64,000 bases of DNA from Deltaproteobacteria bacterium. Its GTDB lineage: Bacteria > Myxococcota_A > Polyangia > Polyangiales > JADJMO01. Below the pieces are notes generated by a model that was not told where the DNA came from, did no database searches, and was given only the letters and a program-made list of their open reading frames with translations. Below are positions 1 through 64,000 of the stretch, one piece after another; position 1 is the stretch's first letter; every line of letters begins with the position of its first letter. Made by a program: the position numbers and the translations under genes. The stretch is from contig JANYDK010000118.1 in assembly GCA_025363655.1 (NCBI GenBank), forward strand, positions 1-64,000, written 5' to 3'.

Positions 1-1097
1 TGCTCGCGCTCGTGCTCGCGATTGTGTGCTTCGCGTCTCCGGCGTCGGCGCATCAAGCCGGCGTCTCGAGCAGCCGTTGGAGTCTTCACGGCGTCGTCGC
101 GAGCGCGCAGATCGTCTTCGCCAACGCCGAGCTCGCGCGCGCCTTGCCCGACCTCGACGGCGATCACGACGGCGCCCTCTCCGCCGCCGAGCTCGACGCT
201 GGAAGCGCCATTTTTTCGCGCGAAATCGCCGCGCGGACGACGCTCGTGGGAGACGCGGCGGCCTGCCCGGTGATCTCGAAGGGCGCGTCGCTCACCGAGC
301 AAGACGGCGTCGTCGTCGCGCTCGAAGCGACGTGCACCTCCCGCCCGCAGAAGCTCACGTTGCACAACGGCTTCCTCGAGGTGCTCCCCGCCGCCCATCG
401 CGATCTCGTCACCTTCGACACCGGCGATGGCAAAGGCGCGCGCGAAGCCGTGACCGTGCTCGCGAACATGGACGTCACCCTCGACGTCGGCGCACCGACC
501 GAAGGCAACGCCACCTTTCGCTCGCTCCTCTTCCTCGGCGTCGAGCACATCCTCACCGGCTACGACCACCTCGTCTTCATCTTCGGACTCGTGGTCGCCG
601 GCGGACGCCTCCGTTCGCTCGCCTTCGCGCTCACCGCGTTCACCGTCTCGCACTCGATCTCGCTCGCGCTCGCGGTGCTCGGCGTGTGGGCCCCGAGCTC
701 GTCGATCGTCGAGCCGGCGATCGCGCTCTCGATCGCCTACGTCGGCCTGGAGAACCTCTGGCAGGCGCGAAAGCATCACAAAAACGAGGATAAATCGCTC
801 GATCCAGCGAGACGACGTTGGATGCTCACCTTCCCCTTCGGCCTCATCCACGGCTTCGGGTTCGCCGGTGCGCTCGCCGAAATCGGCCTCCCGCGCGCGC
901 GCATTCCGGGCGCGCTCGTCGCCTTCAACCTCGGCGTCGAGCTCGGTCAGCTCGCGGTCCTCGCGGTCGTCCTCCCGCTGCTCGTCTACGTGCGTCGCTG
1001 GGCGATCGTTCGCGGCCTCGGAACCACGCTGGCGAACGCCGCCATCGTCGTCGCCGGCTGCGTTTGGTTCGTTCTGCGTGTGCTCGGCAAGGCCTAG
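1..1097 (+). CDS. HupE/UreJ_2-family membrane permease, 5' partial
   Basis: Probable inner-membrane transporter of the HupE/UreJ_2 family, members of which are linked to nickel or cobalt uptake. A GTG at position 12 could start it, but the frame stays open to the window edge and reads as more signal peptide (Leu-Ala-Leu-Val), so the true start is probably outside. A signal sequence ending ASPASA is followed by an EF-hand-like loop (D47 to E60, DLDGDHDGALSAAE) and then about six hydrophobic segments. The family motifs GVEHILTGYDHLVFI and FGLIHGFGFAGAL are both present. The family is clear; the metal is inferred, and the presumed periplasmic EF-hand-like loop suggests divalent-cation sensing or binding. 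Confidence 0.85.
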   Translation, partial: LALVLAIVCFASPASAHQAGVSSSRWSLHGVVASAQIVFANAELARALPDLDGDHDGALSAAELDAGSAIFSREIAARTTLVGDAAACPVISKGASLTEQDGVVVALEATCTSRPQKLTLHNGFLEVLPAAHRDLVTFDTGDGKGAREAVTVLANMDVTLDVGAPTEGNATFRSLLFLGVEHILTGYDHLVFIFGLVVAGGRLRSLAFALTAFTVSHSISLALAVLGVWAPSSSIVEPAIALSIAYVGLENLWQARKHHKNEDKSLDPARRRWMLTFPFGLIHGFGFAGALAEIGLPRARIPGALVAFNLGVELGQLAVLAVVLPLLVYVRRWAIVRGLGTTLANAAIVVAGCVWFVLRVLGKA

Positions 1098-1101
1098 CGT
1101 C

Positions 1102-2622
1102 TCAAACGAACTCGACGCCTTGCGCGAGGGGGAGATCTTTCCCGCCGTTGATCGTGCACGTCTGGCGGCGCATGTACGTCTTCCACGAATCGGAGCCCGA
1201 CTCGCGACCACCGCCCGTGTCTTTCTCACCGCCAAACGCGCCGCCGATCTCCGCGCCGCTGGTGCCCAAGTTGACGTTGGCGATGCCGCAGTCGGAGCCC
1301 GCAGCCGAGAGAAAACGCTCCGACGCGCGCACGCTGTCGGTGAAGATGGCGCTCGAGAGTCCTTGCGGCACCGCGTTTTGCGCGGCGATCGCCCCCTCGA
1401 GATCGTCGACGAGGAAGACGTAGAGTATCGGCGCGAACGTCTCTTCCCACGCGATGGGGAAGGCGTCGTGCGTCGTCGCTTGGATGAGCGTCGGCTCGAC
1501 GAAGTACCCCGGGCGATCGAGCACCTTGCCGCCGCAGAGGACCTTCCCCCCCTGCGACTTCGCCGCTTCGATCGCGGACGCATAGCGCGCGACCGAGGCC
1601 GGACCGACGAGCGGCCCGACGAGCGTGCGCGGATCGAGCGGGTCTCCCATCGACACCGAACCGAACGCGCGAATCAGACGCTCGATCACCTGCGGAGCGA
1701 TTTTGCGCTGGAGAAACAGCCTGCGCGTCGTCGTGCACCGTTGGCCCGCGGTGCCGACCGAGCCGAAGGTGACCGCGCGCACGACGAGGTCGACGTCGGC
1801 GTCGTCGAGGACGATGATCGCATTGTTGCCACCGAGCTCGAGGAGACTCCGACCGAGCCGCTGCGCCACCCGCGTCGCCACCGTGCGCCCGACCTCGATC
1901 GAACCGGTGAACGAAACGAGCGGAAATCGCGGGTCGTCGGCCATCCACCCGCCGACGTCGGCTCCCCCGGTCGCGAGCGAGAAGACGCCCGCCGCGTCAT
2001 GCTCGTCCATCGCGCGATTGCACAACGTCTGCACCGCGAGGCTGCACAGCGGCGTCCGCGGCGAGGGCTTCCACACGCAGGTGTCACCACACACCGCCGC
2101 GAGCGCCGCGTTCCACGCCCAAACCGCGATCGGAAAATTGAACGCGGTGACGATTCCCACCGGACCGAGCGGATGCCACTGCTCGATCATCCGATGATTC
2201 GGCCGCTCCGACGCGATGGTCAGTCCATGCAGTTGCCGCGAGAGCCCGACCGCGAGCTCGCAGACGTCGATCATCTCCTGCACCTCACCGAGCCCTTCGG
2301 CGCGAATCTTCCCCATCTCGAGCGACACCAGCTCGCCGAGCGACTCCTTGTGATGTCGCAAGAGCTCGCCGAGCCGCCGCACGAGCTCTCCACGCTTCGG
2401 CGCCGGCCGCATCCGCCACTCGAGAAATCGAGCCTTCGCCTTCTCGACGACGGCGTCGTACTCGGCGCGCGTACACCCATGCAACTTGGCGAGGACGTGC
2501 CCGTTGTTGGGGTTGATGGAGGTTTGGATCTCGCCGGTGGTGGGGAGCCATTTGCCGGTGCAGGCGCCGGGGGCTTCGGCGGGGACGCCGAGGTTGGCGA
2601 GAAGCTCGTTCTTGTTGATCAT
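1102..2622 (-). CDS. ALDH7-type aldehyde dehydrogenase (aminoadipate-semialdehyde dehydrogenase-like)
   Basis: NAD-dependent aldehyde dehydrogenase of 506 residues, full length for the family. It has N162 (in TAFNFPIA), general base E262 (LELGGNN) and nucleophile C296 (GTAGQRCTTTRR). The segments GEVQEMIDVCELAVGLSRQL and the Cys-rich cofactor region match the antiquitin/ALDH7 branch, whose members oxidise alpha-aminoadipate semialdehyde in lysine breakdown. The ATG at 2622 lies 53 bases from the divergent reductase start. It converges on the permease gene with a 4-base gap. No lysine-pathway neighbours are visible, so the substrate is an inference from family. Confidence 0.9.
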   Translation of the reverse strand: MINKNELLANLGVPAEAPGACTGKWLPTTGEIQTSINPNNGHVLAKLHGCTRAEYDAVVEKAKARFLEWRMRPAPKRGELVRRLGELLRHHKESLGELVSLEMGKIRAEGLGEVQEMIDVCELAVGLSRQLHGLTIASERPNHRMIEQWHPLGPVGIVTAFNFPIAVWAWNAALAAVCGDTCVWKPSPRTPLCSLAVQTLCNRAMDEHDAAGVFSLATGGADVGGWMADDPRFPLVSFTGSIEVGRTVATRVAQRLGRSLLELGGNNAIIVLDDADVDLVVRAVTFGSVGTAGQRCTTTRRLFLQRKIAPQVIERLIRAFGSVSMGDPLDPRTLVGPLVGPASVARYASAIEAAKSQGGKVLCGGKVLDRPGYFVEPTLIQATTHDAFPIAWEETFAPILYVFLVDDLEGAIAAQNAVPQGLSSAIFTDSVRASERFLSAAGSDCGIANVNLGTSGAEIGGAFGGEKDTGGGRESGSDSWKTYMRRQTCTINGGKDLPLAQGVEFV

Positions 2623-2674
2623 GCAAAGGAGAGTAACGCGAGTAGGTCCGCGGTCTACATGCTACGGCTCTCTC

Positions 2675-3673
2675 ATGCGCATCGGAGTCCTCGGCGCTGG
2701 CGCCATCGGCTGCTATCTGGGCGGCAAGCTGGCCCTCGCCGGCCATGACGTGATCTTCGTCGGACGCCTCGGTGACGAGATACGTGCGCACGGCCTGACG
2801 CTCACCGACTACACGGGCGCGCGCGCGGTGCTCGAGGCGGCGCGCGTGCGTTACGAGAGTGAGGCGAGTGCGCTTTCGGACGTCGACGTCGTGCTCGTCA
2901 CGGTGAAGTCGGCAGCTACGGAAGACGCAGCGCGTCCGCTCGCTTCGCTGCTGAAGAAGAGCGCCACCCTCGTCAGCCTTCAGAACGGCGTCTCCAATCC
3001 CGATCGTCTGCGCGGCGTCTTGCCGGGGCATGTCGTCGTCGCGGGGATGGTGCCGTTCAACGTCGCGCACGGTGGCGAGGGGAAGTTTCACAATGGGACG
3101 AGCGGGCCACTTTCGCTCGAACGGCGTGGGGCCGAAGGAGCACTCGAAGGTGCGCTGCGCGGCGCCGGTTTCGCGGTCGAGCTGCACGACGATCTCACGC
3201 GCATCCAGTGGACCAAGCTGGTCATCAACCTCAACAATGCCGTCAACGCGCTCGCGGGAATCCCTCTTCGGGCGCAGCTCGACGATCGTCGCTATCGACG
3301 CGCGATGGCGTTGTGCGTGCGCGAGGGGCTCACGGTGTTGCGCGCGGCGGGCATCAAGCCGGTGCGCGTGGGGCGCATTCTTCCATCGGTCGCGCCGTTC
3401 GTGCTCGGGCTCCCCGACGTGCTCTTTCGCGTCATCGCCGCGCGTATGGTCTCGGTCGACGACAAGGCGCGCTCCTCGATGCTCGACGATCTCGATCGTC
3501 GTCGCATCACCGAGGTCGATTGGCTCAACGGTGAGATCCTCCGCTTGGCCGAAGCGCACGGCGTCCCGGCGCCGGTCAATCGCACGATCACGGCTCTGGT
3601 GAAGCAGGCTGAAACGGCGCGCGCTGGATCGCCGAAAATTCCTGCCGATCGATTGCTCGACCTGCTCGCTTGA
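2675..3673 (+). CDS. 2-dehydropantoate 2-reductase family protein (ApbA/PanE-like)
   Basis: NADPH-dependent ketoacid reductase of 332 residues, normal length. The N-terminal dinucleotide site is GAGAIG (residues 7-12). The catalytic Lys region WTKLVINLNNAVNAL and the C-terminal DWLNGEIL segment, with the conserved Glu, match ketopantoate reductases. The open frame runs upstream to 2486, but the ATG at 2675 directly precedes the Rossmann strand MRIGVLGAG and is the likely start. It is divergent from the aldehyde dehydrogenase. The family contains many paralogues acting on other 2-ketoacids, so a role in pantothenate synthesis is not certain. Confidence 0.88.
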   Translation: MRIGVLGAGAIGCYLGGKLALAGHDVIFVGRLGDEIRAHGLTLTDYTGARAVLEAARVRYESEASALSDVDVVLVTVKSAATEDAARPLASLLKKSATLVSLQNGVSNPDRLRGVLPGHVVVAGMVPFNVAHGGEGKFHNGTSGPLSLERRGAEGALEGALRGAGFAVELHDDLTRIQWTKLVINLNNAVNALAGIPLRAQLDDRRYRRAMALCVREGLTVLRAAGIKPVRVGRILPSVAPFVLGLPDVLFRVIAARMVSVDDKARSSMLDDLDRRRITEVDWLNGEILRLAEAHGVPAPVNRTITALVKQAETARAGSPKIPADRLLDLLA

Positions 3674-3730
3674 GCTGGACCGGGGTGCTACGGTCCACCC
3701 TGGGCGGCACGTCGCAGGCCCGGAGGGTCC

Positions 3731-4114
3731 ATGTTTCATCGAAATAGCGAAGCCGCAGAGCGCATGAAGCGACGTCAAGCCGCCGAAGACTCTGCCCCCC
3801 GATTGTCCGACTCCATCCCGTCGTTGCAGACCCTACGTCTCAACTTGCGATATCGCCGCGGCGACATCCGCGCCGACGAGGCGACGCACCTGAAAATCGT
3901 GGTCGTTCCGCGCGCCCCGTCCCTCTTTCTCATCGCTTGCGCCGACAAAGAGTGCCGCGACGGCGGACACGACGTCACCCGCATGATGATGGACGGCCTT
4001 CACCAGAAGCGCGCCACCATCACCGGCGAAGACCCGTGCAACGGCACCCTCGGCTCGGCGCAGAGCCCCTGCACCTGCGTGCTCATCTTCGAGGCCAACG
4101 CCACCTACGGTTGA
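3731..4114 (+). CDS. hypothetical protein, 127 aa
   Basis: I do not recognise a family. The ATG follows a good Shine-Dalgarno (GGAGG, 6 bases upstream). The predicted protein is soluble, has a basic N terminus (MKRRQ) and four Cys clustered in the second half (ACADKEC, EDPCNG, SPCTC). The segment DGGHDVTRMMMDGLHQ and the flanking beta-like strands (LKIVVVP, LFLIACA) suggest a small alpha/beta fold. Codon use matches its neighbours, and it stands alone between the reductase and the Ohr gene. The Cys pattern could bind a metal, but that is speculation. Confidence 0.6.
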   Translation: MFHRNSEAAERMKRRQAAEDSAPRLSDSIPSLQTLRLNLRYRRGDIRADEATHLKIVVVPRAPSLFLIACADKECRDGGHDVTRMMMDGLHQKRATITGEDPCNGTLGSAQSPCTCVLIFEANATYG

Positions 4115-4157
4115 TCGAGCTCATCGATCTCACCTGCGGCTCGGTCCGCTCGCTACA

Positions 4158-4570
<413 letters not shown>

Positions 4571-4574
<4 letters not shown>

Positions 4575-5101
4575 GATCGTTTCTCCTTCTTGTTCTTCGT
4601 TTTGGCTTTGGATTTCGACTTCGTCTTCGTGAGCTTCGTGTCGTCGCCGGCGTTCTCCACGTTCGGCATCGCAGCGGGCATCGATCGCAAGAGGCGAAGG
4701 ACGTCGGTTCGAAGCCGCACCACCGCGTCGACCGAGAGGCCCATCGCGCAGAGCATGCTCTTCGGGATCTCCCGCGCCTGCTTCTTCGCGCCCTTCCCCG
4801 CGGCCGTGAGCCGCACGTGGACCACGCGGCCATCGACGCCGTCACGCTCGCGAACGACGAGGCCCCGCGCCTCCATCCGCTTCACGAGCGGCGTCAGCGT
4901 TCCCGAGTCGAGCATGAGCCGCTCGCCGAGCCGCGAAATGGTGGCCTCGCCCTCTTCCCAGAGGACGAGGAGCACGAGGTACTGCGGATAGGTGATGCCG
5001 AGCGGGGCGAGGATGGGCCCATACGCCTGGACGACCGCACGCGAGGTGGCGTGGAGGGCGAAGCAGAGCTGGGCATCGAGACGGAGGGCCGCGTCGAGCA
5101 T
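4571..5101 (-). CDS. ohrR: MarR-family organic-peroxide sensor OhrR
   Basis: Winged-helix repressor that releases DNA when its reactive Cys is oxidised by organic peroxides. With the ATG at 5101, the N terminus reads MLDAALRLDAQLCFALHATS, placing the Cys at residue 13, matching the sensor Cys15 of Bacillus OhrR. The MarR core follows (ITYPQYLVLLVLW; wing with RERDGVDGR). The C terminus ends in an unusual Lys-rich tail (repeated K-S/T-K), longer than standard OhrR. In-frame alternatives at 5119 (ATG) and 5131 (TTG) would fall inside the palindromic operator and lack a ribosome-binding site. Confidence 0.88.
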
Positions 5102-5105
5102 ATGG

Positions 5106-5132
5106 ATTGTGTACAACATGATTGTGCACAAT
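5106..5132. promoter_or_regulatory. Tandem palindromic OhrR-type operator
   Basis: Two closely related 12-base palindromes lie just upstream of ohrR: ATTGTGTACAAC (5106-5117, one mismatch) and the perfect ATTGTGCACAAT (5121-5132). They are spaced 15 bases centre to centre. The TACAA/TTGTA character fits known OhrR operators, which suggests autoregulation of the ohrR-ohr operon. The region is notably A/T-rich for this genome. Confidence 0.7.
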
Positions 5133-5174
5133 GCAAGTGGCGGGGGCCGTGCGCGTCGCGATCTCGTCCGGTCG

Positions 5175-6308
5175 CTACTTCGCCACCGCGCCGATCAGCG
5201 CCCCACCCGCGATGAGCCACGTCGGATTCACCCTCCACTTCACGAGCACCACCGTGCTCACGACCGAGAGCGCGATCGTCGGCACGTCGATCAGCGACGC
5301 GCGGCCCAGTTGGAAAGCGACGACGGTCATGAGGGCGAAGGATGCGGCGTTGACACCGTCGAGAAAGGCGCTGGCGGCGGGGGAGCTTCGGACGCGGGCG
5401 ACGAGCGGTTTGATCGCGGCGACGAGGAGGAAGCCGGGGAGGAAGATGGCGAAGGTGGCGACGAGGGCGCCGAGGGGACCGGCGAGCAGGTAGCCGATGA
5501 ACGTGGCCGTGGTGAAGACGGGGCCGGGGGTGAGCTGGCCGACGGCGACGGCGTCGACGAGCTGCGCTTCGGTGAGCCAGTGGAGGCGCGTGACCAAATC
5601 TTCGCGGAGGAAGGCGAGGAGGACGTAGCCGCTGCCGAAGACGAGGGCGCCGACCTTGAGGAAGGTGACGAAGAGGGCGACGAGCCCGACGGAGGCAGGG
5701 GCTGCCGCGAGGGGCGCGAAGAGCAGGAAGGATGGAGACGGTGGATTCGTATCTTTGCGAACGCCGAGACGCGCGAATGCCAAAGCGACCAGGCCGGCGA
5801 CGACGAGGACCGCGAGCATGTCGAAGCCGAAGGCAGCGGCGAGGCCGGCGGCGAGGGCGATCGCGATCAGCGCGAACGTCTTCAAGGCCTTGGGCGCGAG
5901 CGCGACGATGGCTTGGGTGACGACGCCGATGATGATCGGTTTGATTCCGTAGAGCACGCCGGCTACGCGGGGCAGACTGCCGTAGCGGAGGTAGACCGCG
6001 GCGAGGGCGGCGCTGAGGAGCGCTGCGGGGAGGATGAAGCAGGCGCCGGCGACCAGGAGGCCGAGGACGCCAGCGGTCTCGTAGCCGATGAAGACCGCGA
6101 GCTCGCTCGAGCTCGGACCGGGGATGAGGTTGGCGGCGCCGAGCATGTCGAGAAATCGCTGCGAATCCAGCCATTTTCGTCGCTGCACGACCTCGTCCTC
6201 CATCAGCGCTACGTGCGCGGCCGGCCCACCGAAGGCGGTGAGGCCGAGACGGAGAAAGAGCACCGCGAGCTCGCGGAGCGGGACGCGCGTCGTCACTCGT
6301 CGATCCAA
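5175..6308 (-). CDS. chrA: Chromate transporter ChrA (two CHR domains)
   Basis: Inner-membrane CHR-family anion transporter of 377 residues. Two homologous halves are visible. The first has LRLGLTAFGGPAAHVALM and ANLIPGPSSSELAVFIGY; the second has FLKVGALVFGSGYVLLAFL and VGQLTPGPVFTTATFIGYL. The FGGP and PGP motifs are hallmarks of long-chain ChrA proteins, which export chromate. About ten hydrophobic segments are present. It follows the DUF2277 gene by 7 bases, so they are probably co-transcribed. Some family members have no proven chromate role. Confidence 0.9.
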   Translation of the reverse strand: MDRRVTTRVPLRELAVLFLRLGLTAFGGPAAHVALMEDEVVQRRKWLDSQRFLDMLGAANLIPGPSSSELAVFIGYETAGVLGLLVAGACFILPAALLSAALAAVYLRYGSLPRVAGVLYGIKPIIIGVVTQAIVALAPKALKTFALIAIALAAGLAAAFGFDMLAVLVVAGLVALAFARLGVRKDTNPPSPSFLLFAPLAAAPASVGLVALFVTFLKVGALVFGSGYVLLAFLREDLVTRLHWLTEAQLVDAVAVGQLTPGPVFTTATFIGYLLAGPLGALVATFAIFLPGFLLVAAIKPLVARVRSSPAASAFLDGVNAASFALMTVVAFQLGRASLIDVPTIALSVVSTVVLVKWRVNPTWLIAGGALIGAVAK

Positions 6309-6315
6309 TCGGCGC

Positions 6316-6591
6316 CTACTTCGCTCGCTTCTCTCGTTGGGCGAAGCGAGCCCGCGCCTTCTCGCGTTCGTGCTCGCGCGTGTGGGCGTCGCCGCGCGGA
6401 TGGAGCGCGTGGAGGAGCCGGTGCGTGCTCGCCGCTATCTCGTCGACCGCGCGCTCGAAGGCCTCGCGATCGGCGACCGACGGTGCGCGCGTGCCGCTCA
6501 CCTTGCGGACGAATTGGAGCGCGGCGTCGCGCATTTCGGCTTCGGTGGTCGGCGGCTCGAAGTGGTGGAGCAGGCGGATGTTCCGGCACAT
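6316..6591 (-). CDS. DUF2277 family protein
   Basis: Small protein of 91 residues. Its N terminus MCRNIRLLHHFEPP is the signature of the DUF2277 family (MCRNI followed by a basic and hydrophobic stretch), which fixes the start at the ATG at 6591, although the frame is open to 6972. The middle helix (RDAALQFVRKVSG) and the C-terminal Arg/Glu-rich helix are typical. The family has no assigned function. It lies immediately upstream of chrA in the same direction. Confidence 0.85.
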   Translation of the reverse strand: MCRNIRLLHHFEPPTTEAEMRDAALQFVRKVSGTRAPSVADREAFERAVDEIAASTHRLLHALHPRGDAHTREHEREKARARFAQREKRAK

Positions 6592-6623
6592 GACCCGAAG
6601 GCTAGGCCCGGCGTGCGCGTGTC

Positions 6624-7964
6624 TCAACGCAAGAGCGGCCAGATGAGCCCGAGAAGAACGCTCCCGAGCGCCGCGTACCCGCCGACCAAGGCGGTGAAAT
6701 AGGGCCTGTTTTTCCCAACGAAACGGCGAAGGATGATCGCGAAGAGGAGCGCGTGCGGGAGACCGAGGAGGAGAAAGCCGAGCGCGAGGCCCGGCCACCT
6801 CGAATCGTAGTTGAGATCGCGCGAGCCCTTCGAGCGCAGGTGCTCGCCGATGGAGAGCGGATCGACCCGCTTCAAGTCGGCGTCGAAGGACGCGTAGCAA
6901 CCGCTGGCGCTGACGAGCGTGAAGCCGCCGGTGGCGCGCGGGAGGAAGGTCGCGGTGACGAGATCGGCGCAATCGAAGAGGCGCGTCGGCGTCGCCTCAC
7001 GGAGGTGAATGCCTTCGGTGCGATCTTCGAGCGAGAGTTGGACGTCACCGTAAACCGAGTGACGGCCGAGGACGAGATCGCGTCCGGCGAAGGGCACGAA
7101 CGCCTCGCCGTCGACGACCTGCTGCAGCCGAGTACGTACGACGCGTCCGCCGTCACGAACGAAGCGCGCCCGATCGGGGTCGAAGTCGCCGTATTCGAGC
7201 TCGCCGTCGCTCAGACGGACGACGTCGGTGCCGTCTTCGCCGAGCTCGCGATACTCGTTGCTCCCGGTTTGCACGATGAAGTGCCACGAGGGCGGCGCCG
7301 CGCTTCGATAGGCGCGGATGAACATCATGGTCGGCGCCACGACCGAGACGATCGCCGACTTGGCGACGTCGCGAACCTCCGGTTCGGCGCCGGGCGCGAG
7401 ACGGACGACGACGGCGCGCGGCTCGGGGAGAGTTTCCACGACCGCCACCTCGAGCACGCCTTCGTCGAAGAACATGCCGAAGACCTCGCCCGTCGGGAGC
7501 GGCACCGGCGAGCGAATCCAGCCGTCTTTTCCCGCGACGCCAGCGACGCGCCCGACGCCGACGGTGGTGGTGACGATCGCCAGCGCGCCGTCCTTCGCGA
7601 AGAGGAGACGCTCGACTCGCTTCGGCTGCGTGCCTGCTTCCCACACCCACTTCGCGGCCGCTGTGTTCTCTTTCGGATCGACGAGCACCAGCGCGCCGTT
7701 GGGGAACGTCGTCGTCCCGGGTGCGCAGGTGATCCACACGCGCTCGCCATCGACGATCGACGTCAGCCCCTCGACGGGCGTGCACGTCGCGTACGGCGCG
7801 CCCATCCAAATTTTCTCGTTCGACGGGCCCGTCCACGCTGCGCGTCTCGGCGCGGTCACCCAAGCAGCGCGCCCGCGGACCTTGCTCCAGGTCTGCGCGG
7901 TGAGGGCGAGGGCGACGAAGAACGAGAGAAATAACGCCAGTTTGATGCGGAACTCACGCGACAC
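6624..7964 (-). CDS. Membrane-anchored hypothetical protein, 446 aa
   Basis: I do not recognise a family. An N-terminal signal anchor (LALFLSFFVALALTA, residues 8-22) is followed by a large, probably extracytoplasmic beta-rich region of about 360 residues. The C terminus has two transmembrane helices (LALGFLLLGLPHALLFAIIL and YFTALVGGYAALGSVLLGLI). The middle has repeated short strands with acidic turns, which could be a beta-propeller, but no clear repeat period is visible. It sits between the DUF2277 gene and a TonB receptor, all leftward. Confidence 0.7.
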   Translation of the reverse strand: MSREFRIKLALFLSFFVALALTAQTWSKVRGRAAWVTAPRRAAWTGPSNEKIWMGAPYATCTPVEGLTSIVDGERVWITCAPGTTTFPNGALVLVDPKENTAAAKWVWEAGTQPKRVERLLFAKDGALAIVTTTVGVGRVAGVAGKDGWIRSPVPLPTGEVFGMFFDEGVLEVAVVETLPEPRAVVVRLAPGAEPEVRDVAKSAIVSVVAPTMMFIRAYRSAAPPSWHFIVQTGSNEYRELGEDGTDVVRLSDGELEYGDFDPDRARFVRDGGRVVRTRLQQVVDGEAFVPFAGRDLVLGRHSVYGDVQLSLEDRTEGIHLREATPTRLFDCADLVTATFLPRATGGFTLVSASGCYASFDADLKRVDPLSIGEHLRSKGSRDLNYDSRWPGLALGFLLLGLPHALLFAIILRRFVGKNRPYFTALVGGYAALGSVLLGLIWPLLR

Positions 7965-8012
7965 CGGCGCACCCTAGCACCGTCGCCCGCTCACCCATAC
8001 TTCACCCATACT

Positions 8013-10154
8013 TCACCAATACGCGGTCAAGCGCGCCGTCGCGGTGAAGGGCCAGCCCGGGGTGTAGTGGATGTCCCGCACCGGCGCGCCCTCTCCTTGC
8101 AGCTGGCTCGTGTTGGCGAACTGCACTTCCTTCCACTTGGTGTTGAGGAGGTTGTGCACGTCGAGCGCGGCTTCCCAGCTCTTCCAACGGAAGCCGGCCA
8201 TCGCGTCGACCAGGGTCCAACCCTCGGCGTCGAGCGGCGTGCTGGCTCGTTCGGCGCCGTCGTTGGCGGGACGCTTGGCGATCGCCCGCACGCGGAGGGC
8301 GCCGAAGAAGCCGTTCGGATGTTTGGCGGAAATTCCCCCGGAAAACGTGCGTGTCGGGGCGAGCGCGACGGCGTCGCCGTTGCCCGCGTTGCCGATGAAT
8401 TGCGCTTTGGTGAACGTCGCATCGGCGTCGAGGAAGAGCCACTTGGTGAGCGCGAGACGACCTTCGAGCTCGACGCCGTAGCGCCGCGTCGGCCCGCGCG
8501 ACTCGGTGGTGCCGTCGTCGCCCGACCACACGACCTCGTGTTCGAGATCGAGACGAAAGAGCGCGGCAGCGAAATCGAGCTTCTCGAAGAGCTTGAGACG
8601 CGTGCCCACTTCCCAGCCCGTCGCCTTCGCGAGCAGAGTCACCGTCTTGTTGGCCGGGTCGAGCCGCCTCGTCGCGCCGCGCGCGTCGTTGGAGTGGAAG
8701 CCGCGACCGAAGTTGAGGAAGACGTCCCAAATCGGCGTCGGTGAGATCACCATCGAGAGCTTCGGCGAAGCGAGCGTCGAGCCGGCGATGCCACTCGTCT
8801 GCGCCGTGGTCGGCCCCAGCACCTCGAGGCGATCTTTCACCGCCACGTCGAAGCGATCGATGCGCAAGCCGGCGACGAGACGGAGGAAGCGCGTCAGCTT
8901 GATGTCCTCTTCGCCATAGAGGCCGACCGAGGTCTCGGTCACCCCGGTATCGGCGCCCGTCGAGATGATCTTTCGTCCGTAGTCGTGGTGCAGACCATTC
9001 TCGATGCTGTCGCTCCGCGCCTGAAGTCCGAACGTCGTCGACGTCGTGAAGGGCCCCACCTCGCGCTTGCGTCGCAGATACCAATGCGTTCCGAGCATCG
9101 TGCGCTCGTCGTCTTGCTGAATCTGATCGCCGTAGGTCGAATCGTGCTGGAAGAGCGTGAAATTCGAGAAGAGCGTGAAGCGGTACTTGGTCGCGTAGAC
9201 GAGCGCGCGCGCCTCGTCGTCGTCGTGGCGATAGGCATACGAGACGCTCACCTGATGACGCTGCGTGCTTCCGCCCTCGGTCGGATCGACGTACCCGAAC
9301 TCGTCGGGCAACGTCGGCAGCTGTCCGACGGCGCGCGACGGAATTTGCCCCGAGGCGTTCCATCCGCTGCTGTAGGTCATGAAGGTGAACGAGAGCGCGC
9401 CCGGCCCGACGTGACGCGTGGCGCGTCCGAAGCCGTTGAAGCGACGCAGCTTCTCCGGATTGAGGAAGGGCCCGTTGTCGGCGTAGACCTCGCCGGCGAC
9501 GATCGTCGACCAGTCGTCACCGAGCTCGGGCGCGACCATGAAGAGCCCGCGGACGATGCCGTACTGACCGACCGCGAACGTCGCGCTCGATTCGTGGAGG
9601 TGGTCGTAATACTTCATGTCGATCGCGCCCGCGGTCGCGAAATCGCCATATTTTGCCGAGTAGGGGCCCTTCTGCGAGCTCAGCGTCGAGACCAGCTCGG
9701 GGATGATGAAGTGGAGGTCGGTGAAGCCTTGCCCATGGCCGTGCGAGACCAGGTTGATGGGCACGCCGTCGATGAAGAACGCGATGTCGGTGCCGTGATC
9801 GGCGTCGAAGCCGCGGAGGAAGTATTGGTTGGCCTTGCCACCGCCAGCGTGTTGCACGGCGAAGAGGCCGGGCACCACCTCGACGATGTCGCCGGGACGT
9901 GTGCGCGGCCTGAGCGCGAGATCGCGCTGCCTGACCTCGTCCGCCGACGCCGCGGTGTAGCCCTTCTCGGCGACGACCGTCACCTCCGTCGGCGGGGGCT
10001 CGACGCTGGCCGCCGCTGCCGAGGCCGAGCTGGAAGAGGCAGGCTCACCGGGCTCGTTCTCGTGACCACGCGACGGTCGCGCGACGATGCTGGCGGCGAC
10101 GGCGGCGGTGGCTGCAAGAAAGGGCGCCAGCGGCGCGAGGCGATGTCGTAGCAC
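8013..10154 (-). CDS. TonB-dependent outer-membrane receptor
   Basis: Outer-membrane ligand-gated channel of 713 residues. A signal sequence and a Ser/Ala/Pro-rich linker lead to a short TonB-box-like stretch (TEVTVVAEKG). The plug follows (RPGDIVEVVPGLFAVQH, FLRGFDADHGTDIAFFIDGV) and then a 22-strand-type barrel ending in an aromatic residue (LTAYW). The start is a GTG with an upstream GGGGGAA. A divergent NicO-type nickel/cobalt permease gene lies about 250 bases away, which suggests a metal or metal-complex ligand. The plug is clearly related to that of the receptor at 12210 (shared FLRGFDA and HFIIPELV). Confidence 0.9.
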   Translation of the reverse strand: MLRHRLAPLAPFLAATAAVAASIVARPSRGHENEPGEPASSSSASAAAASVEPPPTEVTVVAEKGYTAASADEVRQRDLALRPRTRPGDIVEVVPGLFAVQHAGGGKANQYFLRGFDADHGTDIAFFIDGVPINLVSHGHGQGFTDLHFIIPELVSTLSSQKGPYSAKYGDFATAGAIDMKYYDHLHESSATFAVGQYGIVRGLFMVAPELGDDWSTIVAGEVYADNGPFLNPEKLRRFNGFGRATRHVGPGALSFTFMTYSSGWNASGQIPSRAVGQLPTLPDEFGYVDPTEGGSTQRHQVSVSYAYRHDDDEARALVYATKYRFTLFSNFTLFQHDSTYGDQIQQDDERTMLGTHWYLRRKREVGPFTTSTTFGLQARSDSIENGLHHDYGRKIISTGADTGVTETSVGLYGEEDIKLTRFLRLVAGLRIDRFDVAVKDRLEVLGPTTAQTSGIAGSTLASPKLSMVISPTPIWDVFLNFGRGFHSNDARGATRRLDPANKTVTLLAKATGWEVGTRLKLFEKLDFAAALFRLDLEHEVVWSGDDGTTESRGPTRRYGVELEGRLALTKWLFLDADATFTKAQFIGNAGNGDAVALAPTRTFSGGISAKHPNGFFGALRVRAIAKRPANDGAERASTPLDAEGWTLVDAMAGFRWKSWEAALDVHNLLNTKWKEVQFANTSQLQGEGAPVRDIHYTPGWPFTATARLTAYW

Positions 10155-10250
10155 GATTCATTCCCCCGGTGACACGAAGTAGTAGCACCAATTAAGTATT
10201 CCGTGCCACGATTCTCTACGAGAGGCGCCAGCGTTCGGATTTCACGACCG

Positions 10251-10294
10251 GCCAGATTTCAGGATTGAGGCCCGTTTTCTCCCGCCAATCTGGC
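10251..10294. promoter_or_regulatory. Inverted repeat between TonB receptor and NicO permease genes
   Basis: Arms GCCAGATT (10251-10258) and AATCTGGC (10287-10294) are perfect complements. Flanking CCGG at both ends extends the symmetry imperfectly. It lies in the roughly 250-base divergent region between the receptor (start 10154) and the permease (start near 10404). It could be a hairpin in the permease leader or a bipartite operator. I checked for the conserved cobalamin-riboswitch boxes by eye and did not find them. Confidence 0.4.
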
Positions 10295-10403
10295 ACCGGC
10301 TCCGCGCGCTCGCTCCCTGAGTACGCCGCCCGAGGGCCGCCGGATTTGGCGCGTGTGCGTGTTACTTGGCTAGACTTCGTGCTACACGTTGGTCGTGTCG
10401 CTG

Positions 10404-11051
10404 ATGCAGCCGCTGCTCCTCGGGCTCACCCTCGGGCTTCGTCACGCGGTCGAGCCCGATCACCTGGCGGCGATCACCACCATGGTCGCCGGCTCAAGCC
10501 CGCGTGCCGCTGCACGGACGGGCGCTGCCTGGGGCTTCGGACACGCGGTGGCGATCGTGCTCCTCGGTAGCGTCGTCCTCGCGCTCGGCGTGCGCGTTCC
10601 GCCGGGGCTGGCAATGGTGCTCGATCTCGCCGTGGTCGCCATGCTCGTCGTGCTCGGCGTGCAGGCGATTCGCAGCGCCCGTTCCGGCGAGTCGGGCACG
10701 CGCGCGCATCACGCTCACGCTCACGACCACGATCAGGCCAAGCTCGGTCGAACCTGGCGCTCGACGCTGGTCGGCTTCATCCACGGCGCCTCGGGCACTG
10801 CCGCCATCACCTTGCTGTGCCTCGGGCGCTTCGCTTCTTCGCTCGGCGCGATGAGCTTCCTCGTCCTCTTCTCGCTCGGCGCCTTGGTCTCCATGAGCGT
10901 GCTCAGCGCTCTCCTCGCCGGCCCGCTCTCGGCCATCGCCAAGCGCGGAATGCGCGCGACGCGAGGGATGCAACTCGCCGGCGGCGTCATCGCGCTCGCC
11001 GCAGCCGTCGTCGTCGTCATCGGCGCGCTGCAGAATCCAGGCGCTTCGTAG
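10404..11051 (+). CDS. NicO/UreH-type nickel or cobalt permease
   Basis: Polytopic inner-membrane transporter of about 215 residues. The motif LRHAVEPDHLAAI near the N terminus is the HX4DH signature of nickel/cobalt transporters. The second-half motif is GFIHGASGTAAI. Between the halves is a His-rich cytoplasmic loop (HHAHAHDHD), typical of metal binding. The ATG at 10404 starts right at the first helix; an in-frame GTG (10395) and TTG (10389) are alternatives, and none has a strong ribosome-binding site. It is divergent from the TonB receptor, and its stop abuts the repeat element at 11051. Confidence 0.85.
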   Translation: MQPLLLGLTLGLRHAVEPDHLAAITTMVAGSSPRAAARTGAAWGFGHAVAIVLLGSVVLALGVRVPPGLAMVLDLAVVAMLVVLGVQAIRSARSGESGTRAHHAHAHDHDQAKLGRTWRSTLVGFIHGASGTAAITLLCLGRFASSLGAMSFLVLFSLGALVSMSVLSALLAGPLSAIAKRGMRATRGMQLAGGVIALAAAVVVVIGALQNPGAS

Positions 11052-11147
11052 CTTCGGCAACCGAGCGAAGCGAGATTGACCGAAGCGGCCAAAGTTGCGC
11101 AGCAATCTTTGGCGAAACGAGAAGCTTCGGCAACCGAGCGAAGCGAG
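11051..11147. repeat. Dispersed hairpin repeat, copy 1
   Basis: A 24-base unit beginning GCTTCGGCAACCGAGCGAAG occurs at 11051-11074 and again at 11124-11147. Each copy can fold through GCTTCG/CGAAGC. Between them is a hairpin with arms GCCAAAG (11088-11094) and CTTTGGC (11107-11113) around a 12-base loop. The same element, inverted, is present at 58393-58460 with a compensatory stem change. The first unit begins at the stop codon of the NicO gene, so it may end that transcript. Confidence 0.75.
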
Positions 11148-11293
11148 GCGCGCGAGAACGGCGTTCGGGAGCTGAACGTCAGGAAATCTCGCACCTCCAT
11201 CCCGCGGGGAAGGCACCTTGGGGCTTGCGTCGTTCACGCAGGGACGATGCGATGGGCGTACTGCACCCACCTGCTCGTCGCGGAGGAAGACCC

Positions 11294-12109
11294 ATGCGAA
11301 CTGCTCACGTCGTCACGTCGTGTTGCGCGTTGTCCCTTTTGATCGTCGTCGGCGCCTTCGGCTGCAAGAAAGACCCGCCGAAGACCGAGGACAAGAGCTC
11401 GTCGAGCACGTCGAAGGACGAGAAGAAGTCGGCGGACAAGAGCAAGGACAAGAGCAAAGACAAGAGCAAGGCTGACGAGGACGACGACGACAAGCCCGGC
11501 GCGAAGGTCGCCGCCAAGGACGACGACGGCGACGAGGAGAAAGGCAGCCTCGGCAAGGACACCCTCGGCGTCACCAAGTCGGACGCGCTGCCGACGACGA
11601 AGCCGCGCACGCTGCCGAGCAAGCTTCCCGATGGCGACACCATCACGGCGCCGCCGAGCAGTTGGGACCGCTACTTCGACTCGGTGCGTCTCTACGAGTT
11701 CTACATGCCGTCCGGCTCGACCGACACGTTCGAGGTCAAGAACGGCTACGACAATTGGTTCGTCACCCCGCCGCAGCCCTACGACTTCAACGCCTACGTC
11801 TTTGCCTGGAAAGACAAGTCGCTGACGCAGGAAGAGCTCGTCGGAAAGGCGAACGACTTCCTCTTCTTCGGCGGCGACACCAACATCAGCGTCACCAATC
11901 TCCAGCAGGTGAACAGCTACTCGCAGATGGCCGACTACACCGTGACCTCGAAGGCCGGCGTCGCGCGCCAGGGCGACATCCTCGTCTTCACCGACGTCAG
12001 CGACAACTACATGATGTTCGTCGAGACCGACGCCGATCGCTACTCGGCGAACAAAGAGACGATGGACATGGTGTGGCAGTCGTTCGGAATCTATGGGCGT
12101 GCGCAGTGA
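11294..12109 (+). CDS. Lipoprotein with charged linker, unknown function
   Basis: Predicted lipoprotein of 271 residues. The signal peptide ends GAFGC (Cys24), followed by a long low-complexity linker of Lys, Ser and Asp (about residues 25-85, including repeated KDKS units). A compact C-terminal domain (about residues 105-271) with YFDSVRLYEFYMPSGST and ADYTVTSKAGVARQGDI follows. A strong ribosome-binding site (GGAGGAAG) precedes the ATG at 11294, fixing the start within a longer open frame. I do not recognise the C-terminal domain. It resembles stress- or surface-exposed lipoproteins common in myxobacteria. Confidence 0.75.
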   Translation: MRTAHVVTSCCALSLLIVVGAFGCKKDPPKTEDKSSSSTSKDEKKSADKSKDKSKDKSKADEDDDDKPGAKVAAKDDDGDEEKGSLGKDTLGVTKSDALPTTKPRTLPSKLPDGDTITAPPSSWDRYFDSVRLYEFYMPSGSTDTFEVKNGYDNWFVTPPQPYDFNAYVFAWKDKSLTQEELVGKANDFLFFGGDTNISVTNLQQVNSYSQMADYTVTSKAGVARQGDILVFTDVSDNYMMFVETDADRYSANKETMDMVWQSFGIYGRAQ

Positions 12110-12134
12110 CGCACACCTCAGTTGCACAGTTGTA

Positions 12135-12156
12135 GAAGTGGACGATTCGTCACTTC
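12135..12156. promoter_or_regulatory. Inverted repeat upstream of second TonB receptor operon
   Basis: Arms GAAGTG (12135-12140) and CACTTC (12151-12156) flank a nearly symmetric centre (GACGATTCGT). It lies 54 bases upstream of the GTG start of the receptor operon and 26 bases after the lipoprotein stop. It could be an operator or a weak terminator. No run of T follows it, which favours a regulatory site. Confidence 0.35.
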
Positions 12157-12209
12157 GTCGAAATACATAGTCCTTGCATGGATATGGGGCGCGTCGTACT
12201 CCACAGTCC

Positions 12210-14852
12210 GTGACGCGCCTCCGCCGTTTTCTCCCCTTCGCACCGCTCGCACTCGTCGCGCTTCTGGCGACGTCGCCGGCGCGTGCGCAGGCCGTGGCGC
12301 CGAAGGAGATTTCGGCTCCCAAGCTCGAATATCCCGCCGGGCAACCGCATGTGCCGGTGAAGGTCTTTCTTTCGGTGACGATCGACGAGCAAGGCGCCGT
12401 CGTCAGCGCGAAGGTGCGGGGGCGCGAGCCTGAGGATGCGGATGATGCGTTCGTCGCGCAGGCGATTGCGTGGGCGAAGGGGCTGAAGTTTGCGCCGGCG
12501 ATGAAGGATGGGACGGCGGTCGCGGCGAAGGTTCCGTATACGGTGACGTTCGAGGAGAGCGCGGGTGCAGGCGCGGTCGCAGGCGCAGGCGCAGGCGCGG
12601 TCGCGGGCGCGGTCGCGGGTGCAGGTGCAGGTGCAGGTGCAGGCGCGGGCGCAATTGAACCCGAAAAAAAGCCTTCCGAGGCCTCCGCCGCCCTCGGCGA
12701 CGAAAAAGAAGGCGACCGCCACCCCGAGCACGCCGAGGAGCTCACCGTCGTCGGTCGCACGCAACCTCGCAGTCACGGCCTCTCCGACTTTCACATTCAC
12801 CTCGGTCAGCTCTCGATCGTTCCGCGCAAGAACGCGAGCGATCTCCTCAAGCTCGCTCCGGGCATCTTGCTCACCAACGATGGTGGCGAAGGGCACGCGG
12901 AGCAGATCTTCCTTCGCGGGTTCGATGCGCGCGAGGGGCAGGACATGGAGCTCACGGTCGGCGGCGTGCCGATCAACGACAGTGGAAATCTGCATGGCAA
13001 TGGGTATGCAGACACGCACTTCATCATCCCCGAGTTGGTGACTGCGCTGCGCGTGCTCGAGGGGCCGTTCGCGCCGTCGCAAGGCAACTATGCGGTCGCG
13101 GGGAGCGCCGATTTCGAGCTCGGGCTCGAGAAGCGCGGGCTCACCACGAAGTTCACGACCGGTTCGTTCAACACGCAGCGGCTCTTGCTCCTTTGGGGGC
13201 CCGGGAAGACGAGCGATCACTCGTTCGGCGGCGCCGAGATCTACAAGACCGACGGCTTCGGTCAGAATCGCGACGCCAAGCGGGCGACGGCGATGGGGCA
13301 ATACGAAGGCGACCTCGGCGAGAAGGGGAGCTATCGACTGACGGCGACGGCGTATGCCACGAGCTTCCACTCGGCGGGGCTCTTGCGCGACGACGACTAC
13401 GCCACCGGCGCGAAGAAGTTCTACGACACCTACGATCCGCTGCAGGGCGGCGACATCTCGCGCTATTCGCTCTCTGCCGATCTCGACACCCGCAGCGACG
13501 ACGTCGGGTTTCGGCAGCTCTTCTTCTTCATCGATCGCTCGATGCGGTTGCGCGAGAACTTCACCGGCTATCTCCTCGACGGGCAAGATTCGTTGCAGCA
13601 CCCGCACGCCCAGCGCGGCGACATGCTCGATCTCCACGACTCGGCGGTGACCGTCGGCGCGCGCGGATCGGCTCGTTTTCACGGCAAATTGTTCGGCTTG
13701 CCGCAAGAGCTGGAGCTCGGATACTTCGCGCGCGGCGACCAGGTGAGCTCGACGCAGTATCGCATCGAGACGGCGACCGGACATCCGTATCACCTCGACA
13801 CCGACCTCACCTCGCGCATCGGCGATCTCGGTCTCTGGGCCGAGGCGAGCCTGCGGCCGCTGAAGTGGATCACATTTCGCGGCGGGCTCCGCGCCGATCT
13901 CTTCACCTACGACGTGCTCGACAACTGCGCGGTGCAAGGCCTCGCGCACCCGTCGCCGAGCAATCCTCCGGGCGACGCCTCGTGCCTCTCGCAGCAGGGT
14001 TTCGGCGCCCATCGCGAGCCGGTGCAGCGCAGCTCGACGTCGTCGGCGGCGTTCCTTCCGCGCGGCACGCTCATCTTCGGACCGATCGACGGCTTCTCGT
14101 TCTCGTTCAGCTACGGCAAGGGCATCCGCTCGATCGATCCCATCTACATCACGCAAGACAAAGACACGCCCTTCGCCAGCGTGAAGGCCTACGAAGGCGG
14201 CGTCGGGTACGTGCACGCGACCGATGAGCTCACCGTCACCGCGCGCTCGATCTTCTTCCAGACCAAGGTCGATCGCGATTTGATCTTCAGCGAGACGGCG
14301 GGGCGCAACACGCTCGGCGGCGGGAGCACGCGCACCGGTTGGGTCGGCGCACTGCGAATCACCGGCGAGTTCTTCGATCAAGCGGCGAACGTGACGCTGG
14401 TGCGCTCGGAGATCGACGACACGCACCTGCTCGTGCCGTACGTGCCCGACGTCGTGCTCCGCTCCGACAGCGCGCTCTTCCGCGAGCTCCCCTTCTTCAC
14501 CATCGGCGGCGAAAAGGTGCGCGGCGCGCTCGGCGCTGGCATCACCTACGTCGGTCGACGCGCGCTCCCCTACGGACAACGGAGCGACGTCATCTTCACC
14601 CTCGACGGCACGGCGACGCTCGCCTGGAAGGGCTACGAGCTCGGCTTCACGGCGACCAACTTGCTCGGTCGTCGCTATCGGCTCGGCGAGTACGACTTCG
14701 CCAGCGACTTCCACACGCAAGGACAACCGACGCTCGTGCCGACGCGGATGTTCAGCGCCGGGACTCCGCGCGCGTTCTACGTCTCGTTCGCGGTCACCCT
14801 CGGCGGCGACACCAAGCCGGCCGCACGCGAAGAAGCAGGAGCGAAGAAATGA
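12210..14852 (+). CDS. TonB-dependent receptor with N-terminal TonB-C-like domain
   Basis: Outer-membrane receptor of about 880 residues with an unusual fusion. After a signal peptide (MTRLRRFLPFAPLALVALLA) comes a TonB C-terminal-like domain (about residues 33-115; VPVKVFLSVTIDEQGAVVSA, then LKFAPAMKDGTAV). An Ala/Gly repeat linker (about 119-148) follows, then a TonB-box-like region (AEELTVVGRTQ), plug (SDLLKLAPGILLTND, IFLRGFDAREGQDMEL) and barrel. The GTG at 12210 is preferred over the TTG at 12174 because the signal peptide starts there. The next gene overlaps its stop (ATGA). Such TonB-C-like domains on receptors may mediate self-contained energisation or partner docking; this is inference. 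Confidence 0.88.
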   Translation: MTRLRRFLPFAPLALVALLATSPARAQAVAPKEISAPKLEYPAGQPHVPVKVFLSVTIDEQGAVVSAKVRGREPEDADDAFVAQAIAWAKGLKFAPAMKDGTAVAAKVPYTVTFEESAGAGAVAGAGAGAVAGAVAGAGAGAGAGAGAIEPEKKPSEASAALGDEKEGDRHPEHAEELTVVGRTQPRSHGLSDFHIHLGQLSIVPRKNASDLLKLAPGILLTNDGGEGHAEQIFLRGFDAREGQDMELTVGGVPINDSGNLHGNGYADTHFIIPELVTALRVLEGPFAPSQGNYAVAGSADFELGLEKRGLTTKFTTGSFNTQRLLLLWGPGKTSDHSFGGAEIYKTDGFGQNRDAKRATAMGQYEGDLGEKGSYRLTATAYATSFHSAGLLRDDDYATGAKKFYDTYDPLQGGDISRYSLSADLDTRSDDVGFRQLFFFIDRSMRLRENFTGYLLDGQDSLQHPHAQRGDMLDLHDSAVTVGARGSARFHGKLFGLPQELELGYFARGDQVSSTQYRIETATGHPYHLDTDLTSRIGDLGLWAEASLRPLKWITFRGGLRADLFTYDVLDNCAVQGLAHPSPSNPPGDASCLSQQGFGAHREPVQRSSTSSAAFLPRGTLIFGPIDGFSFSFSYGKGIRSIDPIYITQDKDTPFASVKAYEGGVGYVHATDELTVTARSIFFQTKVDRDLIFSETAGRNTLGGGSTRTGWVGALRITGEFFDQAANVTLVRSEIDDTHLLVPYVPDVVLRSDSALFRELPFFTIGGEKVRGALGAGITYVGRRALPYGQRSDVIFTLDGTATLAWKGYELGFTATNLLGRRYRLGEYDFASDFHTQGQPTLVPTRMFSAGTPRAFYVSFAVTLGGDTKPAAREEAGAKK
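12561..12653 (+). repeat. In-frame GGYGCR hexanucleotide repeat encoding an Ala/Gly linker
   Basis: About 15 units of a six-base motif (GCAGGC, GCAGGT, GCGGTC variants) encode alternating Ala and Gly, with occasional Val, between the TonB-C-like domain and the receptor plug. The unit is a multiple of three, so slippage would change linker length without a frameshift. Confidence 0.85.
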
Positions 14853-15658
14853 GCATGATTTCTCGCACGATCGCGCTTCTTCTGCTCGGCATCACCAGCG
14901 CATGTGTCGGCAGCACCGGTGGCGACATCGTCACTTTCGGCGTCACCATCTCGGGAAGGCGCAACGTCGATCCTTCCGCGAGCTACGAGTTCGACAGCGG
15001 GCGCGGCTTCCACGTCAAGCTCACGAGCGCGACGCTCCACGTCGGCGCGCTCTACCTCAATCGCTCGGTGCCGATCGCCGGCGCGCAGGCGACGAGCTGC
15101 ATCCTCCCTGGGCTCTACGTCGCGCAAGCGGTGCCGCCGAGAGACGTCCACGGGCTCGACGTCGACGTGCTCTCGCCGACGCCGCAGATCTTCCCGGCCC
15201 TCGGCAGCGGCACCGCCGACCCCGCTCGCAGCGGCGAGGTGTGGCTCACCGGCGGCGACGTCGACGCGATCGACGACCCGACACCCATCGTCGACATCGT
15301 CGGCGAGGCGGAAAAAGACGGCCTCGAGTACCCCTTCGAAGCGCACCTGACGATCGGTAGAAACCGCGCGACCGTGCCGACCAACCCCGCGTTGCCGGGG
15401 AGCGCGCCGATCTGCAAGCAGCGCATCGTCTCGCCGATTCCGGTCCCGGCGATCGTCCCCAAGGCCGGCGCACGGCTCAACCTCGAGGTCGATCCGCGGG
15501 CGTGGTTCGGCAACGTCGACTTCACCACGCTGACCGCGAGCAGCACGTCGCCGCTCCTCTATCGCTTCGCCGACGACGACTCCGATGCGGCGTCGAAGAA
15601 CCTCTACCAAGGCGTGCGTGCCTCCATCGGCGCGTACAGCTTCAGCTTCGAGCCATGA
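14849..15658 (+). CDS. Receptor-associated lipoprotein, 269 aa
   Basis: Predicted lipoprotein (signal MSMISRTIALLLLGITSAC, lipobox Cys19). The rest is beta-rich (GFHVKLTSATLHVGALYLNR) with a few Cys, and no catalytic motif is seen. The ATG overlaps the stop of the TonB receptor gene, so translation is coupled and the protein probably works with that receptor, for example as an accessory ligand-binding protein at the outer membrane. I do not recognise the family. Confidence 0.75.
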   Translation: MSMISRTIALLLLGITSACVGSTGGDIVTFGVTISGRRNVDPSASYEFDSGRGFHVKLTSATLHVGALYLNRSVPIAGAQATSCILPGLYVAQAVPPRDVHGLDVDVLSPTPQIFPALGSGTADPARSGEVWLTGGDVDAIDDPTPIVDIVGEAEKDGLEYPFEAHLTIGRNRATVPTNPALPGSAPICKQRIVSPIPVPAIVPKAGARLNLEVDPRAWFGNVDFTTLTASSTSPLLYRFADDDSDAASKNLYQGVRASIGAYSFSFEP

Positions 15659-16908
15659 AGGTCATCATGACGTCGCGCGCCCTCACCTGCCTCGGCTTCG
15701 CAGCTTGCGTCCTCGCGGCGTGCGCCGTCGACGATGGCACGAACCCCAGCCCAATCGACAATCGCGTCTACGTCGATGCCGGCAAAGGACGCGACAGCGG
15801 CAGCGACGACGCCGACGGCGGCTCCTTCGCGCTGCAGCCCTTCACGCCACCACCGGCGGACCCCGGCGCGAAATCGGTCTTGTTTTCCGCATCGGGAGAG
15901 GTCCTCGCGCTCGGAGGCTACGGCTTCCCGCCGGCCGGGGATGCGCCCGCGTTCGTCGATGGATGGGAGGTGCAGTTCACGCGCGTGCTCGTCACGCTCG
16001 ACCGACTGACGCTCTCGGAGAACCCCGACAAGGTGCCGAGCGATCCCTCGAAGACCGACGGCGTCGTCGTCGAGGTCGATGGCCCCTTCGCGGTCGATCT
16101 CCACGCCGGTGGCTCGCTCGTCGGCAAAGGCGGCACCGATGAACGCGCGGTGCCGATCGCCTCGGCCTCGGCTGATCTCGATCCGACCAAGCGTTACGCG
16201 TTCGGCTTCGCCACCGTCGTCGCCAGCTCGAGTGCCCGCAACGTCAACCTCGATGGCGCGGCGCTCGGCGACTACCAAGAGATGATCGCCAAGGGCTACG
16301 CCGTCTACTACGTCGGCACGGCGACCTTCCGCGGCGGCTCCGATTGCTCGACGAAAGACGCCAGCTACGACTTCGGCAAGCTGCCGAAGACCGTGCATTT
16401 CAAGCTTGGCTTCAAATCACCGACGACGTACCTCAACTGCCAGAACCCCGACGCCGATCCGGCCAAGCCCTTCGAGGGTGAAGAGCATCAGCGCGGCATT
16501 CAGGTCGACGCCACGCGCTTCGTCGTCGCGCAAGTCACGATTCACACCGATCACCCGTTCTGGGAGAGCGTGGTGCACGACTCGCCTGCGCACTTCGACC
16601 AGTTCGCGGCGCGCAAGCTCGGGAGCGCGGAGGCGACGGTGACGATGGAAGACGTGATCGGCGTCGACCCGACTCACATCACGGGTGGCGACGGCGTCGG
16701 GCTTCCGTGGCGCTCGTGCCTGCCGACCTATCCTGCCAAGAGCGGGACGATGAGCTTCGATTCGCAGTCGATTCCGGTCGATCCGAGCAAGCCGCCGAAC
16801 CTCGCGTTCCGCGATTTGGCCGACTTCGTCACCTACGATCAGAGCACGCAGGGCCACCTCAACTCCGATGGCCTCTGCGCGATCAGGCACGACTATCCGT
16901 CGCCCTGA
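15655..16908 (+). CDS. Receptor-associated lipoprotein, 417 aa
   Basis: Predicted lipoprotein (signal ending VLAAC, Cys22) of 417 residues. A Asp/Gly/Ser-rich linker precedes a beta-rich domain (VDGWEVQFTRVLVTLDRLTL). Residues such as H/D clusters (TIHTDHPFWESVVHDSPAHF) resemble those of secreted metal-binding proteins. Its ATG overlaps the stop of the preceding lipoprotein gene (ATGA), making a three-gene coupled operon with the receptor. The phrase FTRV.V.LD recalls the first lipoprotein's beta core, so the two may be distant relatives. Function is inferred only from context. Confidence 0.75.
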   Translation: MKVIMTSRALTCLGFAACVLAACAVDDGTNPSPIDNRVYVDAGKGRDSGSDDADGGSFALQPFTPPPADPGAKSVLFSASGEVLALGGYGFPPAGDAPAFVDGWEVQFTRVLVTLDRLTLSENPDKVPSDPSKTDGVVVEVDGPFAVDLHAGGSLVGKGGTDERAVPIASASADLDPTKRYAFGFATVVASSSARNVNLDGAALGDYQEMIAKGYAVYYVGTATFRGGSDCSTKDASYDFGKLPKTVHFKLGFKSPTTYLNCQNPDADPAKPFEGEEHQRGIQVDATRFVVAQVTIHTDHPFWESVVHDSPAHFDQFAARKLGSAEATVTMEDVIGVDPTHITGGDGVGLPWRSCLPTYPAKSGTMSFDSQSIPVDPSKPPNLAFRDLADFVTYDQSTQGHLNSDGLCAIRHDYPSP

Positions 16909-17781
16909 CTACGGCTTCGGCGCCAGGAGCGCTCGCAAGGTGGTCGACACCTCGATGCTGCCCTTGACCGAACGGTGCGTCCCTTCATGGGCGACATGCC
17001 CGCTCTCGAGGGCGCCGGTCATCTCTTGGTACATGCCGGCGAGCTCCGGCTGGAAGCCGTACCCGACGAGCGTCGTCGCCATGGTCGCGAGCGGCGCCGG
17101 TGCCACGGCGACCGGCTTTCCGGTGATCTCGGTGAGCGACGCGGCGATGTCGTTCGCGCTGTAACGACGCGGCCCCGTGAGCTCGATGATCGAGTTGCCG
17201 GTGGCGCCCTCGCGGAGCGCCTTCGCGGCGACGAGGCCGATGTCTTTGGTCGCCACCATGTCGAAGGCGAAGCCGGGATCGTTGAACGTCGGGAAGACGC
17301 CGTGCGCCAAGCCGCCGAGCGAGCCGCCGTGGTTTTCTTGGAAGTACGCGGCGCGGACGAAGGTGAACTTGGTGCCGGCGAGTTGACCGAACGCCTTCTC
17401 GGCGTCGTGAAGGCTGGCGATCGGACCGGTGCCTGCCGGGTGCTGCGCGCCGATCGACGAGAGGAAGACGACGTGCGGAATGGCGCTCTTCTTCACCGCG
17501 GCCACGAGCGCCTCGCGCACCTTGGCGAGCTCGGCCTTCGGCGTCGGCGACGCCATGTTCGGCGGAATGAGCAGATAGGCCCCCTTGGCGCCGGTGAGAG
17601 CTTTGGCCACTGCGTCGGCGTCACTCAGATCGGCCACCGCCACCTCGGCGCCACGCGCCTTCCACGAAGCGCCGCGCGCCTCGTCACGAACGATGACACG
17701 CACCTTCGCACCACTCGCGAGGAGCGTATCGGCGACGACCGAGCCCGTGTTCCCCGAGACACCTGCGATGACGTAGTCCAT
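16909..17781 (-). CDS. NmrA-like NAD(P)-binding oxidoreductase
   Basis: Atypical short-chain dehydrogenase of 290 residues. The N-terminal cofactor motif is GVSGNTGS (residues 6-13). Strands such as GAKVRVIVRDEARG and SIGAQHPAGTGPI are typical of NmrA/QorB-like proteins, which act as NAD(P)H:quinone reductases or redox sensors. The ATG at 17781 sits before the first strand, although the frame is open to 18237. It is divergent from a LysR regulator 127 bases away, which probably controls it, and converges on the lipoprotein gene without a gap. Confidence 0.85.
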   Translation of the reverse strand: MDYVIAGVSGNTGSVVADTLLASGAKVRVIVRDEARGASWKARGAEVAVADLSDADAVAKALTGAKGAYLLIPPNMASPTPKAELAKVREALVAAVKKSAIPHVVFLSSIGAQHPAGTGPIASLHDAEKAFGQLAGTKFTFVRAAYFQENHGGSLGGLAHGVFPTFNDPGFAFDMVATKDIGLVAAKALREGATGNSIIELTGPRRYSANDIAASLTEITGKPVAVAPAPLATMATTLVGYGFQPELAGMYQEMTGALESGHVAHEGTHRSVKGSIEVSTTLRALLAPKP

Positions 17782-17800
17782 GTGCTTGCTCCTCTGTGAT

Positions 17801-17835
17801 CGTCGAGTGTCGACCGTCGAGTGTCGACCGTCGAG
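17801..17835. promoter_or_regulatory. 14-base tandem repeat in NmrA/LysR intergenic region
   Basis: CGTCGAGTGTCGAC occurs twice in tandem (17801-17814, 17815-17828), followed by half a unit. Each unit contains a palindrome (GTCGA-GTG-TCGAC). It lies about 20 bases upstream of the NmrA-like start codon, in the likely promoter or leader. It may be a second binding site for the divergent LysR protein. Confidence 0.45.
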
Positions 17836-17886
17836 GCGACTCGCCGTCGACCCCATCAAGATGCGTCCTCCCTCGACATCGATCCA

Positions 17887-17914
17887 ATGCATGATAGTCA
17901 TAATCATCATGCAT
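17887..17914. promoter_or_regulatory. Palindromic operator overlapping a LysR start codon
   Basis: Perfect inverted repeat ATGCATGAT (17887-17895) and ATCATGCAT (17906-17914) separated by 10 bases. The right arm contains the ATG start of the LysR gene at 17909. Its position and size fit a LysR autoregulatory site that also serves the divergent NmrA-like gene. Confidence 0.6.
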
Positions 17915-18832
17915 GAGGCGCATGACGTCCACGACCTGGCCAGCATCGATCTCAACCTCCTCCGCGTCCTCGACGCGCTCCTCGCCGAGCGCCATCTCAC
18001 GCGCGCCGGCAAGCGGCTCGGCCTCTCCCAATCGGCGACCAGCCACGCGCTCGCCCGTTTGCGCCAGGTGTTCGGCGATCGACTCTTCGTCCGCACGTCC
18101 CGCGGCCTCACCGCCACCGCCCGCGCCGAACGACTCGGCGAGCCCGTGCGCGAAGCGATGCGCGCGATGTCCCGCTGCTTCGGCGAGCCCGACGTCTTCG
18201 TGCCGAGCACCGCCGAGCGCACCTTCAACATCGCCACCGCCGACTACGCCTCGTTCGTCCTCGTCCCGAAAATCCTCGACCGTCTCACCGCAGAAGCCCC
18301 TTTGGTCGACCTCTGGATCCGCAACGTCGCGACCGACTTCCACGATCAACTGGCGCTCGGCGAGGCCGATCTCGTCATCTCCCCCGGCCGCAACGCCGAC
18401 GCCCCCGTCGCCATTCGCTCGCGCGCGCTCTACCGCGAACGCTTCGTCTGCCTCGTCCGCAAGGGTCACCCCCTCGTGAAGAAGACCCTCGACCTCGCCA
18501 CATGGACGACGATGCGCCACGTCTTCATCGCCCCCCGTGGCACCCCCGGCGGCGTCGTCGACGAGACCCTCGCGCAGCTCGGCCGCAAGCGCCGCGTCGC
18601 CCTCGGGGTCCCCCACTTCCTCGTCGCCCCCCACGTCGTCGCCAGCTCCGACCTCGTGCTCACGGTCGGTGCGCGCGTGGCGGAGGCCTTCGAGAAGTTG
18701 CTACCGGTGCGAATCGTCGAGCCGCCGGTGAAGTTGCCGGGGTTCGAGGTGCGGATGTTTTGGCATGAGAGGCAGCATCATGACGAGGGGCAGAGGTGGC
18801 TCCGGGAGGTGGTGTCGAGTGTGGTGGGTTGA
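17909..18832 (+). CDS. LysR-family transcriptional regulator
   Basis: DNA-binding regulator of 307 residues. The winged helix is near the N terminus (IDLNLLRVLDALLAERHLTR, GLSQSATSHALARLR), followed by a substrate-binding domain with NodD-like features (TFNIATADYASFVLVPKIL). The ATG at 17909 gives a standard N terminus; an in-frame ATG at 17891 is possible. It is divergent from the NmrA-like oxidoreductase and probably controls it together with itself. The inducer is unknown. Confidence 0.88.
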   Translation: MHEAHDVHDLASIDLNLLRVLDALLAERHLTRAGKRLGLSQSATSHALARLRQVFGDRLFVRTSRGLTATARAERLGEPVREAMRAMSRCFGEPDVFVPSTAERTFNIATADYASFVLVPKILDRLTAEAPLVDLWIRNVATDFHDQLALGEADLVISPGRNADAPVAIRSRALYRERFVCLVRKGHPLVKKTLDLATWTTMRHVFIAPRGTPGGVVDETLAQLGRKRRVALGVPHFLVAPHVVASSDLVLTVGARVAEAFEKLLPVRIVEPPVKLPGFEVRMFWHERQHHDEGQRWLREVVSSVVG

Positions 18833-18839
18833 GCGGGGT

Positions 18840-21755
18840 CTAGAGCGTCACTCCCAACGACGCGTAAATGGTCCTCCCATTCTGCACCATCGTCTTCATC
18901 CGATATTCCGGGCTGATCGGTGAATGCCAGCGAGTGTCCATGAGATTGTAAATGCCAATCCCATAGCGAAGTGACAATCGCTCTGCTTCGCCGGTGAACA
19001 CGAGATCCCAAATCGCGGCGCCGTCGATCTTTTGTTGCGGCGGATCCCCCGCGCGGTCGGAGCGATCCCACCGCGGGCCGACGTACGTGAGGCGAGAGGT
19101 GACGACGAGGGTGCGTTGGGAGATGGGGACGGAGGCTTTGAGGGAGCCGAGGACGTTGGGGGAGTTGGGGACTTCGCCGACGTGATCGAGGCGCGGATCG
19201 TGGCCGTCGCTGCCATTGGGGGCGAGGTAGCGCGTGCGTTGGACCGACATCTGGGCGGCGAACATCCAGCGACGGAAGTCGCGACGAACTTCGGCCTCGA
19301 TGCCGGTGGCGAGGATCGGTTGCGAGGAGTTGGCGTAGAAGCTCGGGTCCGCGGCGCTGCCGCCGCCGGTGAGCTCGATGAGGTCACGGACGTAGCTCGC
19401 GTAGCCGGCGACGGTCGCGGTGAGGACCTTGGAGAGGCGCTGCGAGAGCTCGAGCTCGGCGGAGTAGACGTTCTCCGGCTTCAGTGACTCGGGCGCACGC
19501 TGCCTGTCCGATTGGTAGTAGAGCGCGTAGATGCTCGGCGCGCGAAACGCCTTGCCGGCGAGCAGCTTCGTCGTCGTCTCGGGCGTCGCATGAAGAACGA
19601 TGGCGAGGCGCGGATTGAGCGAGAAGCCGGTGGTCGAGTAGTAGTCGAGGCGCACCGCAGGCGAGAGCTTCACGACCGGGCTCGGCGTCCAATCGGCGAC
19701 GACGTAGCCGGCGCCGACGGTATACGGATCGTTGCGCGAGAGGAGCACCTCGCCGGCCGCGGTCTCGGTGTGTTGGCGCGTGAGCGCGTGATATTGGCCC
19801 TCGGCGCCGGCGGTGAGCTGCAAGGTCTTGCCGACCGGAATGAGAAACCGCTCCTCCAGTCCGAACCACGCGCCACGGAAACTGTCGATGTACGGACCGC
19901 CGGTCGGCGCGCCCGTGGGCCCCGTGTCGAAGGCGTAGTCGAGCTTGTCGTCGAAGAGATAGACGTTCGCGTGCGCGCGCGTGGTCCAGAGCACGTCACC
20001 GAGCTTGGGCTCGATTTTCAGCTCGAAGAAGCCGTGGCGATCTTCGTAGTTGGTGAGACGACTGGGAAAGCCGGTGTCGCTGACGCCGGTGGGAATGTGC
20101 TTCTTGCGATCGGTGTAGAGCCACTGCGCGGTCACCGTCTTCCACCACGCGCGACCGGTGAGCGTGCCGGCGTTGAAGCCGTCGTTGCCGATCGACGCGC
20201 CGGTCGCGCCATCGACGGCGAACTCGGCGAAGGTGAAATCGCGGCCATCGGGGCTTCGCGCGCCGCTCAGCGAGACCCAGAAGCCGGCGTCGTCGTCGAT
20301 CTTGTACGTCGCGTGTAGACGTCCTCGGAGCACGCCGTACTCGACCGCCGACATGCCCGCCTCGACGTGGGTCGGGCGATCGCGACCATGGGTGACGAGG
20401 TTGATGACTCCGAAGAACGCCGACGATCCATAGAGCGCCGAGCCGGGGCCACGCACCACCTCGATGCGCTCGACGTCGTCGAGATCGGTGCGCGCATCGA
20501 AGCCGACCGCCGCGCCGCCGGAGTCGTTCTCGTTGGTCGGATGACCGTCGACGAGGACGAGGACGTGACTGCCGTACTCGCCCGGCCGACCGAGCCCGCG
20601 GATGCCGAGGCTCTGGTAGCTCCGATCGTCGTCGACGTAGATGCCACGCACGCCGCGCAGCGCCTCGGCGATGGTCGGGTACCCCATGCCGACGAGCTCG
20701 TATTTGGGGATGATCGAGATCGACGCCGGCGCATCTTCGACGTTCTCGATGCGTCGCGACGCGGCGCCGACCTCGAGCGCTTCGGTGAGCTCGACGTCGA
20801 GCTTCACTTGCGCATCGACGGCGACCTTCACGATCTCGAGGTGCGCGCGATATCCCACGTGCGAGATTCGCACCTCGTGCTCGCCGAGCGGAAGCGAGAG
20901 CACCGCCGGCGCGAATCCGGCCGGTTTCCCGTCGATCTCGATGAGCGAATCTTTGATGTCGGACTCGATGACCACGCTCCCGGAGAGCGGCGTCAATTTC
21001 GGATGGACCGTCACCGTCGCCCGCGGCGCCACGTCGACAGGCAGATCGATCGGCACCCACCCCGGCCGCGCGAAGTAGAGCGTGTGATGCCCCGGCGTGA
21101 TCTTCAACGCACAAGGCGCCACGCACGCCGCCGGCCCTTTGTCGTCATCGACCCGCACCGCAGCCCCCGACGCCGACTCGCCGCCGATTTCGACCGTCGC
21201 CAGCAGCGGCGCGAGCTTGAGCTGCAACGTCGTCGTCGTGCCGACCGTGAGCACCGTTGCCGCCGAGGTCACCGTCTCGTGATCGGCGAGCTCGGCGATG
21301 ACGGTATACGTCCCCGCCCCGAGCCCGAGCGACCGCGGCGCCGTCCCTCGCGCCCCCAACTCTTTGCGATTGAGATAAATCGTCGCCCCCGGCGGATCGG
21401 TGACCACCTCGAGCACCGCGATCTTCGGCTTGATGCGCGCCAGGGCTTCCTCGATGGCCGTGCGTCTCTCGGCCGTATTTTCTGGCGAGAGCGCAGATAC
21501 ATAGTATTTGTATGCATCTGAGAAGCGATCGAGCCGCTCGTACGCGCGCGCGATGTTGAAGACGACGTTGTGATTCGGCGCCAGGCGATTGCTCGCGAGA
21601 AAGTGCTCGAGCGCGAGGGTGTAGTCGCCCGCTTTGTAGCGCTCGGCGCCGAGTTGGAATTCGAGATCGGCCTCGTCGGCGTCATCGGCCACGGCGGGGG
21701 CGGAGAGAGACAAGGCGGTGAGCGAGAGGAGGAGGGACAGAGCGAAGCGACGCAT
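18840..21755 (-). CDS. TonB-dependent receptor with N-terminal TPR and PEGA-like domains
   Basis: Large outer-membrane receptor of 971 residues. After a signal peptide (residues 1-23) come TPR-like helices (about 30-110; YKAGDYTLALEHFLASNRLA), three PEGA-like beta domains (about 114-180, 186-255 and 260-325; PPGATIYLNRKELG, LIEIDGKPAGFAPAVLSLP), then a plug (GYPTIAEALRGVRGIYVDD, VERIEVVRGPGSALYGS) and barrel. PEGA domains in myxobacteria are often periplasmic scaffolds, so this receptor may be coupled to the envelope. The ATG at 21755 is preferred over an upstream open frame. It converges on the LysR gene (gap of 7 bases). Confidence 0.88.
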   Translation of the reverse strand: MRRFALSLLLSLTALSLSAPAVADDADEADLEFQLGAERYKAGDYTLALEHFLASNRLAPNHNVVFNIARAYERLDRFSDAYKYYVSALSPENTAERRTAIEEALARIKPKIAVLEVVTDPPGATIYLNRKELGARGTAPRSLGLGAGTYTVIAELADHETVTSAATVLTVGTTTTLQLKLAPLLATVEIGGESASGAAVRVDDDKGPAACVAPCALKITPGHHTLYFARPGWVPIDLPVDVAPRATVTVHPKLTPLSGSVVIESDIKDSLIEIDGKPAGFAPAVLSLPLGEHEVRISHVGYRAHLEIVKVAVDAQVKLDVELTEALEVGAASRRIENVEDAPASISIIPKYELVGMGYPTIAEALRGVRGIYVDDDRSYQSLGIRGLGRPGEYGSHVLVLVDGHPTNENDSGGAAVGFDARTDLDDVERIEVVRGPGSALYGSSAFFGVINLVTHGRDRPTHVEAGMSAVEYGVLRGRLHATYKIDDDAGFWVSLSGARSPDGRDFTFAEFAVDGATGASIGNDGFNAGTLTGRAWWKTVTAQWLYTDRKKHIPTGVSDTGFPSRLTNYEDRHGFFELKIEPKLGDVLWTTRAHANVYLFDDKLDYAFDTGPTGAPTGGPYIDSFRGAWFGLEERFLIPVGKTLQLTAGAEGQYHALTRQHTETAAGEVLLSRNDPYTVGAGYVVADWTPSPVVKLSPAVRLDYYSTTGFSLNPRLAIVLHATPETTTKLLAGKAFRAPSIYALYYQSDRQRAPESLKPENVYSAELELSQRLSKVLTATVAGYASYVRDLIELTGGGSAADPSFYANSSQPILATGIEAEVRRDFRRWMFAAQMSVQRTRYLAPNGSDGHDPRLDHVGEVPNSPNVLGSLKASVPISQRTLVVTSRLTYVGPRWDRSDRAGDPPQQKIDGAAIWDLVFTGEAERLSLRYGIGIYNLMDTRWHSPISPEYRMKTMVQNGRTIYASLGVTL

Positions 21756-21783
21756 CGAACGAAGAGGATACGCGAGCGCGCTT

Positions 21784-22245
21784 CTATTTCCGATACGGCC
21801 CTCCCGGCACCCCCCATCCCCACTTCGGCATCGGCTGGTTCTCCTCCACCACCGCACTCGGCGTCGAGTTGATCACCGCAAGCCGCGAGCCCCATTCGAG
21901 ATACGCCACGAGCGCCGAGCGTGACTCCGGATCGCTCGGCAGCGAGGCCTCGTCCGCGCAGTCGAGAAGCAGGCCGATCCATCTCCTTCGTTGCGCCTCG
22001 GTGAGAGATCGGCCGACGTGTTTGCGGATCATGACGGGGTGGCCGCCGAGCGTCTGCGAGTGCACGGCAGGCCCGCCGAGGACTTCGCCGACGAAGGCGG
22101 CGACGTGGGCGGCGTGATCAGGCGGAGCGTGCGCGAAGATGGGGGCAAGCTCCGGGTCTTGGTGGACGCGGTCGTAGAAGATGCGAAACCACGTCGCGAG
22201 CGCGGGCGCGCCGCCGATCCAGTCGAAGAGCGTGGGCGGGCTCAT
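21784..22245 (-). CDS. Truncated haemoglobin (group II-like)
   Basis: Haem protein of 153 residues with the 2-over-2 globin fold. The proximal His is H76 in MIRKHVG, and the B-helix Tyr is in FRIFYDRVHQDPEL. The C terminus carries PMPKWGWG, typical of a bacterial branch of these globins. Such proteins bind oxygen or detoxify nitric oxide. The ATG at 22245 overlaps the stop of the upstream monooxygenase-fold gene (ATGA), so the two are co-translated. Confidence 0.88.
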   Translation of the reverse strand: MSPPTLFDWIGGAPALATWFRIFYDRVHQDPELAPIFAHAPPDHAAHVAAFVGEVLGGPAVHSQTLGGHPVMIRKHVGRSLTEAQRRRWIGLLLDCADEASLPSDPESRSALVAYLEWGSRLAVINSTPSAVVEENQPMPKWGWGVPGGPYRK

Positions 22246-22673
22246 GTGCGGGCGAAGACGAGATCGGTGAGGTCGTAGTGGCGCATCTCGACGATCTGGT
22301 CGAAGAAGGGCTTCACCTTGGCGAAGAACGAGGGGAACGAGGGCTCCTTGCGGAAGCCCTTCATGTGACCGTCGACCGAGTCCCATTCGATGCGGACGAC
22401 GAAGCTGGTCGGCTCCTCGCTGCACTGGGTCACTTCGTAGCGGAGGCAGTGCGGTGAACCGCGGAGCTCGAGGCCGGCGTCACGATAGGCGTCGAGGAAG
22501 GCTCGAGCGCGGTCGGCAGGGATTTCATAGCGAACGTATTCGACGATCATGGGGGCTCCTTGGGCGGGCCGTGGCGCGCCGACACGATGACAGGCGACGG
22601 CGAGCAGCGCTCCGCCGAGCCCGAAGACGAGCCTTCGCCGAGAGAAGGCGGAAGGCGCTGGATCACTTTCCAT
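22242..22673 (-). CDS. Antibiotic biosynthesis monooxygenase (ABM) domain protein with Tat-like leader
   Basis: ABM-fold protein of 143 residues. The core (about residues 42-143) has MIVEYVRYEI, RAFLDAYRDAG and SFVVRIEWDSVDGH, like small quinol or haem-handling monooxygenases. The first 28 residues (SRRRLVFGLGGALLAVAC) look like a Tat lipoprotein signal. However, an internal ATG at 22550 has a good ribosome-binding site (AGGAG), so a cytoplasmic form of about 102 residues is equally possible. It is coupled to the truncated haemoglobin, suggesting a shared role in redox or nitrosative stress. Confidence 0.75.
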   Translation of the reverse strand: MESDPAPSAFSRRRLVFGLGGALLAVACHRVGAPRPAQGAPMIVEYVRYEIPADRARAFLDAYRDAGLELRGSPHCLRYEVTQCSEEPTSFVVRIEWDSVDGHMKGFRKEPSFPSFFAKVKPFFDQIVEMRHYDLTDLVFART

Positions 22674-22740
22674 GCACGTTCTCTAGGCACAGCCGACGAT
22701 CTCAGCCAATCGAAGGTCGGCGCCGCATGCATCGACGTCA

Positions 22741-22767
22741 TCGATGGATATGATCATCTTCCATCGA
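22741..22767. promoter_or_regulatory. Palindromic operator at a second LysR start
   Basis: Perfect inverted repeat TCGATGGA (22741-22748) and TCCATCGA (22760-22767) with an 11-base spacer, ending one base before the LysR ATG at 22769. It lies between the LysR gene and the divergent ABM-globin operon. It is a good candidate LysR site controlling both. Confidence 0.6.
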
Positions 22768-22768
22768 C

Positions 22769-23668
22769 ATGCGGCTCTCCTCGATCGACACCCACCTCGT
22801 CGTCGCCCTCCACGCGCTCCTCCTCGAGAAGAGCGTCACCCGCGCAGCCAAGCGCATCGGCGTCACCCAGCCGACGATGAGCCACGCGCTCTCGCGGCTG
22901 CGCGCCTGCTTCGACGATCCTCTCTTCGTCGTCGAAGGCCGGAAGCTGGTGCCGACGCCGCGCGCAATCGCGCTCTCACCCGCCGTGACCGCAGCCATCG
23001 CCGGGCTCGAACGCGTCTTCTCCGACGAGCGCCCCTTCGACCCCGCGCGCGACGCCCGCACGTTCCACGTCGCCGCCACCGACAACCTCGAGCTGGTGGT
23101 CTTGCCTCGCCTCGCCCACGCCCTCGCCCGCGAAGCTCCGCACATCGACCTCCGCTGCCGCAACCTCGCCGCCGACTGGGCCGACGAGCTCCGCCGTGGA
23201 GACCTCGACATCAAACTAGGCCGCAGCGGCCCTCCCTCGCCGGGCATCGTGCGCGAGCTTTTGGTCCGCGAATCGTTCGTCTGCCTCCTCCGCCGCGGCC
23301 ACCCCGCCTTGCGCCGCCGCCTCACCCGCAAACGCTTCCTCGCCGCAGAGCATCTCGCCATCTCGCCGCACAGCGGAGAAATCGGCGCCCTCGATCGCAC
23401 GCTGGCCGCCGCGGGAGAGAAACGGCGCATCGTGATCACGCTCTCGCACTTCCTCGTCGCCCCCTTCGTCGTCGCGCAGTCGGATTTGATTTTGACGGCG
23501 CCGTCGAGGGTGGTCGCTGCGTTGGCGCCGACGATGGGCGTCGTGGCGGTGGAGTGTCCGATCGAGATGGGGGGGTATGGGTTGGAGTTGGCGACGGGGG
23601 AGAGGGCGATGAGGGATGGGGGAGTGGTGTGGTTGAGGGGATTGATCAAGAGAGTGGCGGCGGCGTGA
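22769..23668 (+). CDS. LysR-family transcriptional regulator
   Basis: DNA-binding regulator of 299 residues. Winged helix MRLSSIDTHLVVALHALLLE with recognition helix TQPTMSHALSRLR, then a substrate-binding domain (ARTFHVAATDNLELVVLPRL). The residue pattern resembles the LysR protein at 17909, so the two are related paralogues. It is divergent from the ABM-haemoglobin operon across the 22741-22767 palindrome, which is its probable target. Confidence 0.88.
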   Translation: MRLSSIDTHLVVALHALLLEKSVTRAAKRIGVTQPTMSHALSRLRACFDDPLFVVEGRKLVPTPRAIALSPAVTAAIAGLERVFSDERPFDPARDARTFHVAATDNLELVVLPRLAHALAREAPHIDLRCRNLAADWADELRRGDLDIKLGRSGPPSPGIVRELLVRESFVCLLRRGHPALRRRLTRKRFLAAEHLAISPHSGEIGALDRTLAAAGEKRRIVITLSHFLVAPFVVAQSDLILTAPSRVVAALAPTMGVVAVECPIEMGGYGLELATGERAMRDGGVVWLRGLIKRVAAA

Positions 23669-23712
23669 GCGCCCGCGCCCGCGCCCGCCCGTCGCGTACA
23701 CTCCCCCTCGAC

Positions 23713-25086
23713 ATGCCTCGGCGCCGCTCTCTCTCCGCGATCCTCCCCGGCCTCCTCGGCCTTCTCGGCCTCCTCGCCTCGGGATTCATGTGCAGTCCGT
23801 CCTACGCGCCATGGCCGGGAAAAAACGCACAAACCCCATTCCACTACGACGTCGTCCTCTCCTCCGATCTCCGCTTCCTCGACGTCGACCTCGTCCTTCC
23901 GCGTGGCCCGTGGGATTCGCTCGGCGTGGAAGACGACGCCGACAAGTACGTCGTCGATCTCGCAGCGCTCGGCGGCGAGCTGACTCCGCCCTACCACTGC
24001 ACGTCCGAGACGTGCGCGCTCCACTATCGCTTCGCCCTCGCCGATGCCGCGAAGTCGTTCGCGTCGGCCGACGTCGCGCTCGCGGTCGAGGGTGGATACG
24101 TCTCGCCGCCGTCGGCGTGGTTGCTCCATCCACGCGATGGGCTCGAGCATCCGTACACGCTGAGAGTCCGCGGGAAGTTCGCGATCGGTCTTCCGCAAAA
24201 AGAAGGCGCCTATTTCGGAAATGCGCTCGAGCTCGTGCCCTTCGCTGCGCTCGGCGACTTTCGGATGCATCCGATTGCGCTCGGGGATGCGACGATGACG
24301 CTCGCCATCTCGCAGACCGACTTCTCGCTCGGAGACGACGGACTCTCGAAAATTCTCGGTGATGCTGCGCGCCCGGTCGCTGAGCTCTTCGGCAGTTATC
24401 CCTCGATGCTGGTGGTCGTGGTGCCGAAGAACGAGTCGCTCGAGGCGAAGACGCTCGGTGGCGGTGGCGCCAGCATCTTTCTTCCCATCGCCAAAGACGC
24501 GAGCGGGACCAAGCTGCGCAGCGCGTGGGTGCCGACGCACGAGATGGTGCACGTCGGCTTTCCCAACCTCGGATTTCCGCATCAATGGTTCGAGGAGGGG
24601 ATGGCGACCTACCTCGAGCCGCTCATCCGCGTACGGGCGGGGAGCCTCTCCGCCGACGATCGCTTTCGCGAGCTCGTGACCTCGGCACCGCAAGGGCAGC
24701 CGCAGGCGGGTGACGAAGGGCTCGAGAGCACGCACACGTGGGGTCGCACCTATTGGGGTGGCGCGCTCTTCTTCCTCTCGGCCGACGTCGAAATTCGCGT
24801 GCGTACCCAAGGCAAGAAATCGATCGTCGACGTGTTTCGTGCCATCGCTCACCAGCATGGTTCGGTGGCGGTGCAGTGGGACCTCGCGCGCGTGCTCGAC
24901 GTCGGCGACGAGGCGACCGGTCTTCGCGTGCTTCACGAGCACTTCGATCGCTACGCGAAATCGCCCGGAAAATTCGAGGTCGACGCCCTCTTTCGCAAGC
25001 TCGGCGTGTCGGTCAAGGGCGAGAAGGGCGAGACCGTCACCTACGACGACGGCGCCGAGCTCGCCTGGGTGCGCAAGCAATGGTGA
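23713..25086 (+). CDS. Gluzincin-like metallopeptidase (M61/M1-type), exported
   Basis: Predicted exported zinc peptidase of 457 residues. A hydrophobic leader (ILPGLLGLLGLLASGFMC) is followed by a beta-rich N-terminal domain with two Cys (HCTSETCALHY). The zinc site is HEMVH in PTHEMVHVGFP, and EEGMATY supplies the third ligand, as in gluzincins. The C-terminal half is helical. The ATG at 23713 follows the LysR gene by 44 bases, and the next gene begins at or overlapping its stop. It is the first gene of the oxygenase/ligase cluster; a role in trimming modified peptides is inferred from context. Confidence 0.8.
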   Translation: MPRRRSLSAILPGLLGLLGLLASGFMCSPSYAPWPGKNAQTPFHYDVVLSSDLRFLDVDLVLPRGPWDSLGVEDDADKYVVDLAALGGELTPPYHCTSETCALHYRFALADAAKSFASADVALAVEGGYVSPPSAWLLHPRDGLEHPYTLRVRGKFAIGLPQKEGAYFGNALELVPFAALGDFRMHPIALGDATMTLAISQTDFSLGDDGLSKILGDAARPVAELFGSYPSMLVVVVPKNESLEAKTLGGGGASIFLPIAKDASGTKLRSAWVPTHEMVHVGFPNLGFPHQWFEEGMATYLEPLIRVRAGSLSADDRFRELVTSAPQGQPQAGDEGLESTHTWGRTYWGGALFFLSADVEIRVRTQGKKSIVDVFRAIAHQHGSVAVQWDLARVLDVGDEATGLRVLHEHFDRYAKSPGKFEVDALFRKLGVSVKGEKGETVTYDDGAELAWVRKQW

Positions 25087-25100
25087 GCTCGCACGGTCTG

Positions 25101-26204
25101 ATGGATGCGAGTGAACGCGACGCGGTGCTCGCCCCACTCTCGACGGCGACGCCGCTCCCTGCGCGACTCTTCACCGAGCCGGCTGCGTTCGATTTCGAAC
25201 GGCGCGAGATCCTCGCGCGCGCCTGGCGTTGCATCGGACGCGAGGACGAGGTCGCGCTCCCCGGACGCTTCCTCGTCGAAGACGGCATCGCCGTCGTGCG
25301 TGGCGACGATCTGGTGCTGCGCGCCTTTCACGACGTCTGTCGTCATCGGGCGACGCCGATCCTCGAGGCGCCCTGTGGTCGCGTGCGTGAGCTCCGCTGC
25401 CCGTACCACGGTTGGACCTACGATCTTTCGGGCCTGCTCCGCCGTGCGCCCGGTGCCCATTCGACGCTCGATCTCCCCGCGCACGGACTCTTTCCCGCGA
25501 GCGTCGCCTGCTTCCAGGGCTTCGTCTTCGTCCGCGGAGACGTCGCGCCGAAAGACGCAGAATTGCCCCTTCGTTCGGCGCCGCCGTGGCTGGTCGAGAC
25601 TCCGCTCGGCGCGCTCGTCAGGGCGCATCGCAGTACGTACGAAGTCCACGCCAACTGGAAATCGTTGGTCGCCAACTTCCAGGAGTCGCATCACTTCACG
25701 CAGGTGCACGCGGCGCTCGAACGGTTGACGCCGAACGTGCACGCGACCTCGCACCTCGGCGACGGACCTTGGCTCGGTGGCACCATGGACTTGCGAGGCG
25801 ATGTCGAGACCGTTTCCACCACGGGAAAACGCGGCGATCGTCCCTTTCTCGTCGATGCTGCGAGGCGCCGGCAGGTGCACGACGCGATGCTCTTTCCGAC
25901 CCTCCTCACCAGCCTCCAGCCCGACTATCTCCTGACCTATCGTCTGCGGCCGATCAGCGTCGCGCACACGGGCGTCGTCGCCGACGTCTTCGTCCATCCG
26001 CAAGCGCGCACCTTCGAGGACGTCGTCGAGTTCTGGTCGCGCGTGAACGAAGAAGATCGCGCGATCTGCGAACGCCAACAACGAGGCCTCGCCTCGCCGG
26101 CGTATCGTCCGAGCGTCTACGCGGCGGTCGAGGACGGCGTCCACGCGTTCGAAAAACTGATCGCCCGCGCCTATGCCGTCGACGTGACGCAGGAGTCACC
26201 ATGA
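25101..26204 (+). CDS. Rieske non-haem iron oxygenase
   Basis: Oxygenase alpha-subunit-like protein of 367 residues. The Rieske [2Fe-2S] ligands are C80 and H82 (CRHRATP) and C100 and H103 (CPYHGW). The mononuclear iron site is H198 and H203 (ESHHFTQVH), with a distal acid expected near EEDRAICERQQ. The pattern resembles choline/carnitine monooxygenase-type enzymes more than aromatic dioxygenases. An in-frame ATG at 25080, overlapping the peptidase stop, is an alternative start. The following gene overlaps by 4 bases. No reductase or ferredoxin partner is visible nearby. Confidence 0.88.
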   Translation: MDASERDAVLAPLSTATPLPARLFTEPAAFDFERREILARAWRCIGREDEVALPGRFLVEDGIAVVRGDDLVLRAFHDVCRHRATPILEAPCGRVRELRCPYHGWTYDLSGLLRRAPGAHSTLDLPAHGLFPASVACFQGFVFVRGDVAPKDAELPLRSAPPWLVETPLGALVRAHRSTYEVHANWKSLVANFQESHHFTQVHAALERLTPNVHATSHLGDGPWLGGTMDLRGDVETVSTTGKRGDRPFLVDAARRRQVHDAMLFPTLLTSLQPDYLLTYRLRPISVAHTGVVADVFVHPQARTFEDVVEFWSRVNEEDRAICERQQRGLASPAYRPSVYAAVEDGVHAFEKLIARAYAVDVTQESP

Positions 26205-27034
26205 GCAAGCTCGTCGGCCTCTTCGGCGCGCCCTACGCCGACCTCTCCGCGCTCATCGACACCTCCTGCTTTCCCACGCTCGACGACGAGCTGAGCTACG
26301 CCCTCGCGCGGCTCGAACCTTCGTGCAACGGCACCGGCGGCAGCTTGAAGTGGATGGGCGTGGTCGCGCCATGGGTGCACGACGATCCATATCTAGACTA
26401 TGGACACGTCCTCGAAGGGCTCTCACGCGACGAGCTCGCGCGCTTCGTCTCGCTCGGCGACGACCCGGCCTCGGTCGATCTCGACGGGCCACGGCGCTTC
26501 GGCGACGAGACCGATCATCCGCTGAACCGTCGGCAGATGCTCTATTTGAAATATCGCCACGGGGTCTATTTTCCCTGGGCGGTTTGCTACCACCTGCTCA
26601 GCGACGATCGGTGGGAGGACAAGCACTCGGGGGCCGGCAAAGACTTCGAGCCCGAGGCGCTGCGGGAGATGCCGCGCACCGTCGAGTTCGTGAAGAGCCT
26701 CCCTTTCCGCGAGATCGGTCGTTGCGTGCTCTTCGGGCTCGAGGCGGGACAGCACGCCCCGGCGCATCGTGACTCCGAGCCAGGCGTCGCGCCCTCGGTC
26801 GCGCAGTCGATCTCCTTCGCGCCGCGCAAGGGCAAGCGCTTCTATCTCGCCGATCCCAAAGGCGCCCAGCGTACCGTCGTCGAGACGCCGATCTATTGGT
26901 TCAACGACATGGACTACCACGGGGTCGAGGCCGATCCATATTTTCGTTATTCGATCCGCGTCGACGGCGTTTTCGAGCCTTCGTTCGCGCGCGACGTCGA
27001 ACGAGTCACCCGTCGATCAGCACCGGCACGCTGA
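26201..27034 (+). CDS. Iron/2-oxoglutarate oxygenase-like protein, paralogue A
   Basis: Uncharacterised protein of 277 residues with a likely double-stranded beta-helix iron site: H189-x-D191 (APAHRDSEPG), distal H240 (DMDYHGVEADP) and R253, which could bind 2-oxoglutarate. The N-terminal half contains HPLNRRQMLYLKYRHGVYF and GKDF, also found in the paralogue at 29157. AGGAG precedes the ATG, which overlaps the Rieske stop. It runs 29 bases into the convergent ligase gene. I infer oxygenase activity from the metal motif; no named family is recognised. Confidence 0.72.
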   Translation: MSKLVGLFGAPYADLSALIDTSCFPTLDDELSYALARLEPSCNGTGGSLKWMGVVAPWVHDDPYLDYGHVLEGLSRDELARFVSLGDDPASVDLDGPRRFGDETDHPLNRRQMLYLKYRHGVYFPWAVCYHLLSDDRWEDKHSGAGKDFEPEALREMPRTVEFVKSLPFREIGRCVLFGLEAGQHAPAHRDSEPGVAPSVAQSISFAPRKGKRFYLADPKGAQRTVVETPIYWFNDMDYHGVEADPYFRYSIRVDGVFEPSFARDVERVTRRSAPAR

Positions 27035-28256
27035 GCGCGTGGGCGTCGGTGGCGCCGGCCTGTTCGCGCGCGTAGAGGCCACACGCTTCGCCGGCGACCA
27101 GGTACACCCCGTAGTTGATGGTCGCTCCGGCGGCGTCGGTCTCGGCGGCGAAGTAGCGTTGCGCGATGAAGCGACCTGGGCGCGCCTTCGAGAGGGCTTC
27201 GCGCCACGTCGCATCGCTCACCGTCGCCCCGATCACCACCTCGTCCCCTTCGGCGCCGTAGTCACTCTTGATCACCCACTCGGCGCGCTGCACGCGGAGC
27301 TGTTCTTCGTGGAGCGTCTCGAGGCGCGCCGAGATTGGCACGTAGCGCTCGATCACCGTCTGCGCGTGCGGTGAGAAGCGATGGAGGTGCTCCCACATGA
27401 AGGCCATCGAGCGCTTGTTTTGTGGGAGCACGGCGCCGAAGGGATTGACGACGACGCAACGGCCTTCGGCTTGCGCGGCGAAGACGGCGGCGAGCGGCTC
27501 GCGCAGCGGCTCGATGTCGGGCACCGTCTCGTCGGTCCACGGGGAGGCACGCTCGGCCCACCAATCGGTCTTGTAGTGACGGACGAGCACCTGAAACGGT
27601 GCGTCGAAGACGCTGAGCGCGCCCTCGTCGTGTTGCAGGTTGTACGGCGAACCGAGGACCACGCGACGTCCGCGCGATTCGAACCACTGCTTGTAGAGCC
27701 GCACCAGCGAGAGGTCTTCGGTGAACTCGGTCGGATAGACGAGCCCGACGTCGCGCCCCACGCCGGGCTCGAGCTCACCCTCGGCGAGCGCGTCGACCAT
27801 CGCGACGAAGCGGCCTTCGAGCTCGGCGTTCGGATCGCGCGTGCCCGGATGATTCGGCGCCACCAACCTCCCGAGCGTCACCGCTTCGGCCTCACCGGTC
27901 GGCGTGTCGCAGTTGAGCTCGGCGATCGCCAGCCCCTCGGAGGTGACGAAGACGTCGGCGCGCGCGAGCCCATGCCAGAGCGGCCTCGACGCCTGCCACA
28001 TCAATTTTTGGTAGGGCGTGAGACAGAAGAAGTCGTCGAGGAGCGCGTCGTCATCTGCGACGAGGTGGCAGAGCTCGTCGTAGACCGCGCCGATCTCTTC
28101 GGCGGCGAGGTACATCGCGCGTTGCGTCTTCGCCGGCAGGATCAGCGGATCTTCACGAAAACGCGGCTTTCCGTCGAACCACGGATCGCTGATCACGCCC
28201 GCGTCGACGATGCGCCTGGCGAACGCGTCGTAGTTCGAGTGGCTCGAGCTGCTCAC
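27006..28256 (-). CDS. Glutathionylspermidine synthase-like ATP-grasp ligase
   Basis: ATP-grasp amide ligase of 416 residues related to the synthetase domain of GspS and E. coli YjfC. Key segments are ELNCDTPTGEAEA (113-125), NPFGAVLPQNKRSMAFM (271-287) and the ATP-binding WVIKSDYGAEGDE (K330). The family joins a carboxylate to an amine using ATP, in GspS glutathione to spermidine. The start is a GTG at 28256 that overlaps the DUF350 stop (GTGA), so the two are coupled. No amidase domain is present. The substrate here is unknown. Confidence 0.88.
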   Translation of the reverse strand: MSSSSHSNYDAFARRIVDAGVISDPWFDGKPRFREDPLILPAKTQRAMYLAAEEIGAVYDELCHLVADDDALLDDFFCLTPYQKLMWQASRPLWHGLARADVFVTSEGLAIAELNCDTPTGEAEAVTLGRLVAPNHPGTRDPNAELEGRFVAMVDALAEGELEPGVGRDVGLVYPTEFTEDLSLVRLYKQWFESRGRRVVLGSPYNLQHDEGALSVFDAPFQVLVRHYKTDWWAERASPWTDETVPDIEPLREPLAAVFAAQAEGRCVVVNPFGAVLPQNKRSMAFMWEHLHRFSPHAQTVIERYVPISARLETLHEEQLRVQRAEWVIKSDYGAEGDEVVIGATVSDATWREALSKARPGRFIAQRYFAAETDAAGATINYGVYLVAGEACGLYAREQAGATDAHALSVPVLIDG

Positions 28257-29110
28257 GCGAGATGGGTGATGGAGAGGGCCGTCGCCAGGTACGTCGTCGC
28301 TTCGAGCACGCCGAGGCCGACGCTGCGCTCGAGGGCGATTCCGTGATCGATGGGGCCGCCTCGGAGCTTGAGCGGCGCGCGAAGGAGGAGCGATTGCACG
28401 AAGAGCTGACGCACAGGATAGAAGGCGATGATGGCGATGAGCACCATGCCGTAGCCGCGCAGCGAGCTCGTCCACCCCGTGAACTCACCGTCGACCGCGT
28501 GCGCCACCACCAGGGCGATCGAGAGCACCACGCCGGCATAGCTGAGCGCGGCGGCGAGGTTTTCCCCGGCGATTTGCTCGGCGTCGTCGTAGGTCGTGAG
28601 CGCGCGGAAGAGCGTGACGAAGCCGTTCAACGTCGCCTGCGCGAGGACGAAGAAGACGAGCGAGATGCCGAGATCGTGGATGCCGGTGCCGCTGATCGAG
28701 CGCGAGGTGATGACGCCGACTGCCACCCAGTGCGCCCCTGCCGCGAGCCCAGCGGCGACGTTTCCACGCTCGATTTCTGCGGTCAAACGTCCACGAAGGA
28801 GCAGGCGAATACCAGCCTCGCCGGCCGCGGTGGTGAGCACGAGCGCGATCACGCTCGAGGCTGCCGTCCAGACGAGGTCGTGACGGAGCAGGACGCCGAG
28901 GACGCAGCTCTTCACCGCCGCCGCCGCGATGAGGAACGCCGTCAGCACCTGACCGACGCGCAAGAGACGCTGCGCCGGGTTCCCTTCCCCGAGGTCCTTG
29001 GCGAGCGAGCGGCGAGAGCCGGTGAGCCGCGCGCCGACTTGAAGCAGCATGAGCAAAAGCAACGTCGTGCCGACGGCGAAGGCGGCGAGGGTGAAGGGCC
29101 TCGGTTCCAT
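28253..29110 (-). CDS. DUF350 multi-pass membrane protein
   Basis: Membrane protein of 285 residues with about eight hydrophobic segments in a DUF350-like duplicated arrangement (TLLLLMLLQVGARLTG, FLIAAAAVKSCVLG, YGMVLIAIIAFYPVRQLF). DUF350 proteins are repeatedly found next to GspS-like ligases. The ATG at 29110 fixes the start within a longer open frame. It is divergent from the oxygenase-like paralogue B (46-base gap) and coupled to the ligase. Its role, possibly export or a channel, is not established. Confidence 0.82.
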   Translation of the reverse strand: MEPRPFTLAAFAVGTTLLLLMLLQVGARLTGSRRSLAKDLGEGNPAQRLLRVGQVLTAFLIAAAAVKSCVLGVLLRHDLVWTAASSVIALVLTTAAGEAGIRLLLRGRLTAEIERGNVAAGLAAGAHWVAVGVITSRSISGTGIHDLGISLVFFVLAQATLNGFVTLFRALTTYDDAEQIAGENLAAALSYAGVVLSIALVVAHAVDGEFTGWTSSLRGYGMVLIAIIAFYPVRQLFVQSLLLRAPLKLRGGPIDHGIALERSVGLGVLEATTYLATALSITHLA

Positions 29111-29156
29111 GCACGGGAGGGTACACCTCGTCGGCCGCGCCTGGCACAATGGCGCG

Positions 29157-29957
29157 ATGGGGGGCCTTCGTGGGATTTTCGGCCGTCCATGGCTCGACCT
29201 CGAGCCCCACCTCGATCTGCGCGCGCTCGCCGACGTGCACGACGAGATCTGCCTCGGGCTCACGCGCGTGCCCGTCGATTATACCGGTGGCAGCCACCGA
29301 TCGATGGGCATCGTCCCGCCGTCGCATCGCGATGCAGTCTTCGTCGATTACGGCGAAGTGATCGCGGCGATGTCCGACGCCGAGCTCTCGACGCTGCGTA
29401 GCCTCGCCGACGATCCTTCCTCGCTCGACCCTGCGCGCATGCGTCAGCTCACGCTCGGCGAAGAGAGCGAGCACCCGCTCTCGCGCAGGCAGATGTTGTG
29501 GCTGAAATACCGCTTCGGCGTCTATTTCCCGTGGAAGGTCTATCTCGAGCTGATGCCCAATCGATACTGGGACGAGAAGACGAACCCTGCCGGCAAAGAC
29601 TTCACGAGGACCGCGCGCGCGCTCTTTCCGAAGACGCTCGAGCTGGTGCGCAGCCTCCCGTTCGTCTCCATCGGTCGCTGCCTGGTGATGGGCCTCGAGG
29701 CCAACGATCACGGCACCGTGCACTGCGACGGCGACCTCGACGCGCCCCCCGACCCCTTCATCACGCTCTGCCCGGCGGCGAACAAGCGCCTCTTTCTCTG
29801 GGACGAGGCCGCGCAGGAAAAGACGTACGTGCGCGGACGCGCCTATTGGTTCAACGACCACGATCACCACGGGGTCGACGCGGATCCGTTCTTCCGATAC
29901 TCCCTTCGCATCGACGGCGTCTTCCGCCCCGACTTCCTCGAGCGTCTTCGGTCATGA
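29157..29957 (+). CDS. Iron/2-oxoglutarate oxygenase-like protein, paralogue B
   Basis: Paralogue of the gene at 26201 with the same architecture (266 residues): H189-x-D191 (GTVHCDGDLD), distal H238 (DHDHHGVDADP) and R251. Shared stretches are HPLSRRQMLWLKYRFGVYF, GKDF and AYWFND. The ligand spacing is nearly identical in both copies, showing that the metal site is under selection. Unlike copy A it has no Cys beside the acid. It begins divergently from the DUF350 gene and overlaps the next gene by 4 bases. Substrate unknown. Confidence 0.72.
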   Translation: MGGLRGIFGRPWLDLEPHLDLRALADVHDEICLGLTRVPVDYTGGSHRSMGIVPPSHRDAVFVDYGEVIAAMSDAELSTLRSLADDPSSLDPARMRQLTLGEESEHPLSRRQMLWLKYRFGVYFPWKVYLELMPNRYWDEKTNPAGKDFTRTARALFPKTLELVRSLPFVSIGRCLVMGLEANDHGTVHCDGDLDAPPDPFITLCPAANKRLFLWDEAAQEKTYVRGRAYWFNDHDHHGVDADPFFRYSLRIDGVFRPDFLERLRS

Positions 29958-31276
29958 GCGAGCAAGAGCCCTACGAGCGTGATCAGTTCCTCGAGAAAGA
30001 GGGCATCGTCGGCGCGCGCTGGTGGAACAAGCACTTGCAGCGCGACGAGGTCATCACGCGCCGCAGCTCCCTCCGTGGCCTCCTCATCGGTGGCGCGGTG
30101 GTCTTCGGAATCGGCGTCCTCGCGATCAAGAACTGCGACGACGACGAGGACGGCGCTAGCGGCGTCCCCGAACGGCGCAACGCGCTCGAAATGCAGCGAA
30201 ATCATGGCTGGAACTTCGGCTATCGCGGGGAGGGCGTGAGCGTCGACGGCATCGACCCGCAGCCGTTCAGCGCCGCGCAGCTGAGCACGTTGGTCGCCGA
30301 CCTCGCGCCGAAGGACGCTCGCTACTCGCCTTACCACGTGCCGACCGTGCTCCAGTCGGCGACCGCGGGTCCCCTCACCCCGCTCGCGTCCGATCCCCTC
30401 ACGGCGGTGAAGCTCCCCGAGATCATCCGACCGATGATCACCGTCGACATGGAGGTCGCCTATCGCCGTGGCCTCGCGCTCGCTGGGCTCTTCTCCGAAG
30501 CGAAGGTGGAGAACGTCGCCGTGGTCGTCGATTTGTCCGGGCCCGAGTCGGTCGCCTTCGCTGCCGGCGCCGCCGGGACGATGGCGATGGTCTTCACGGT
30601 CGACAATTGGCCCCACCCCCGCGGGGTGGTCCCAGCTCACCGAACCCTCGCCGCCGCGATTCACTATCAACGGCGATTTTCTCAAACAAAACCAGGTCCA
30701 AACGCGCCGCCCCTGTTCGTGCTCGATCGCCATCGCATCGATCCTTACGGCGATGACGCCACGCAATTCGACAATCGACACGTCGCCAAGTTGCCAGTCG
30801 CCGCAGCGCTGACCCAAATGGGCATTCGTCACGTCCTCTACGTGGTGCCCGAGGGCGCGGTCATCCAAGAGCTCGACGATCTCACCGACGCCTTCGTCGG
30901 TTACCAGGCCGCCGAGATCGACGTCCGCGTCTTGCCGGTGTCCGCGTTCGCGCCGCTCTGGGAGAACTATCTCTACGGAGGCACCGCCGAGACGCACCTC
31001 TGCTTCTGGCACGACTATCCGTGGGTCGTGCCGCCTCCGCCTTGTGCGCTGGCCTTCGCAGAGCCGCCCGGCGCGCGCTATGTGCCTCGGCCTCGCGTCT
31101 CGCCCTATTCGAGCGGCCCCGGTGGCTCGCTCAAGCGGCCCGATCAGTTCGCCACCGTGGCGGTGTTCGCCGACGACCAACACGCGGTGCTCGGCGCACA
31201 CAACGGGTCGACGCCGGCAGTGCCGGTGCGCAGCGGGTCGTGGAACCGATCGACCGGCAGCGGGTGTGGAGGATAG
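29954..31276 (+). CDS. Membrane-anchored cluster protein with Ser/Gly/Cys tail
   Basis: Unknown protein of 440 residues. A cytoplasmic N terminus is followed by a Tat-like or signal-anchor segment (RRSSLRGLLIGGAVVFGIGV, 36-55) and Cys61, then a large probably exported domain of alternating strands and helices (VAVVVDLSGPESVAF, RHVLYVVPEGAVIQELD). The last 20 residues are Arg/Ser/Gly/Trp-rich and end SGCGG. ATGA overlap with the oxygenase-like gene and the C-terminal tail make it a candidate substrate or scaffold for the ligase and oxygenases; this is inference. Confidence 0.72.
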   Translation: MSEQEPYERDQFLEKEGIVGARWWNKHLQRDEVITRRSSLRGLLIGGAVVFGIGVLAIKNCDDDEDGASGVPERRNALEMQRNHGWNFGYRGEGVSVDGIDPQPFSAAQLSTLVADLAPKDARYSPYHVPTVLQSATAGPLTPLASDPLTAVKLPEIIRPMITVDMEVAYRRGLALAGLFSEAKVENVAVVVDLSGPESVAFAAGAAGTMAMVFTVDNWPHPRGVVPAHRTLAAAIHYQRRFSQTKPGPNAPPLFVLDRHRIDPYGDDATQFDNRHVAKLPVAAALTQMGIRHVLYVVPEGAVIQELDDLTDAFVGYQAAEIDVRVLPVSAFAPLWENYLYGGTAETHLCFWHDYPWVVPPPPCALAFAEPPGARYVPRPRVSPYSSGPGGSLKRPDQFATVAVFADDQHAVLGAHNGSTPAVPVRSGSWNRSTGSGCGG

Positions 31277-31278
31277 CC

Positions 31279-31848
31279 ATGCTCCACTCCATCTTCGCCC
31301 TCGAGCTCTGCCTGCCGCACGAGGCTTCCGTACGTCAGCGCCTTCATCAGTCGATCGTCACGCAGCCGGAAATCGTCGGACACCACGCGAAGTGGTGCCT
31401 CTACCAAGAGGTGACGCGCACGCTCCTCGAGATGCTTCCCTCGGCAGAGCGCGGCTGTTGGGACTACTTCAACGACGACGCTCGCGCGCGCCACGACTAC
31501 AACATGTGGTCGCAAGGGATGATCACCGAAGAGGGCGCACGCACCAGCCCCTCTGGCGCCAGCGACGCCTACCGCGATGCGCCGCGCTTCATGACCTTCA
31601 CGATGGCCTTCCTCCTCGAGCAGAACACCGCCTGCGATCGCGGCGTCTTCGAGCTCTGCAACATCCCAGAGGCCAACCTGTGGAGACGCGACAGCTACGA
31701 GCGCATCCTCCGCGGCCTCGGCGTCCTCAACTTCACGACCGTGAAATCGGACGTGATTTACCTGATCCCCGGCGCCGACGACTGGGCGCTCACCCCGGAA
31801 GATCTGCAGCACGACAAGTTCGAGTATCTGCGCATCATCACCGGCTGA
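31279..31848 (+). CDS. Hypothetical cluster protein, 189 aa
   Basis: I do not recognise a family. The ATG follows GGAGG by 8 bases and lies 2 bases after the preceding stop. The protein is soluble and helix-rich, with Trp, Tyr and Cys in the middle (CWDYFNDDARARHDYNMWSQ) and a probable beta ending (VKSDVIYLIPGADDW). It is the last rightward gene of the cluster and abuts the convergent 2-oxoglutarate oxygenase without a gap. Confidence 0.68.
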   Translation: MLHSIFALELCLPHEASVRQRLHQSIVTQPEIVGHHAKWCLYQEVTRTLLEMLPSAERGCWDYFNDDARARHDYNMWSQGMITEEGARTSPSGASDAYRDAPRFMTFTMAFLLEQNTACDRGVFELCNIPEANLWRRDSYERILRGLGVLNFTTVKSDVIYLIPGADDWALTPEDLQHDKFEYLRIITG

Positions 31849-32562
31849 TCAGAACCACGTCTCCCAGACGCCGCGATCGATCTCCGCAGCGTGCACCGTC
31901 GCCGAGACGCGATCGAGCGCGCCCTCGAACGGTCGAATCTGATGGAGCCGATAGCTGTCGAGGACGACGACGTCGCCGACCTCGGAGACGATCGTGGTGC
32001 TCTCGCGCGCGAGATGCTCTTCCGAGGCTTCATGCTCGCCATCTTCTCCGTCGTAACTCACGTCCCAGAGGCGCAAGCCGCCGCCGGCCGCCGGCTTCTG
32101 CAGCATCGCCACGATCGTGATCGCCGCTCGTCGACGTTCGAGGTGCGACGCTGCTAGGCCTTCGGTGTCGAAGTGGACGACGCCGCCATGCTCGGCGACG
32201 TGACCACCCGCGGGAAAAATGTGCACCCCGGGCCCCGCCCAACCGCGTCGCGCGCGCACGACGGCATCACGGGTGGGGACGACCTCGGCGACGAGCTCAC
32301 GCATCACACGTTGCAGTCCTGGTGCGAATCGTTCGACGCGCGCATCGGAGCCGGCAGCGTCGCGAAAATAGGCCTCGCTGCGTCCCTCTTCGAGGTGCGT
32401 GTAGAACGCGCGACCGAGGCTGAATTGCTCGCCCCCGAAGTCGGCGTTCCACTCGCTGCGCCCAGCGTAGACACCTCGGACGAACGCGTGACAGACGGCG
32501 GCGTCGAGGCGAGAGCGAAGAACGCGCACGAGCGGCTCGACCACCGAGCAGAGATACCTCAC
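31849..32562 (-). CDS. 2-oxoglutarate/Fe(II)-dependent oxygenase (prolyl hydroxylase-like)
   Basis: Oxygenase of 237 residues with the HxD...H...R pattern of prolyl-4-hydroxylase-like enzymes: H130 and D132 (GGVVHFDTEG), distal H207 (SYRLHQIRPF) and R218 (DRVSATVHA). The beta-strands between (AAITIVAMLQKP, LRLWDVSYD) fit the double-stranded beta-helix. It ends at the stop of the 189-residue gene and is divergent from the Kazal-like lipoprotein across an 18-base palindrome. The third iron oxygenase of this cluster. Confidence 0.85.
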   Translation of the reverse strand: MRYLCSVVEPLVRVLRSRLDAAVCHAFVRGVYAGRSEWNADFGGEQFSLGRAFYTHLEEGRSEAYFRDAAGSDARVERFAPGLQRVMRELVAEVVPTRDAVVRARRGWAGPGVHIFPAGGHVAEHGGVVHFDTEGLAASHLERRRAAITIVAMLQKPAAGGGLRLWDVSYDGEDGEHEASEEHLARESTTIVSEVGDVVVLDSYRLHQIRPFEGALDRVSATVHAAEIDRGVWETWF

Positions 32563-32579
32563 GCCTCACGCGACCTCAC

Positions 32580-32597
32580 GCAACCGTGCACGGTTGC
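32580..32597. promoter_or_regulatory. 18-base perfect palindrome, divergent promoter region
   Basis: GCAACCGTGCACGGTTGC is its own reverse complement. It lies 17 bases upstream of the 2-oxoglutarate oxygenase ATG (leftward) and 57 bases upstream of the Kazal-like lipoprotein GTG (rightward). It is a strong candidate operator shared by both. Related GTGC/GCAC-cored palindromes precede two further lipoproteins (33959, 60010). Confidence 0.6.
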
Positions 32598-32653
32598 ATG
32601 TGGGGCGGTGTGGGAGTACATGGGCGCCATCCCTTTCTACAAAGAGGTGCTGC

Positions 32654-33784
32654 GTGTTTTCTCGTTCCATTTCCATCGTTCTCCTCGCCTCCTCCCTCGT
32701 CTTCGCCGGTTGCGCCGCGCAGACTTCTCACGACGGTGAGGAAGATCCCTCGACCTTCACCGCTGCCGAAGGCGCGCTCTCGTCCTACGCGAAGCAGCTC
32801 GTGGGTGACTACAAGAGCGACGCGCTCTACCCGCGCTTCTCGCTCCTCAAAGACGGCTCGTACACCTTCGACACCGGCATCCGCTGCATCAAGGCGCCGT
32901 GTCCCTCGGGCGACGCCGGCACGTTCTCCATCTGGAACGACAGCCGCGCTCGCAAGTACGTCAACCTCTTCTCCACCGACGGCAAGGTGTCGCGTTGGTT
33001 CCGCGTCGACGCGCTCAAGCCCGTCACGCTCGTCGGCGTCAGCGGCATCACCGGCACGTTCAAGACGATCGCCGCCGCGGGCACCTGCATCGCGAACAAC
33101 GACTGCGGAAGCGGCGAACAGTGCGTCGGCAGCGTCTGCACCGCGCGTCCGCTCTGCGCGCAGGTCGTCGGCACCGACGGCGTCATCCACGTCAAGAACT
33201 TCGCCGCTGGCTCGTACGCCGACGCCGACGCGTGGGCCTCGTCCACCGCCGCGGGCGCTGGCTACGGCATCAGCATCGGCACCTGCACGGAAGTCGCCAC
33301 CGGCTTCTACTGCACCGACGTCTACCAGCCGACGTGCGCCTTCGTCTCGGGCGCCGACGCGGCCAAGACGTACACCTCTCCCTGCGACGCCAAGCGCGCG
33401 GTGATCGCCGCCGCCGGCGGTGGGGACGCGATCGGCGTCACGCAGAAGGGCGCTTGCACCACCGGCGCCAACTACTGCTCGACGTTCCAGCGCACCAGCG
33501 ACGGCAGCCCGTCGTTCGCCTACTACGCGCACACGTTCGGCTCGCAGTTCGAAGCCAACGCGTGGATCCAACTCAACCCCGGCGCCTCGAACCCCGTCGT
33601 CCTCGCCGACACGTGCACGAGCTTCCTCATGTGCACCGAGATCTACAAGCCGGTCTGCGGCGGCGTGAAGTCCGACACGGCCCGCACGTTCGGCAACCAG
33701 TGCCAGCTCGAGGCGGCCGTCCGCGCCGACACGAAGGCCACGGGCTCCTCGAAGGGCTACGGCCAGCCCGGCGCCTGTAAGTAG
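32654..33784 (+). CDS. Kazal-like Cys-rich lipoprotein, copy 1
   Basis: Secreted lipoprotein of 376 residues (lipobox FAGC, Cys20). A beta domain with FDTGIRCIKAPCPSGDAG is followed by a Cys knot (CGSGEQCVGSVC) and two Kazal-like modules (about 220-250, CTDVYQPTCAF; about 327-356, CTEIYKPVCGGV ending GNQCQLEAAV). Kazal domains usually inhibit serine proteases. The GTG start is set by AGAGG 8 bases upstream and by homology to the next gene. A close paralogue follows in tandem. Confidence 0.8.
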   Translation: MFSRSISIVLLASSLVFAGCAAQTSHDGEEDPSTFTAAEGALSSYAKQLVGDYKSDALYPRFSLLKDGSYTFDTGIRCIKAPCPSGDAGTFSIWNDSRARKYVNLFSTDGKVSRWFRVDALKPVTLVGVSGITGTFKTIAAAGTCIANNDCGSGEQCVGSVCTARPLCAQVVGTDGVIHVKNFAAGSYADADAWASSTAAGAGYGISIGTCTEVATGFYCTDVYQPTCAFVSGADAAKTYTSPCDAKRAVIAAAGGGDAIGVTQKGACTTGANYCSTFQRTSDGSPSFAYYAHTFGSQFEANAWIQLNPGASNPVVLADTCTSFLMCTEIYKPVCGGVKSDTARTFGNQCQLEAAVRADTKATGSSKGYGQPGACK

Positions 33785-33958
33785 TCGCCGTTCGTCGCAT
33801 CTAGAAAAAAAGCAGCAGGGCCCGCACGACGTCGTGACGCCTTCCACGGGATGACCGTGGGGCGCGTCGACGTCGCGCGGGCTTTCGCGTTTGGAGTCGC
33901 GACCGACACCGTTCGGGCCCAGCAGAGTTTTCTCGAACCGACGAGCACGGCATGCGCA

Positions 33959-33974
33959 CGCACATGTATGTGCG
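33959..33974. promoter_or_regulatory. Palindrome upstream of second Kazal-like lipoprotein
   Basis: Inverted repeat CGCACAT (33959-33965) and ATGTGCG (33968-33974) around GT, 80 bases upstream of the GTG start at 34054. Its position and GCAC/GTGC content parallel the 18-base palindrome before copy 1. A conserved leader (GTAC, CATCCCTTT and AAGAGGTGC, then GCGTG) follows each, suggesting that the whole promoter was duplicated with the gene. Confidence 0.45.
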
Positions 33975-34053
33975 CCATTTTCACCGCGGCAAATTGCTGG
34001 TGGGGAAATGTAGGAGTACCTCCTCGACATCCCTTTTCCGGAAGAGGTGCCGC

Positions 34054-35235
34054 GTGGTCGTTCGCTCCGTTCGCTCTGTTCGCTCTGTTCGCTCGGTACG
34101 GTCCGTGTTCGTGGTCTGGTTCGCTTCGTCGGTCGCAATCCTCGGTTGCGCCGCCCAGCCGACGCACGACGGTCGCGAAGACCCTTCGACGTTCACCGCG
34201 TCGACCGATCGATCGACCAACGGCGCGGGCTCGTCGTTCGCGAAGCAGCTCGTCGGCGACTACCGGAGCGGCGATCTCTACCCGCGCTTCTCGATTCGCG
34301 CAGACGGCACGTACGCCTGGGACGACTCATCCTCCTCGTCGGGCGAGGTCGGCACACTCTCTCTCTGGAACGACGGCCACGGTCGCAACTACGTCAAGCT
34401 CCTCGCGTCACACGGCACCGGCGGCAGCGGCGGCACGGTCGCGCGTTGGTTCCGCATCGATGGCGTCGCTCCTACGCTCCTCGTCGGCATCGCCGGCACC
34501 CTCGGCAACTTCCACGGAATCACCCCGCCGGGCGGCTGCACCTCGTCGCTCGAGTGCGGAGCCGGTGAGCAGTGCATCAGCGGCGGCTCGTGCGTCGCGA
34601 GCCCGCTCTGCGTCCAGCTCACCACACCCGATGGCGTCGTCCGCGCGAGAAACTTCCCCGCGGGTTCCTACGGCGCAGCGTCGACGTGGGCGTCGTCCAC
34701 CGCCGCCGGCGGTAGCTACGTCATCGGCCTCGGCACTTGTTCGTACCTCGTGTCCACCACCGCGTGCAGCGACGTCACCGTGACGACATGCGCGCTCATC
34801 TCGGGTGCCGACGACGCCGTGACCTACGACTCGGCCTGCGCGGTGATGCGCGCGGTGATGGACGCGGCCGGCACCGACGATGCGATCGGCATCACCCACG
34901 CCGGCGCCTGCGCACCCGACGTCACGTCGTGCGCGACCTACTACCGCTCGAGCGGCGGCGGGGCCTTCACGTACTTCGCCCACACGTTCGGCTCGACCTT
35001 CGAAGCCAACGCGTGGCTCCAGCTCAGCCCCGGCGTCTCGAGCCCGCTCGTGGTCGGCGATGATTGCGCCCACGTCCCCGCCTGCCCCGACGACGACCTG
35101 CCGGTGTGCGGCGGCGTGAAGTTCGGGGCGGCGGGCACGTTCAGAAACCAGTGTTACTTCGAGGCGGCCGTGCTCCACGACACCGCGGCCACGGGATGGT
35201 CGAAGGGTTACTGGCAAGCCGACGCTTGTCGGTAG
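34054..35235 (+). CDS. Kazal-like Cys-rich lipoprotein, copy 2
   Basis: Tandem paralogue of the gene at 32654 (393 residues). The GTG start is set by the conserved AAGAGGTGC leader. The signal peptide's n-region is expanded by a VRS repeat and ends AILGC. Corresponding domains follow: Cys knot (CGAGEQCISGGSC), a degenerate first Kazal-like module (CSDVTVTTCAL) and a second (CPDDDLPVCGGV ending RNQCYFEAAV). The pentapeptide core CIKAPCPS of copy 1 is replaced by a Ser-rich loop. Differences in the first module suggest functional divergence. Confidence 0.8.
   Translation: MVVRSVRSVRSVRSVRSVFVVWFASSVAILGCAAQPTHDGREDPSTFTASTDRSTNGAGSSFAKQLVGDYRSGDLYPRFSIRADGTYAWDDSSSSSGEVGTLSLWNDGHGRNYVKLLASHGTGGSGGTVARWFRIDGVAPTLLVGIAGTLGNFHGITPPGGCTSSLECGAGEQCISGGSCVASPLCVQLTTPDGVVRARNFPAGSYGAASTWASSTAAGGSYVIGLGTCSYLVSTTACSDVTVTTCALISGADDAVTYDSACAVMRAVMDAAGTDDAIGITHAGACAPDVTSCATYYRSSGGGAFTYFAHTFGSTFEANAWLQLSPGVSSPLVVGDDCAHVPACPDDDLPVCGGVKFGAAGTFRNQCYFEAAVLHDTAATGWSKGYWQADACR
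34060..34095 (+). repeat. 9-base in-frame tandem repeat in a signal peptide
   Basis: Four units of GTTCGCTCT (last base varies) encode Val-Arg-Ser repeats in the n-region of the second Kazal-like lipoprotein; a degenerate fifth follows. Confidence 0.85.
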
Positions 35236-35245
35236 TGCGCCCGCT

Positions 35246-36202
35246 CTAGAGCCTGCGCGTCTCGCCGATGGGCATCACCCAAAGGCGCGCTCGCTGCGCG
35301 GGACCTGGACCTTGCGCGTTCCACCAGGCCTCGATGCGCGCGGGCGGTTCGCCGAGGGGTTCGTCGGTGAGCTTGAAGGTGCCGTGGTGCATGCAGACGA
35401 GCTGCTTCGCGCCGAGCTCGAGGAAGGCGCGGCCGGCCTCTTCCGGGCCCATGTGCTGCGGCTTCATGAACCACACCGGATCGTAAGCGCCGATCGGGAG
35501 CATCGCCCAATCGATGGGGCCGACGCGGGTACCGATTTCGGCGAAGTGCGAGAAATAGGCGGTGTCGCCTGCGTGGTAGGCGGCGCCTTCGGGGCCGCGC
35601 ATCACCCAACCGCCCCAGAGCGCGGTGTCGCGATCCCACGGCACGCGCATCGACCAGTGCTGCTGCGGCACCAAGGTGAAGGTGACGTCGCGCCCCGGGA
35701 TTTGCAGCGTCATCGACTCCCACCAGCCGCGTTCGACGACGGGCGCGAGATCTTCGACGTAGCGACCGACGCCGGTCGGCACCATCAGCGTCGGCTTGGC
35801 GCGACCATGGGCGAGGTTGTGGCGTACGAGTGCTTCGATGGAAGGACGATCGAGGTGATCGTAGTGCGCGTGCGAGATGGTGATGACGTCGATGGGCGGC
35901 AAGTCGGCGATCGCGACGCCTGGCGCCGTCGACCGCGCCACCGGCCCGACGCGCTTCGACCAGACGGGATCGGTGACGATGACTTGCCCGCCGAGCCGGA
36001 GGACGAACGTCGAGTGTCCAATCCACGTCAGCGAGGGCTCGTCACACGCGAGCGCGCGGCCGTCGTTCTCGACGCGAGGGGTGACGAAGGGAGCGTCGCG
36101 ATCTTTGCGACGACGTCCGGCGAGGGTGTCGGTGATGCGCCACTTGAGGATGTCGAGTGGCCCCCGACGCTCGAACGGATCGAGGTTCGAGAACTTGCGC
36201 AT
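35246..36202 (-). CDS. Metallo-beta-lactamase-fold hydrolase (NAPE-PLD/UlaG-like)
   Basis: Zinc hydrolase of 318 residues. The metal motif HAHYDHLD is present, with further ligands in VPQQHWSMR, YHAGDTAY and MHHGTF. The layout (LTWIGHSTFVLRLGGQ at the start of the fold, then GDTAYFSHF) is that of N-acylphosphatidylethanolamine-phospholipase D-like proteins, which act on lipid or nucleotide phosphodiesters. It overlaps the sixA stop by 1 base (TGATG), so it is co-translated with it. Confidence 0.88.
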   Translation of the reverse strand: MRKFSNLDPFERRGPLDILKWRITDTLAGRRRKDRDAPFVTPRVENDGRALACDEPSLTWIGHSTFVLRLGGQVIVTDPVWSKRVGPVARSTAPGVAIADLPPIDVITISHAHYDHLDRPSIEALVRHNLAHGRAKPTLMVPTGVGRYVEDLAPVVERGWWESMTLQIPGRDVTFTLVPQQHWSMRVPWDRDTALWGGWVMRGPEGAAYHAGDTAYFSHFAEIGTRVGPIDWAMLPIGAYDPVWFMKPQHMGPEEAGRAFLELGAKQLVCMHHGTFKLTDEPLGEPPARIEAWWNAQGPGPAQRARLWVMPIGETRRL

Positions 36203-36705
36203 CAGCCGCTGGCGACGCGCGTGTCGGTCGTGAGCTGGAGGCTCTTCGGATCGAGGACGAAGCGCATCGTCGCGTCGAGGCGCTCTTCGGGCGGGACACG
36301 CAGCGAGACGACCATTCCCTTGGAAAATGGGCTCGGGAGCGGATTGCCGAGGAGCGAGGCGATGAGGATCGACACATCGGGCTCGTGGCCGACGACCATC
36401 ATCCGTTTGCGACCGGCGCGGGCGGCGGCGCGTACCAGCTCGAGCGCCAGGCCTCGCGGTGCCAGCGCGGGGTGCACCTCGAGGGGCGAGTCGACCTTTG
36501 CATGCGCGTGGACGATCTCCGCGGTTTGCAGCGCGCGCACGAGCGGGCTCCCGACGACGATTTTGGGCACCTCGCCGAGGGCGATGAGCGTGCGAGCGAC
36601 GTCACGCACGCGCTCACGTCCCGAGGGGGTCAGCGCCCGCGTGTCGTCGTGGCCGGTCGGCGAGTGATCTTCCGCCGGCCCATGTCGCATCACGTAGAGC
36701 TTCAT
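36202..36705 (-). CDS. sixA: Phosphohistidine phosphatase SixA-like
   Basis: Histidine-phosphatase-superfamily protein of 167 residues. Catalytic RHG is at the N terminus (MKLYVMRHGPAEDH), and the second His is in VVGHEPDVS. Size and motifs fit SixA, which removes phosphate from His-containing phosphotransfer proteins. It lies between purS and the metallo-beta-lactamase gene in a leftward run. Confidence 0.88.
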   Translation of the reverse strand: MKLYVMRHGPAEDHSPTGHDDTRALTPSGRERVRDVARTLIALGEVPKIVVGSPLVRALQTAEIVHAHAKVDSPLEVHPALAPRGLALELVRAAARAGRKRMMVVGHEPDVSILIASLLGNPLPSPFSKGMVVSLRVPPEERLDATMRFVLDPKSLQLTTDTRVASG

Positions 36706-36758
36706 CGAGTGCCGACCATCATCGTCGCCTCACGTCGCCCTTCTGGCAACGCCCGTCG

Positions 36759-37001
36759 TCAGCTACCGAGGACGATTTCGTAGTCTTCGATGACCGGGTT
36801 GGCGAGGAGCTCGTCGGCCATCTTCGCCAGCTTCTCTTGCAGGGCTGCGCGATCGCCCGCCGCCAGCTCGATCTCGACGATCTTGCCGATGCGCACGCCT
36901 CCGACCCCGGTGAACCCCATGGTGCCGAGCGCACGCCGGACGGCGTCACCCTGCGGATCGAGCACCTCGCGCTTCAGCCGAACGATCACGGTCGCTTTCA
37001 C
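36759..37001 (-). CDS. purS: Phosphoribosylformylglycinamidine synthase subunit PurS
   Basis: Small subunit of FGAM synthetase, 80 residues as expected. The sequence KATVIVRLKREVLDPQGDAV and GVRIGKIVEIEL are characteristic. A GTG start at 37001 follows a good ribosome-binding site (GGAAAGGGAG), although the frame extends further upstream. It is 25 bases after purC. The partners purQ and purL are not in the window. Confidence 0.92.
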   Translation of the reverse strand: MKATVIVRLKREVLDPQGDAVRRALGTMGFTGVGGVRIGKIVEIELAAGDRAALQEKLAKMADELLANPVIEDYEIVLGS

Positions 37002-37026
37002 GGTCGTCTCCCTTTCCTTGATCGTC

Positions 37027-38040
37027 TCACAAACCGAGGTTCTTGCGCATGCGCGCTTGCGGCTCGTCGAGGTTGGGGACGAAGGGCATGCCGCAGATGC
37101 GCTCCCACGCGGCGACGTAGCGTGACGTCGCTTCGATGCGGACTTCGTCGGGGATCGGCGGCGTCGGGCCATCGCCCTTGTAGCCGACCGACGCGAGCCA
37201 TCGACGAACGTACTCCTTGTCGAACGACTCCGGCTCTTCGCTCTTTCCGAACCGCTCTTCGTAGGTGTCGGCGATCCAGTAGCGCGAGCTGTCGGGCGTG
37301 TGGATTTCGTCGATGACGACGATCTTCCCGTCGGGCCGCACGCCGAACTCGTACTTGGTGTCGACGAGGATGAGCCCCTGCGCCGCGGCGTGGGCCTGGC
37401 CTGCGCGAAAGAGCGCCGCCGCCAGCGCGGCAGCTTCGTCGAACTGCGCCGGCGGCATCTTCGAGAGGCGAAGGATCTCTTCGCGCGACGCGCTGACGTC
37501 GTGATCGCCCTTCTCGGCCTTGGTCGAGGGCGTGAGGATCGGCGCCGGGAGCTTCTGGTTCTTCTTCATCCCTTCGGGCAGCGTGTGCCCGCAGAACTCG
37601 CGCTTGCCGGCGGCGTAGTGCGTCCAAATCGACGTCGAGGTGACGCCGGTGACGTACGAGCGCATCACCATCTCGACCGGCAACTGCACGCACTCGACGC
37701 ACTCCATCACGCTCGGATCGGGCACCGAGAGGAGGTGGTTCTCGGCGATGTCCTTCGTCTTGTCGAACCAGAACGCCGCCATGCTGGTGAGCAGCTGCCC
37801 CTTGAAGGGAAGCGTCCCAATCACGCGGTCGAATGCGCTGATGCGATCGGTCGCGACGACGTACCGACGCCCATCGGCCGTCGTGTAGTTGTCGCGGACC
37901 TTGCCTTCGTACTTGTGCCCGAGGGCATCGAAGGCGGTCTCGTCGATGGTCTTGTCGAGCCCCGCGACGAGCAGCTCGGAGAGCGGAGCGCGGGGAGCGG
38001 AGATGGCCGGCATCGGGTGGGTTTGGGTGCGGAGGGGCAT
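37027..38040 (-). CDS. purC: SAICAR synthase PurC
   Basis: Purine-biosynthesis enzyme joining aspartate to CAIR, 337 residues from the ATG at 38040 (a second ATG at 38013 is possible; neither has a clear ribosome-binding site). The family motifs GKVRDNYTTADGRRYVVATD, GVTSTSIW and DTKYEFG are present. It sits between the FHA-domain gene and purS in a leftward run. The N terminus differs from short bacterial PurC but fits the longer form. Confidence 0.92.
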   Translation of the reverse strand: MPLRTQTHPMPAISAPRAPLSELLVAGLDKTIDETAFDALGHKYEGKVRDNYTTADGRRYVVATDRISAFDRVIGTLPFKGQLLTSMAAFWFDKTKDIAENHLLSVPDPSVMECVECVQLPVEMVMRSYVTGVTSTSIWTHYAAGKREFCGHTLPEGMKKNQKLPAPILTPSTKAEKGDHDVSASREEILRLSKMPPAQFDEAAALAAALFRAGQAHAAAQGLILVDTKYEFGVRPDGKIVVIDEIHTPDSSRYWIADTYEERFGKSEEPESFDKEYVRRWLASVGYKGDGPTPPIPDEVRIEATSRYVAAWERICGMPFVPNLDEPQARMRKNLGL

Positions 38041-38119
38041 CGCCGGAGTGAGGTAGCCCGAGGGGCCGGGGACGCAAATAGGGGGCAAAAAACCGCCCAT
38101 TTCACCCGCGCCCGCGCCC

Positions 38120-39472
38120 TCAAATCGTCGCCGTATCCAACGTCTCGGCTTCACCCGTCGTCATCTCTTGCCGAAGCTGACGATTGCGCGACACGCCATA
38201 GGTGAGGTCGGGGGCGATCTCCTCCACCGGGGTCGCGCAGCGGCGGTAATGATCTTCGGCGTGCTCTTCGAGGGCGATGCGCGCGGCCTTCACCGCAGAC
38301 GGGTCCCCGACGAGCGCGACGAGGAACGCTGGGCTCCCGCCGGCGCGACGGAGCTTGAGGACGCGAATGCCTTTGGCTGCCGGCGTCGCGCGGGCGAGGG
38401 CTTCGGCGATGGAGAAGAAGAGGTCGGGCGCGCGGGTGTCGAAGGCAAAAGCGTGAATCGTTTCGTCGGACGCACGGGCGAGGGCGAGCTGCGGGCGGCT
38501 GCCGATCCCGAAGGTCAACGTGGTCGAACCGATGGTGACGCTGTCGCCGTGTCGCAGGGCGCGCTTCTGGATCTTCGTGCCCTCGAAGAGCGTGCCGGCT
38601 GCGCTCCCCAAGTCGATGATCGTCATGCCTTCGTCGGTGCGTTCGATCACCGCGTGGATGCGACTCACGCCCTCGTCGCCCTCGATGCGGATGTGTGCGC
38701 TCTCTTGCGTACCGATTTTGAAGATGTTGCCGGCGAGGACGAGGCTTCGCGGCGGCGTGTCTGGCGTCTGCACCACCACGCGCAATTCGTCGCTCGCGGG
38801 CTCGGGTGCGGCGACCAGCTCGGTGAGCGGCGAACGATAGGCGCCACCTTCGGCCGCGTCTGCCGTGAGCGGGCGCGCGAAGAGCTCGGAGCGCAGACGT
38901 CGAAAGAACAGCGGTCCCTCGACGGCGACGCGATGTCCTTTCCATTCTCCGTACGCGAGCGCGAGCCCCGTCGAGAGCCACGCGATGAGCATCGCCGTCG
39001 GCACGCTCGTCTGCGCGGAGCTCGCCGAGATGTATCCCGAGGAGGCCGCGCCGAGCAGCGCGAAGAGCGCGATCGGCGCGAAATGTCGGCGTCGCACGTC
39101 ACGGAGGGCCGCCGCGAGGAGCTCGTCGAAGCTCTTCGTCAGCCTCTCGGCCGCGTCGGTCTCGCTCTCGGCCGCCACTTCGATGCGTACTGCCGCCGGC
39201 GCCTCGTTGGTCGTGGGCGCGAAGTTCTCGTCGACGAGGATGCGCAGAGCCATCGGCACCGGTGATCGCCCCGTGGCCACGAGGAGCTTACGCATGCGAT
39301 TCAGGTTCCGGTCGCGCAACACCTTGACGCTCACGTGGAAGAGCATGTCGAGATTGACGAGCGCGGTGCCGATGGCGAGCGCGTACGCCGTCGCGGCTGC
39401 GAGTGCGATCGCCGTCAGCGCCCACGGGAACCAGAGCATCGATCGAAGATAGCCGAGCGGCGCGGGTCGCAT
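38120..39472 (-). CDS. FHA-domain membrane protein
   Basis: Protein of about 450 residues. Two N-terminal hydrophobic segments (FPWALTAIALAAATAYALAI and a second near residue 140) anchor it. An FHA domain follows (SLVLAGNIFKIGTQESAHIR, SRIHAVIERTDEGM, IDLGSAAGTLFEGTKI), which binds phosphothreonine peptides. The C-terminal part is unassigned. The ATG at 39472 is chosen because an earlier one at 39502 would overlap the HEAT gene more. It follows the HEAT-repeat gene with overlap or near contact. Confidence 0.85.
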   Translation of the reverse strand: MRPAPLGYLRSMLWFPWALTAIALAAATAYALAIGTALVNLDMLFHVSVKVLRDRNLNRMRKLLVATGRSPVPMALRILVDENFAPTTNEAPAAVRIEVAAESETDAAERLTKSFDELLAAALRDVRRRHFAPIALFALLGAASSGYISASSAQTSVPTAMLIAWLSTGLALAYGEWKGHRVAVEGPLFFRRLRSELFARPLTADAAEGGAYRSPLTELVAAPEPASDELRVVVQTPDTPPRSLVLAGNIFKIGTQESAHIRIEGDEGVSRIHAVIERTDEGMTIIDLGSAAGTLFEGTKIQKRALRHGDSVTIGSTTLTFGIGSRPQLALARASDETIHAFAFDTRAPDLFFSIAEALARATPAAKGIRVLKLRRAGGSPAFLVALVGDPSAVKAARIALEEHAEDHYRRCATPVEEIAPDLTYGVSRNRQLRQEMTTGEAETLDTATI

Positions 39473-39482
39473 CGGGCTTCGA

Positions 39483-40838
39483 TCACCTTCGGCTCCGTTC
39501 ACTCGCCCAAGCCAGCCACGTCGAGAACGCTTTCACTTGCGCATCATCCACGTACCCGTTCGCTGCGCGCCCCGCCGCCAAGCCCTCGACCTCCGGTCCT
39601 GCGAGCACGTGCAAGCTGACGCCGCCTTCGACCTGCGTGCGGTAATCGCGCTGCTGCTCGAAGCGGAGGTGCACCGAGACGAGCGGCGGGGACGACCAGG
39701 CCTCGTCGAGACGATCGACGGTGAGCGTGAGCGTGAAGGGCTGGCTCGGATCGATCGACCACTCGACGATGCCCGCGCGCACGGCGGTCAGCTCGACGTC
39801 GGAGGCCGTCAACGTGCCGACGACCTCGTGGACGTCGCCGCCTTCGCCCTCGCCTAGCGCGCAATAGCGTGAAACGAGCCGAAAATTCTCGGCTGCGGGC
39901 TCGCTGGGCGCGGGGAGCACCCAACGCGTGGTGCGCGGCGCGATCGAGCCCTGACGTTTCATCAGGCGCGCGACGGCATGACGGTACTTGTACCGCGTGA
40001 GCCAGCCGAGGGACGCGAGATGGGTCTCGTCGGCGAGCGCGCGATCGCCGACCGCGCGGAGCCAGGGCACGTGCGCGCGTGCGGCCCATTCGAACCAGCG
40101 CAGGCGATGTCGCGCCGACGCGATGCCCTCGGTCGCGGCTTGCCAAGTGGTTTCGTCGGAGACCGCCAGGCGTTCGAGCGCACGTCGGGCGGCGTCGCGA
40201 ACGGCGGGTCGGTCGTCTTCGTGCGCGGTGAGGAGCGCGCCCACTCCGAGTGGACTCTCGATCGCGCCGAGCGCGGCGACCACGGCGAGGGTCGGTGGCT
40301 CGGCCAGTCGATCGGGCCTCGCGAGCGCGGCGGCGAGTGCGGGGGCGGCGAGCTCGGCTCCGCGTGAGAGGCCAGTCAATGCGAGCGCAGCGGCCCCCAC
40401 TTCATCGTCGCTTCCGCTCTCGAGTCGTGCGGCGACGTGTGTCACGACAGACGGACCGAGTCGAACGAGCGCGCGTGCCGACGTCGATCGCGTCGAAGGA
40501 TCTGCGGCGCCGAGGAGCGCGACGAGGGGCTCGATGGCGCGCGCATCGCCCAGCTCACCGAGCGCCCGTGCTGCCGAGGCCGCGGCGAGGCCGGACGGTT
40601 TCGTCGCGAGGAGGGCAAACAGCGGATCGAGCGCGGAATTGCCGAATTTCGCGATCGCCGTCGAGCTCGCCCACGCGACCTTCGGAGACTCGTCGGCGAG
40701 CGCACGGACGAGCGCGCCGAGGGAGCGCGGATCGAGGGCGCGGCCGAGCGCGTGGGCGGCGTCTTCGCGTCCGCGAGGTTCGGCGTGCGAGAGCTGATGC
40801 AGATCGCGCGCGAGCTCGTCGTCGGCCAGCGGCGGCAT
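39483..40838 (-). CDS. HEAT-repeat protein
   Basis: Alpha-solenoid protein of 451 residues. Repeated helical pairs (AAHALGRALDPRSLGALVRA, SAARALGELGDARAIEPLVA) occupy about residues 20-240; the rest is beta-rich and unassigned. A clear ribosome-binding site (AGGAG) precedes the ATG at 40838. It is divergent (47-base gap) from the 977-residue Gly-rich protein and starts the leftward run that includes the FHA protein and purine genes. Confidence 0.82.
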   Translation of the reverse strand: MPPLADDELARDLHQLSHAEPRGREDAAHALGRALDPRSLGALVRALADESPKVAWASSTAIAKFGNSALDPLFALLATKPSGLAAASAARALGELGDARAIEPLVALLGAADPSTRSTSARALVRLGPSVVTHVAARLESGSDDEVGAAALALTGLSRGAELAAPALAAALARPDRLAEPPTLAVVAALGAIESPLGVGALLTAHEDDRPAVRDAARRALERLAVSDETTWQAATEGIASARHRLRWFEWAARAHVPWLRAVGDRALADETHLASLGWLTRYKYRHAVARLMKRQGSIAPRTTRWVLPAPSEPAAENFRLVSRYCALGEGEGGDVHEVVGTLTASDVELTAVRAGIVEWSIDPSQPFTLTLTVDRLDEAWSSPPLVSVHLRFEQQRDYRTQVEGGVSLHVLAGPEVEGLAAGRAANGYVDDAQVKAFSTWLAWASERSRR

Positions 40839-40885
40839 GTGCTCCTGTTTACCCGAGGCGAAGTCGGATAGCACTGCCGTCGACG

Positions 40886-43819
40886 ATGACGGAGAAGCTC
40901 GCCCGTTCGCCCGTGCGCATCGAAGACGTCGACGCGCTCGCCGCGCGCGCCAGGCGAAGGCCGTCCGCGCAGAAGCTCGATGCTTCGGGCGACGGTGGAA
41001 GACGCGGCGAAACAGGCGCCTCCGGCAGCAGTGGTCACTCGGGCGCGAGTGGCAGCTCCGGCGGCGGATGGCATGGCGGGAGCGGCGACTCCGGAAGCGC
41101 GGGATCTCACGGAGATCGAGGCGTTGCGGGAACGCCAGGCAGAGACGGCAAAGACGCGCGCGACCTGCGCGTCGCTTTGGAAGGTCTCCCCGAAGCGCTC
41201 GTGGTCCGCGAAGATGGCGGCCACTCGACGATCGATCTCGGCGCACGCGACGCGGTCCTCTTCATCGACGCCAAGGGCGGCGACGGCGGCGACGGCGGCA
41301 GCGGTGGCGACGGCGGTGACGGTGGTCACGGCGGCTCGGGTGGTGATGGAGGTCGTGGTTCGAGCGGCTCCGACGCGCACTCGGTCGGCGCGCGCGGCGG
41401 CGATGGCGGACGTGGTGGCAGCGGCGGCGCCGGCGGACCTGGCGGCGACGGCGGCGATGGCGGCGATGGAGCTCGCGGAGGTGATGCGGGCCGCGGCGGA
41501 CGGGTGATCGTCGAAACGCGCGATCCCCGGCTTTTCATGCTCGTCGAGGTCGACGCGCGCGCGGGCCAGGCAGGCAAAGGCGGCCTCGGAGGACGCGCTG
41601 GTTCGGGTGGCAGCGGCGGCTCCGGGGGGAGCGGCGGTCATGGTGGTAGCGGTGGCAGCGGAGGTCCTTCCGACGCCAACCATTCGAGTGGCTCGAGCGG
41701 TTCCAGCGGTTGGTCGGGATCGAGCGGCAGTAGCGGGTCTCCCGGCCGCAGCGGCAGCGAGGGCCGAGACGGTGAAGACGGCAACGCGGCGGCAGACGGC
41801 GAGGTCGAGCTCGTCGTGCTCGACGCCAAAGGCACGGCCATTTCACGCGCACGCGATCGCTTCGATCTCGCGGTGCGATCGCTCCGCGTCGACAACGCCA
41901 ACGACGACGAGATTTTCGAGCCCGGCGAGGCGATCACCATCTCGCACGTCCAAGTCGAGAGCATCGGCGGCATGGCGCTCCCTTCCGGCGCGCGGGCGAT
42001 CATTCCGTCGACGCCGAGCGTGATCTCGGAAGGAGATTCGTTCGACGTGCCGGAGCTCGCGCGCAACGTCTCGCTCGAGCTTCCGACGAAATTTCGCGCC
42101 AAGCTGGCGACGCTCGGCGCCCCCGTCGCGCCGGGCGCGTTCGAGGGAAAAGCGTGCTTTCAAACGCGCATCGAGCTCCTCGGTCGTCCGTTCGAGCAGA
42201 CGCTCTTCGACGTCGAGCTGCCGGTGCGTTGGCCCGTCGAGCTCTGCGCCCTCGAAGGTCCCGAGCAGCTCGGGTACGGCGAAGAGGGCGTGCTCCGGCT
42301 CGGCGTGCGCAACGTCTCGAGCAAGACCTACGGCGAAGCCTTCGAAGGCGGCGTGCAGCTCGGGGTGCACCTCGATCCGCTGCTTTCTCCGGGCAAAACG
42401 ACGACGCTCGACCTCGATCGCCGCGCGCGGCTGGCTGTCGACGAGGTCGAGCAGGGAGCCGAGAAGGCGCACTCCCACGCCGTGGTCCTCGATGCGAGCG
42501 CCGAGCTCTACGCGCGCATTCCCTGGCAAGCCGAGCTCTTCCTTCGTGGTCGGCACATCGAGTTCTTCAAGGGCGCGATTCGCGTGTGCCCGTCGTACGT
42601 CGTCACGCGCGAGGCAGCCGACGTCCTCCTCGTCACCGACGAGACCACTGGCCGACGAGAATTCGAGCTCTATCAACGCATCTTCGAAGAGCTCGATCTG
42701 CGCGCCGATCACTGGGACACGCAGCGCTACCACGGGCTCTCGATCGACGCAGAGACCGGCGCGCGCCATCAGGCGAGTTGGGTCGATCGTCATCGTGGTG
42801 GCATCGTCCTCCTCCCCGTCACCGCGCACACGCCGCTGTCGATGCTCGAGGGCGCCGATCTCAACGGTCACTTCGAGCTCGCGCCCGCAGGAGAGAGCGG
42901 TGGCGACGCCAAGGTCTTCGAATCGGGCGCCGTCATTCTCGGCGCCAAAGAGAAGCTCGTTCGCACGCGGCTGCACCCGCCCGTGCATTTGCGCCGAAGG
43001 CCGGCGGAGTTCGCCGGCCTGCACTTCGGCGAACCGACCGAAGACAAGGTCGACGCCGCCGCGCGCAAGCTGGTGAAGAAGCTGCAACGCGACGACCCGG
43101 CGCATCGCTACCTCGTCACGGTCGAAGGCTCGCCGGAGAAACTCGGCTTCCTTCGTTGGTCGTACGGCACCGCGGCCATCCATCGTCGGATCGCGCGCCG
43201 AAGCCGTCTTTTCTCGGTGCCCGACGCTGCGGCGAGCGCCATCGGCGAAGACGCCATCGACGCCCGCGAGGCGACCGAGGTGCCGACGACGACGCGCTTC
43301 TTCGCGGTCCTCTTCGCCGTCCTCTGCGTCCTTCCGACGAGCAAACGCCTCGCGCTCATCGGCCGCACGCTCCGCAAGGCGGGCTTGGTGTTCCCCACCG
43401 CCGAGGACGTCAAACTGGGAATGCTCGACCTCCTCGCGACCACCTTCGACGCCGACGCGCTCGTCGACTTCGAGACCGGCGAGGACATGCCGACCCTCGG
43501 CGCCATCGCCGACGCCGTCGAGAAGGAGCCCGCGACCTTCGCGCCGACCGAGGCCACGCTCACGCTGCTCAGCGTCTACGGTCGCATCCTCTCCCTCACC
43601 TTCTGGCGCGCGTTCCCTTGGATTTTTGGCCGCAACGCGCGTCGACGACGTCTGGTGAAGAAGCACGCCGCGCGCGTCTCGGCGGCGCTGGTGAAGGCCT
43701 CGCTCGAGGTTGCCGCGAGCCCGATGGACGCGAGCGCGTTGCGCAAGGAAGCGAAGCGGCGGGGGAAGGCGCGGAAGAAGGCCGACGAGTTGGTGGGTGG
43801 AGAGTGGCCGTTGCGGTGA
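40886..43819 (+). CDS. Collagen-like Gly-rich protein, 977 aa
   Basis: Large protein of 977 residues. Two Gly-rich segments (about residues 46-90 and 124-310) contain many Gly-Ser/Asp-Gly triplets interrupted by short beta segments (LEGLPEALVV; GGRVIVETRD). The C-terminal 650 residues form a beta-then-alpha region I do not recognise, with hydrophobic stretches (FFAVLFAVLCVLPTSKRLAL; LTLLSVYGRILSLTF) and a basic Lys-rich C terminus. No signal peptide is obvious. The ATG at 40886 is near the divergent HEAT gene. Function unknown; a cytoplasmic or surface scaffold is possible. Confidence 0.82.
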   Translation: MTEKLARSPVRIEDVDALAARARRRPSAQKLDASGDGGRRGETGASGSSGHSGASGSSGGGWHGGSGDSGSAGSHGDRGVAGTPGRDGKDARDLRVALEGLPEALVVREDGGHSTIDLGARDAVLFIDAKGGDGGDGGSGGDGGDGGHGGSGGDGGRGSSGSDAHSVGARGGDGGRGGSGGAGGPGGDGGDGGDGARGGDAGRGGRVIVETRDPRLFMLVEVDARAGQAGKGGLGGRAGSGGSGGSGGSGGHGGSGGSGGPSDANHSSGSSGSSGWSGSSGSSGSPGRSGSEGRDGEDGNAAADGEVELVVLDAKGTAISRARDRFDLAVRSLRVDNANDDEIFEPGEAITISHVQVESIGGMALPSGARAIIPSTPSVISEGDSFDVPELARNVSLELPTKFRAKLATLGAPVAPGAFEGKACFQTRIELLGRPFEQTLFDVELPVRWPVELCALEGPEQLGYGEEGVLRLGVRNVSSKTYGEAFEGGVQLGVHLDPLLSPGKTTTLDLDRRARLAVDEVEQGAEKAHSHAVVLDASAELYARIPWQAELFLRGRHIEFFKGAIRVCPSYVVTREAADVLLVTDETTGRREFELYQRIFEELDLRADHWDTQRYHGLSIDAETGARHQASWVDRHRGGIVLLPVTAHTPLSMLEGADLNGHFELAPAGESGGDAKVFESGAVILGAKEKLVRTRLHPPVHLRRRPAEFAGLHFGEPTEDKVDAAARKLVKKLQRDDPAHRYLVTVEGSPEKLGFLRWSYGTAAIHRRIARRSRLFSVPDAAASAIGEDAIDAREATEVPTTTRFFAVLFAVLCVLPTSKRLALIGRTLRKAGLVFPTAEDVKLGMLDLLATTFDADALVDFETGEDMPTLGAIADAVEKEPATFAPTEATLTLLSVYGRILSLTFWRAFPWIFGRNARRRRLVKKHAARVSAALVKASLEVAASPMDASALRKEAKRRGKARKKADELVGGEWPLR

Positions 43820-43847
43820 CGGGGCGTCGATCTTCTCTCCGAATCAT

Positions 43848-43864
43848 GTCATTCGTCGAATGAC
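43848..43864. promoter_or_regulatory. Perfect palindrome downstream of Gly-rich protein gene
   Basis: GTCATTCG (43848-43855) and CGAATGAC (43857-43864) around a single T. It lies 28 bases after the 977-residue protein's stop and about 175 bases before the next ATG. No T-run follows, so an operator is more likely than a terminator. Confidence 0.4.
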
Positions 43865-43986
43865 GACGTCGGGTGTCATGCGAGCCGCGCGCGACCACGC
43901 GCTTGCTCGCTCGTGCCCTGATTCATGCCGATTTTCGCCAAGATTAATTCGTACAAAGCGACCCGTCGTGCGGTCACATTCGAAGC

Positions 43987-44008
43987 GCTCCTTCACACTT
44001 GAAGGAGC
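43987..44008 (+). terminator. Strong stem-loop in the 43.8-44.0 kb leader
   Basis: GCTCCTTCA (43987-43995) pairs perfectly with TGAAGGAGC (44000-44008) across a CACT loop. It lies 31 bases upstream of the ATG at 44040. It could terminate transcription from the upstream gene, or act as a leader structure: the 3' arm contains GAAGGAG, a ribosome-binding-like sequence that the stem would hide. Confidence 0.45.
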
Positions 44009-44039
44009 AGCCGGGCGTCTGTTCGGCAGCAGGGGGGCG

Positions 44040-44531
44040 ATGACCATCGAGAGACCTTTGCGAGGTTCCGACCTCGGCATGCGTCACATACTCACGGCGC
44101 TCGGCTCGAAGCACGATGCGGCGGCGCTCTTGCATCACATGGCGAGCATCTCTCGCCCGGGCGAAGGCGCCTCGAAGGTGCTCGTCCTCTTCGCGCGGAT
44201 GCTTCATGCAGACTGGCTTCGCGGCAACTTGGTCGTCGAGCTCGTCGCCGATGGCGTCGCCACGGCGATCGAGGTCGTCGTCGAGGTCAACGGGCGTCGC
44301 GAGCCGCTCTTTCCTCTCGCGCACTTTCACGCACCGATCGACGAGTTCCTCGCCGCCATCGAACGGCATCGGGCGCTCCTCGCGCCGCTGCTCGTCCGTC
44401 GCCGCGATTCTGCACGCATCGTCCTCGCGACGGGTCTCGAGCGAGTCGAGCGCGAGATCTCCCGACCCGCACTGGGGCAAAATGGCCGCATCCAGACGCG
44501 CGACTACGAGCTGGCGAAGGAGCGCGAGTGA
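44040..44531 (+). CDS. Hypothetical protein, 163 aa
   Basis: I do not recognise a family. A soluble, helix-rich protein with a His-Met pair (LHHMASISRPGEG) and a beta hairpin (NLVVELVADGVATAIEVVVE). The ATG at 44040 follows a G-rich tract; the frame is open much further upstream but without coding character. The next small gene overlaps its stop (GTGA). It is placed before a LuxR-type regulator and may belong to the same signalling group. Confidence 0.6.
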   Translation: MTIERPLRGSDLGMRHILTALGSKHDAAALLHHMASISRPGEGASKVLVLFARMLHADWLRGNLVVELVADGVATAIEVVVEVNGRREPLFPLAHFHAPIDEFLAAIERHRALLAPLLVRRRDSARIVLATGLERVEREISRPALGQNGRIQTRDYELAKERE

Positions 44532-44755
44532 CGTGGTGTGCACGAGCGTCTCGCCTGCTAGCTCGAGTTGGGCGTTCGTCGCTGCGGCGGGCGACGCCGA
44601 CGATCGTGGTGCGCTCGACGCTCACGAGGCCGGTCGTGATGGAGCGATTCAAGCGCCTCTCGCTCGCTCCCGTCGCGGTGGTTCCGCGCAGCGCGAGCTT
44701 GCGTGAGTTGGTCTGGGCAGTGCGTCGGGCGATTGCCTCAGAGCAGACTGCATGA
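44528..44755 (+). CDS. Small hypothetical protein, 75 aa
   Basis: Possible small gene with a GTG start overlapping the preceding stop (GTGA). Arg-rich, no Cys after the N terminus, with a helix at the end (LRELVWAVRRAIAS). Its coupling to the upstream gene and typical codon use favour it; the high Arg content is also what shadow frames show here. I therefore rate it uncertain. Confidence 0.4.
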   Translation: MTWCARASRLLARVGRSSLRRATPTIVVRSTLTRPVVMERFKRLSLAPVAVVPRSASLRELVWAVRRAIASEQTA

Positions 44756-44837
44756 CGAGAAATCGCGCTCGGCACGAGCAATTTTGTTGTGCGCGGGTCA
44801 TGGCCAACCCTCCCTGCGGGGAGCTACCCTAGAGCCG

Positions 44838-45272
44838 ATGCCTACCTCGCTCGAAGCCACCCTTGCTGCCAGCGCGCAGCGCTTTGCACGCGACCTGATG
44901 CAAGCCGTTCGCGCCTCGCGCGTCGAGGCCATCACCAGCCTCGCGGGCGTTCGACCCGACGTGAAGTTGCATGGTGGAAGCACGCTCCCCGCATCCTCCG
45001 CGGCGGTCGCGTCCCCGACGCCGCGCTCCGGCGCTGCACGTATCGCCCGCGCCGCCCACGAAATCGCGGCAGAACACTCGCTCTCCGAGCGCGAAGAACA
45101 GATGCTTCTCCGCACCGCCCATGGTGCGACGCGCGCCGAGCTGGCGAAGCATTTCGGCGTCGCCATCCAGACGATGAAGCTCTACATCCGCACCATGCTG
45201 CGCAAGCTCGGGGCGGAGAACCTGCTCGATGCCGCTGCGCGAGTCATGCAGCGCGCCGTGAACTTTCCCTGA
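44838..45272 (+). CDS. LuxR-type HTH regulator
   Basis: Short regulator of 144 residues. The C-terminal LuxR/FixJ helix-turn-helix is clear (LSEREEQMLLRTAHGATRAE, then HFGVAIQTMKLYIRTMLRKL). The N-terminal 80 residues are Ala/Ser-rich with no receiver or ligand domain. It overlaps the convergent sigma-factor gene by 29 bases. Without a sensing domain it may be controlled by abundance or a partner. Confidence 0.82.
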   Translation: MPTSLEATLAASAQRFARDLMQAVRASRVEAITSLAGVRPDVKLHGGSTLPASSAAVASPTPRSGAARIARAAHEIAAEHSLSEREEQMLLRTAHGATRAELAKHFGVAIQTMKLYIRTMLRKLGAENLLDAAARVMQRAVNFP

Positions 45273-45936
45273 GCTCGCCGGGTGCTCCGGCGCTCGCTAG
45301 GTACACGCCGAGCACCGGATCTCGCTCCACCGACGTGAAGACGTGCGTCGTCGCGCGGGCGACGTGACGTTTGGCGGTGGCAAGTGAGACGCCGATCTCG
45401 ACGGCGATCTCGGCGACGTCCATGCCCTCGATGTGGCGAAGGACGAACACGCGTCTCGACGGCGCGCTCAGGCGATCGAGGAGCCGATGGAGACGACCGA
45501 ACGCTTCGAGCGTCCCGAGGTCGGCGCTGATCGCCTCGGCCTTTTCAGCCACTTCGCCGTCGGGTGAGAGCTCTTGCCATGCACGCGCACGACGACGACG
45601 GGCCTTCGTGCCGGCGACGCGGAGGGTGATGCCGACGACGAAGCTGCGCAGCGACCCGATCTGTCGAAGGCGGGGCAGGGCGGCGAAGAGGTGGAGAAAG
45701 ACGTCCTGCGTCGCGTCGTCGACCTCGTCGCGAGCGCTCGTGCGTCGCAAGGTCGCGCGCACGAGACCGACGTGACGACGCCAGATTTCCTCGGTCGCAC
45801 GAGGCTCACCGCGCGTGGCGTCCTTGACCAGTTCTTCATCCGGGTGCGGGAGGTGCGGGAGGTGCGGGAGGTGCGGGAGGTGGGGGAGGTGCGGCGGCTC
45901 TGAACTGCGCATCGACTCAGGAATCCCCGCCATCAC
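45244..45936 (-). CDS. ECF-family RNA polymerase sigma factor
   Basis: Sigma factor of 230 residues with region 2 (RDEVDDATQDVFLHLFAALP) and region 4 (RHIEGMDVAEIAVEIGVSLA), no region 3. An odd N-terminal extension has Pro-His-Leu repeats encoded by a 9-base tandem repeat; a start at the internal ATG 45909 would still include them. No anti-sigma factor is visible next to it. It lies downstream, in the same direction, of the DUF1592 gene. Confidence 0.88.
   Translation of the reverse strand: MMAGIPESMRSSEPPHLPHLPHLPHLPHLPHPDEELVKDATRGEPRATEEIWRRHVGLVRATLRRTSARDEVDDATQDVFLHLFAALPRLRQIGSLRSFVVGITLRVAGTKARRRRARAWQELSPDGEVAEKAEAISADLGTLEAFGRLHRLLDRLSAPSRRVFVLRHIEGMDVAEIAVEIGVSLATAKRHVARATTHVFTSVERDPVLGVYLASAGAPGELRESSRRAA
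45846..45890 (-). repeat. 9-base in-frame tandem repeat in sigma factor gene
   Basis: Five units of GCGGGAGGT (one variant) on the plus strand, encoding Pro-His-Leu repeats at the N terminus of the ECF sigma factor. Confidence 0.85.
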
Positions 45937-45956
45937 GAGGATCGATCACGAAATCG

Positions 45957-48293
45957 TCAGGTCTTCGCGCAGAAGCCGAACGTCGCCTCCCCACCGGGGG
46001 CCAGCGTCTTGTTGAAGTCGACCCCGACGAAGACCCAGCTCGCCGCGTCGACGGTGTACGTCGAGCTGTAGAAGCTGGTGATGGTGCCCTTGACCGGGAC
46101 GCGGGCGCTCCACGTCTGGGTCGTCGTCGAGAGGTTGGTCACCGTCACCCGATCGCAATACCCGCCGACGTAGACGTCGGGAACGATGCTGACGTCGAGC
46201 GTCGGCGTCTCTGCGGGAGGACCGGCATCGTCGGTGGTGGGGAAGGTCGGCGTCGGACCGGGCGGGAGCGCGGAGAGATCGTCGGCGCGCCTACGTCGGA
46301 AGTGCTCACCGAGCGTGAGCCCGACCAAGAGCTCGCGCAAATCGAGCTTTTTCTCGCGAAAATGTGCCTGCGCCGCCTCGATCACGCACTGCGCGTTGGC
46401 TTCGACGGCGAGGCCGGTGGCGAAGCGGGTCCACTCGAGCGCGATGCAATCTTGGACGTCTTCGCTCGCCGCCAGCTTCTTCGCCAGCTCGGCGACGCCG
46501 TCGAAGGTGCCATCGGTGCGCGGTGTCGAGACGATTTGCCCGTGGGTGTCGATGGAGACGCCGTGATCGACGCTCTGCACCCGCCCGACGGCGTCGAAGC
46601 CTTCGAAAGCGAAGCCAATCGGATCCATCAGCTGATGGCAGAAGGAGCATTTGCGATCGGTCGCGTGCTGCGCGAAGCGCTGGCGGTTGGAAGTCTTCGG
46701 ATCGACGACGGGGAGCTGAACGGCGAGGCCAGGCGGTGGCGGCGGGAGCGGCTGGCAGAAGAGCTTCTCACGCACCAACTTGCCGCGTTGAATCGGCGCG
46801 GTCGTCGTCGGCTTCGCTTGCCCGGCGAGGAGGCTGCCCTGCGTGAGGAGTCCGAGCCGCGCCGCGCCGAGGTCGGTCTTCTTCAGGCCGCTCGCATCGG
46901 CGAGCCCGCTCGACGGCGAAATGCCGTAAAATTTAGCCAAATCGTCGCTCATGTAGGAGTACGGCGCGGCGAGCAACGTCTGCACGTCGCCGCCGTCTTG
47001 CACGACGCGCGCGACGAACGAGGTCGTCTCGAGGTGCATCGCCGCCTGCACGTCCGGCGTCCACGTCGGGAAGAGGGTGGCGTCTTTCGCCGCTTGATCG
47101 AGCTTGTCGAGATCGAGCCAACGTTCGGCGAAGTGACGGAGCGCGGCGGCGCTCTTCGGCGAGGCGAGCATTCGTCGCGCGTGCGCTTCGATCACCTCGG
47201 GCCGCGCCAGCGAGCCGTCGTCGGCCGCCGCATCGAGCTCGGCGTCGGGGATCGAGCCCCAGAGAAAATACGAGAGCTCCGCGGCGATTTCGTGCGGCGT
47301 CAGATCGACGAGGTCGCCCTTGCCGTCAGCGCCGAGCTCGGTTCGATAGAGAAAGCCAGGTGACTGCAACATCGCGGTCACGACGCTCGCGAGCGCGGCG
47401 AGCGGTTGCTCGTCGTGTCGCACGAGATCGTAGAGCACGCGGTAGCGCGCGATCTCGTCGGCGACGAGAGGCCGTCGAAAGATCCTCCGCCCGAGCTTTG
47501 CGATCGAGCTGCGCACGCACGTATCGTCGATCGCGGAAGGCACTTTGACGTCGCACGCGAACATCGACGCCGTCGTCACCTTCGGTCCGAGCGCTTCGGC
47601 GGCGAGTCGGGCCTTGTCTGCGAAGAGGGTGCCGACGGTGAGCGCGCTGGCGGCGTTGTCGAAGCCAAAGACCACGTCTTCCGGTGGCAACGTGCGACCC
47701 CAGGTCGGCGCGACGCCGAAGAGATCGTGCAACGACGCGTCGTATTCGAATCGGCTGAGCCGTCGCAAGAGACGTCGACTCACCGCGGCCGTCTTGCCGT
47801 CACAGGCCGATCCGGTGGCGTCCTCGCAGCGCATGGTCCCGCGTGCGCGCGCGATGAAGGCCTGTAAATCCAGGTATTCGGGGCCTCCGACGCGGAGGAG
47901 CGTGCCGCCCCCGTGCCCCTCGGTCGCGCGCCCCGTCGGCTTTCGCAACAGCAGCGGCTCACCGCCTTCGTCGACGAGCGCGATGCTTCGGAGCGCGGCG
48001 AGGTTCTTCTCTTCTGCGCCGGGCTCGTTCGATGCCGTGAAGACGAGGCCCGAGGTTTCGGCGAGCCCACCGTCGACGTGACAATCGATGCACTGCGTGC
48101 CGACGAAGCGACGAAAAATGCGCGTCTCGAAGAACGCAGCGTCGTCGGGGCACGCCTTCGCCGACGAGGGTGGAACCTCGACGGTCGGCCCTGGCGTCGT
48201 CTCGTGCGAGCACGCGGCCCACGTCGCCGCGGCGAAGACGACCGACGCGAGGAGCGAGGCCTGTCTTCCTCTGTTCTCGTCGAGCTTGCTCAC
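45957..48293 (-). CDS. DUF1592-family protein with CBM2-like C terminus
   Basis: Lipoprotein (Cys28 after TWAA) of 778 residues with a cytochrome-c-like CIDCH motif and the series DUF1587 (SRRLLRRLSRFEYDASLHDL), DUF1595 (GRRIFRRPLVADEI), DUF1592 (ELSYFLWGSIPDAELDAAAD), DUF1588 (CSFCHQLMDPIGFAFEGFDA) and DUF1585. The last about 80 residues resemble a CBM2 carbohydrate-binding domain (FNKTLAPGGEATFGFC). The GTG at 48293 overlaps the upstream DUF1552 stop. The pair is common in planctomycetes and myxobacteria, where it may process extracellular polymers; function unproven. Confidence 0.85.
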   Translation of the reverse strand: MSKLDENRGRQASLLASVVFAAATWAACSHETTPGPTVEVPPSSAKACPDDAAFFETRIFRRFVGTQCIDCHVDGGLAETSGLVFTASNEPGAEEKNLAALRSIALVDEGGEPLLLRKPTGRATEGHGGGTLLRVGGPEYLDLQAFIARARGTMRCEDATGSACDGKTAAVSRRLLRRLSRFEYDASLHDLFGVAPTWGRTLPPEDVVFGFDNAASALTVGTLFADKARLAAEALGPKVTTASMFACDVKVPSAIDDTCVRSSIAKLGRRIFRRPLVADEIARYRVLYDLVRHDEQPLAALASVVTAMLQSPGFLYRTELGADGKGDLVDLTPHEIAAELSYFLWGSIPDAELDAAADDGSLARPEVIEAHARRMLASPKSAAALRHFAERWLDLDKLDQAAKDATLFPTWTPDVQAAMHLETTSFVARVVQDGGDVQTLLAAPYSYMSDDLAKFYGISPSSGLADASGLKKTDLGAARLGLLTQGSLLAGQAKPTTTAPIQRGKLVREKLFCQPLPPPPPGLAVQLPVVDPKTSNRQRFAQHATDRKCSFCHQLMDPIGFAFEGFDAVGRVQSVDHGVSIDTHGQIVSTPRTDGTFDGVAELAKKLAASEDVQDCIALEWTRFATGLAVEANAQCVIEAAQAHFREKKLDLRELLVGLTLGEHFRRRRADDLSALPPGPTPTFPTTDDAGPPAETPTLDVSIVPDVYVGGYCDRVTVTNLSTTTQTWSARVPVKGTITSFYSSTYTVDAASWVFVGVDFNKTLAPGGEATFGFCAKT

Positions 48294-49582
48294 GACAGCC
48301 TCTCGAGGCCGCCCGCGTCGCGGGTCGAATCGCCGAAGGCCTCGACGCCGACGCCCATCAGGCTGCAAATCGAGACCAAAAGCTTCTGATGGGTGACGCC
48401 GCCGTAGTCGAGATAGCGACCGGTCCGAATGGCGCCACTGGCGCCGCCGGCGAGGACGAAGGGTACGCGTTTGGCGTCGTGCAACCGTCCGTCCGCGAGC
48501 TCCTTGCACCAGACGACGAGCGTGCTGTCGTAGAGCGTACCGCCCGCGGGATCGGGCGTGTTCACGAGTCGTGTCAGCAGCTCGGCGAAGCGCTCGGCGT
48601 ACCATCGCTCGGCCTTGACGAAGGACGCGACGCCGGCGGTGTCGCCGTCTCCCTTGTGCGAGAGCTCGTGGTGCGTCTCCCCGAGGCCGAGCCAAGAGAA
48701 GACCACCGGGCTCACGGTGTGCGACCACTGGAGCGAGGCGACGCGCGTCAAATCGCAGGAGAGTGCGGCCACCAAGACGTCGAGCTGCGATTTTCCGATC
48801 GCGGGGAAATCGGCTTGTGAATAGGGCGAAACGGCGGCACCCAACACCGGCGCTGCGCACGCGCCGCCCGTGCCACCGAGGCCACGCTCGACGTCGCGCA
48901 GGGCCTCGAGGTGTTGATCGAGCTTGGCGCGCTCTTTGACGCCGACGCGGGCCCGCAAGAGCGCGAGCTCGCTGCGTTGCAAGTCGAGGATGCTCTTTCG
49001 CCGTGCGAGGAGGCGCGCCGTCGCTGCTGGATCGCCGGCGACGTCGCCGAAGAGACGCGTGAAGGCGCTCGTCGGATCGTCCTCCGGGGGCGCGAAGACG
49101 CCCGCGCGCGCATACGACATCCGCGTCTGCGTGTTGCTCCCGTAGTCGGCGGTCATGACGCCGAGCTCGAGCGAAGGAAACCGCGTCGCCGAACCAATCG
49201 CACGCGCGAGGTATTGATCGACGCTCGCGCCTTGGGTCGGCGAGCCGGCCGCGCCCATCCCGGTGAGCATGCCACGCATCCCCGGCTCGTGATTGTCGAA
49301 GCCCTCGAATTCGAGGCCATCGAGGATCAGCAGTCGATCTCTCTGCGTCGCCAGCGGCTCGAGGATGCTCCCCGGCGCGAAGGTGAACTCGCCTTCGCCG
49401 CCTTTACCGAGCACTGGCCAATAGCGATTCGGCACCGTGCCGTCGGGCGTGAAGAAGAAGACGACGCGCTTCGCCGTCTTCGTCGCCGGTCCTGCCGAAA
49501 CACGCCTTCCTCCGAGCATCGCCGCGAACGGCGCAGCAAGGAGCAATCCAGCGAGACCGAACTGTCGTCGAGAGAGGTGCAT
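48290..49582 (-). CDS. DUF1552 family protein, Tat-exported
   Basis: Protein of 430 residues with a Tat signal (MHLSRRQFGLAGLLLAAPF). The family pattern includes FFTPDGTVPNRYWP, DGLEFEGFDNHEPG and HELSHKGD; these resemble sulfatase/alkaline-phosphatase-like folds. It is coupled by GTGA to the DUF1592 gene, as in many myxobacteria and planctomycetes. Partner role is unknown. Confidence 0.88.
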   Translation of the reverse strand: MHLSRRQFGLAGLLLAAPFAAMLGGRRVSAGPATKTAKRVVFFFTPDGTVPNRYWPVLGKGGEGEFTFAPGSILEPLATQRDRLLILDGLEFEGFDNHEPGMRGMLTGMGAAGSPTQGASVDQYLARAIGSATRFPSLELGVMTADYGSNTQTRMSYARAGVFAPPEDDPTSAFTRLFGDVAGDPAATARLLARRKSILDLQRSELALLRARVGVKERAKLDQHLEALRDVERGLGGTGGACAAPVLGAAVSPYSQADFPAIGKSQLDVLVAALSCDLTRVASLQWSHTVSPVVFSWLGLGETHHELSHKGDGDTAGVASFVKAERWYAERFAELLTRLVNTPDPAGGTLYDSTLVVWCKELADGRLHDAKRVPFVLAGGASGAIRTGRYLDYGGVTHQKLLVSICSLMGVGVEAFGDSTRDAGGLERLS

Positions 49583-49657
49583 GGCGGCTCCTATCGAGTT
49601 GTCGCGGCCAGGCTCTCTCCGAGGCTCAACTTTTCTCGGTCAGATGGCCGAGCATTG

Positions 49658-50638
49658 TCACAGCGCACATCCGAGGCGCGCGCCGCCGGTGGCGACGTCG
49701 TCGAACCAGAGGGTGCGTGTCACATCGGAGTAACTCTCCCAGCCGAGCTTGAAGTCCACCGGCGAAGGGCGCCACGACGGCCTCGCGGTGATCCAAGGTC
49801 CATCGAGATCGGCCGTCGCAGCGCCGTCGACGACGAGTCCCTTCACCAAGACGTCGTCGACGAACGTCTCGAGATGCCCCACGCTGCGATCGACGTGCAG
49901 CTCAAGGCAGTGCCATGCGCCCGGCGTCGGCGCGAGGCTGGCGGCGATTCCGACGGGGCTCAGCGCAGGCAGCGTCGCGTCGTCCGAAGAGCGATTCCAC
50001 ATGAGGATTCCCTTCTGACCGCCGACGCGCAGATCTTTCCCCCCGTCGTGCTCGTCCTTCATCGCGAGGAAGGTCGTGTGCGCATCCCCGAAAGCGCTGT
50101 CGAGCCGGAAAAACAAGCGAATCCAGAGTTGATCGCCCGCGACGCCGAGCACCGCGCGGCTCGACGAGACGAACACGTGATCGCAATACCCTGCGCCGCC
50201 ATCGACGCGCAGCGAGTGCTTTCCCGAGTGCGCCTGCGACTCGTCGACGCTCACCTTCCCGGTGCCGCTGCAATCGGGATGAACGACACTCCAAGTCGCG
50301 CTCGTCGGAGGATCGCCCGCGCGACTCGATTCGAAATCATCGCAGAGAGGAAGATCGCCGCACCGAGCGCTCGGCGCAGCATCGAGCCCAGGGCTCGCGT
50401 CGATCGCGTCGATCGCGTCCGTCTCCTTCCCCACGTCCCTCACCTCACCCGCGTCCGCCACCTCACCCACGTCCGTCACCTCGGTAGAACGCGCGTCGTC
50501 ATAGTTCGCGTCGGAGCGCGCGTCCTGCATCTCGTCGGGATCGGTTCCCGTGCTCGGTGCGCACGCGAGCGCAGTGAGGGCGGCGAAGAGGGCGGCGAAG
50601 ATGACGAGTCGATCGCATCGAGGGAGTTGCGTTGCCAC
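49658..50638 (-). CDS. Exported lipoprotein with concanavalin A-like domain
   Basis: Lipoprotein (signal ending LTALAC) of 326 residues. A short acidic linker with repeats of TEVTDVGEVADAGEVRDVG precedes a beta-sandwich domain (GKHSLRVDGGAGYCDHVFVS, DQLWIRLFFRLDSAFG, HCLELHVDRSVGH) like LamG/polysaccharide-lyase folds. It may bind or process polysaccharide. A GTG at 50638 gives a good signal peptide; an ATG at 50683 is possible. It is divergent from a LysR gene. Confidence 0.75.
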   Translation of the reverse strand: MATQLPRCDRLVIFAALFAALTALACAPSTGTDPDEMQDARSDANYDDARSTEVTDVGEVADAGEVRDVGKETDAIDAIDASPGLDAAPSARCGDLPLCDDFESSRAGDPPTSATWSVVHPDCSGTGKVSVDESQAHSGKHSLRVDGGAGYCDHVFVSSSRAVLGVAGDQLWIRLFFRLDSAFGDAHTTFLAMKDEHDGGKDLRVGGQKGILMWNRSSDDATLPALSPVGIAASLAPTPGAWHCLELHVDRSVGHLETFVDDVLVKGLVVDGAATADLDGPWITARPSWRPSPVDFKLGWESYSDVTRTLWFDDVATGGARLGCAL

Positions 50639-50696
50639 GTCGAGTAGTCGCGCGCCGATCGACGCGAGGCTCGGAAAAATCAACTACAGTCGATGC

Positions 50697-51647
50697 GTGC
50701 TCGAAGGCGTGACCATCGAACAGCTCCGCACCCTTCGGGCGGTCGCCGAAGCGGGGAGCTTCTCTGCTGCAGCCCGCAAGCTCGGGCGCGTGCAGGCCGC
50801 CGTGTCGCAAGCGATCGATCGGCTCGAGGCGCAGCTCGGGCTTCGGCTCTTCGATCGCTCGGGACGCGTCCCCCGTCTCACCCGTCACGGCGAAGCGATC
50901 GTCGCTGCGGCGGCACGGGTCGGGGGTGCCATCGAGGGCCTCGACGAGCTGGTCACGAGCCTCAAGCGCGGCGAAGAGACCTCCCTCTCGATCGTCGTCG
51001 ACGTCTTTTTTCCTACGGCATCGCTCGTTTCGTTCGCCTGTGACTTCGCCCGGGCAAACCCACGCGTCGAGCTCGTCCTCTTCACCGACGTGCTCTCGGC
51101 GGTCACCGCGCACGTCCGCGACAAGCGCTCGACCTGGGGCATCGCCATCGAAGACGCCGACCTCGAGGGCCTCGATCACCGCGCCATCGCCTCCGTGCGG
51201 CTCGTGCCCGTCGCCGGCAAGTCCCATCCGCTTTCCAAGCTCGGTCGCGAAGATCGCCCCATCGAGGCCACCACGCTCGCCGATCACGTGCAAATCGTGC
51301 TCGGCGAGCACCACGCGGCGGAGTCCTCGAAAGACTCGAAAGATTCGAAAGACTCGAAAGACGAAGGTGTCTTCTCGCCGAAGACCTGGCGCGTCTTCGA
51401 TCTCGCGACCAAGCAAGCTCTCCTCGAGGGAGGCCTCGGCTTTGGTCACATGCCCGAGCACCTCGTGCGCGCTTCGCTGCGTGAGGGTTCTCTCGTGGAG
51501 CTTCACCTGGCCGCGTGGGGCGACGCGCCTCCTGCTCGCTCGCTCCTCATGGTGTCGCGTCCCGGCGCGCGCATGGGGCCCGTCGCCCAGTGGGCCCAAG
51601 AGCGCCTCACGCATCTGTGCCGGCGTGCGGTGTCCGGAAAGAAGTGA
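50697..51647 (+). CDS. LysR-family transcriptional regulator (pirin-linked)
   Basis: Regulator of 316 residues. Winged helix VTIEQLRTLRAVAEAGSFSA with AVSQAIDRLEAQLGLRLFD, then an effector domain. Position 50697 is a GTG; another at 50709 is possible. An insertion of Ser-Lys-Asp repeats (51327-51362) sits in the effector domain. A palindrome separates it from the downstream pirin gene, which it may control. Confidence 0.85.
   Translation: MLEGVTIEQLRTLRAVAEAGSFSAAARKLGRVQAAVSQAIDRLEAQLGLRLFDRSGRVPRLTRHGEAIVAAAARVGGAIEGLDELVTSLKRGEETSLSIVVDVFFPTASLVSFACDFARANPRVELVLFTDVLSAVTAHVRDKRSTWGIAIEDADLEGLDHRAIASVRLVPVAGKSHPLSKLGREDRPIEATTLADHVQIVLGEHHAAESSKDSKDSKDSKDEGVFSPKTWRVFDLATKQALLEGGLGFGHMPEHLVRASLREGSLVELHLAAWGDAPPARSLLMVSRPGARMGPVAQWAQERLTHLCRRAVSGKK
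51327..51362 (+). repeat. 9-base in-frame tandem repeat in LysR gene
   Basis: Four units of TCGAAAGAC (one with T at the end) encode Ser-Lys-Asp repeats within the effector domain of the LysR regulator. Confidence 0.9.
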
Positions 51648-51672
51648 GCCCGCATTCGACGTTTCACACGAT

Positions 51673-51689
51673 GTGATGGATCCCATCAC
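51673..51689. promoter_or_regulatory. Palindrome upstream of pirin gene
   Basis: GTGATGG (51673-51679) and CCATCAC (51683-51689) around ATC, a perfect inverted repeat 47 bases before the pirin ATG and 26 bases after the LysR stop. It may be an operator for the adjacent LysR protein. Confidence 0.5.
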
Positions 51690-51735
51690 GTCCCCAGGGC
51701 TTTCCCGTGCTTTTTGCGTCGCTAGAGTGATCCCC

Positions 51736-52680
51736 ATGCACACGACCCCCGAAACCCAAGTCACCACGAAGGCCGCCGTTTCGAGCGACGCCCAGCGTCT
51801 GCTGCGCAGCGTCGAAGCGGTGCACGGAAGCACCGGCTTCCATTGGGTCGGCAACGGCTTCCACGTCTCGACCTACTTCCCGAGCGCCAAGCTACCCGCC
51901 GAGCGCGTCAGCCCCTTCGTGCTCATGGACTACGGTCCGCCGACGGACTTCGCGCCGCTCGCCAAGGGCAAGCGCGGCGTCGGTTGGCATCCGCACCGCG
52001 GCTTCGAGACGGTGACGCTGGCGTGGGAAGGTTCCGTCGCCCATCGCGACAACGCCGGTCACGCAGGCACCATCGGGCCCGGTGACGTGCAGTGGATGAC
52101 CGCAGCAGGCGGCATCTTCCACGAAGAGTTCCACGCCGAGTCGTTCACGCGCGACGGCGGCCGCATGCACATGATGCAGCTGTGGGTGAACCTCCCGCGC
52201 AAAGACAAGATGCAGAAGCCCGGCTATCAGCCGATCACCGCGGCCGACATCCCGAGCGTCGCGCTCGGCCAAGCAGGAAAGGGAGGCCACGTGCGCGTCA
52301 TCGCCGGCGACTTCGGCGGCGTGCGTGGTCCGGCCCACACCTTCACCCCGATCACCATGCTCGACGCGTCGTTGAAGCCCAACGAGCGCCTGTCGGTCGC
52401 GCTCCCGTCTTCGTACAACGCGATCGCGGTCGTCGCGAAGGGTCGCGTGCACGCAGGTAGCATCTCCGCAGGCGCCGGCGAGCTCGTCCTCTTCGCCAAC
52501 GACGGCGCCGGACTCGAGCTCGTCGCGGACGAAGACGCGCACGTGATCTTGCTCGCGGGAGAGCCCCTCGGCGAGCCGATCGTCCAATATGGGCCCTTCG
52601 TCATGAACAGCATGCAAGAGATTCAACAGGCGATGAACGACGTTCACCGCGGCAAGCTCGGCCCCATTCCGCAGGATTGA
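51736..52680 (+). CDS. Pirin family protein
   Basis: Bicupin protein of 314 residues. The N-terminal cupin has the pirin iron-ligand cluster: HPHRGFETVT, with further His/Glu in GGIFHEEFHAES. The C-terminal cupin is degenerate. Pirins can be quercetinase-like dioxygenases or redox-sensitive regulators. It follows a LysR regulator gene in the same direction, suggesting control by it. Confidence 0.9.
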   Translation: MHTTPETQVTTKAAVSSDAQRLLRSVEAVHGSTGFHWVGNGFHVSTYFPSAKLPAERVSPFVLMDYGPPTDFAPLAKGKRGVGWHPHRGFETVTLAWEGSVAHRDNAGHAGTIGPGDVQWMTAAGGIFHEEFHAESFTRDGGRMHMMQLWVNLPRKDKMQKPGYQPITAADIPSVALGQAGKGGHVRVIAGDFGGVRGPAHTFTPITMLDASLKPNERLSVALPSSYNAIAVVAKGRVHAGSISAGAGELVLFANDGAGLELVADEDAHVILLAGEPLGEPIVQYGPFVMNSMQEIQQAMNDVHRGKLGPIPQD

Positions 52681-52686
52681 GCCGAG

Positions 52687-53151
52687 TCAGTTCTTCTTCT
52701 GGCTGCACGTGCCCGCTTGGCAGAACGCGGTGAAGTGGGCTGCCGGTTCTCCGGGCGGGCACATCCCGCCGCTGTCGCACATTCGCAGGTCGCAGCTCGC
52801 CGAGTTGCACTGCGCTTGCTCGGCATGCAGCGCAGCGCGGCTGCGTGCTCTGGGAGCGGCTACCGAACACTGCGGGCACGCGCAGCAGCCGGCGTAGTTG
52901 GTGACCACGCAGTCGGCGTCGGCTTGGCAGGGGTCGCTCCCACTCGAAACCAGGCCGGGCGTTCCCGGTGGCAGCGCCGAGGAAGTCGTCACCACATCAT
53001 GTGTGCTCGCTTCCGAGGCTGTCGCCGAGGCCGCGGAAGTCGTCGAGCTGGGACTGGAGTTGGGCGTCTGCGCTTCGCGGGGACAGGCCAACAGCGCGAG
53101 CGTCATGATCGCAGTCGCACTCGGGGGGACGACGAAGCGGAGAGTGCGCAT
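52687..53151 (-). CDS. Cys-rich lipoprotein, 154 aa
   Basis: Small secreted lipoprotein (lipobox LLAC, Cys23). A Ser/Thr/Ala-rich linker precedes a compact Cys domain with ten Cys (CQADADCVVTNYAGCCACPQ then CDLRMCDSGGMCPPGE). The spacing suggests a disulfide-bonded knot, as in many myxobacterial surface proteins. No family is recognised. It is divergent from the DNRLRE-like lipoprotein across a palindrome. Confidence 0.75.
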   Translation of the reverse strand: MRTLRFVVPPSATAIMTLALLACPREAQTPNSSPSSTTSAASATASEASTHDVVTTSSALPPGTPGLVSSGSDPCQADADCVVTNYAGCCACPQCSVAAPRARSRAALHAEQAQCNSASCDLRMCDSGGMCPPGEPAAHFTAFCQAGTCSQKKN

Positions 53152-53228
53152 TCGAGTACGTTAGCACCCGTCGATTTTCTCGAACTTTGATCCCGCGCGT
53201 GCTCTCACGAGCTCATCGCCGGCGCACT

Positions 53229-53244
53229 GTGCTCTCGAGAGCAC
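53229..53244. promoter_or_regulatory. 16-base perfect palindrome, divergent region
   Basis: GTGCTCTCGAGAGCAC is its own reverse complement. A half-site GTGCTCTC recurs 30 bases upstream (53199-53206). It lies between the divergent Cys-rich lipoprotein (start 53151) and DNRLRE-like lipoprotein (start 53338) and probably controls one or both. Confidence 0.55.
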
Positions 53245-53337
53245 GGCGCGGAAGCCCGAACGGGTGACGTAGCGCACGTCGGCGATGGGATTTTTCACGA
53301 TCTTCGTGCGGCACTCGGTTTGCGATGCGGCCCCATC

Positions 53338-54516
53338 ATGCGCGTCGCTTTCTCGCTCACCCGCCCCGCCGTCGTCCTCTCGCTGCTGTCCCTCGCGCTC
53401 TCTGCGTGCGCGGTGGCTTCTCCCGATGACCCCGAGGGGACGGGAAGAGCCGCCGCCGACATGATGATCCGAAATCCGATTTATTACGCCATCGACGCGC
53501 CACAGAATGTGGCTTTGACCAAGGATCCGGCCCTCTGCGGAAAGCACTCTCCGAGCTTCTGGGGCGGCTTCATCTGCGCGGGCGCGCTCTCCAATCCACG
53601 CACGCAGATGTTGGTGTGGAATTGTCCGGTCGCCGATCCTTGCGGCACGGTGCTGCACCCGCCGTGGGATACGCAGGTGTACATCGGACCGCCGCAGGGA
53701 TATCGAATCTACGTCTCGTATGCCAATCGGTACACTTCCAGTGGTCGCACTCCGCTGCAGCTGGTGGCCACGCAGACCGATCCGACGACGACCGCCTACG
53801 GCTTGATCGAGCCTTCGCCCGAGCTCAGCCCTTGTTACGTCGTGCACTCGTACAAGGGCGCGGTCGAGTCCGTCGACTCCAACCCAGTGTGCGTCGACGC
53901 CAGCCCCCAGGCGCTCACCCTCGCTTCGGCGCCAGTGATGCAAGAGACGCAGTTCACCCATTTCGAGCACTCCGATACTGGGTATTTCACCACGGTCGGC
54001 ACCTTCGGCGCGCCTCCTGCCGGACAGATGGTCGCTGGCTATCAACATGCCTTCTCGGGAAACGTCATCGGGAAAGACGATTGGGCCTGGGCCGCCATTC
54101 GCGGTGCCGTGCGCTTCGATCTGCGTGGCATCGGCCGATTGTGGAAGGCGACGCTCCACCTGCATCGCGCAGCTGGGTACTCCGGGACCATCGACGGCGC
54201 CTGCAATGACAACCCCGCGGGGTGTGCCACCGCGCACGTATCGGCGGTGACCTGCGTCGATCAACTCCTCGCCGCCAACGCCGATTGGACCAGCGGATTG
54301 TCGTCGAACACGCTCCCCGAAGGCGGGCTGGTGACGGGCATTCCCGGTGACGAGACGGTCGAAATCGACGTCACCTCGACGGTGCGTCCGTGGGTGTCGA
54401 ACTTGAACCCCAACAACGGGTTCATCATCCGCTCGACCAAAGAGGGCTGGGCGCGCGAATCGGCGGAATGCCGCACCTACTTCGACGGCGTGCGGCTCGA
54501 CGTGCAGTACTTCTGA
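53338..54516 (+). CDS. Secreted lipoprotein with DNRLRE-like domain
   Basis: Lipoprotein (signal ending LALSAC) of about 392 residues. The N-terminal half (about 40-200) has paired Cys and aromatic strands (YYAIDAPQNV) of unknown fold. The C-terminal half looks like a DNRLRE/CBM96-type beta domain (RFDLRGIGRLWKATLHLHRA, TSTVRPWVSNLNPNNGFIIR), which in other proteins binds polysaccharide. ATG choices at 53320 and 53338; the latter starts at the n-region. Confidence 0.78.
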   Translation: MRVAFSLTRPAVVLSLLSLALSACAVASPDDPEGTGRAAADMMIRNPIYYAIDAPQNVALTKDPALCGKHSPSFWGGFICAGALSNPRTQMLVWNCPVADPCGTVLHPPWDTQVYIGPPQGYRIYVSYANRYTSSGRTPLQLVATQTDPTTTAYGLIEPSPELSPCYVVHSYKGAVESVDSNPVCVDASPQALTLASAPVMQETQFTHFEHSDTGYFTTVGTFGAPPAGQMVAGYQHAFSGNVIGKDDWAWAAIRGAVRFDLRGIGRLWKATLHLHRAAGYSGTIDGACNDNPAGCATAHVSAVTCVDQLLAANADWTSGLSSNTLPEGGLVTGIPGDETVEIDVTSTVRPWVSNLNPNNGFIIRSTKEGWARESAECRTYFDGVRLDVQYF

Positions 54517-54517
54517 T

Positions 54518-55333
54518 TCACTCCTTCGGCGGCAGCGCGTCGCGATAGATGCGCGCTGCCATCGCCGCGGCGAATGCACGCGGGGCGAAGCGCAAAATGA
54601 AGTCGTTGAAGACGTTGAGGGCGCCCGGTACCACGAAGCGTTCGCGGGCGATGAAGCCCTCGAGCGCGCGACGGGCGCAGACGTCGACGTCCATCATCCC
54701 CACGTCACCCTTCTTGAATTTGCGCGAGAGCCCTGATTTGTCGCCCATTTCGGTGGAGATGCCGCCGGGGACGAAGACGGTGAGGGAGACCGGCTCGTCG
54801 ACGAGCTCTTCGGCGAAGGCCATTCCGAAATTGTTGAGGAAGGCCTTGGTGCCGGAATACGCGGCCTGATACGGCGTCGGCGTGGTGCCGGCGAGGCTGG
54901 AGACGATCATGACGCCGCCGCTCGGGCTCTTCTCGAGAATGTGATGCGCGAACTTCTGCGTCAGCCAGACCACGCTGGTCACGTTGGTCGCGAGCATCTG
55001 CTCGAAGTGCTCGAAGTCGTGATCGAGGCCGCGACCGAAATAGGTGACGCCGGCGTTGAGGATCGCGGCGTTGATCACCCGGCCAGCCGTCGCCTCCTCG
55101 AACGTACGTGTCACGTCTTCGCGCTTCGTCATGTCGGCCTGGATGCAGACGACGTCGACCTTGTGCGCCTTCTGCAGCTCTTCGGCGAGCGCCTCCAGCC
55201 GATCGAGCCTCCGCGCGACGAGCACGAGGTTGCCGTGATGATCGCGCGCGATCATCCGCGCCATCTCGAGGCCGAGCCCCGAAGAGGCGCCGGTGACGAG
55301 GGTGTACCTTCGGGAGAGCTCGAGCGTGTGCAT
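54518..55333 (-). CDS. Short-chain dehydrogenase/reductase
   Basis: SDR of 271 residues. Cofactor motif TGASSGLG (residues 14-21), NAG in ILNAGVTYFG, and catalytic Ser/Tyr/Lys in SSLAG...YQAAYSGTK. Pattern and C-terminal hydrophobic helix resemble the DltE-like or oxidoreductase group. The ATG at 55333 fixes the start. It is convergent with the lipoprotein (1-base gap) and divergent from the metalloprotease. Confidence 0.9.
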   Translation of the reverse strand: MHTLELSRRYTLVTGASSGLGLEMARMIARDHHGNLVLVARRLDRLEALAEELQKAHKVDVVCIQADMTKREDVTRTFEEATAGRVINAAILNAGVTYFGRGLDHDFEHFEQMLATNVTSVVWLTQKFAHHILEKSPSGGVMIVSSLAGTTPTPYQAAYSGTKAFLNNFGMAFAEELVDEPVSLTVFVPGGISTEMGDKSGLSRKFKKGDVGMMDVDVCARRALEGFIARERFVVPGALNVFNDFILRFAPRAFAAAMAARIYRDALPPKE

Positions 55334-55446
55334 GGCGCGGGTGTACCTCGCCCGGCCGCACGAGCAAATCGTCTCCGAAACACGGCCATTGGACCGTTCG
55401 AAGAGTGAGGGGGTAAGAAAACCTTTGCGGCGAGTGTCTACGAGGT

Positions 55447-57366
55447 ATGAGCCCATCCCGCCGTTCCTTCGCGACTTCCTTCGCGACTTCCTTCGCGACT
55501 TCCCTCGCCACTTCCTTCGCCGCTCGTCTCGGTCCCTTCGCGCTGCTCGTCGTCGTTCCCTTCGCCGGCGGATGCGTCGTGGCCGGCGAGGGCGTTCCGG
55601 GCGAGAACGTGCAAGCCACGGAGCAGCCCGTTTCCCCGGCCTGCGGCCCCGCGGGCGCGAGCGCTTGTTCGACGGCGCCTCTCTGGGGGCTCACGAGCGG
55701 CTGGACGGTCATGCAAGCCTGCTTCGTCGAGCCGACCGCGACCAGCTCGGCATCCCCCGCGGCCTATTCGAGTTACCTGGCGAATGGCAACTACGACTCC
55801 ACGACGCACGCGCGCCTTCGTCGAATCGCCCAGGAAGCGATTCAGGACACGTGGGCTCGCTACGCGCCGATTGCCGCGTACGGATGGGGCAAGTGCAGCC
55901 CATGCGTTCCCGGCACCAACCAAAATCCCAATACGTGTCAGGGCACTGCCGGCGAGACGCTCAAGATCTCTCACAATTGCGCGGGCAACGGCGGTGGCGG
56001 AATGATGGGCCCGGCGAGCGCGAGTGCTCCCCGCGGCTTGCAAGTTCCGCTCGATCCGAGCTGCGGCGGCGGCGAGACCAACACCGCCGGCGCCACTACC
56101 CACGAGTTCGGGCACGTGCTCGGTTTCGAGCACGAACAAGGGCGCGCCGACTCACCGAGCTGGTGCCACGCGCCCGAGGGCTACTATCCAGTCGCCGCCG
56201 CCGGCCAGGGTCTCGGGCTCTGGGACGTCAACAGCATCATGAACTACTGTGCGCCGCAGTTCGGCGGGCCGGGGACGACGGGCTATCTCGGCAACGGCGC
56301 CGACGCGTCGGGCCGTCCCAACACCCTCGGACGAATGACCGACAGCGGCATCTGCAATGGACTTTATCCGTGTGACGGTCACACTGGCCCTTGGCCGGCC
56401 TTGAGCAGCGGCGACATCTACGGTTTGCAGGCGCTCTATGGCCGAAAGCCCGCGGGCACCATCTCGGGAGCCGGGACCCCGGCGCCCTCTGGCAGCACCA
56501 CACTGACCGTCGGCGCCGGCTCCAACTGCCTGACGTCGGCGAGCGCGCTCGGCAGCTGGACGAGCACCGGCCAGTGCTCCACCAACTACGGGGGTAGCCA
56601 GACGTACGAGTTCGGATTCTCCAATTTCGCGGGAATCGCCGACCGAATGACCGGCTCGGCCGGTTACCTCGAGGCCTATTTCAACAACACCACCGCCCGC
56701 TGGGGCGTCGACATCTGGAAGGGGAGCGCCGCCACCGTCTGGCGCCTCGACAACGTGCAAATCCGCGGTCTCGGCGGCATGGCCATCGGCGGCCCGATTC
56801 CCAATGCTCCCTATCCCGTCTCGTACACCCAAGAGCTGATGATTGGCACGCAGCCGGTGTCGAAGAACGTCAGCGGAAGAAACGCCGTCACCGGCACCGT
56901 GGCCACGCAATTCAAGATCAGCAACGGAGCCGACCAATCGATTCGCGCCCTCGCCGAAGACGGCACCGACAGCGGTATGTGTCTCGACGTGCAGTGGGGC
57001 TCCTTCACCAACAACGCGGCGGTCTGGCTTTGGCCCTGCAGCGGCGGAGCTGCCCAGCGTTGGACGTTCCTCCGCGGCGGCGCCGTCCAACTGACGGGTA
57101 CGAACATGTGCCTCGACGTCCAGGCGGCGCCCTTGGGAGACGGGACCAACCCGCGGAATCTCCCGGTCTTCGACGGCCAGCTGCTCCAAATCTACGCCTG
57201 CAATGGCCGACTCAATCAGCAGTTCAACCTCAGTGGGCAGATCTACAACACCTCGACGAACCGTTGTCTCGACACCATCAACACGGCTCCGTCGACCTCG
57301 GGGGCAATCACGCTGACGGGTTGTAGTGCGACGACCTCGAGCGAGCAGTGGGATATTTATCCGTGA
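55447..57366 (+). CDS. Secreted zinc metalloprotease with ricin-type lectin domain
   Basis: Lipoprotein-type signal (lipobox AGGC, Cys43) on a 639-residue protein. The metzincin zinc site HEFGHVLGFEH is at 219-229, and SIMNYC is the probable Met-turn. A middle domain of unknown fold (about 330-490) is followed by a ricin-type beta-trefoil (about 500-639) with repeated QxW-like motifs (CSGGAAQRWTF, NGRLNQQFNL). The signal peptide contains a 12-base tandem repeat. It probably degrades prey or matrix protein bound through carbohydrate. Divergent from the SDR gene. Confidence 0.88.
   Translation: MSPSRRSFATSFATSFATSLATSFAARLGPFALLVVVPFAGGCVVAGEGVPGENVQATEQPVSPACGPAGASACSTAPLWGLTSGWTVMQACFVEPTATSSASPAAYSSYLANGNYDSTTHARLRRIAQEAIQDTWARYAPIAAYGWGKCSPCVPGTNQNPNTCQGTAGETLKISHNCAGNGGGGMMGPASASAPRGLQVPLDPSCGGGETNTAGATTHEFGHVLGFEHEQGRADSPSWCHAPEGYYPVAAAGQGLGLWDVNSIMNYCAPQFGGPGTTGYLGNGADASGRPNTLGRMTDSGICNGLYPCDGHTGPWPALSSGDIYGLQALYGRKPAGTISGAGTPAPSGSTTLTVGAGSNCLTSASALGSWTSTGQCSTNYGGSQTYEFGFSNFAGIADRMTGSAGYLEAYFNNTTARWGVDIWKGSAATVWRLDNVQIRGLGGMAIGGPIPNAPYPVSYTQELMIGTQPVSKNVSGRNAVTGTVATQFKISNGADQSIRALAEDGTDSGMCLDVQWGSFTNNAAVWLWPCSGGAAQRWTFLRGGAVQLTGTNMCLDVQAAPLGDGTNPRNLPVFDGQLLQIYACNGRLNQQFNLSGQIYNTSTNRCLDTINTAPSTSGAITLTGCSATTSSEQWDIYP
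55464..55523 (+). repeat. 12-base in-frame tandem repeat in protease signal peptide
   Basis: Five units of TTCCTTCGCGAC (last two varied) encode repeated Ser-Phe-Ala-Thr in the n-region of the metalloprotease signal peptide. Confidence 0.88.
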
Positions 57367-57376
57367 GTGTCCGAGC

Positions 57377-58369
57377 TCAGGCTCGCGCGTCCCAAGTCGA
57401 GCGACGCCTCACTCCTAGGCGTTGCATCGCCCGATAGAGCGATTGCCGACTCACCCCTAGCTCCGCCGCAGCTTGCGTGACATTGCCTGCAGCGCGGCGG
57501 AGTGACGTTTCGAGCACACTGCGAACGAGCCCCCGAGTCTCCGGTGCCGGCGTCGATGCCGGCGCCCTGACCAGCGCGAGCCGCAACGGCGTCACGGTCG
57601 AATTTCCGTCGGCGAGCCCGAGGTCGCGGGGCTCGATGCGCGCGTCATCCGCCAGGAGTTGCGCACGAATAAGCCTGTTTTGTAGCTCGCGCACGTTTCC
57701 CGGCCAGTCGTGGGCGACGAGCGCGCTGCGTGCAGCCTCGCTGAGCGCGCGCGGCCCTTCATCGTGAGACGACGCGAGGAGGCCTTCGGCGATGGGGAGG
57801 ATGTCTTCTTTACGTTCGGCGAGCGAGGGCACGCGCAGGCGGACGACATCGAGTCGATAGTAGAGATCTTCGCGAAAGGCTCCCACGTCGACGGCCGCCG
57901 CGAGATCGGCATTGGTGGCGGCGACCAGGCGCACGTCGGCCCGTTGCGGGGCTCCACCCCCGAGGGGTTGGTAGTCTCCGCCTTGAAGCACGCGGAGCAA
58001 TTTGGCCTGTCCGGCGAGCGAGAGGTTGGCGATTTCATCGAGAAAGAGCGTGCCTCCGCGTGCGCGGGCGAAGAGGCCCGGACGTGAGCGAGCGGCGCCG
58101 GTGAAGGCTCCCGACTCGACGCCGAAGAGCTCGGACTCGATCAGTGCTTCGGGGATGGCTCCGGCGTTGACCCGCACCAGTGGGCGATGCGCACGTCGCG
58201 AGTTGGCGTGGAGGATCTCCGCGAGGAGCTCTTTGCCGACGCCGCTCGCACCCGTGACGAGCACCGGTGCATCCGAGCGCGCCACGCGCAGCGCGGTGTT
58301 CACCAATTCGTGCATCGCGCGGCTCTGGTAGCGAAGGCCGCGAAGCTCGACCACGCCGCGGCCATGCAC
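57377..58369 (-). CDS. Sigma-54-dependent activator without sensor domain
   Basis: AAA+ enhancer-binding protein of about 330 residues. Walker A TGASGVGKE (39-47), GAFTGA loop (87-92) and Walker B GTLFLDEI (106-113) are intact, and a Fis-type helix-turn-helix ends the protein (AAAELGVSRQSLYRAMQRLG). No receiver, GAF, PAS or FHA domain precedes the AAA+ core. The GTG at 58369 is preferred; the longer frame upstream runs through the dispersed repeat and another gene's antisense and is not credible. It may be constitutively active or partner-controlled, as in PspF-type activators. Confidence 0.87.
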   Translation of the reverse strand: MHGRGVVELRGLRYQSRAMHELVNTALRVARSDAPVLVTGASGVGKELLAEILHANSRRAHRPLVRVNAGAIPEALIESELFGVESGAFTGAARSRPGLFARARGGTLFLDEIANLSLAGQAKLLRVLQGGDYQPLGGGAPQRADVRLVAATNADLAAAVDVGAFREDLYYRLDVVRLRVPSLAERKEDILPIAEGLLASSHDEGPRALSEAARSALVAHDWPGNVRELQNRLIRAQLLADDARIEPRDLGLADGNSTVTPLRLALVRAPASTPAPETRGLVRSVLETSLRRAAGNVTQAAAELGVSRQSLYRAMQRLGVRRRSTWDARA

Positions 58370-58392
58370 CTCGGCCGGCGCCCCCGAGACAG

Positions 58393-58460
58393 TCTCGTTT
58401 CGCCGAAGATTGCTGCGCAACTTCGGCCGTCCGGTCGATCTCGCTTCGCTCGGTCGCCGG
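58393..58460. repeat. Dispersed hairpin repeat, copy 2 (inverted)
   Basis: Reverse-complement match to the element at 11051-11122. The hairpin arms GCCGAAG (58402-58408) and CTTCGGC (58421-58427) enclose the same 12-base loop, and the flanking GAGCGAAGCGAGAT stretch is conserved. Relative to copy 1 one stem pair changed from A-T to G-C on both sides. It lies between the sigma-54 activator start and the stop of the adhesin-like gene. Confidence 0.75.
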
Positions 58461-58482
58461 ACAGTCGCACGAGAGACCGGCA

Positions 58483-59421
58483 TCATCGATGACCGAGCGC
58501 GCGAAGGAGCGAGCCCGCATCCCGCGGGGAGAGGGAGCCATCGGCGACGCGGCGAAGAATGGCGTCGAGCTGCCCGTCGTCGTGTGCGAAGTTTACAGCT
58601 GAATTCTCGGACCCGACGGATCCGACGGATCCGACGGATCCGACGGACTCGGCGGTCTCGAGGGGCCTCGAGACGTCGGCGGCCTGCGCGGTGCGATAGG
58701 GGCCGCGGTCGGCGTCGTCGATGGCGATGCCGATGCGCGAGGACTCGCGGACCTTGATGGCGCCGACGTCGGCTTCGATGTCGAGCACCGCAGGCGCATC
58801 GCGCTGCGAGGGAAAGAGAACGCGCGACGAGCCCATCGTCGTGCGCGCCTCGACCTGGACGATGATGCCGCGCGCGAGATCGATTTTCACGGAGCCGACG
58901 CTGGTGGTGACGCGATGTTTGCCCGCATCGAGGCCGACGATGTCGAGGAAGATGGCGCCCGCGGTGGTCGCGACGTGGAACGTGCCAGCGACGCCTTCGC
59001 CCTCGATTTTCCCTGCCGCCGTGACGACGCGGAGCTTGCCGTGCACGTCCTTCAGCACCACTTCGCCGGCGTCGGTCTCGATCGTCAACTGACAGCCTTG
59101 CAGCCGCTCGGCGCGCAGCCGGCCTGCTTCGGCGCGGACGCGCGCACAGACGTTCGAGGGCACGTGCAACACGGTGCGCGACCTGTCGCGACCAAAGCCG
59201 AAGAAGCCGACGTCTTGCTCGAGGTGCACGTGCGTGGTGCCGCCTTCGCCGCGGATGTTGACGCTGATGCGGCCTTCGCCGATGACCTCGACGAACGGCC
59301 GCTCGCCGATGCGCGTCGGCACCAGCGTGATCATCGCCATCTCCGCCGTCACCTCGAGGGTCGGGTGCTCGGCGAGCGGGAGCTCCCATCGGGCCATCGT
59401 GGCATCAGGGTCGTGCTTCAT
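58483..59421 (-). CDS. DUF4097-like beta-helical adhesin/scaffold protein
   Basis: Protein of 312 residues made of short parallel strands (LTIETDAGEVVLKDVHGKLR, VVTAAGKIEGEGVAG), a right-handed beta-helix pattern as in DUF4097 proteins. No signal peptide is seen. The C terminus has Val-Gly-Ser repeats and a short helical tail (LDAILRRVADGSLSPRDAGS) like that ending the upstream DUF2089 protein. GAGGAGAG before the ATG at 59421 is a strong ribosome-binding site. Probably co-transcribed with DUF2089. Confidence 0.8.
   Translation of the reverse strand: MKHDPDATMARWELPLAEHPTLEVTAEMAMITLVPTRIGERPFVEVIGEGRISVNIRGEGGTTHVHLEQDVGFFGFGRDRSRTVLHVPSNVCARVRAEAGRLRAERLQGCQLTIETDAGEVVLKDVHGKLRVVTAAGKIEGEGVAGTFHVATTAGAIFLDIVGLDAGKHRVTTSVGSVKIDLARGIIVQVEARTTMGSSRVLFPSQRDAPAVLDIEADVGAIKVRESSRIGIAIDDADRGPYRTAQAADVSRPLETAESVGSVGSVGSVGSENSAVNFAHDDGQLDAILRRVADGSLSPRDAGSLLRALGHR
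58612..58647 (-). repeat. 9-base in-frame tandem repeat in adhesin-like gene
   Basis: Four units of TCCGACGGA (first begins C) encode Ser-Val-Gly repeats near the C terminus of the DUF4097-like protein. Confidence 0.85.
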
Positions 59422-59487
59422 GGCCTGCTCTCCTCTCGGTCGCGACTTTCGAGACTTCGCCAACTGCCCATCAGCTCGCCGCTGAGG

Positions 59488-59886
59488 TCATTTCTTCTTG
59501 CGCATGCGCGCGGCCGCCTCTGCAGGCGTGAGCTCTCCACGCGCGAGGGCGTCGAGGACTTCTTCGGTGTGCGCATTGTGACGACCGCGAGGATCGTCGC
59601 CTTCGCGCGGCGCTTCACGCGTGGGCCCCGTCATCGCCTCCACCACTTGATCGAGGCGGGCGACGACGGTCGGGTACGAGAGGCCGAGGCGCTGCTCGAC
59701 GTCTTTGATCTTTCCGCGGCACTCGAGGAACACCTCGACGAACGCGATTTGCTCGCGGCTCAGCCTTCCGAGACGACCGGAGTCGAAGTCGCCTTCGATG
59801 GCCGTCCCGCACGAGTCGCAGAGGAGCCGCGCGATGCGCATGCGCGCAGAGCACGCAGGACACGTCGTCGGCGCCGGCCGTCTCAT
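59488..59886 (-). CDS. DUF2089 family regulator (zinc ribbon plus HTH)
   Basis: Protein of 132 residues. Two CxxC pairs form a zinc ribbon (TCPACSARM, LLCDSCGTAI). A helix-turn-helix follows (FVEVFLECRGKIKDVEQRLG), as in DUF2089 proteins, and a SHOCT-like tail (ALARGELTPAEAAARMRKK) ends it. It probably regulates itself and the adjacent DUF4097-like gene, an arrangement seen in many bacteria. Confidence 0.87.
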   Translation of the reverse strand: MRRPAPTTCPACSARMRIARLLCDSCGTAIEGDFDSGRLGRLSREQIAFVEVFLECRGKIKDVEQRLGLSYPTVVARLDQVVEAMTGPTREAPREGDDPRGRHNAHTEEVLDALARGELTPAEAAARMRKKK

Positions 59887-59907
59887 CCTGCCACCATAGA
59901 CCCGAGA

Positions 59908-59920
59908 TTGAATTAATCAA
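59908..59920. promoter_or_regulatory. A/T-rich palindromic site upstream of DUF2089 gene
   Basis: TTGAATTAATCAA (arms TTGA/TCAA) followed by a partial repeat (GATTGAT at 59928-59934). It is 21 bases upstream of the DUF2089 ATG, unusually A/T-rich for this genome, and contains the likely promoter. A candidate autoregulatory operator. Confidence 0.5.
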
Positions 59921-60009
59921 GATCCAGATTGATAAAATTAAGACATCCGACCTGCTTGCTTGAAATGTCGGTGAACTTTCGCGACTTCTTGCAATCGGAC
60001 CTCGATGGG

Positions 60010-60026
60010 TCGTGCACCTTGCACGA
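60010..60026. promoter_or_regulatory. Palindrome upstream of lipoprotein gene
   Basis: TCGTGCA (60010-60016) and TGCACGA (60020-60026) around CCT, 62 bases before the lipoprotein ATG. Its GTGC/GCAC core and spacing resemble the palindromes preceding the Kazal-like lipoproteins. Confidence 0.45.
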
Positions 60027-60088
60027 GTGCCCAACTTGGACTACATCCTCCCACCCCAACCTCACTGATCCCCCACGGAGATCCGAAC

Positions 60089-60817
60089 ATGCGTCTTTTC
60101 CAGGCTTTCCTCCTCGCGTCCGCTGCAGCCACCACCTTTCTCGGCTGTGCAGTCCAGCACGACGGCGCGACCGAAGAGGCGACCGAGACCGCCGAAGACG
60201 CGGTGACGCTCGCGGCGCTCTACGGCACCTGGCAGGGCGAGGGCGGCAAGTTCATCACGCTCAGCTTCACCACCGACAAGGCCGAGACGCTCGGCGGCTA
60301 CATGAAGGGCCGCCGCTTCGAGGCGACGATCGACACCGGCATCCGTTGCATCACGACGCCGTGCCCGTCCTCAATCGAAGCTTCGGGCGTCTACAAGACG
60401 ACGAGCGGCGTGAAGCTCACCCTCAACTCCTACGACAAGCCCTCGCGCGAGTTCGGCGCCGTCCTCGGCGACTACTCGATGAAGCAGTCGGGCGACAAGC
60501 TGACGCTCACCAAGAGCGACGACAAGACGGTCGTCGAGTCCTTCCACCGCGTGAAGCTGCACACCGACAAGGAAGTGGTCGCCGCCGCCGAGGCGCACGC
60601 CTGGCCGTCGCGTGACAAGGGCTACGTCTATCGCCTGTTCGACACCCGCGCCGCCGCCGAGGCCTTCGGCAACACGCACGGCAACTCGCGCTGGATCGGC
60701 CGCGACGGCGAGACGGCGACGACGTCGCGCTTCGTCAGCGGCTTCAACGACCTGTGGGCCGAGGAGTTCACGGTCGACAAGGCGAGCCTCGCGATCACGG
60801 TCACGGGCGAGCACTGA
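60089..60817 (+). CDS. Lipoprotein related to the N-terminal domain of the Kazal-like pair
   Basis: Lipoprotein (lipobox FLGC, Cys19) of 242 residues. The beta domain has IDTGIRCITTPCPSS, matching FDTGIRCIKAPCPS in the Kazal-like lipoprotein at 32654, so they share a module. The second half has GYVYRLFDTRAAAEAFGNTH, an unrecognised alpha/beta region. No Kazal module. CGGAG precedes the ATG at 60089. Convergent with an SDR gene (2-base gap). Confidence 0.8.
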   Translation: MRLFQAFLLASAAATTFLGCAVQHDGATEEATETAEDAVTLAALYGTWQGEGGKFITLSFTTDKAETLGGYMKGRRFEATIDTGIRCITTPCPSSIEASGVYKTTSGVKLTLNSYDKPSREFGAVLGDYSMKQSGDKLTLTKSDDKTVVESFHRVKLHTDKEVVAAAEAHAWPSRDKGYVYRLFDTRAAAEAFGNTHGNSRWIGRDGETATTSRFVSGFNDLWAEEFTVDKASLAITVTGEH

Positions 60818-60819
60818 TT

Positions 60820-61563
60820 TCACCACTCCACCACTCCCTCGTCATCGAAGCACTCGCCCGTCGGTCCACCTGCCGGCAACGTCGCGAGATGGACGATGAT
60901 CTTCGCTCCCTGCTCGACCGTCCGCGGCCCACTGAAGCGATTCAAATCCGTCGCCACATATCCAGGGCACGCCGAATTCACGAGAATCCCTGCATCACGG
61001 AGCTCGATCGCGAGGCGTACCGTGAAGTGATTCACCGCGCTCTTGGAGCTCGAATAGGCGAACACGCGATTCTGATGTGGCATCGCCGCGGAACGTCGAG
61101 GGGCGAGTCCGAGTGACGCCAGCGAGCTCGAGACGTTGACGATGCGTGCGGTCTTGGCGCGGCGCAGGAGCGGGAGCATCGCGCGCGTCACGGCCACCAA
61201 GCCGAAGACGTTGGTCGCGTAAATCGCGCGCATCGTCGTCACCTCCTCTTGGCTCGGCGCCGTGCTGCCGGTGGCGATGCCGGCGTTGTTGACGAGCACG
61301 TCGAGCCCACCGTGCTCCACCTCGATGTGCTTCGCCGCGCGTGCGACGCTCCCGTCGTCGGTGACGTCGAGCTCGAGGAAATGAACGTCAGTATCCGCAT
61401 CTGCCGCCCGGAGCTTTTCGACGGCAGCCAGGCCGCGTGCCCGATCGCGCGCGCCGACGAGGACCTTCATCCCCGCCTTCGCCAGCTGCGCCGCGGTCGC
61501 GTGGCCGATGCCCTTGTTTGCGCCTGTTATCAGCACGATTCGTCGTTGCGAAGGGGTGTTCAT
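60820..61563 (-). CDS. Short-chain dehydrogenase/reductase (carbonyl reductase-like)
   Basis: SDR of 247 residues. Cofactor motif TGANKGIG (13-20), NNAGIA, and catalytic Ser with Tyr and Lys (AYSSSKSAVN). GANKGIG is typical of carbonyl reductase-like SDRs. ATG at 61563. It is divergent from an AraC regulator across a large inverted repeat, which suggests that AraC controls it. Confidence 0.9.
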   Translation of the reverse strand: MNTPSQRRIVLITGANKGIGHATAAQLAKAGMKVLVGARDRARGLAAVEKLRAADADTDVHFLELDVTDDGSVARAAKHIEVEHGGLDVLVNNAGIATGSTAPSQEEVTTMRAIYATNVFGLVAVTRAMLPLLRRAKTARIVNVSSSLASLGLAPRRSAAMPHQNRVFAYSSSKSAVNHFTVRLAIELRDAGILVNSACPGYVATDLNRFSGPRTVEQGAKIIVHLATLPAGGPTGECFDDEGVVEW

Positions 61564-61596
61564 GGCGCCAACTTGAGGCGCGCACGCGGTGGCCGA

Positions 61597-61629
61597 TTGG
61601 GCAATCTTGCGGCCGCCAAGATCGCCCAA
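61597..61629. promoter_or_regulatory. Large inverted repeat between SDR and AraC genes
   Basis: TTGGGCAATCTTG (61597-61609) and CAAGATCGCCCAA (61617-61629) pair at 12 of 13 positions around CGGCCGC. It lies 34 bases upstream of the SDR start and 36 bases before the AraC GTG. A good candidate AraC-family operator for both divergent genes. Confidence 0.6.
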
Positions 61630-61664
61630 GCGACAGACACTGGCTGCGCGCTATCCTCTCTCCC

Positions 61665-62537
61665 GTGGGAGCTTCGAGAGCGCTACAGGTGGGAGAGTCG
61701 AAGACGTCCGCGTCTGGCAGTATCGCGCCGGGCGTCGTCTACATGCGCGTGCGTGAGACCACCACGCTCTACGCCGGCATGAAGCCATTCCACGCGGTGA
61801 GCCTCACGCTCGGAGGTGACTCCGTCTCTCGGGTCGACGGTCACGAGAGCGAGCAGGTGCCAGGCTCGATGCAATTGAAAGAGCCCGGTCAGATCCATCG
61901 CGTGCTTCGTCGCGCGACGCCCGGGTCGTTTCAAATCGTCTCCTTCGATGCGCAGCTCATCGAGCGCGCGTGCCAGGCGCGAGGTCTCGGTGCCCGCGCG
62001 CGCCTCTCGACATTGCAACTCGAGCCAGGTGACGCACGTGCGGCGGCGTTTCGCCGGCTTCATCACCTCGTCCTCGCCCGCGCCCACGTGCTCTCGCCGC
62101 CCGACGAGTTCACCACCGAGGCCGTCGTCGCCGAAGCCATCGACACCTACGCCTCGCTCCTCGCCGACGTCGGAACCTCGACGAAATACGGCAATTCATC
62201 GAAGTCACGCCTTCGCGCCAGCGTGCAGCGAGCCCGCGCGTTCCTCCTCGATCACTTCACCGAGAACGTCACTCTCGATGCGCTCGCCGACCACGCCCGC
62301 GCCGACAAGTTCCACCTCTGCCGCGCCTTCACCGCCGAGCTCGGTCTGCCGCCGTATGCGTTTCTCACGCAAGCACGCATCGCCGAAGCGCGCGTGCTCC
62401 TTCGCCGCGGCGTGCGCCCCTCCGAGCTCGCCCCACGTCTCGGGTTTTGTGATCAAAGCCAGATGCATCGCCACTTCGTGCGCATCGTCGGGTGCACGCC
62501 AGGGGCGTATGCCGATTCGACGGTGGGGCGTACGTGA
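61665..62537 (+). CDS. AraC-family transcriptional regulator
   Basis: Regulator of about 290 residues with an N-terminal cupin-type sensing domain (TLYAGMKPFHAVSLTLGGDS) and two C-terminal AraC helix-turn-helix motifs (LDALADHARADKFHLCRAFT; LAPRLGFCDQSQMHRHFVRI). GTG starts at 61665 and 61689 are both possible. It is divergent from the SDR gene. Confidence 0.87.
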   Translation: MGASRALQVGESKTSASGSIAPGVVYMRVRETTTLYAGMKPFHAVSLTLGGDSVSRVDGHESEQVPGSMQLKEPGQIHRVLRRATPGSFQIVSFDAQLIERACQARGLGARARLSTLQLEPGDARAAAFRRLHHLVLARAHVLSPPDEFTTEAVVAEAIDTYASLLADVGTSTKYGNSSKSRLRASVQRARAFLLDHFTENVTLDALADHARADKFHLCRAFTAELGLPPYAFLTQARIAEARVLLRRGVRPSELAPRLGFCDQSQMHRHFVRIVGCTPGAYADSTVGRT

Positions 62538-62585
62538 GCTCGTCCGGTCTTGTCGTGCCGCCACGAGAGAGGCACGAACGTACCG

Positions 62586-63218
62586 ATGTCGTCCGTTCTC
62601 GCTCCGCTCCCTTCCTCGCCCTCGGCGCTCCGCAACCGCGCGGTGATCGCCGACGCGCTCGCCGAGATACTCCCCGCGGGTCTCACTGGTATCTCTGAGA
62701 CCAGCACGCTCCTCGAGATCGCGAGCGGCACCGGTGAGCACGCGGTGCACTTCGTCGAACGTCTACCCCAATGGACGATCCAGCCGACCGAGGCGACCGC
62801 CGAGGCCTGTGCGCAGATCGACCGACGCGTGCTCGAGTCCGCAGCGCCGCGCGTCGAGAGGGCGAAGGTGCTCGACGTGACGAAGAAGCCTTGGCCGGTC
62901 GAGCGCGCCGACGCCGTTCTCACGATCAACATGTTGCACGCGTCGCTGCCCGAGACGCTCCCGGGATTGATGGAGGGCGCCGCGTCGGTGCTCCCCGCGG
63001 GGTGTCTGCTGGTGACCTATGGCCCCTATCGCATCGACGGTCGTCACACCTCGCCGAGCAACGAAGACTTCGATGCGTGGCTCAAGCGCGAACGCGATCC
63101 GCGCTGGGGCGTGCGTGACTTCGAAGAAGTGTGCGCCGAGGCCGCGCGCTGCGGGTTGGTCTTCGAGCGCCGTATCGCGATGCCGGCCAACAACTTCGTG
63201 TTGGTGTTTCGGCGGTAG
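62586..63218 (+). CDS. DUF938 family SAM-dependent methyltransferase-like protein
   Basis: Methyltransferase-fold protein of 210 residues. SAM-binding motif LLEIASGTGEHAVHF (about 43-57) and the DUF938 signature ATEACAQ, NMLHASLPETLPGLM and GPYRIDGRHTSPSN. The family is conserved but its substrate is unknown. The ATG at 62586 fits the family N terminus (SALRNRAVIADAL). It follows the AraC gene by 48 bases. Confidence 0.88.
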   Translation: MSSVLAPLPSSPSALRNRAVIADALAEILPAGLTGISETSTLLEIASGTGEHAVHFVERLPQWTIQPTEATAEACAQIDRRVLESAAPRVERAKVLDVTKKPWPVERADAVLTINMLHASLPETLPGLMEGAASVLPAGCLLVTYGPYRIDGRHTSPSNEDFDAWLKRERDPRWGVRDFEEVCAEAARCGLVFERRIAMPANNFVLVFRR

Positions 63219-63221
63219 TCT

Positions 63222-64000
63222 CTACAACGCCCCCAGCCCGTCCTGCACCACGGCCCACCAGGCCCAATCCCACGAAGCGTCGCAGAAGTTCGACTGGAAC
63301 GATCGGAGGTTGCGCACTCGGTACAGCTCGCTTCGTGCGACGACGTCGACGGTGCTGCCCATTCCGACCGCGGTGCTGCCGAAGAGGATCGAGTAGTCAT
63401 CGATGGCGATGGCGGTCGAGCACCCGGCCGGCGTACCTGGGGGAAGGCTGGCGCAGCCGGTCGGCATGATTCGGACGTCGGAGAAGGGGAGGATCGTCCC
63501 GTTGCCGATGCTGCCGTCGGTGGCGGCGAAGTAGAGGCGGCCGCCGACGTCGACTGGGTTCTTCATGCCGCCCCAGCTCGCGATGCTGGTGACGTAGACG
63601 GCCCGGGTGCACGCGAACGGGTTCTCGTCGAGTTGGAGCTCGACGTGTACGTAGCTTCCGAGGCGAAGGTGCGAGAGGTCGATGCCCGGTGCGGCGGCGG
63701 TGATCGTGAGCGGCACCGGGACACAGTCGGCCGCGGGTGAGCAGAGATCGAGCTCGACGCTGTCGACGTGCGCGCGCGTGATGAGCGCGTCGAAGCTGGT
63801 CGGCAGCGGACCCGGCTTGGTCAGCGGCCGACACTCGGCGAGCCGGTAGCTACCGGACACTTGGATGAAGACGCCGTCGGTGGTGTGCCTGCAGGTGGCG
63901 CTCGGCGCGCTCGTCGGGCTGCTCGTTGGCGCACTCGTCGGCGACCCGGTCGGTGAGCTCGTCGGTGAGCTCGTCGGTGAAGTCGTGCCGCTCGGCGAGG
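63222..64000 (-). CDS. Exported protein with Pro/Ser/Thr linker, 5' partial
   Basis: The frame is open to the window edge and begins outside. Visible parts are a long linker of Pro-Thr-Ser-Ser repeats (63900-63995, 12-base units such as CGGTGAGCTCGT) and a C-terminal beta-rich domain with several Cys (ELDLCSPAADCVPVPLTITA, LGSYVHVELQLDENPFACT). An internal GTG at 63860 is not a likely start. Such linkers link secretion or catalytic domains to binding domains. Family not recognised. Confidence 0.72.
   Translation of the reverse strand, partial: SPSGTTSPTSSPTSSPTGSPTSAPTSSPTSAPSATCRHTTDGVFIQVSGSYRLAECRPLTKPGPLPTSFDALITRAHVDSVELDLCSPAADCVPVPLTITAAAPGIDLSHLRLGSYVHVELQLDENPFACTRAVYVTSIASWGGMKNPVDVGGRLYFAATDGSIGNGTILPFSDVRIMPTGCASLPPGTPAGCSTAIAIDDYSILFGSTAVGMGSTVDVVARSELYRVRNLRSFQSNFCDASWDWAWWAVVQDGLGAL

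Follow-up and report, generated by a model that had tools for sequence, protein, structure and literature searches.

Genomic Arrangement and Conservation

Nine open reading frames, designated g1 to g9, lie at positions 23713–32562 of the window, a 64,000-nucleotide stretch of contig JANYDK010000118.1 from a bacterium of the Myxococcota. Their coordinates, strands, and assignments are as follows.

g1, 23713..25086, plus strand: exported HExxH (gluzincin-like) peptidase, considered a bystander
g2, 25083..26204, plus strand: Rieske non-haem iron oxygenase alpha subunit, with an alternative ATG start at 25101
g3, 26201..27034, plus strand: HxD…H oxygenase, paralogue of g6, from a family without a Pfam model
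g4, 27006..28256, minus strand: GspS/YgiC/YjfC-like ATP-grasp ligase without a CHAP amidase domain
g5, 28253..29110, minus strand: membrane protein with two DUF350 (YjfL) domains
g6, 29157..29957, plus strand: HxD…H oxygenase of the new family shared with g3
g7, 29954..31276, plus strand: anchored protein, proposed ligase substrate
g7 C-terminal tail RSGSWNRSTGSGCGG, 31229..31273, plus strand: proposed modification site
g8, 31279..31848, plus strand: 189-residue protein, function and fold unassigned
g9, 31849..32562, minus strand: 2OG-Fe(II)-type oxygenase

The genes are tightly spaced, with overlaps between g1 and g2 (GTGA, 25083), g2 and g3 (ATGA, 26201), g4 and g5 (28253–28256), and g6 and g7 (ATGA, 29954). 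The gap between g7 and g8 is 2 bp, the convergent 3' ends of g3 and g4 share 29 bp, and g5 and g6 diverge across 46 bp. The original prediction described nine packed genes encoding a peptidase, a Rieske enzyme, two HxD…H paralogues, a GspS-like ligase, a DUF350 protein, a protein ending in SGCGG, a 189-residue protein, and a further 2OG-type enzyme. All of these products are present and the overlaps are real. However, the genes occupy both strands (+++ -- +++ -) and therefore require at least four transcription units, which rules out a single co-transcribed nine-gene operon.

By computational comparison, g2–g9 are conserved as a cluster in Sorangium and its relatives. The core comprises the g4 ligase, the double-DUF350 protein g5, the anchored protein g7, and the 189-residue g8; the additions are g6 and its paralogue g3, the Rieske protein g2 paired with g3, and g9. 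Recurrence of g4–g8 as a group in many genomes excludes a chance grouping. A comparison of gene order across Myxococcota, which had been suggested as a check, shows that the order g4–g9 is kept and that g2–g3 accompany the cluster. The ligase and g7 genes are immediate neighbors in loci L048, L109, and L116, and in the window g5 and g6 intervene. Among the conserved flanking ORFs of the Myxococcota clusters, only one set of similar ORFs was found, protein kinase-like and at scattered positions, and it is taken as chance. No published report of this cluster was found; subscription papers fell outside the search, so an earlier description may exist.

The peptidase g1 carries HEMVH at residue 276 and matches M61 only below threshold. 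Its relatives occur in 91 of 193 genomes of the class at unrelated places, and none is present in any of the related cluster loci examined; g1 is therefore rejected as a member of the system. The earlier proposal of one modifying locus is thus retained for the ligase, the DUF350 protein, and the iron oxygenases, on the basis of conserved order and co-occurrence, and abandoned for peptidase trimming. Independent variation of the neighbors, named at the outset as evidence against a system, is found for g1, whereas g2–g9 are conserved together.

The ATP-Grasp Ligase and the DUF350 Protein

g4 belongs to the synthetase family GSP_synth (PF03738), with a score of 52.6 bits where the threshold is 29.3. 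Residues R316, D318, E330, N332, K498, K533, and R598 of Escherichia coli Gss, which we take to be the metal and nucleotide residues of the ATP-grasp fold, are conserved in g4 as well as in YgiC and YjfC. In contrast to Gss/GspSA, g4 is a stand-alone ligase lacking the CHAP amidase domain, has a tail protein nearby, and harbors Thr/Thr at the positions of Ser335 and Ser337, as do YgiC and YjfC. g4 is nevertheless remote from the canonical ligases (53 bits compared with 463 for a canonical Myxococcota ligase), and its donor may differ for this reason. A search of the PDB with the g4 sequence gave no match. Sorangium cellulosum So ce26 encodes an orthologue of g4 (L033:7686–8930). The accompanying g5 contains two DUF350 stretches (PF03994, 91.7 bits) and several hydrophobic segments.

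YgiC and YjfC are named peptide-spermidine ligases in RefSeq, an activity attributed to Pederick et al. 2023 (PMID 36745518) in a passage of PMC12568646. Among the papers searched, none was found to establish a cellular protein substrate for either enzyme.

The Anchored Protein, Its Tail, and g8

g7 is a 440-residue protein with an RR pair and hydrophobic anchor at residues 36–58 and an alpha/beta core. It has no Pfam family, and neither g7 nor 19 relatives match the DUF1190 model. An AlphaFold model of g7 yielded no reliable PDB match in Foldseek (best E 0.011, TM-score 0.17). The g8 model is confident (pLDDT 89) and likewise without a match (best E 0.89), and profile searches of PDB sequences with g7, g8, and g6/g3 returned nothing useful. 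A known fold was consequently set aside for both g7 and g8, and no fold-based function is claimed. g8 is restricted to genomes that have g7 (20 of 20).

Downstream of a poorly conserved stretch, R426, G428, R432, and G439 of g7 are invariant in 20 sequences. The C-terminus RSGSWNRSTGSGCGG fits the signature R-x-G-[GS]-[FYW]-[GN]…G, which is matched by 30 of 4,248 ORFs from 65 loci, and each of the 30 is the partner of a ligase. YgiB and YjfM, the partners in E. coli, carry the same signature, and beyond the 65-locus sample such tails are found on unrelated carriers in Proteobacteria, Arthrobacter, and phages. As a control, a Myxococcota ligase with the CHAP domain, of the true GspSA type (L094), has no tail-protein neighbor. 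No earlier report of this tail rule was found in a search that did not extend to subscription papers, where it may already be described. The SGCGG end had been noticed in the original prediction, but not the tail that it shares with partner proteins of established peptide-spermidine ligases. In some g7 tails the final residue is Ser instead of Gly.

g7 occurs in 32 of 193 genomes and GSP_synth in 33, with 25 containing both; the two genes are adjacent or lie within one cluster. Fisher values for this co-occurrence overstate the independent evidence because the genomes are related by descent.

The Iron Oxygenases

g2 is assigned by PF00848 (1.3e-36) and PF00355 (1.5e-13) and harbors CxH (86–88), CxxH (106–109), and HHxxxxH (203–209) motifs. 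In relatives it is paired with g3 even where the pair is displaced from the cluster, and the displaced pairs reside in genomes that bear the core. g3 and g6 are 44% identical. Their family keeps HxD, H, and a downstream R without exception across 21 sequences and has no notable Pfam match and no sequence match in the PDB. We regard it as an oxygenase family absent from Pfam and putatively of the 2OG-Fe(II) type. g9 scores weakly against the 2OG-FeII_Oxy_3 and WelO5 profiles, the former match being sub-threshold, and shares the invariant HxD…H and downstream R arrangement (HFD130–132, H207, and R218 in 12 sequences).

The g6 relatives are located directly upstream of g7 in most clusters, while g9 flanks g8 in many and g6 in one (L144). 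Both g7 and GSP_synth are present in 15 of the 16 genomes with g6/g3 relatives. A locus from Obscuribacterales, in another phylum, combines a canonical ligase, a protein with an SGFGG tail, a flavin amine oxidase, and relatives of g6 and g9; its g6 relative (43%) lies beside the ligase. A search for further members of the g6 family in that phylum gave 1 of 292 genomes.

Proposed Function and Alternative Explanations

g2–g9 are best read as a Myxococcota system of the YjfL–YjfM–YjfC kind, in which g4 amidates the tail of g7, likely with a polyamine, and the oxygenases finish the product; we hold this reading with somewhat better than even confidence. Like E. coli YjfL–YjfM–YjfC and YgiB–YgiC, the cluster combines the same ligase catalytic residues with DUF350 and an anchored partner bearing an R-x-G-[GS]-[FYW] C-terminal tail, and because this tail is shared with the partners of YgiC/YjfC-type ligases, we infer that g4 amidates the g7 C-terminus. 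In contrast to the E. coli systems, the tail reads RSGSWNR rather than RGGFG or RGGYG, and g7, which would stand in for the unrelated DUF1190 lipoprotein YjfM, has no DUF1190 match. Moreover, YjfI, YjfJ (PspA), and YjfK were not found among the nine proteins or their conserved neighbors, and the cluster contains g8 and four iron oxygenases in addition.

In the proposed sequence of steps, g4 would activate the carboxylate at the C-terminus of g7 for coupling to an amine, with spermidine or another polyamine as the most likely donor. RSGSWNRSTGSGCGG would serve as the recognition and acceptor segment. g6, g9, and the g2–g3 pair would then hydroxylate or otherwise oxidize the tail or the attached amine. 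The modification is probably cytoplasmic and would precede the membrane placement of g7 next to the DUF350 protein.

Hypusine synthesis begins with a polyamine transfer and ends with a hydroxylation. The proposed pathway would resemble its formation on eIF5A in coupling polyamine transfer to a protein with an iron-dependent hydroxylation, but it differs in forming an amide at the C-terminus rather than modifying the side chain of a lysine, and the enzymes are unrelated. A broader and more tentative proposal, to which we give roughly a one-in-three standing, is that a polyamine caps the C-terminus of an envelope protein, which is then hydroxylated, hypusine-like, by the new iron-oxygenase family and the Rieske enzyme, and that R-x-G-[GS]-[FYW] is a general acceptor code for YgiC/YjfC ligases in bacteria and phages. 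The tail signature points to a likely substrate and site for such ligases in many lineages and phages, and the Myxococcota clusters add enzymes, including an oxygenase family without a Pfam model, that would extend the modification. If true, this would be a modification of the protein C-terminus that brings along an oxidative tailoring step of its own.

The identity of the donor is the point on which the main alternative turns. g4 could attach a non-polyamine group to the g7 tail (such as an amino acid, amino sugar, or second protein), with the oxygenases making or finishing the donor. The strong divergence of g4 from canonical YgiC/YjfC agrees with this, as do four oxygenases, which suggest a more elaborate group, and the conserved-neighbor check, which found no conserved polyamine gene in the cluster. 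However, g4 keeps the YgiC/YjfC-like Thr/Thr pair and catalytic residues, and ligase relatives adjoin an amine oxidase gene in Obscuribacterales and a homospermidine synthase gene in Achromobacter phage Motura, where the latter precedes the genes of the tail lipoprotein and the ligase. A polyamine is also favored by a Spermine_synth match in the genome of the window. A non-polyamine donor is judged unlikely, though it is the strongest of the alternatives. Clusters that are free of oxygenases (L109, L110, L116, and L119) and those in which the g6 relative lies apart from the ligase (L051–L053) would fit oxygenases with an unrelated job, only g4, g5, g7, and g8 cooperating. This is improbable in view of the co-occurrence with g7 and GSP_synth in 15 of 16 genomes, the presence of displaced g2–g3 pairs in core-bearing genomes, and the independent association in Obscuribacterales.

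Extension of a peptide C-terminus is described for scaffolded natural products (pearlins) in a passage of PMC10979984. Extension followed by oxidation is the logic of such pathways, and with several oxygenases present, g7 might be a scaffold whose C-terminus is extended, oxidized, and cut off as a small molecule. In contrast to the short precursor peptide of a pearlin-like scaffolded RiPP, g7 has 440 residues, an anchor, and a conserved core domain. Further, the conserved-neighbor check of the Myxococcota clusters, in which g1 relatives were mapped separately, recovered no release protease, transporter, or other biosynthetic gene, making this reading very improbable. Equally doubtful is a YjfI–YjfM-related envelope-stress system in which DUF350, g7, and g8 do the work, while the oxygenases serve as sensors of oxygen or iron or as regulators of expression. 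A passage of PMC11237479 ties operons with a GspS-like ATP-grasp ligase, DUF350, and a DUF1190 envelope protein to PspA stress systems, and the PspA-linked arrangement was also observed in Rhizobium, Pseudomonas, and Vibrio. The study does not mention Myxococcota, and the passage names no oxygenases and no g7, g8, or tail motif. Against the stress reading, neither PspA nor YjfI was recovered among the conserved neighbors of the Myxococcota clusters, and four catalytic oxygenases with intact iron ligands exceed the needs of a sensor.

Composition of the g7 Tail

The residues after the tail aromatic are [N/T]R in 21 of 28 clusters with g6 and in 1 of 14 without, a comparison confounded by clade. 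The tail Asn/Thr was considered as an oxygenase target and is kept as a lead only, as L058-type clusters possess both oxygenases alongside a tail that reads SGSFGR. GGAGGA, the final Gly-Gly codons of g7, doubles as the likely Shine-Dalgarno sequence of g8; this role could explain the final GG of g7 but not RSGSWNR, which lies 9–15 residues from the end.

Gene content and conserved core

The original prediction described nine tightly packed genes at 23713-32562; all nine open reading frames are present, but their strands alternate.

g1-g2-g3, + strand: exported HExxH peptidase, Rieske oxygenase, and HxD...H oxygenase
g5-g4, - strand: double-DUF350 membrane protein and GspS/YgiC/YjfC-like ATP-grasp ligase
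g6-g7-g8, + strand: HxD...H oxygenase paralogous to g3, anchored protein (the proposed ligase substrate), and 189-residue protein
g9, - strand: 2OG-Fe(II)-type oxygenase

Pfam identifies Rieske and ring-hydroxylase domains in g2, GSP_synth in g4, and two DUF350 domains in g5; g1 and g9 give sub-threshold matches only, and g3, g6, g7, and g8 give none. Adjoining the cluster are two tandem paralogous proteins, probably secreted (window 32594-33784 and 33952-35235; start codons provisional).

Profiles of the nine genes served to map loci of g6 relatives in named genomes and of g7 relatives across the class (193 genomes). Across Myxococcota, g4, g5, g6, g7, and g8 are repeatedly found together, often with g9 in terminal position; the cluster occurs in Sorangium cellulosum So ce26 (L033) and So0157-2 (L036) and in many MAGs. 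Loci L048 and L055 carry the same set rearranged on one strand (g6-g5-g4-g7-g8), a Labilithrix MAG (L044) has g6-g8 only, and other families harbor a simpler core on a single strand, either DUF350-ligase-g7-g8 or just ligase-g7 (L109, L110, L116, L119). The g2-g3 pair is kept in core-bearing genomes even when placed elsewhere (L148, L149, L150, L151). The peptidase g1, originally counted as a member, falls away: its relatives are common in the class, yet lie at unrelated positions.

Among the 193 genomes, which share ancestry and are not independent trials, g7 occurs in 32, GSP_synth in 33, and both in 25. All 20 g8-bearing genomes have g7, and 15 of the 16 with a g6/g3 relative have both g7 and GSP_synth, the remaining one being a weak partial match. 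Seven g7 genomes lack a GSP_synth match, several of which have a g4-profile match adjoining g7 (L136, L137, L126, L141, L142). A second, distant ligase-g7 pair lies on another contig (C67) of the window's own genome (L106:7163-9399); its g7-like protein has ARAHGGFGG upstream of its C-terminal end, ...HAWGGGGWGGGGFGG.

The ligase and the tail of its partners

Aligned with Escherichia coli YgiC, YjfC, and Gss, g4 retains Gss residues R316, D318, E330, N332, K498, K533, and R598, which bind metal, ATP, and glutathione in the Gss crystal structure. The positions of Gss Ser335 and Ser337 are Thr/Thr in g4, as in YgiC and YjfC. RefSeq names the latter two peptide-spermidine ligases, following Pederick et al. 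2023 (PMID 36745518), as cited in PMC12568646.

The C-terminus of g7 is RSGSWNRSTGSGCGG. In g7 and its relatives (20 sequences), R426, G428, R432, and G439 are invariant downstream of a poorly conserved stretch. E. coli YjfM ends in SRGGYGRSSSARGHWGG, and YgiB has TRGGFGES followed by ...SRSMGG. A pattern composed after inspection of these tails, R-x(0,1)-G-[GS]-[FYW]-[GN] within the last 45 residues plus Gly among the last two, is matched by 30 of 4,248 open reading frames (all frames, at least 80 residues) from 65 loci picked for ligases or g6. All 30 are ligase partners, many of them homologous and hence not independent events. Within 34 kb of E. coli sequence, only YgiB and YjfM match. The tail is common to unrelated carriers: DUF1190 proteins, the g7 family and its distant relatives, and, adjoining canonical Myxococcota ligases (L091-L093), short proteins of ~110-130 residues. 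These unrelated carriers are the independent part of the tail evidence. The last two residues of g7 alone are weak evidence because their codons, Gly-Gly, double as the likely Shine-Dalgarno sequence of g8.

In most of 15 additional ligase loci from plasmids and phages, the tail of an adjoining protein is [GQA]GFG-like or GGWG, in some cases only when the pattern is relaxed; the Paracoccus record is unannotated, and its match is a raw reading frame. The ligase loci of Leptolyngbya and Virgibacillus have Gly/Ser-rich tails lacking the pattern, that of Azospirillum TSH58 has no such tail, and no tail protein adjoins the ligase of the true GspSA type (L094). Phage Motura has the order homospermidine synthase, RGGFG lipoprotein, ligase. 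Phages of Sinorhizobium, Achromobacter, Aeromonas, and Ochrobactrum (L208, L210, L211, L212) pair a YjfC-like ligase with an adjoining GGFG-tail protein, mostly a lipoprotein. A Roseomonas plasmid (L203:2709-5059) carries two tandem GspS-like ligases adjoining DUF350 and DUF1190 genes, and an Arthrobacter tail protein ending TRGGFGGGAKGGGGHGG (L202:3263-3769) is annotated, probably wrongly, as a tRNA-dihydrouridine synthase.

Proposed modification of g7

The partner relation of g4 and g7 is well supported. It is proposed that g4 would amidate the g7 C-terminus, most likely with a polyamine by analogy with diverged relatives, and that oxidation would follow or accompany amidation; the least certain step is what the oxygenases act on. 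g7 has a single hydrophobic segment (residues 40-58) preceded by an arginine pair that nearly all relatives retain. Some relatives resemble twin-arginine lipoproteins (L021, TRRQFAAGG...TAGC), and distant ones resemble ordinary lipoproteins. A Tat route would permit export of folded, already modified g7. In the searchable literature, we found no description of a YgiC/YjfC-type ligase combined with four iron oxygenases, nor of the g6/g3 family, g7, g8, or the tail rule.

Oxygenases

g6 and g3 share 44% identity. Their family matches no Pfam model or PDB sequence, and across 21 sequences its HxD, H, and downstream Arg do not vary. In g9, HFD130-132, H207, and R218 are invariant in 12 sequences, and the Rieske and mononuclear-iron motifs of g2 are intact. 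Uncorrected for phylogeny, [N/T]R follows the tail aromatic in 21 of 28 clusters with g6; clusters without g6 mostly have GR, with N/T in 1 of 14.

The strongest indication linking g6 and g9 to the ligase comes from an Obscuribacterales locus (L057) in a single MAG, where contamination or transfer is possible. Within 7.3 kb lie a canonical ligase scoring 320 bits, a flavin amine oxidase (153 bits), and a protein whose C-terminus reads KPSGFGGTGGARPGGSVGGGSRGGSVGGG, together with relatives of g6 (43%) and, weakly, of g9 (71 bits); this genome alone, among 292 of its phylum, has a g6 match. The flavin amine oxidase (L057:8450-9913), which separates the ligase from the g6 relative, is a possible further tailoring enzyme.
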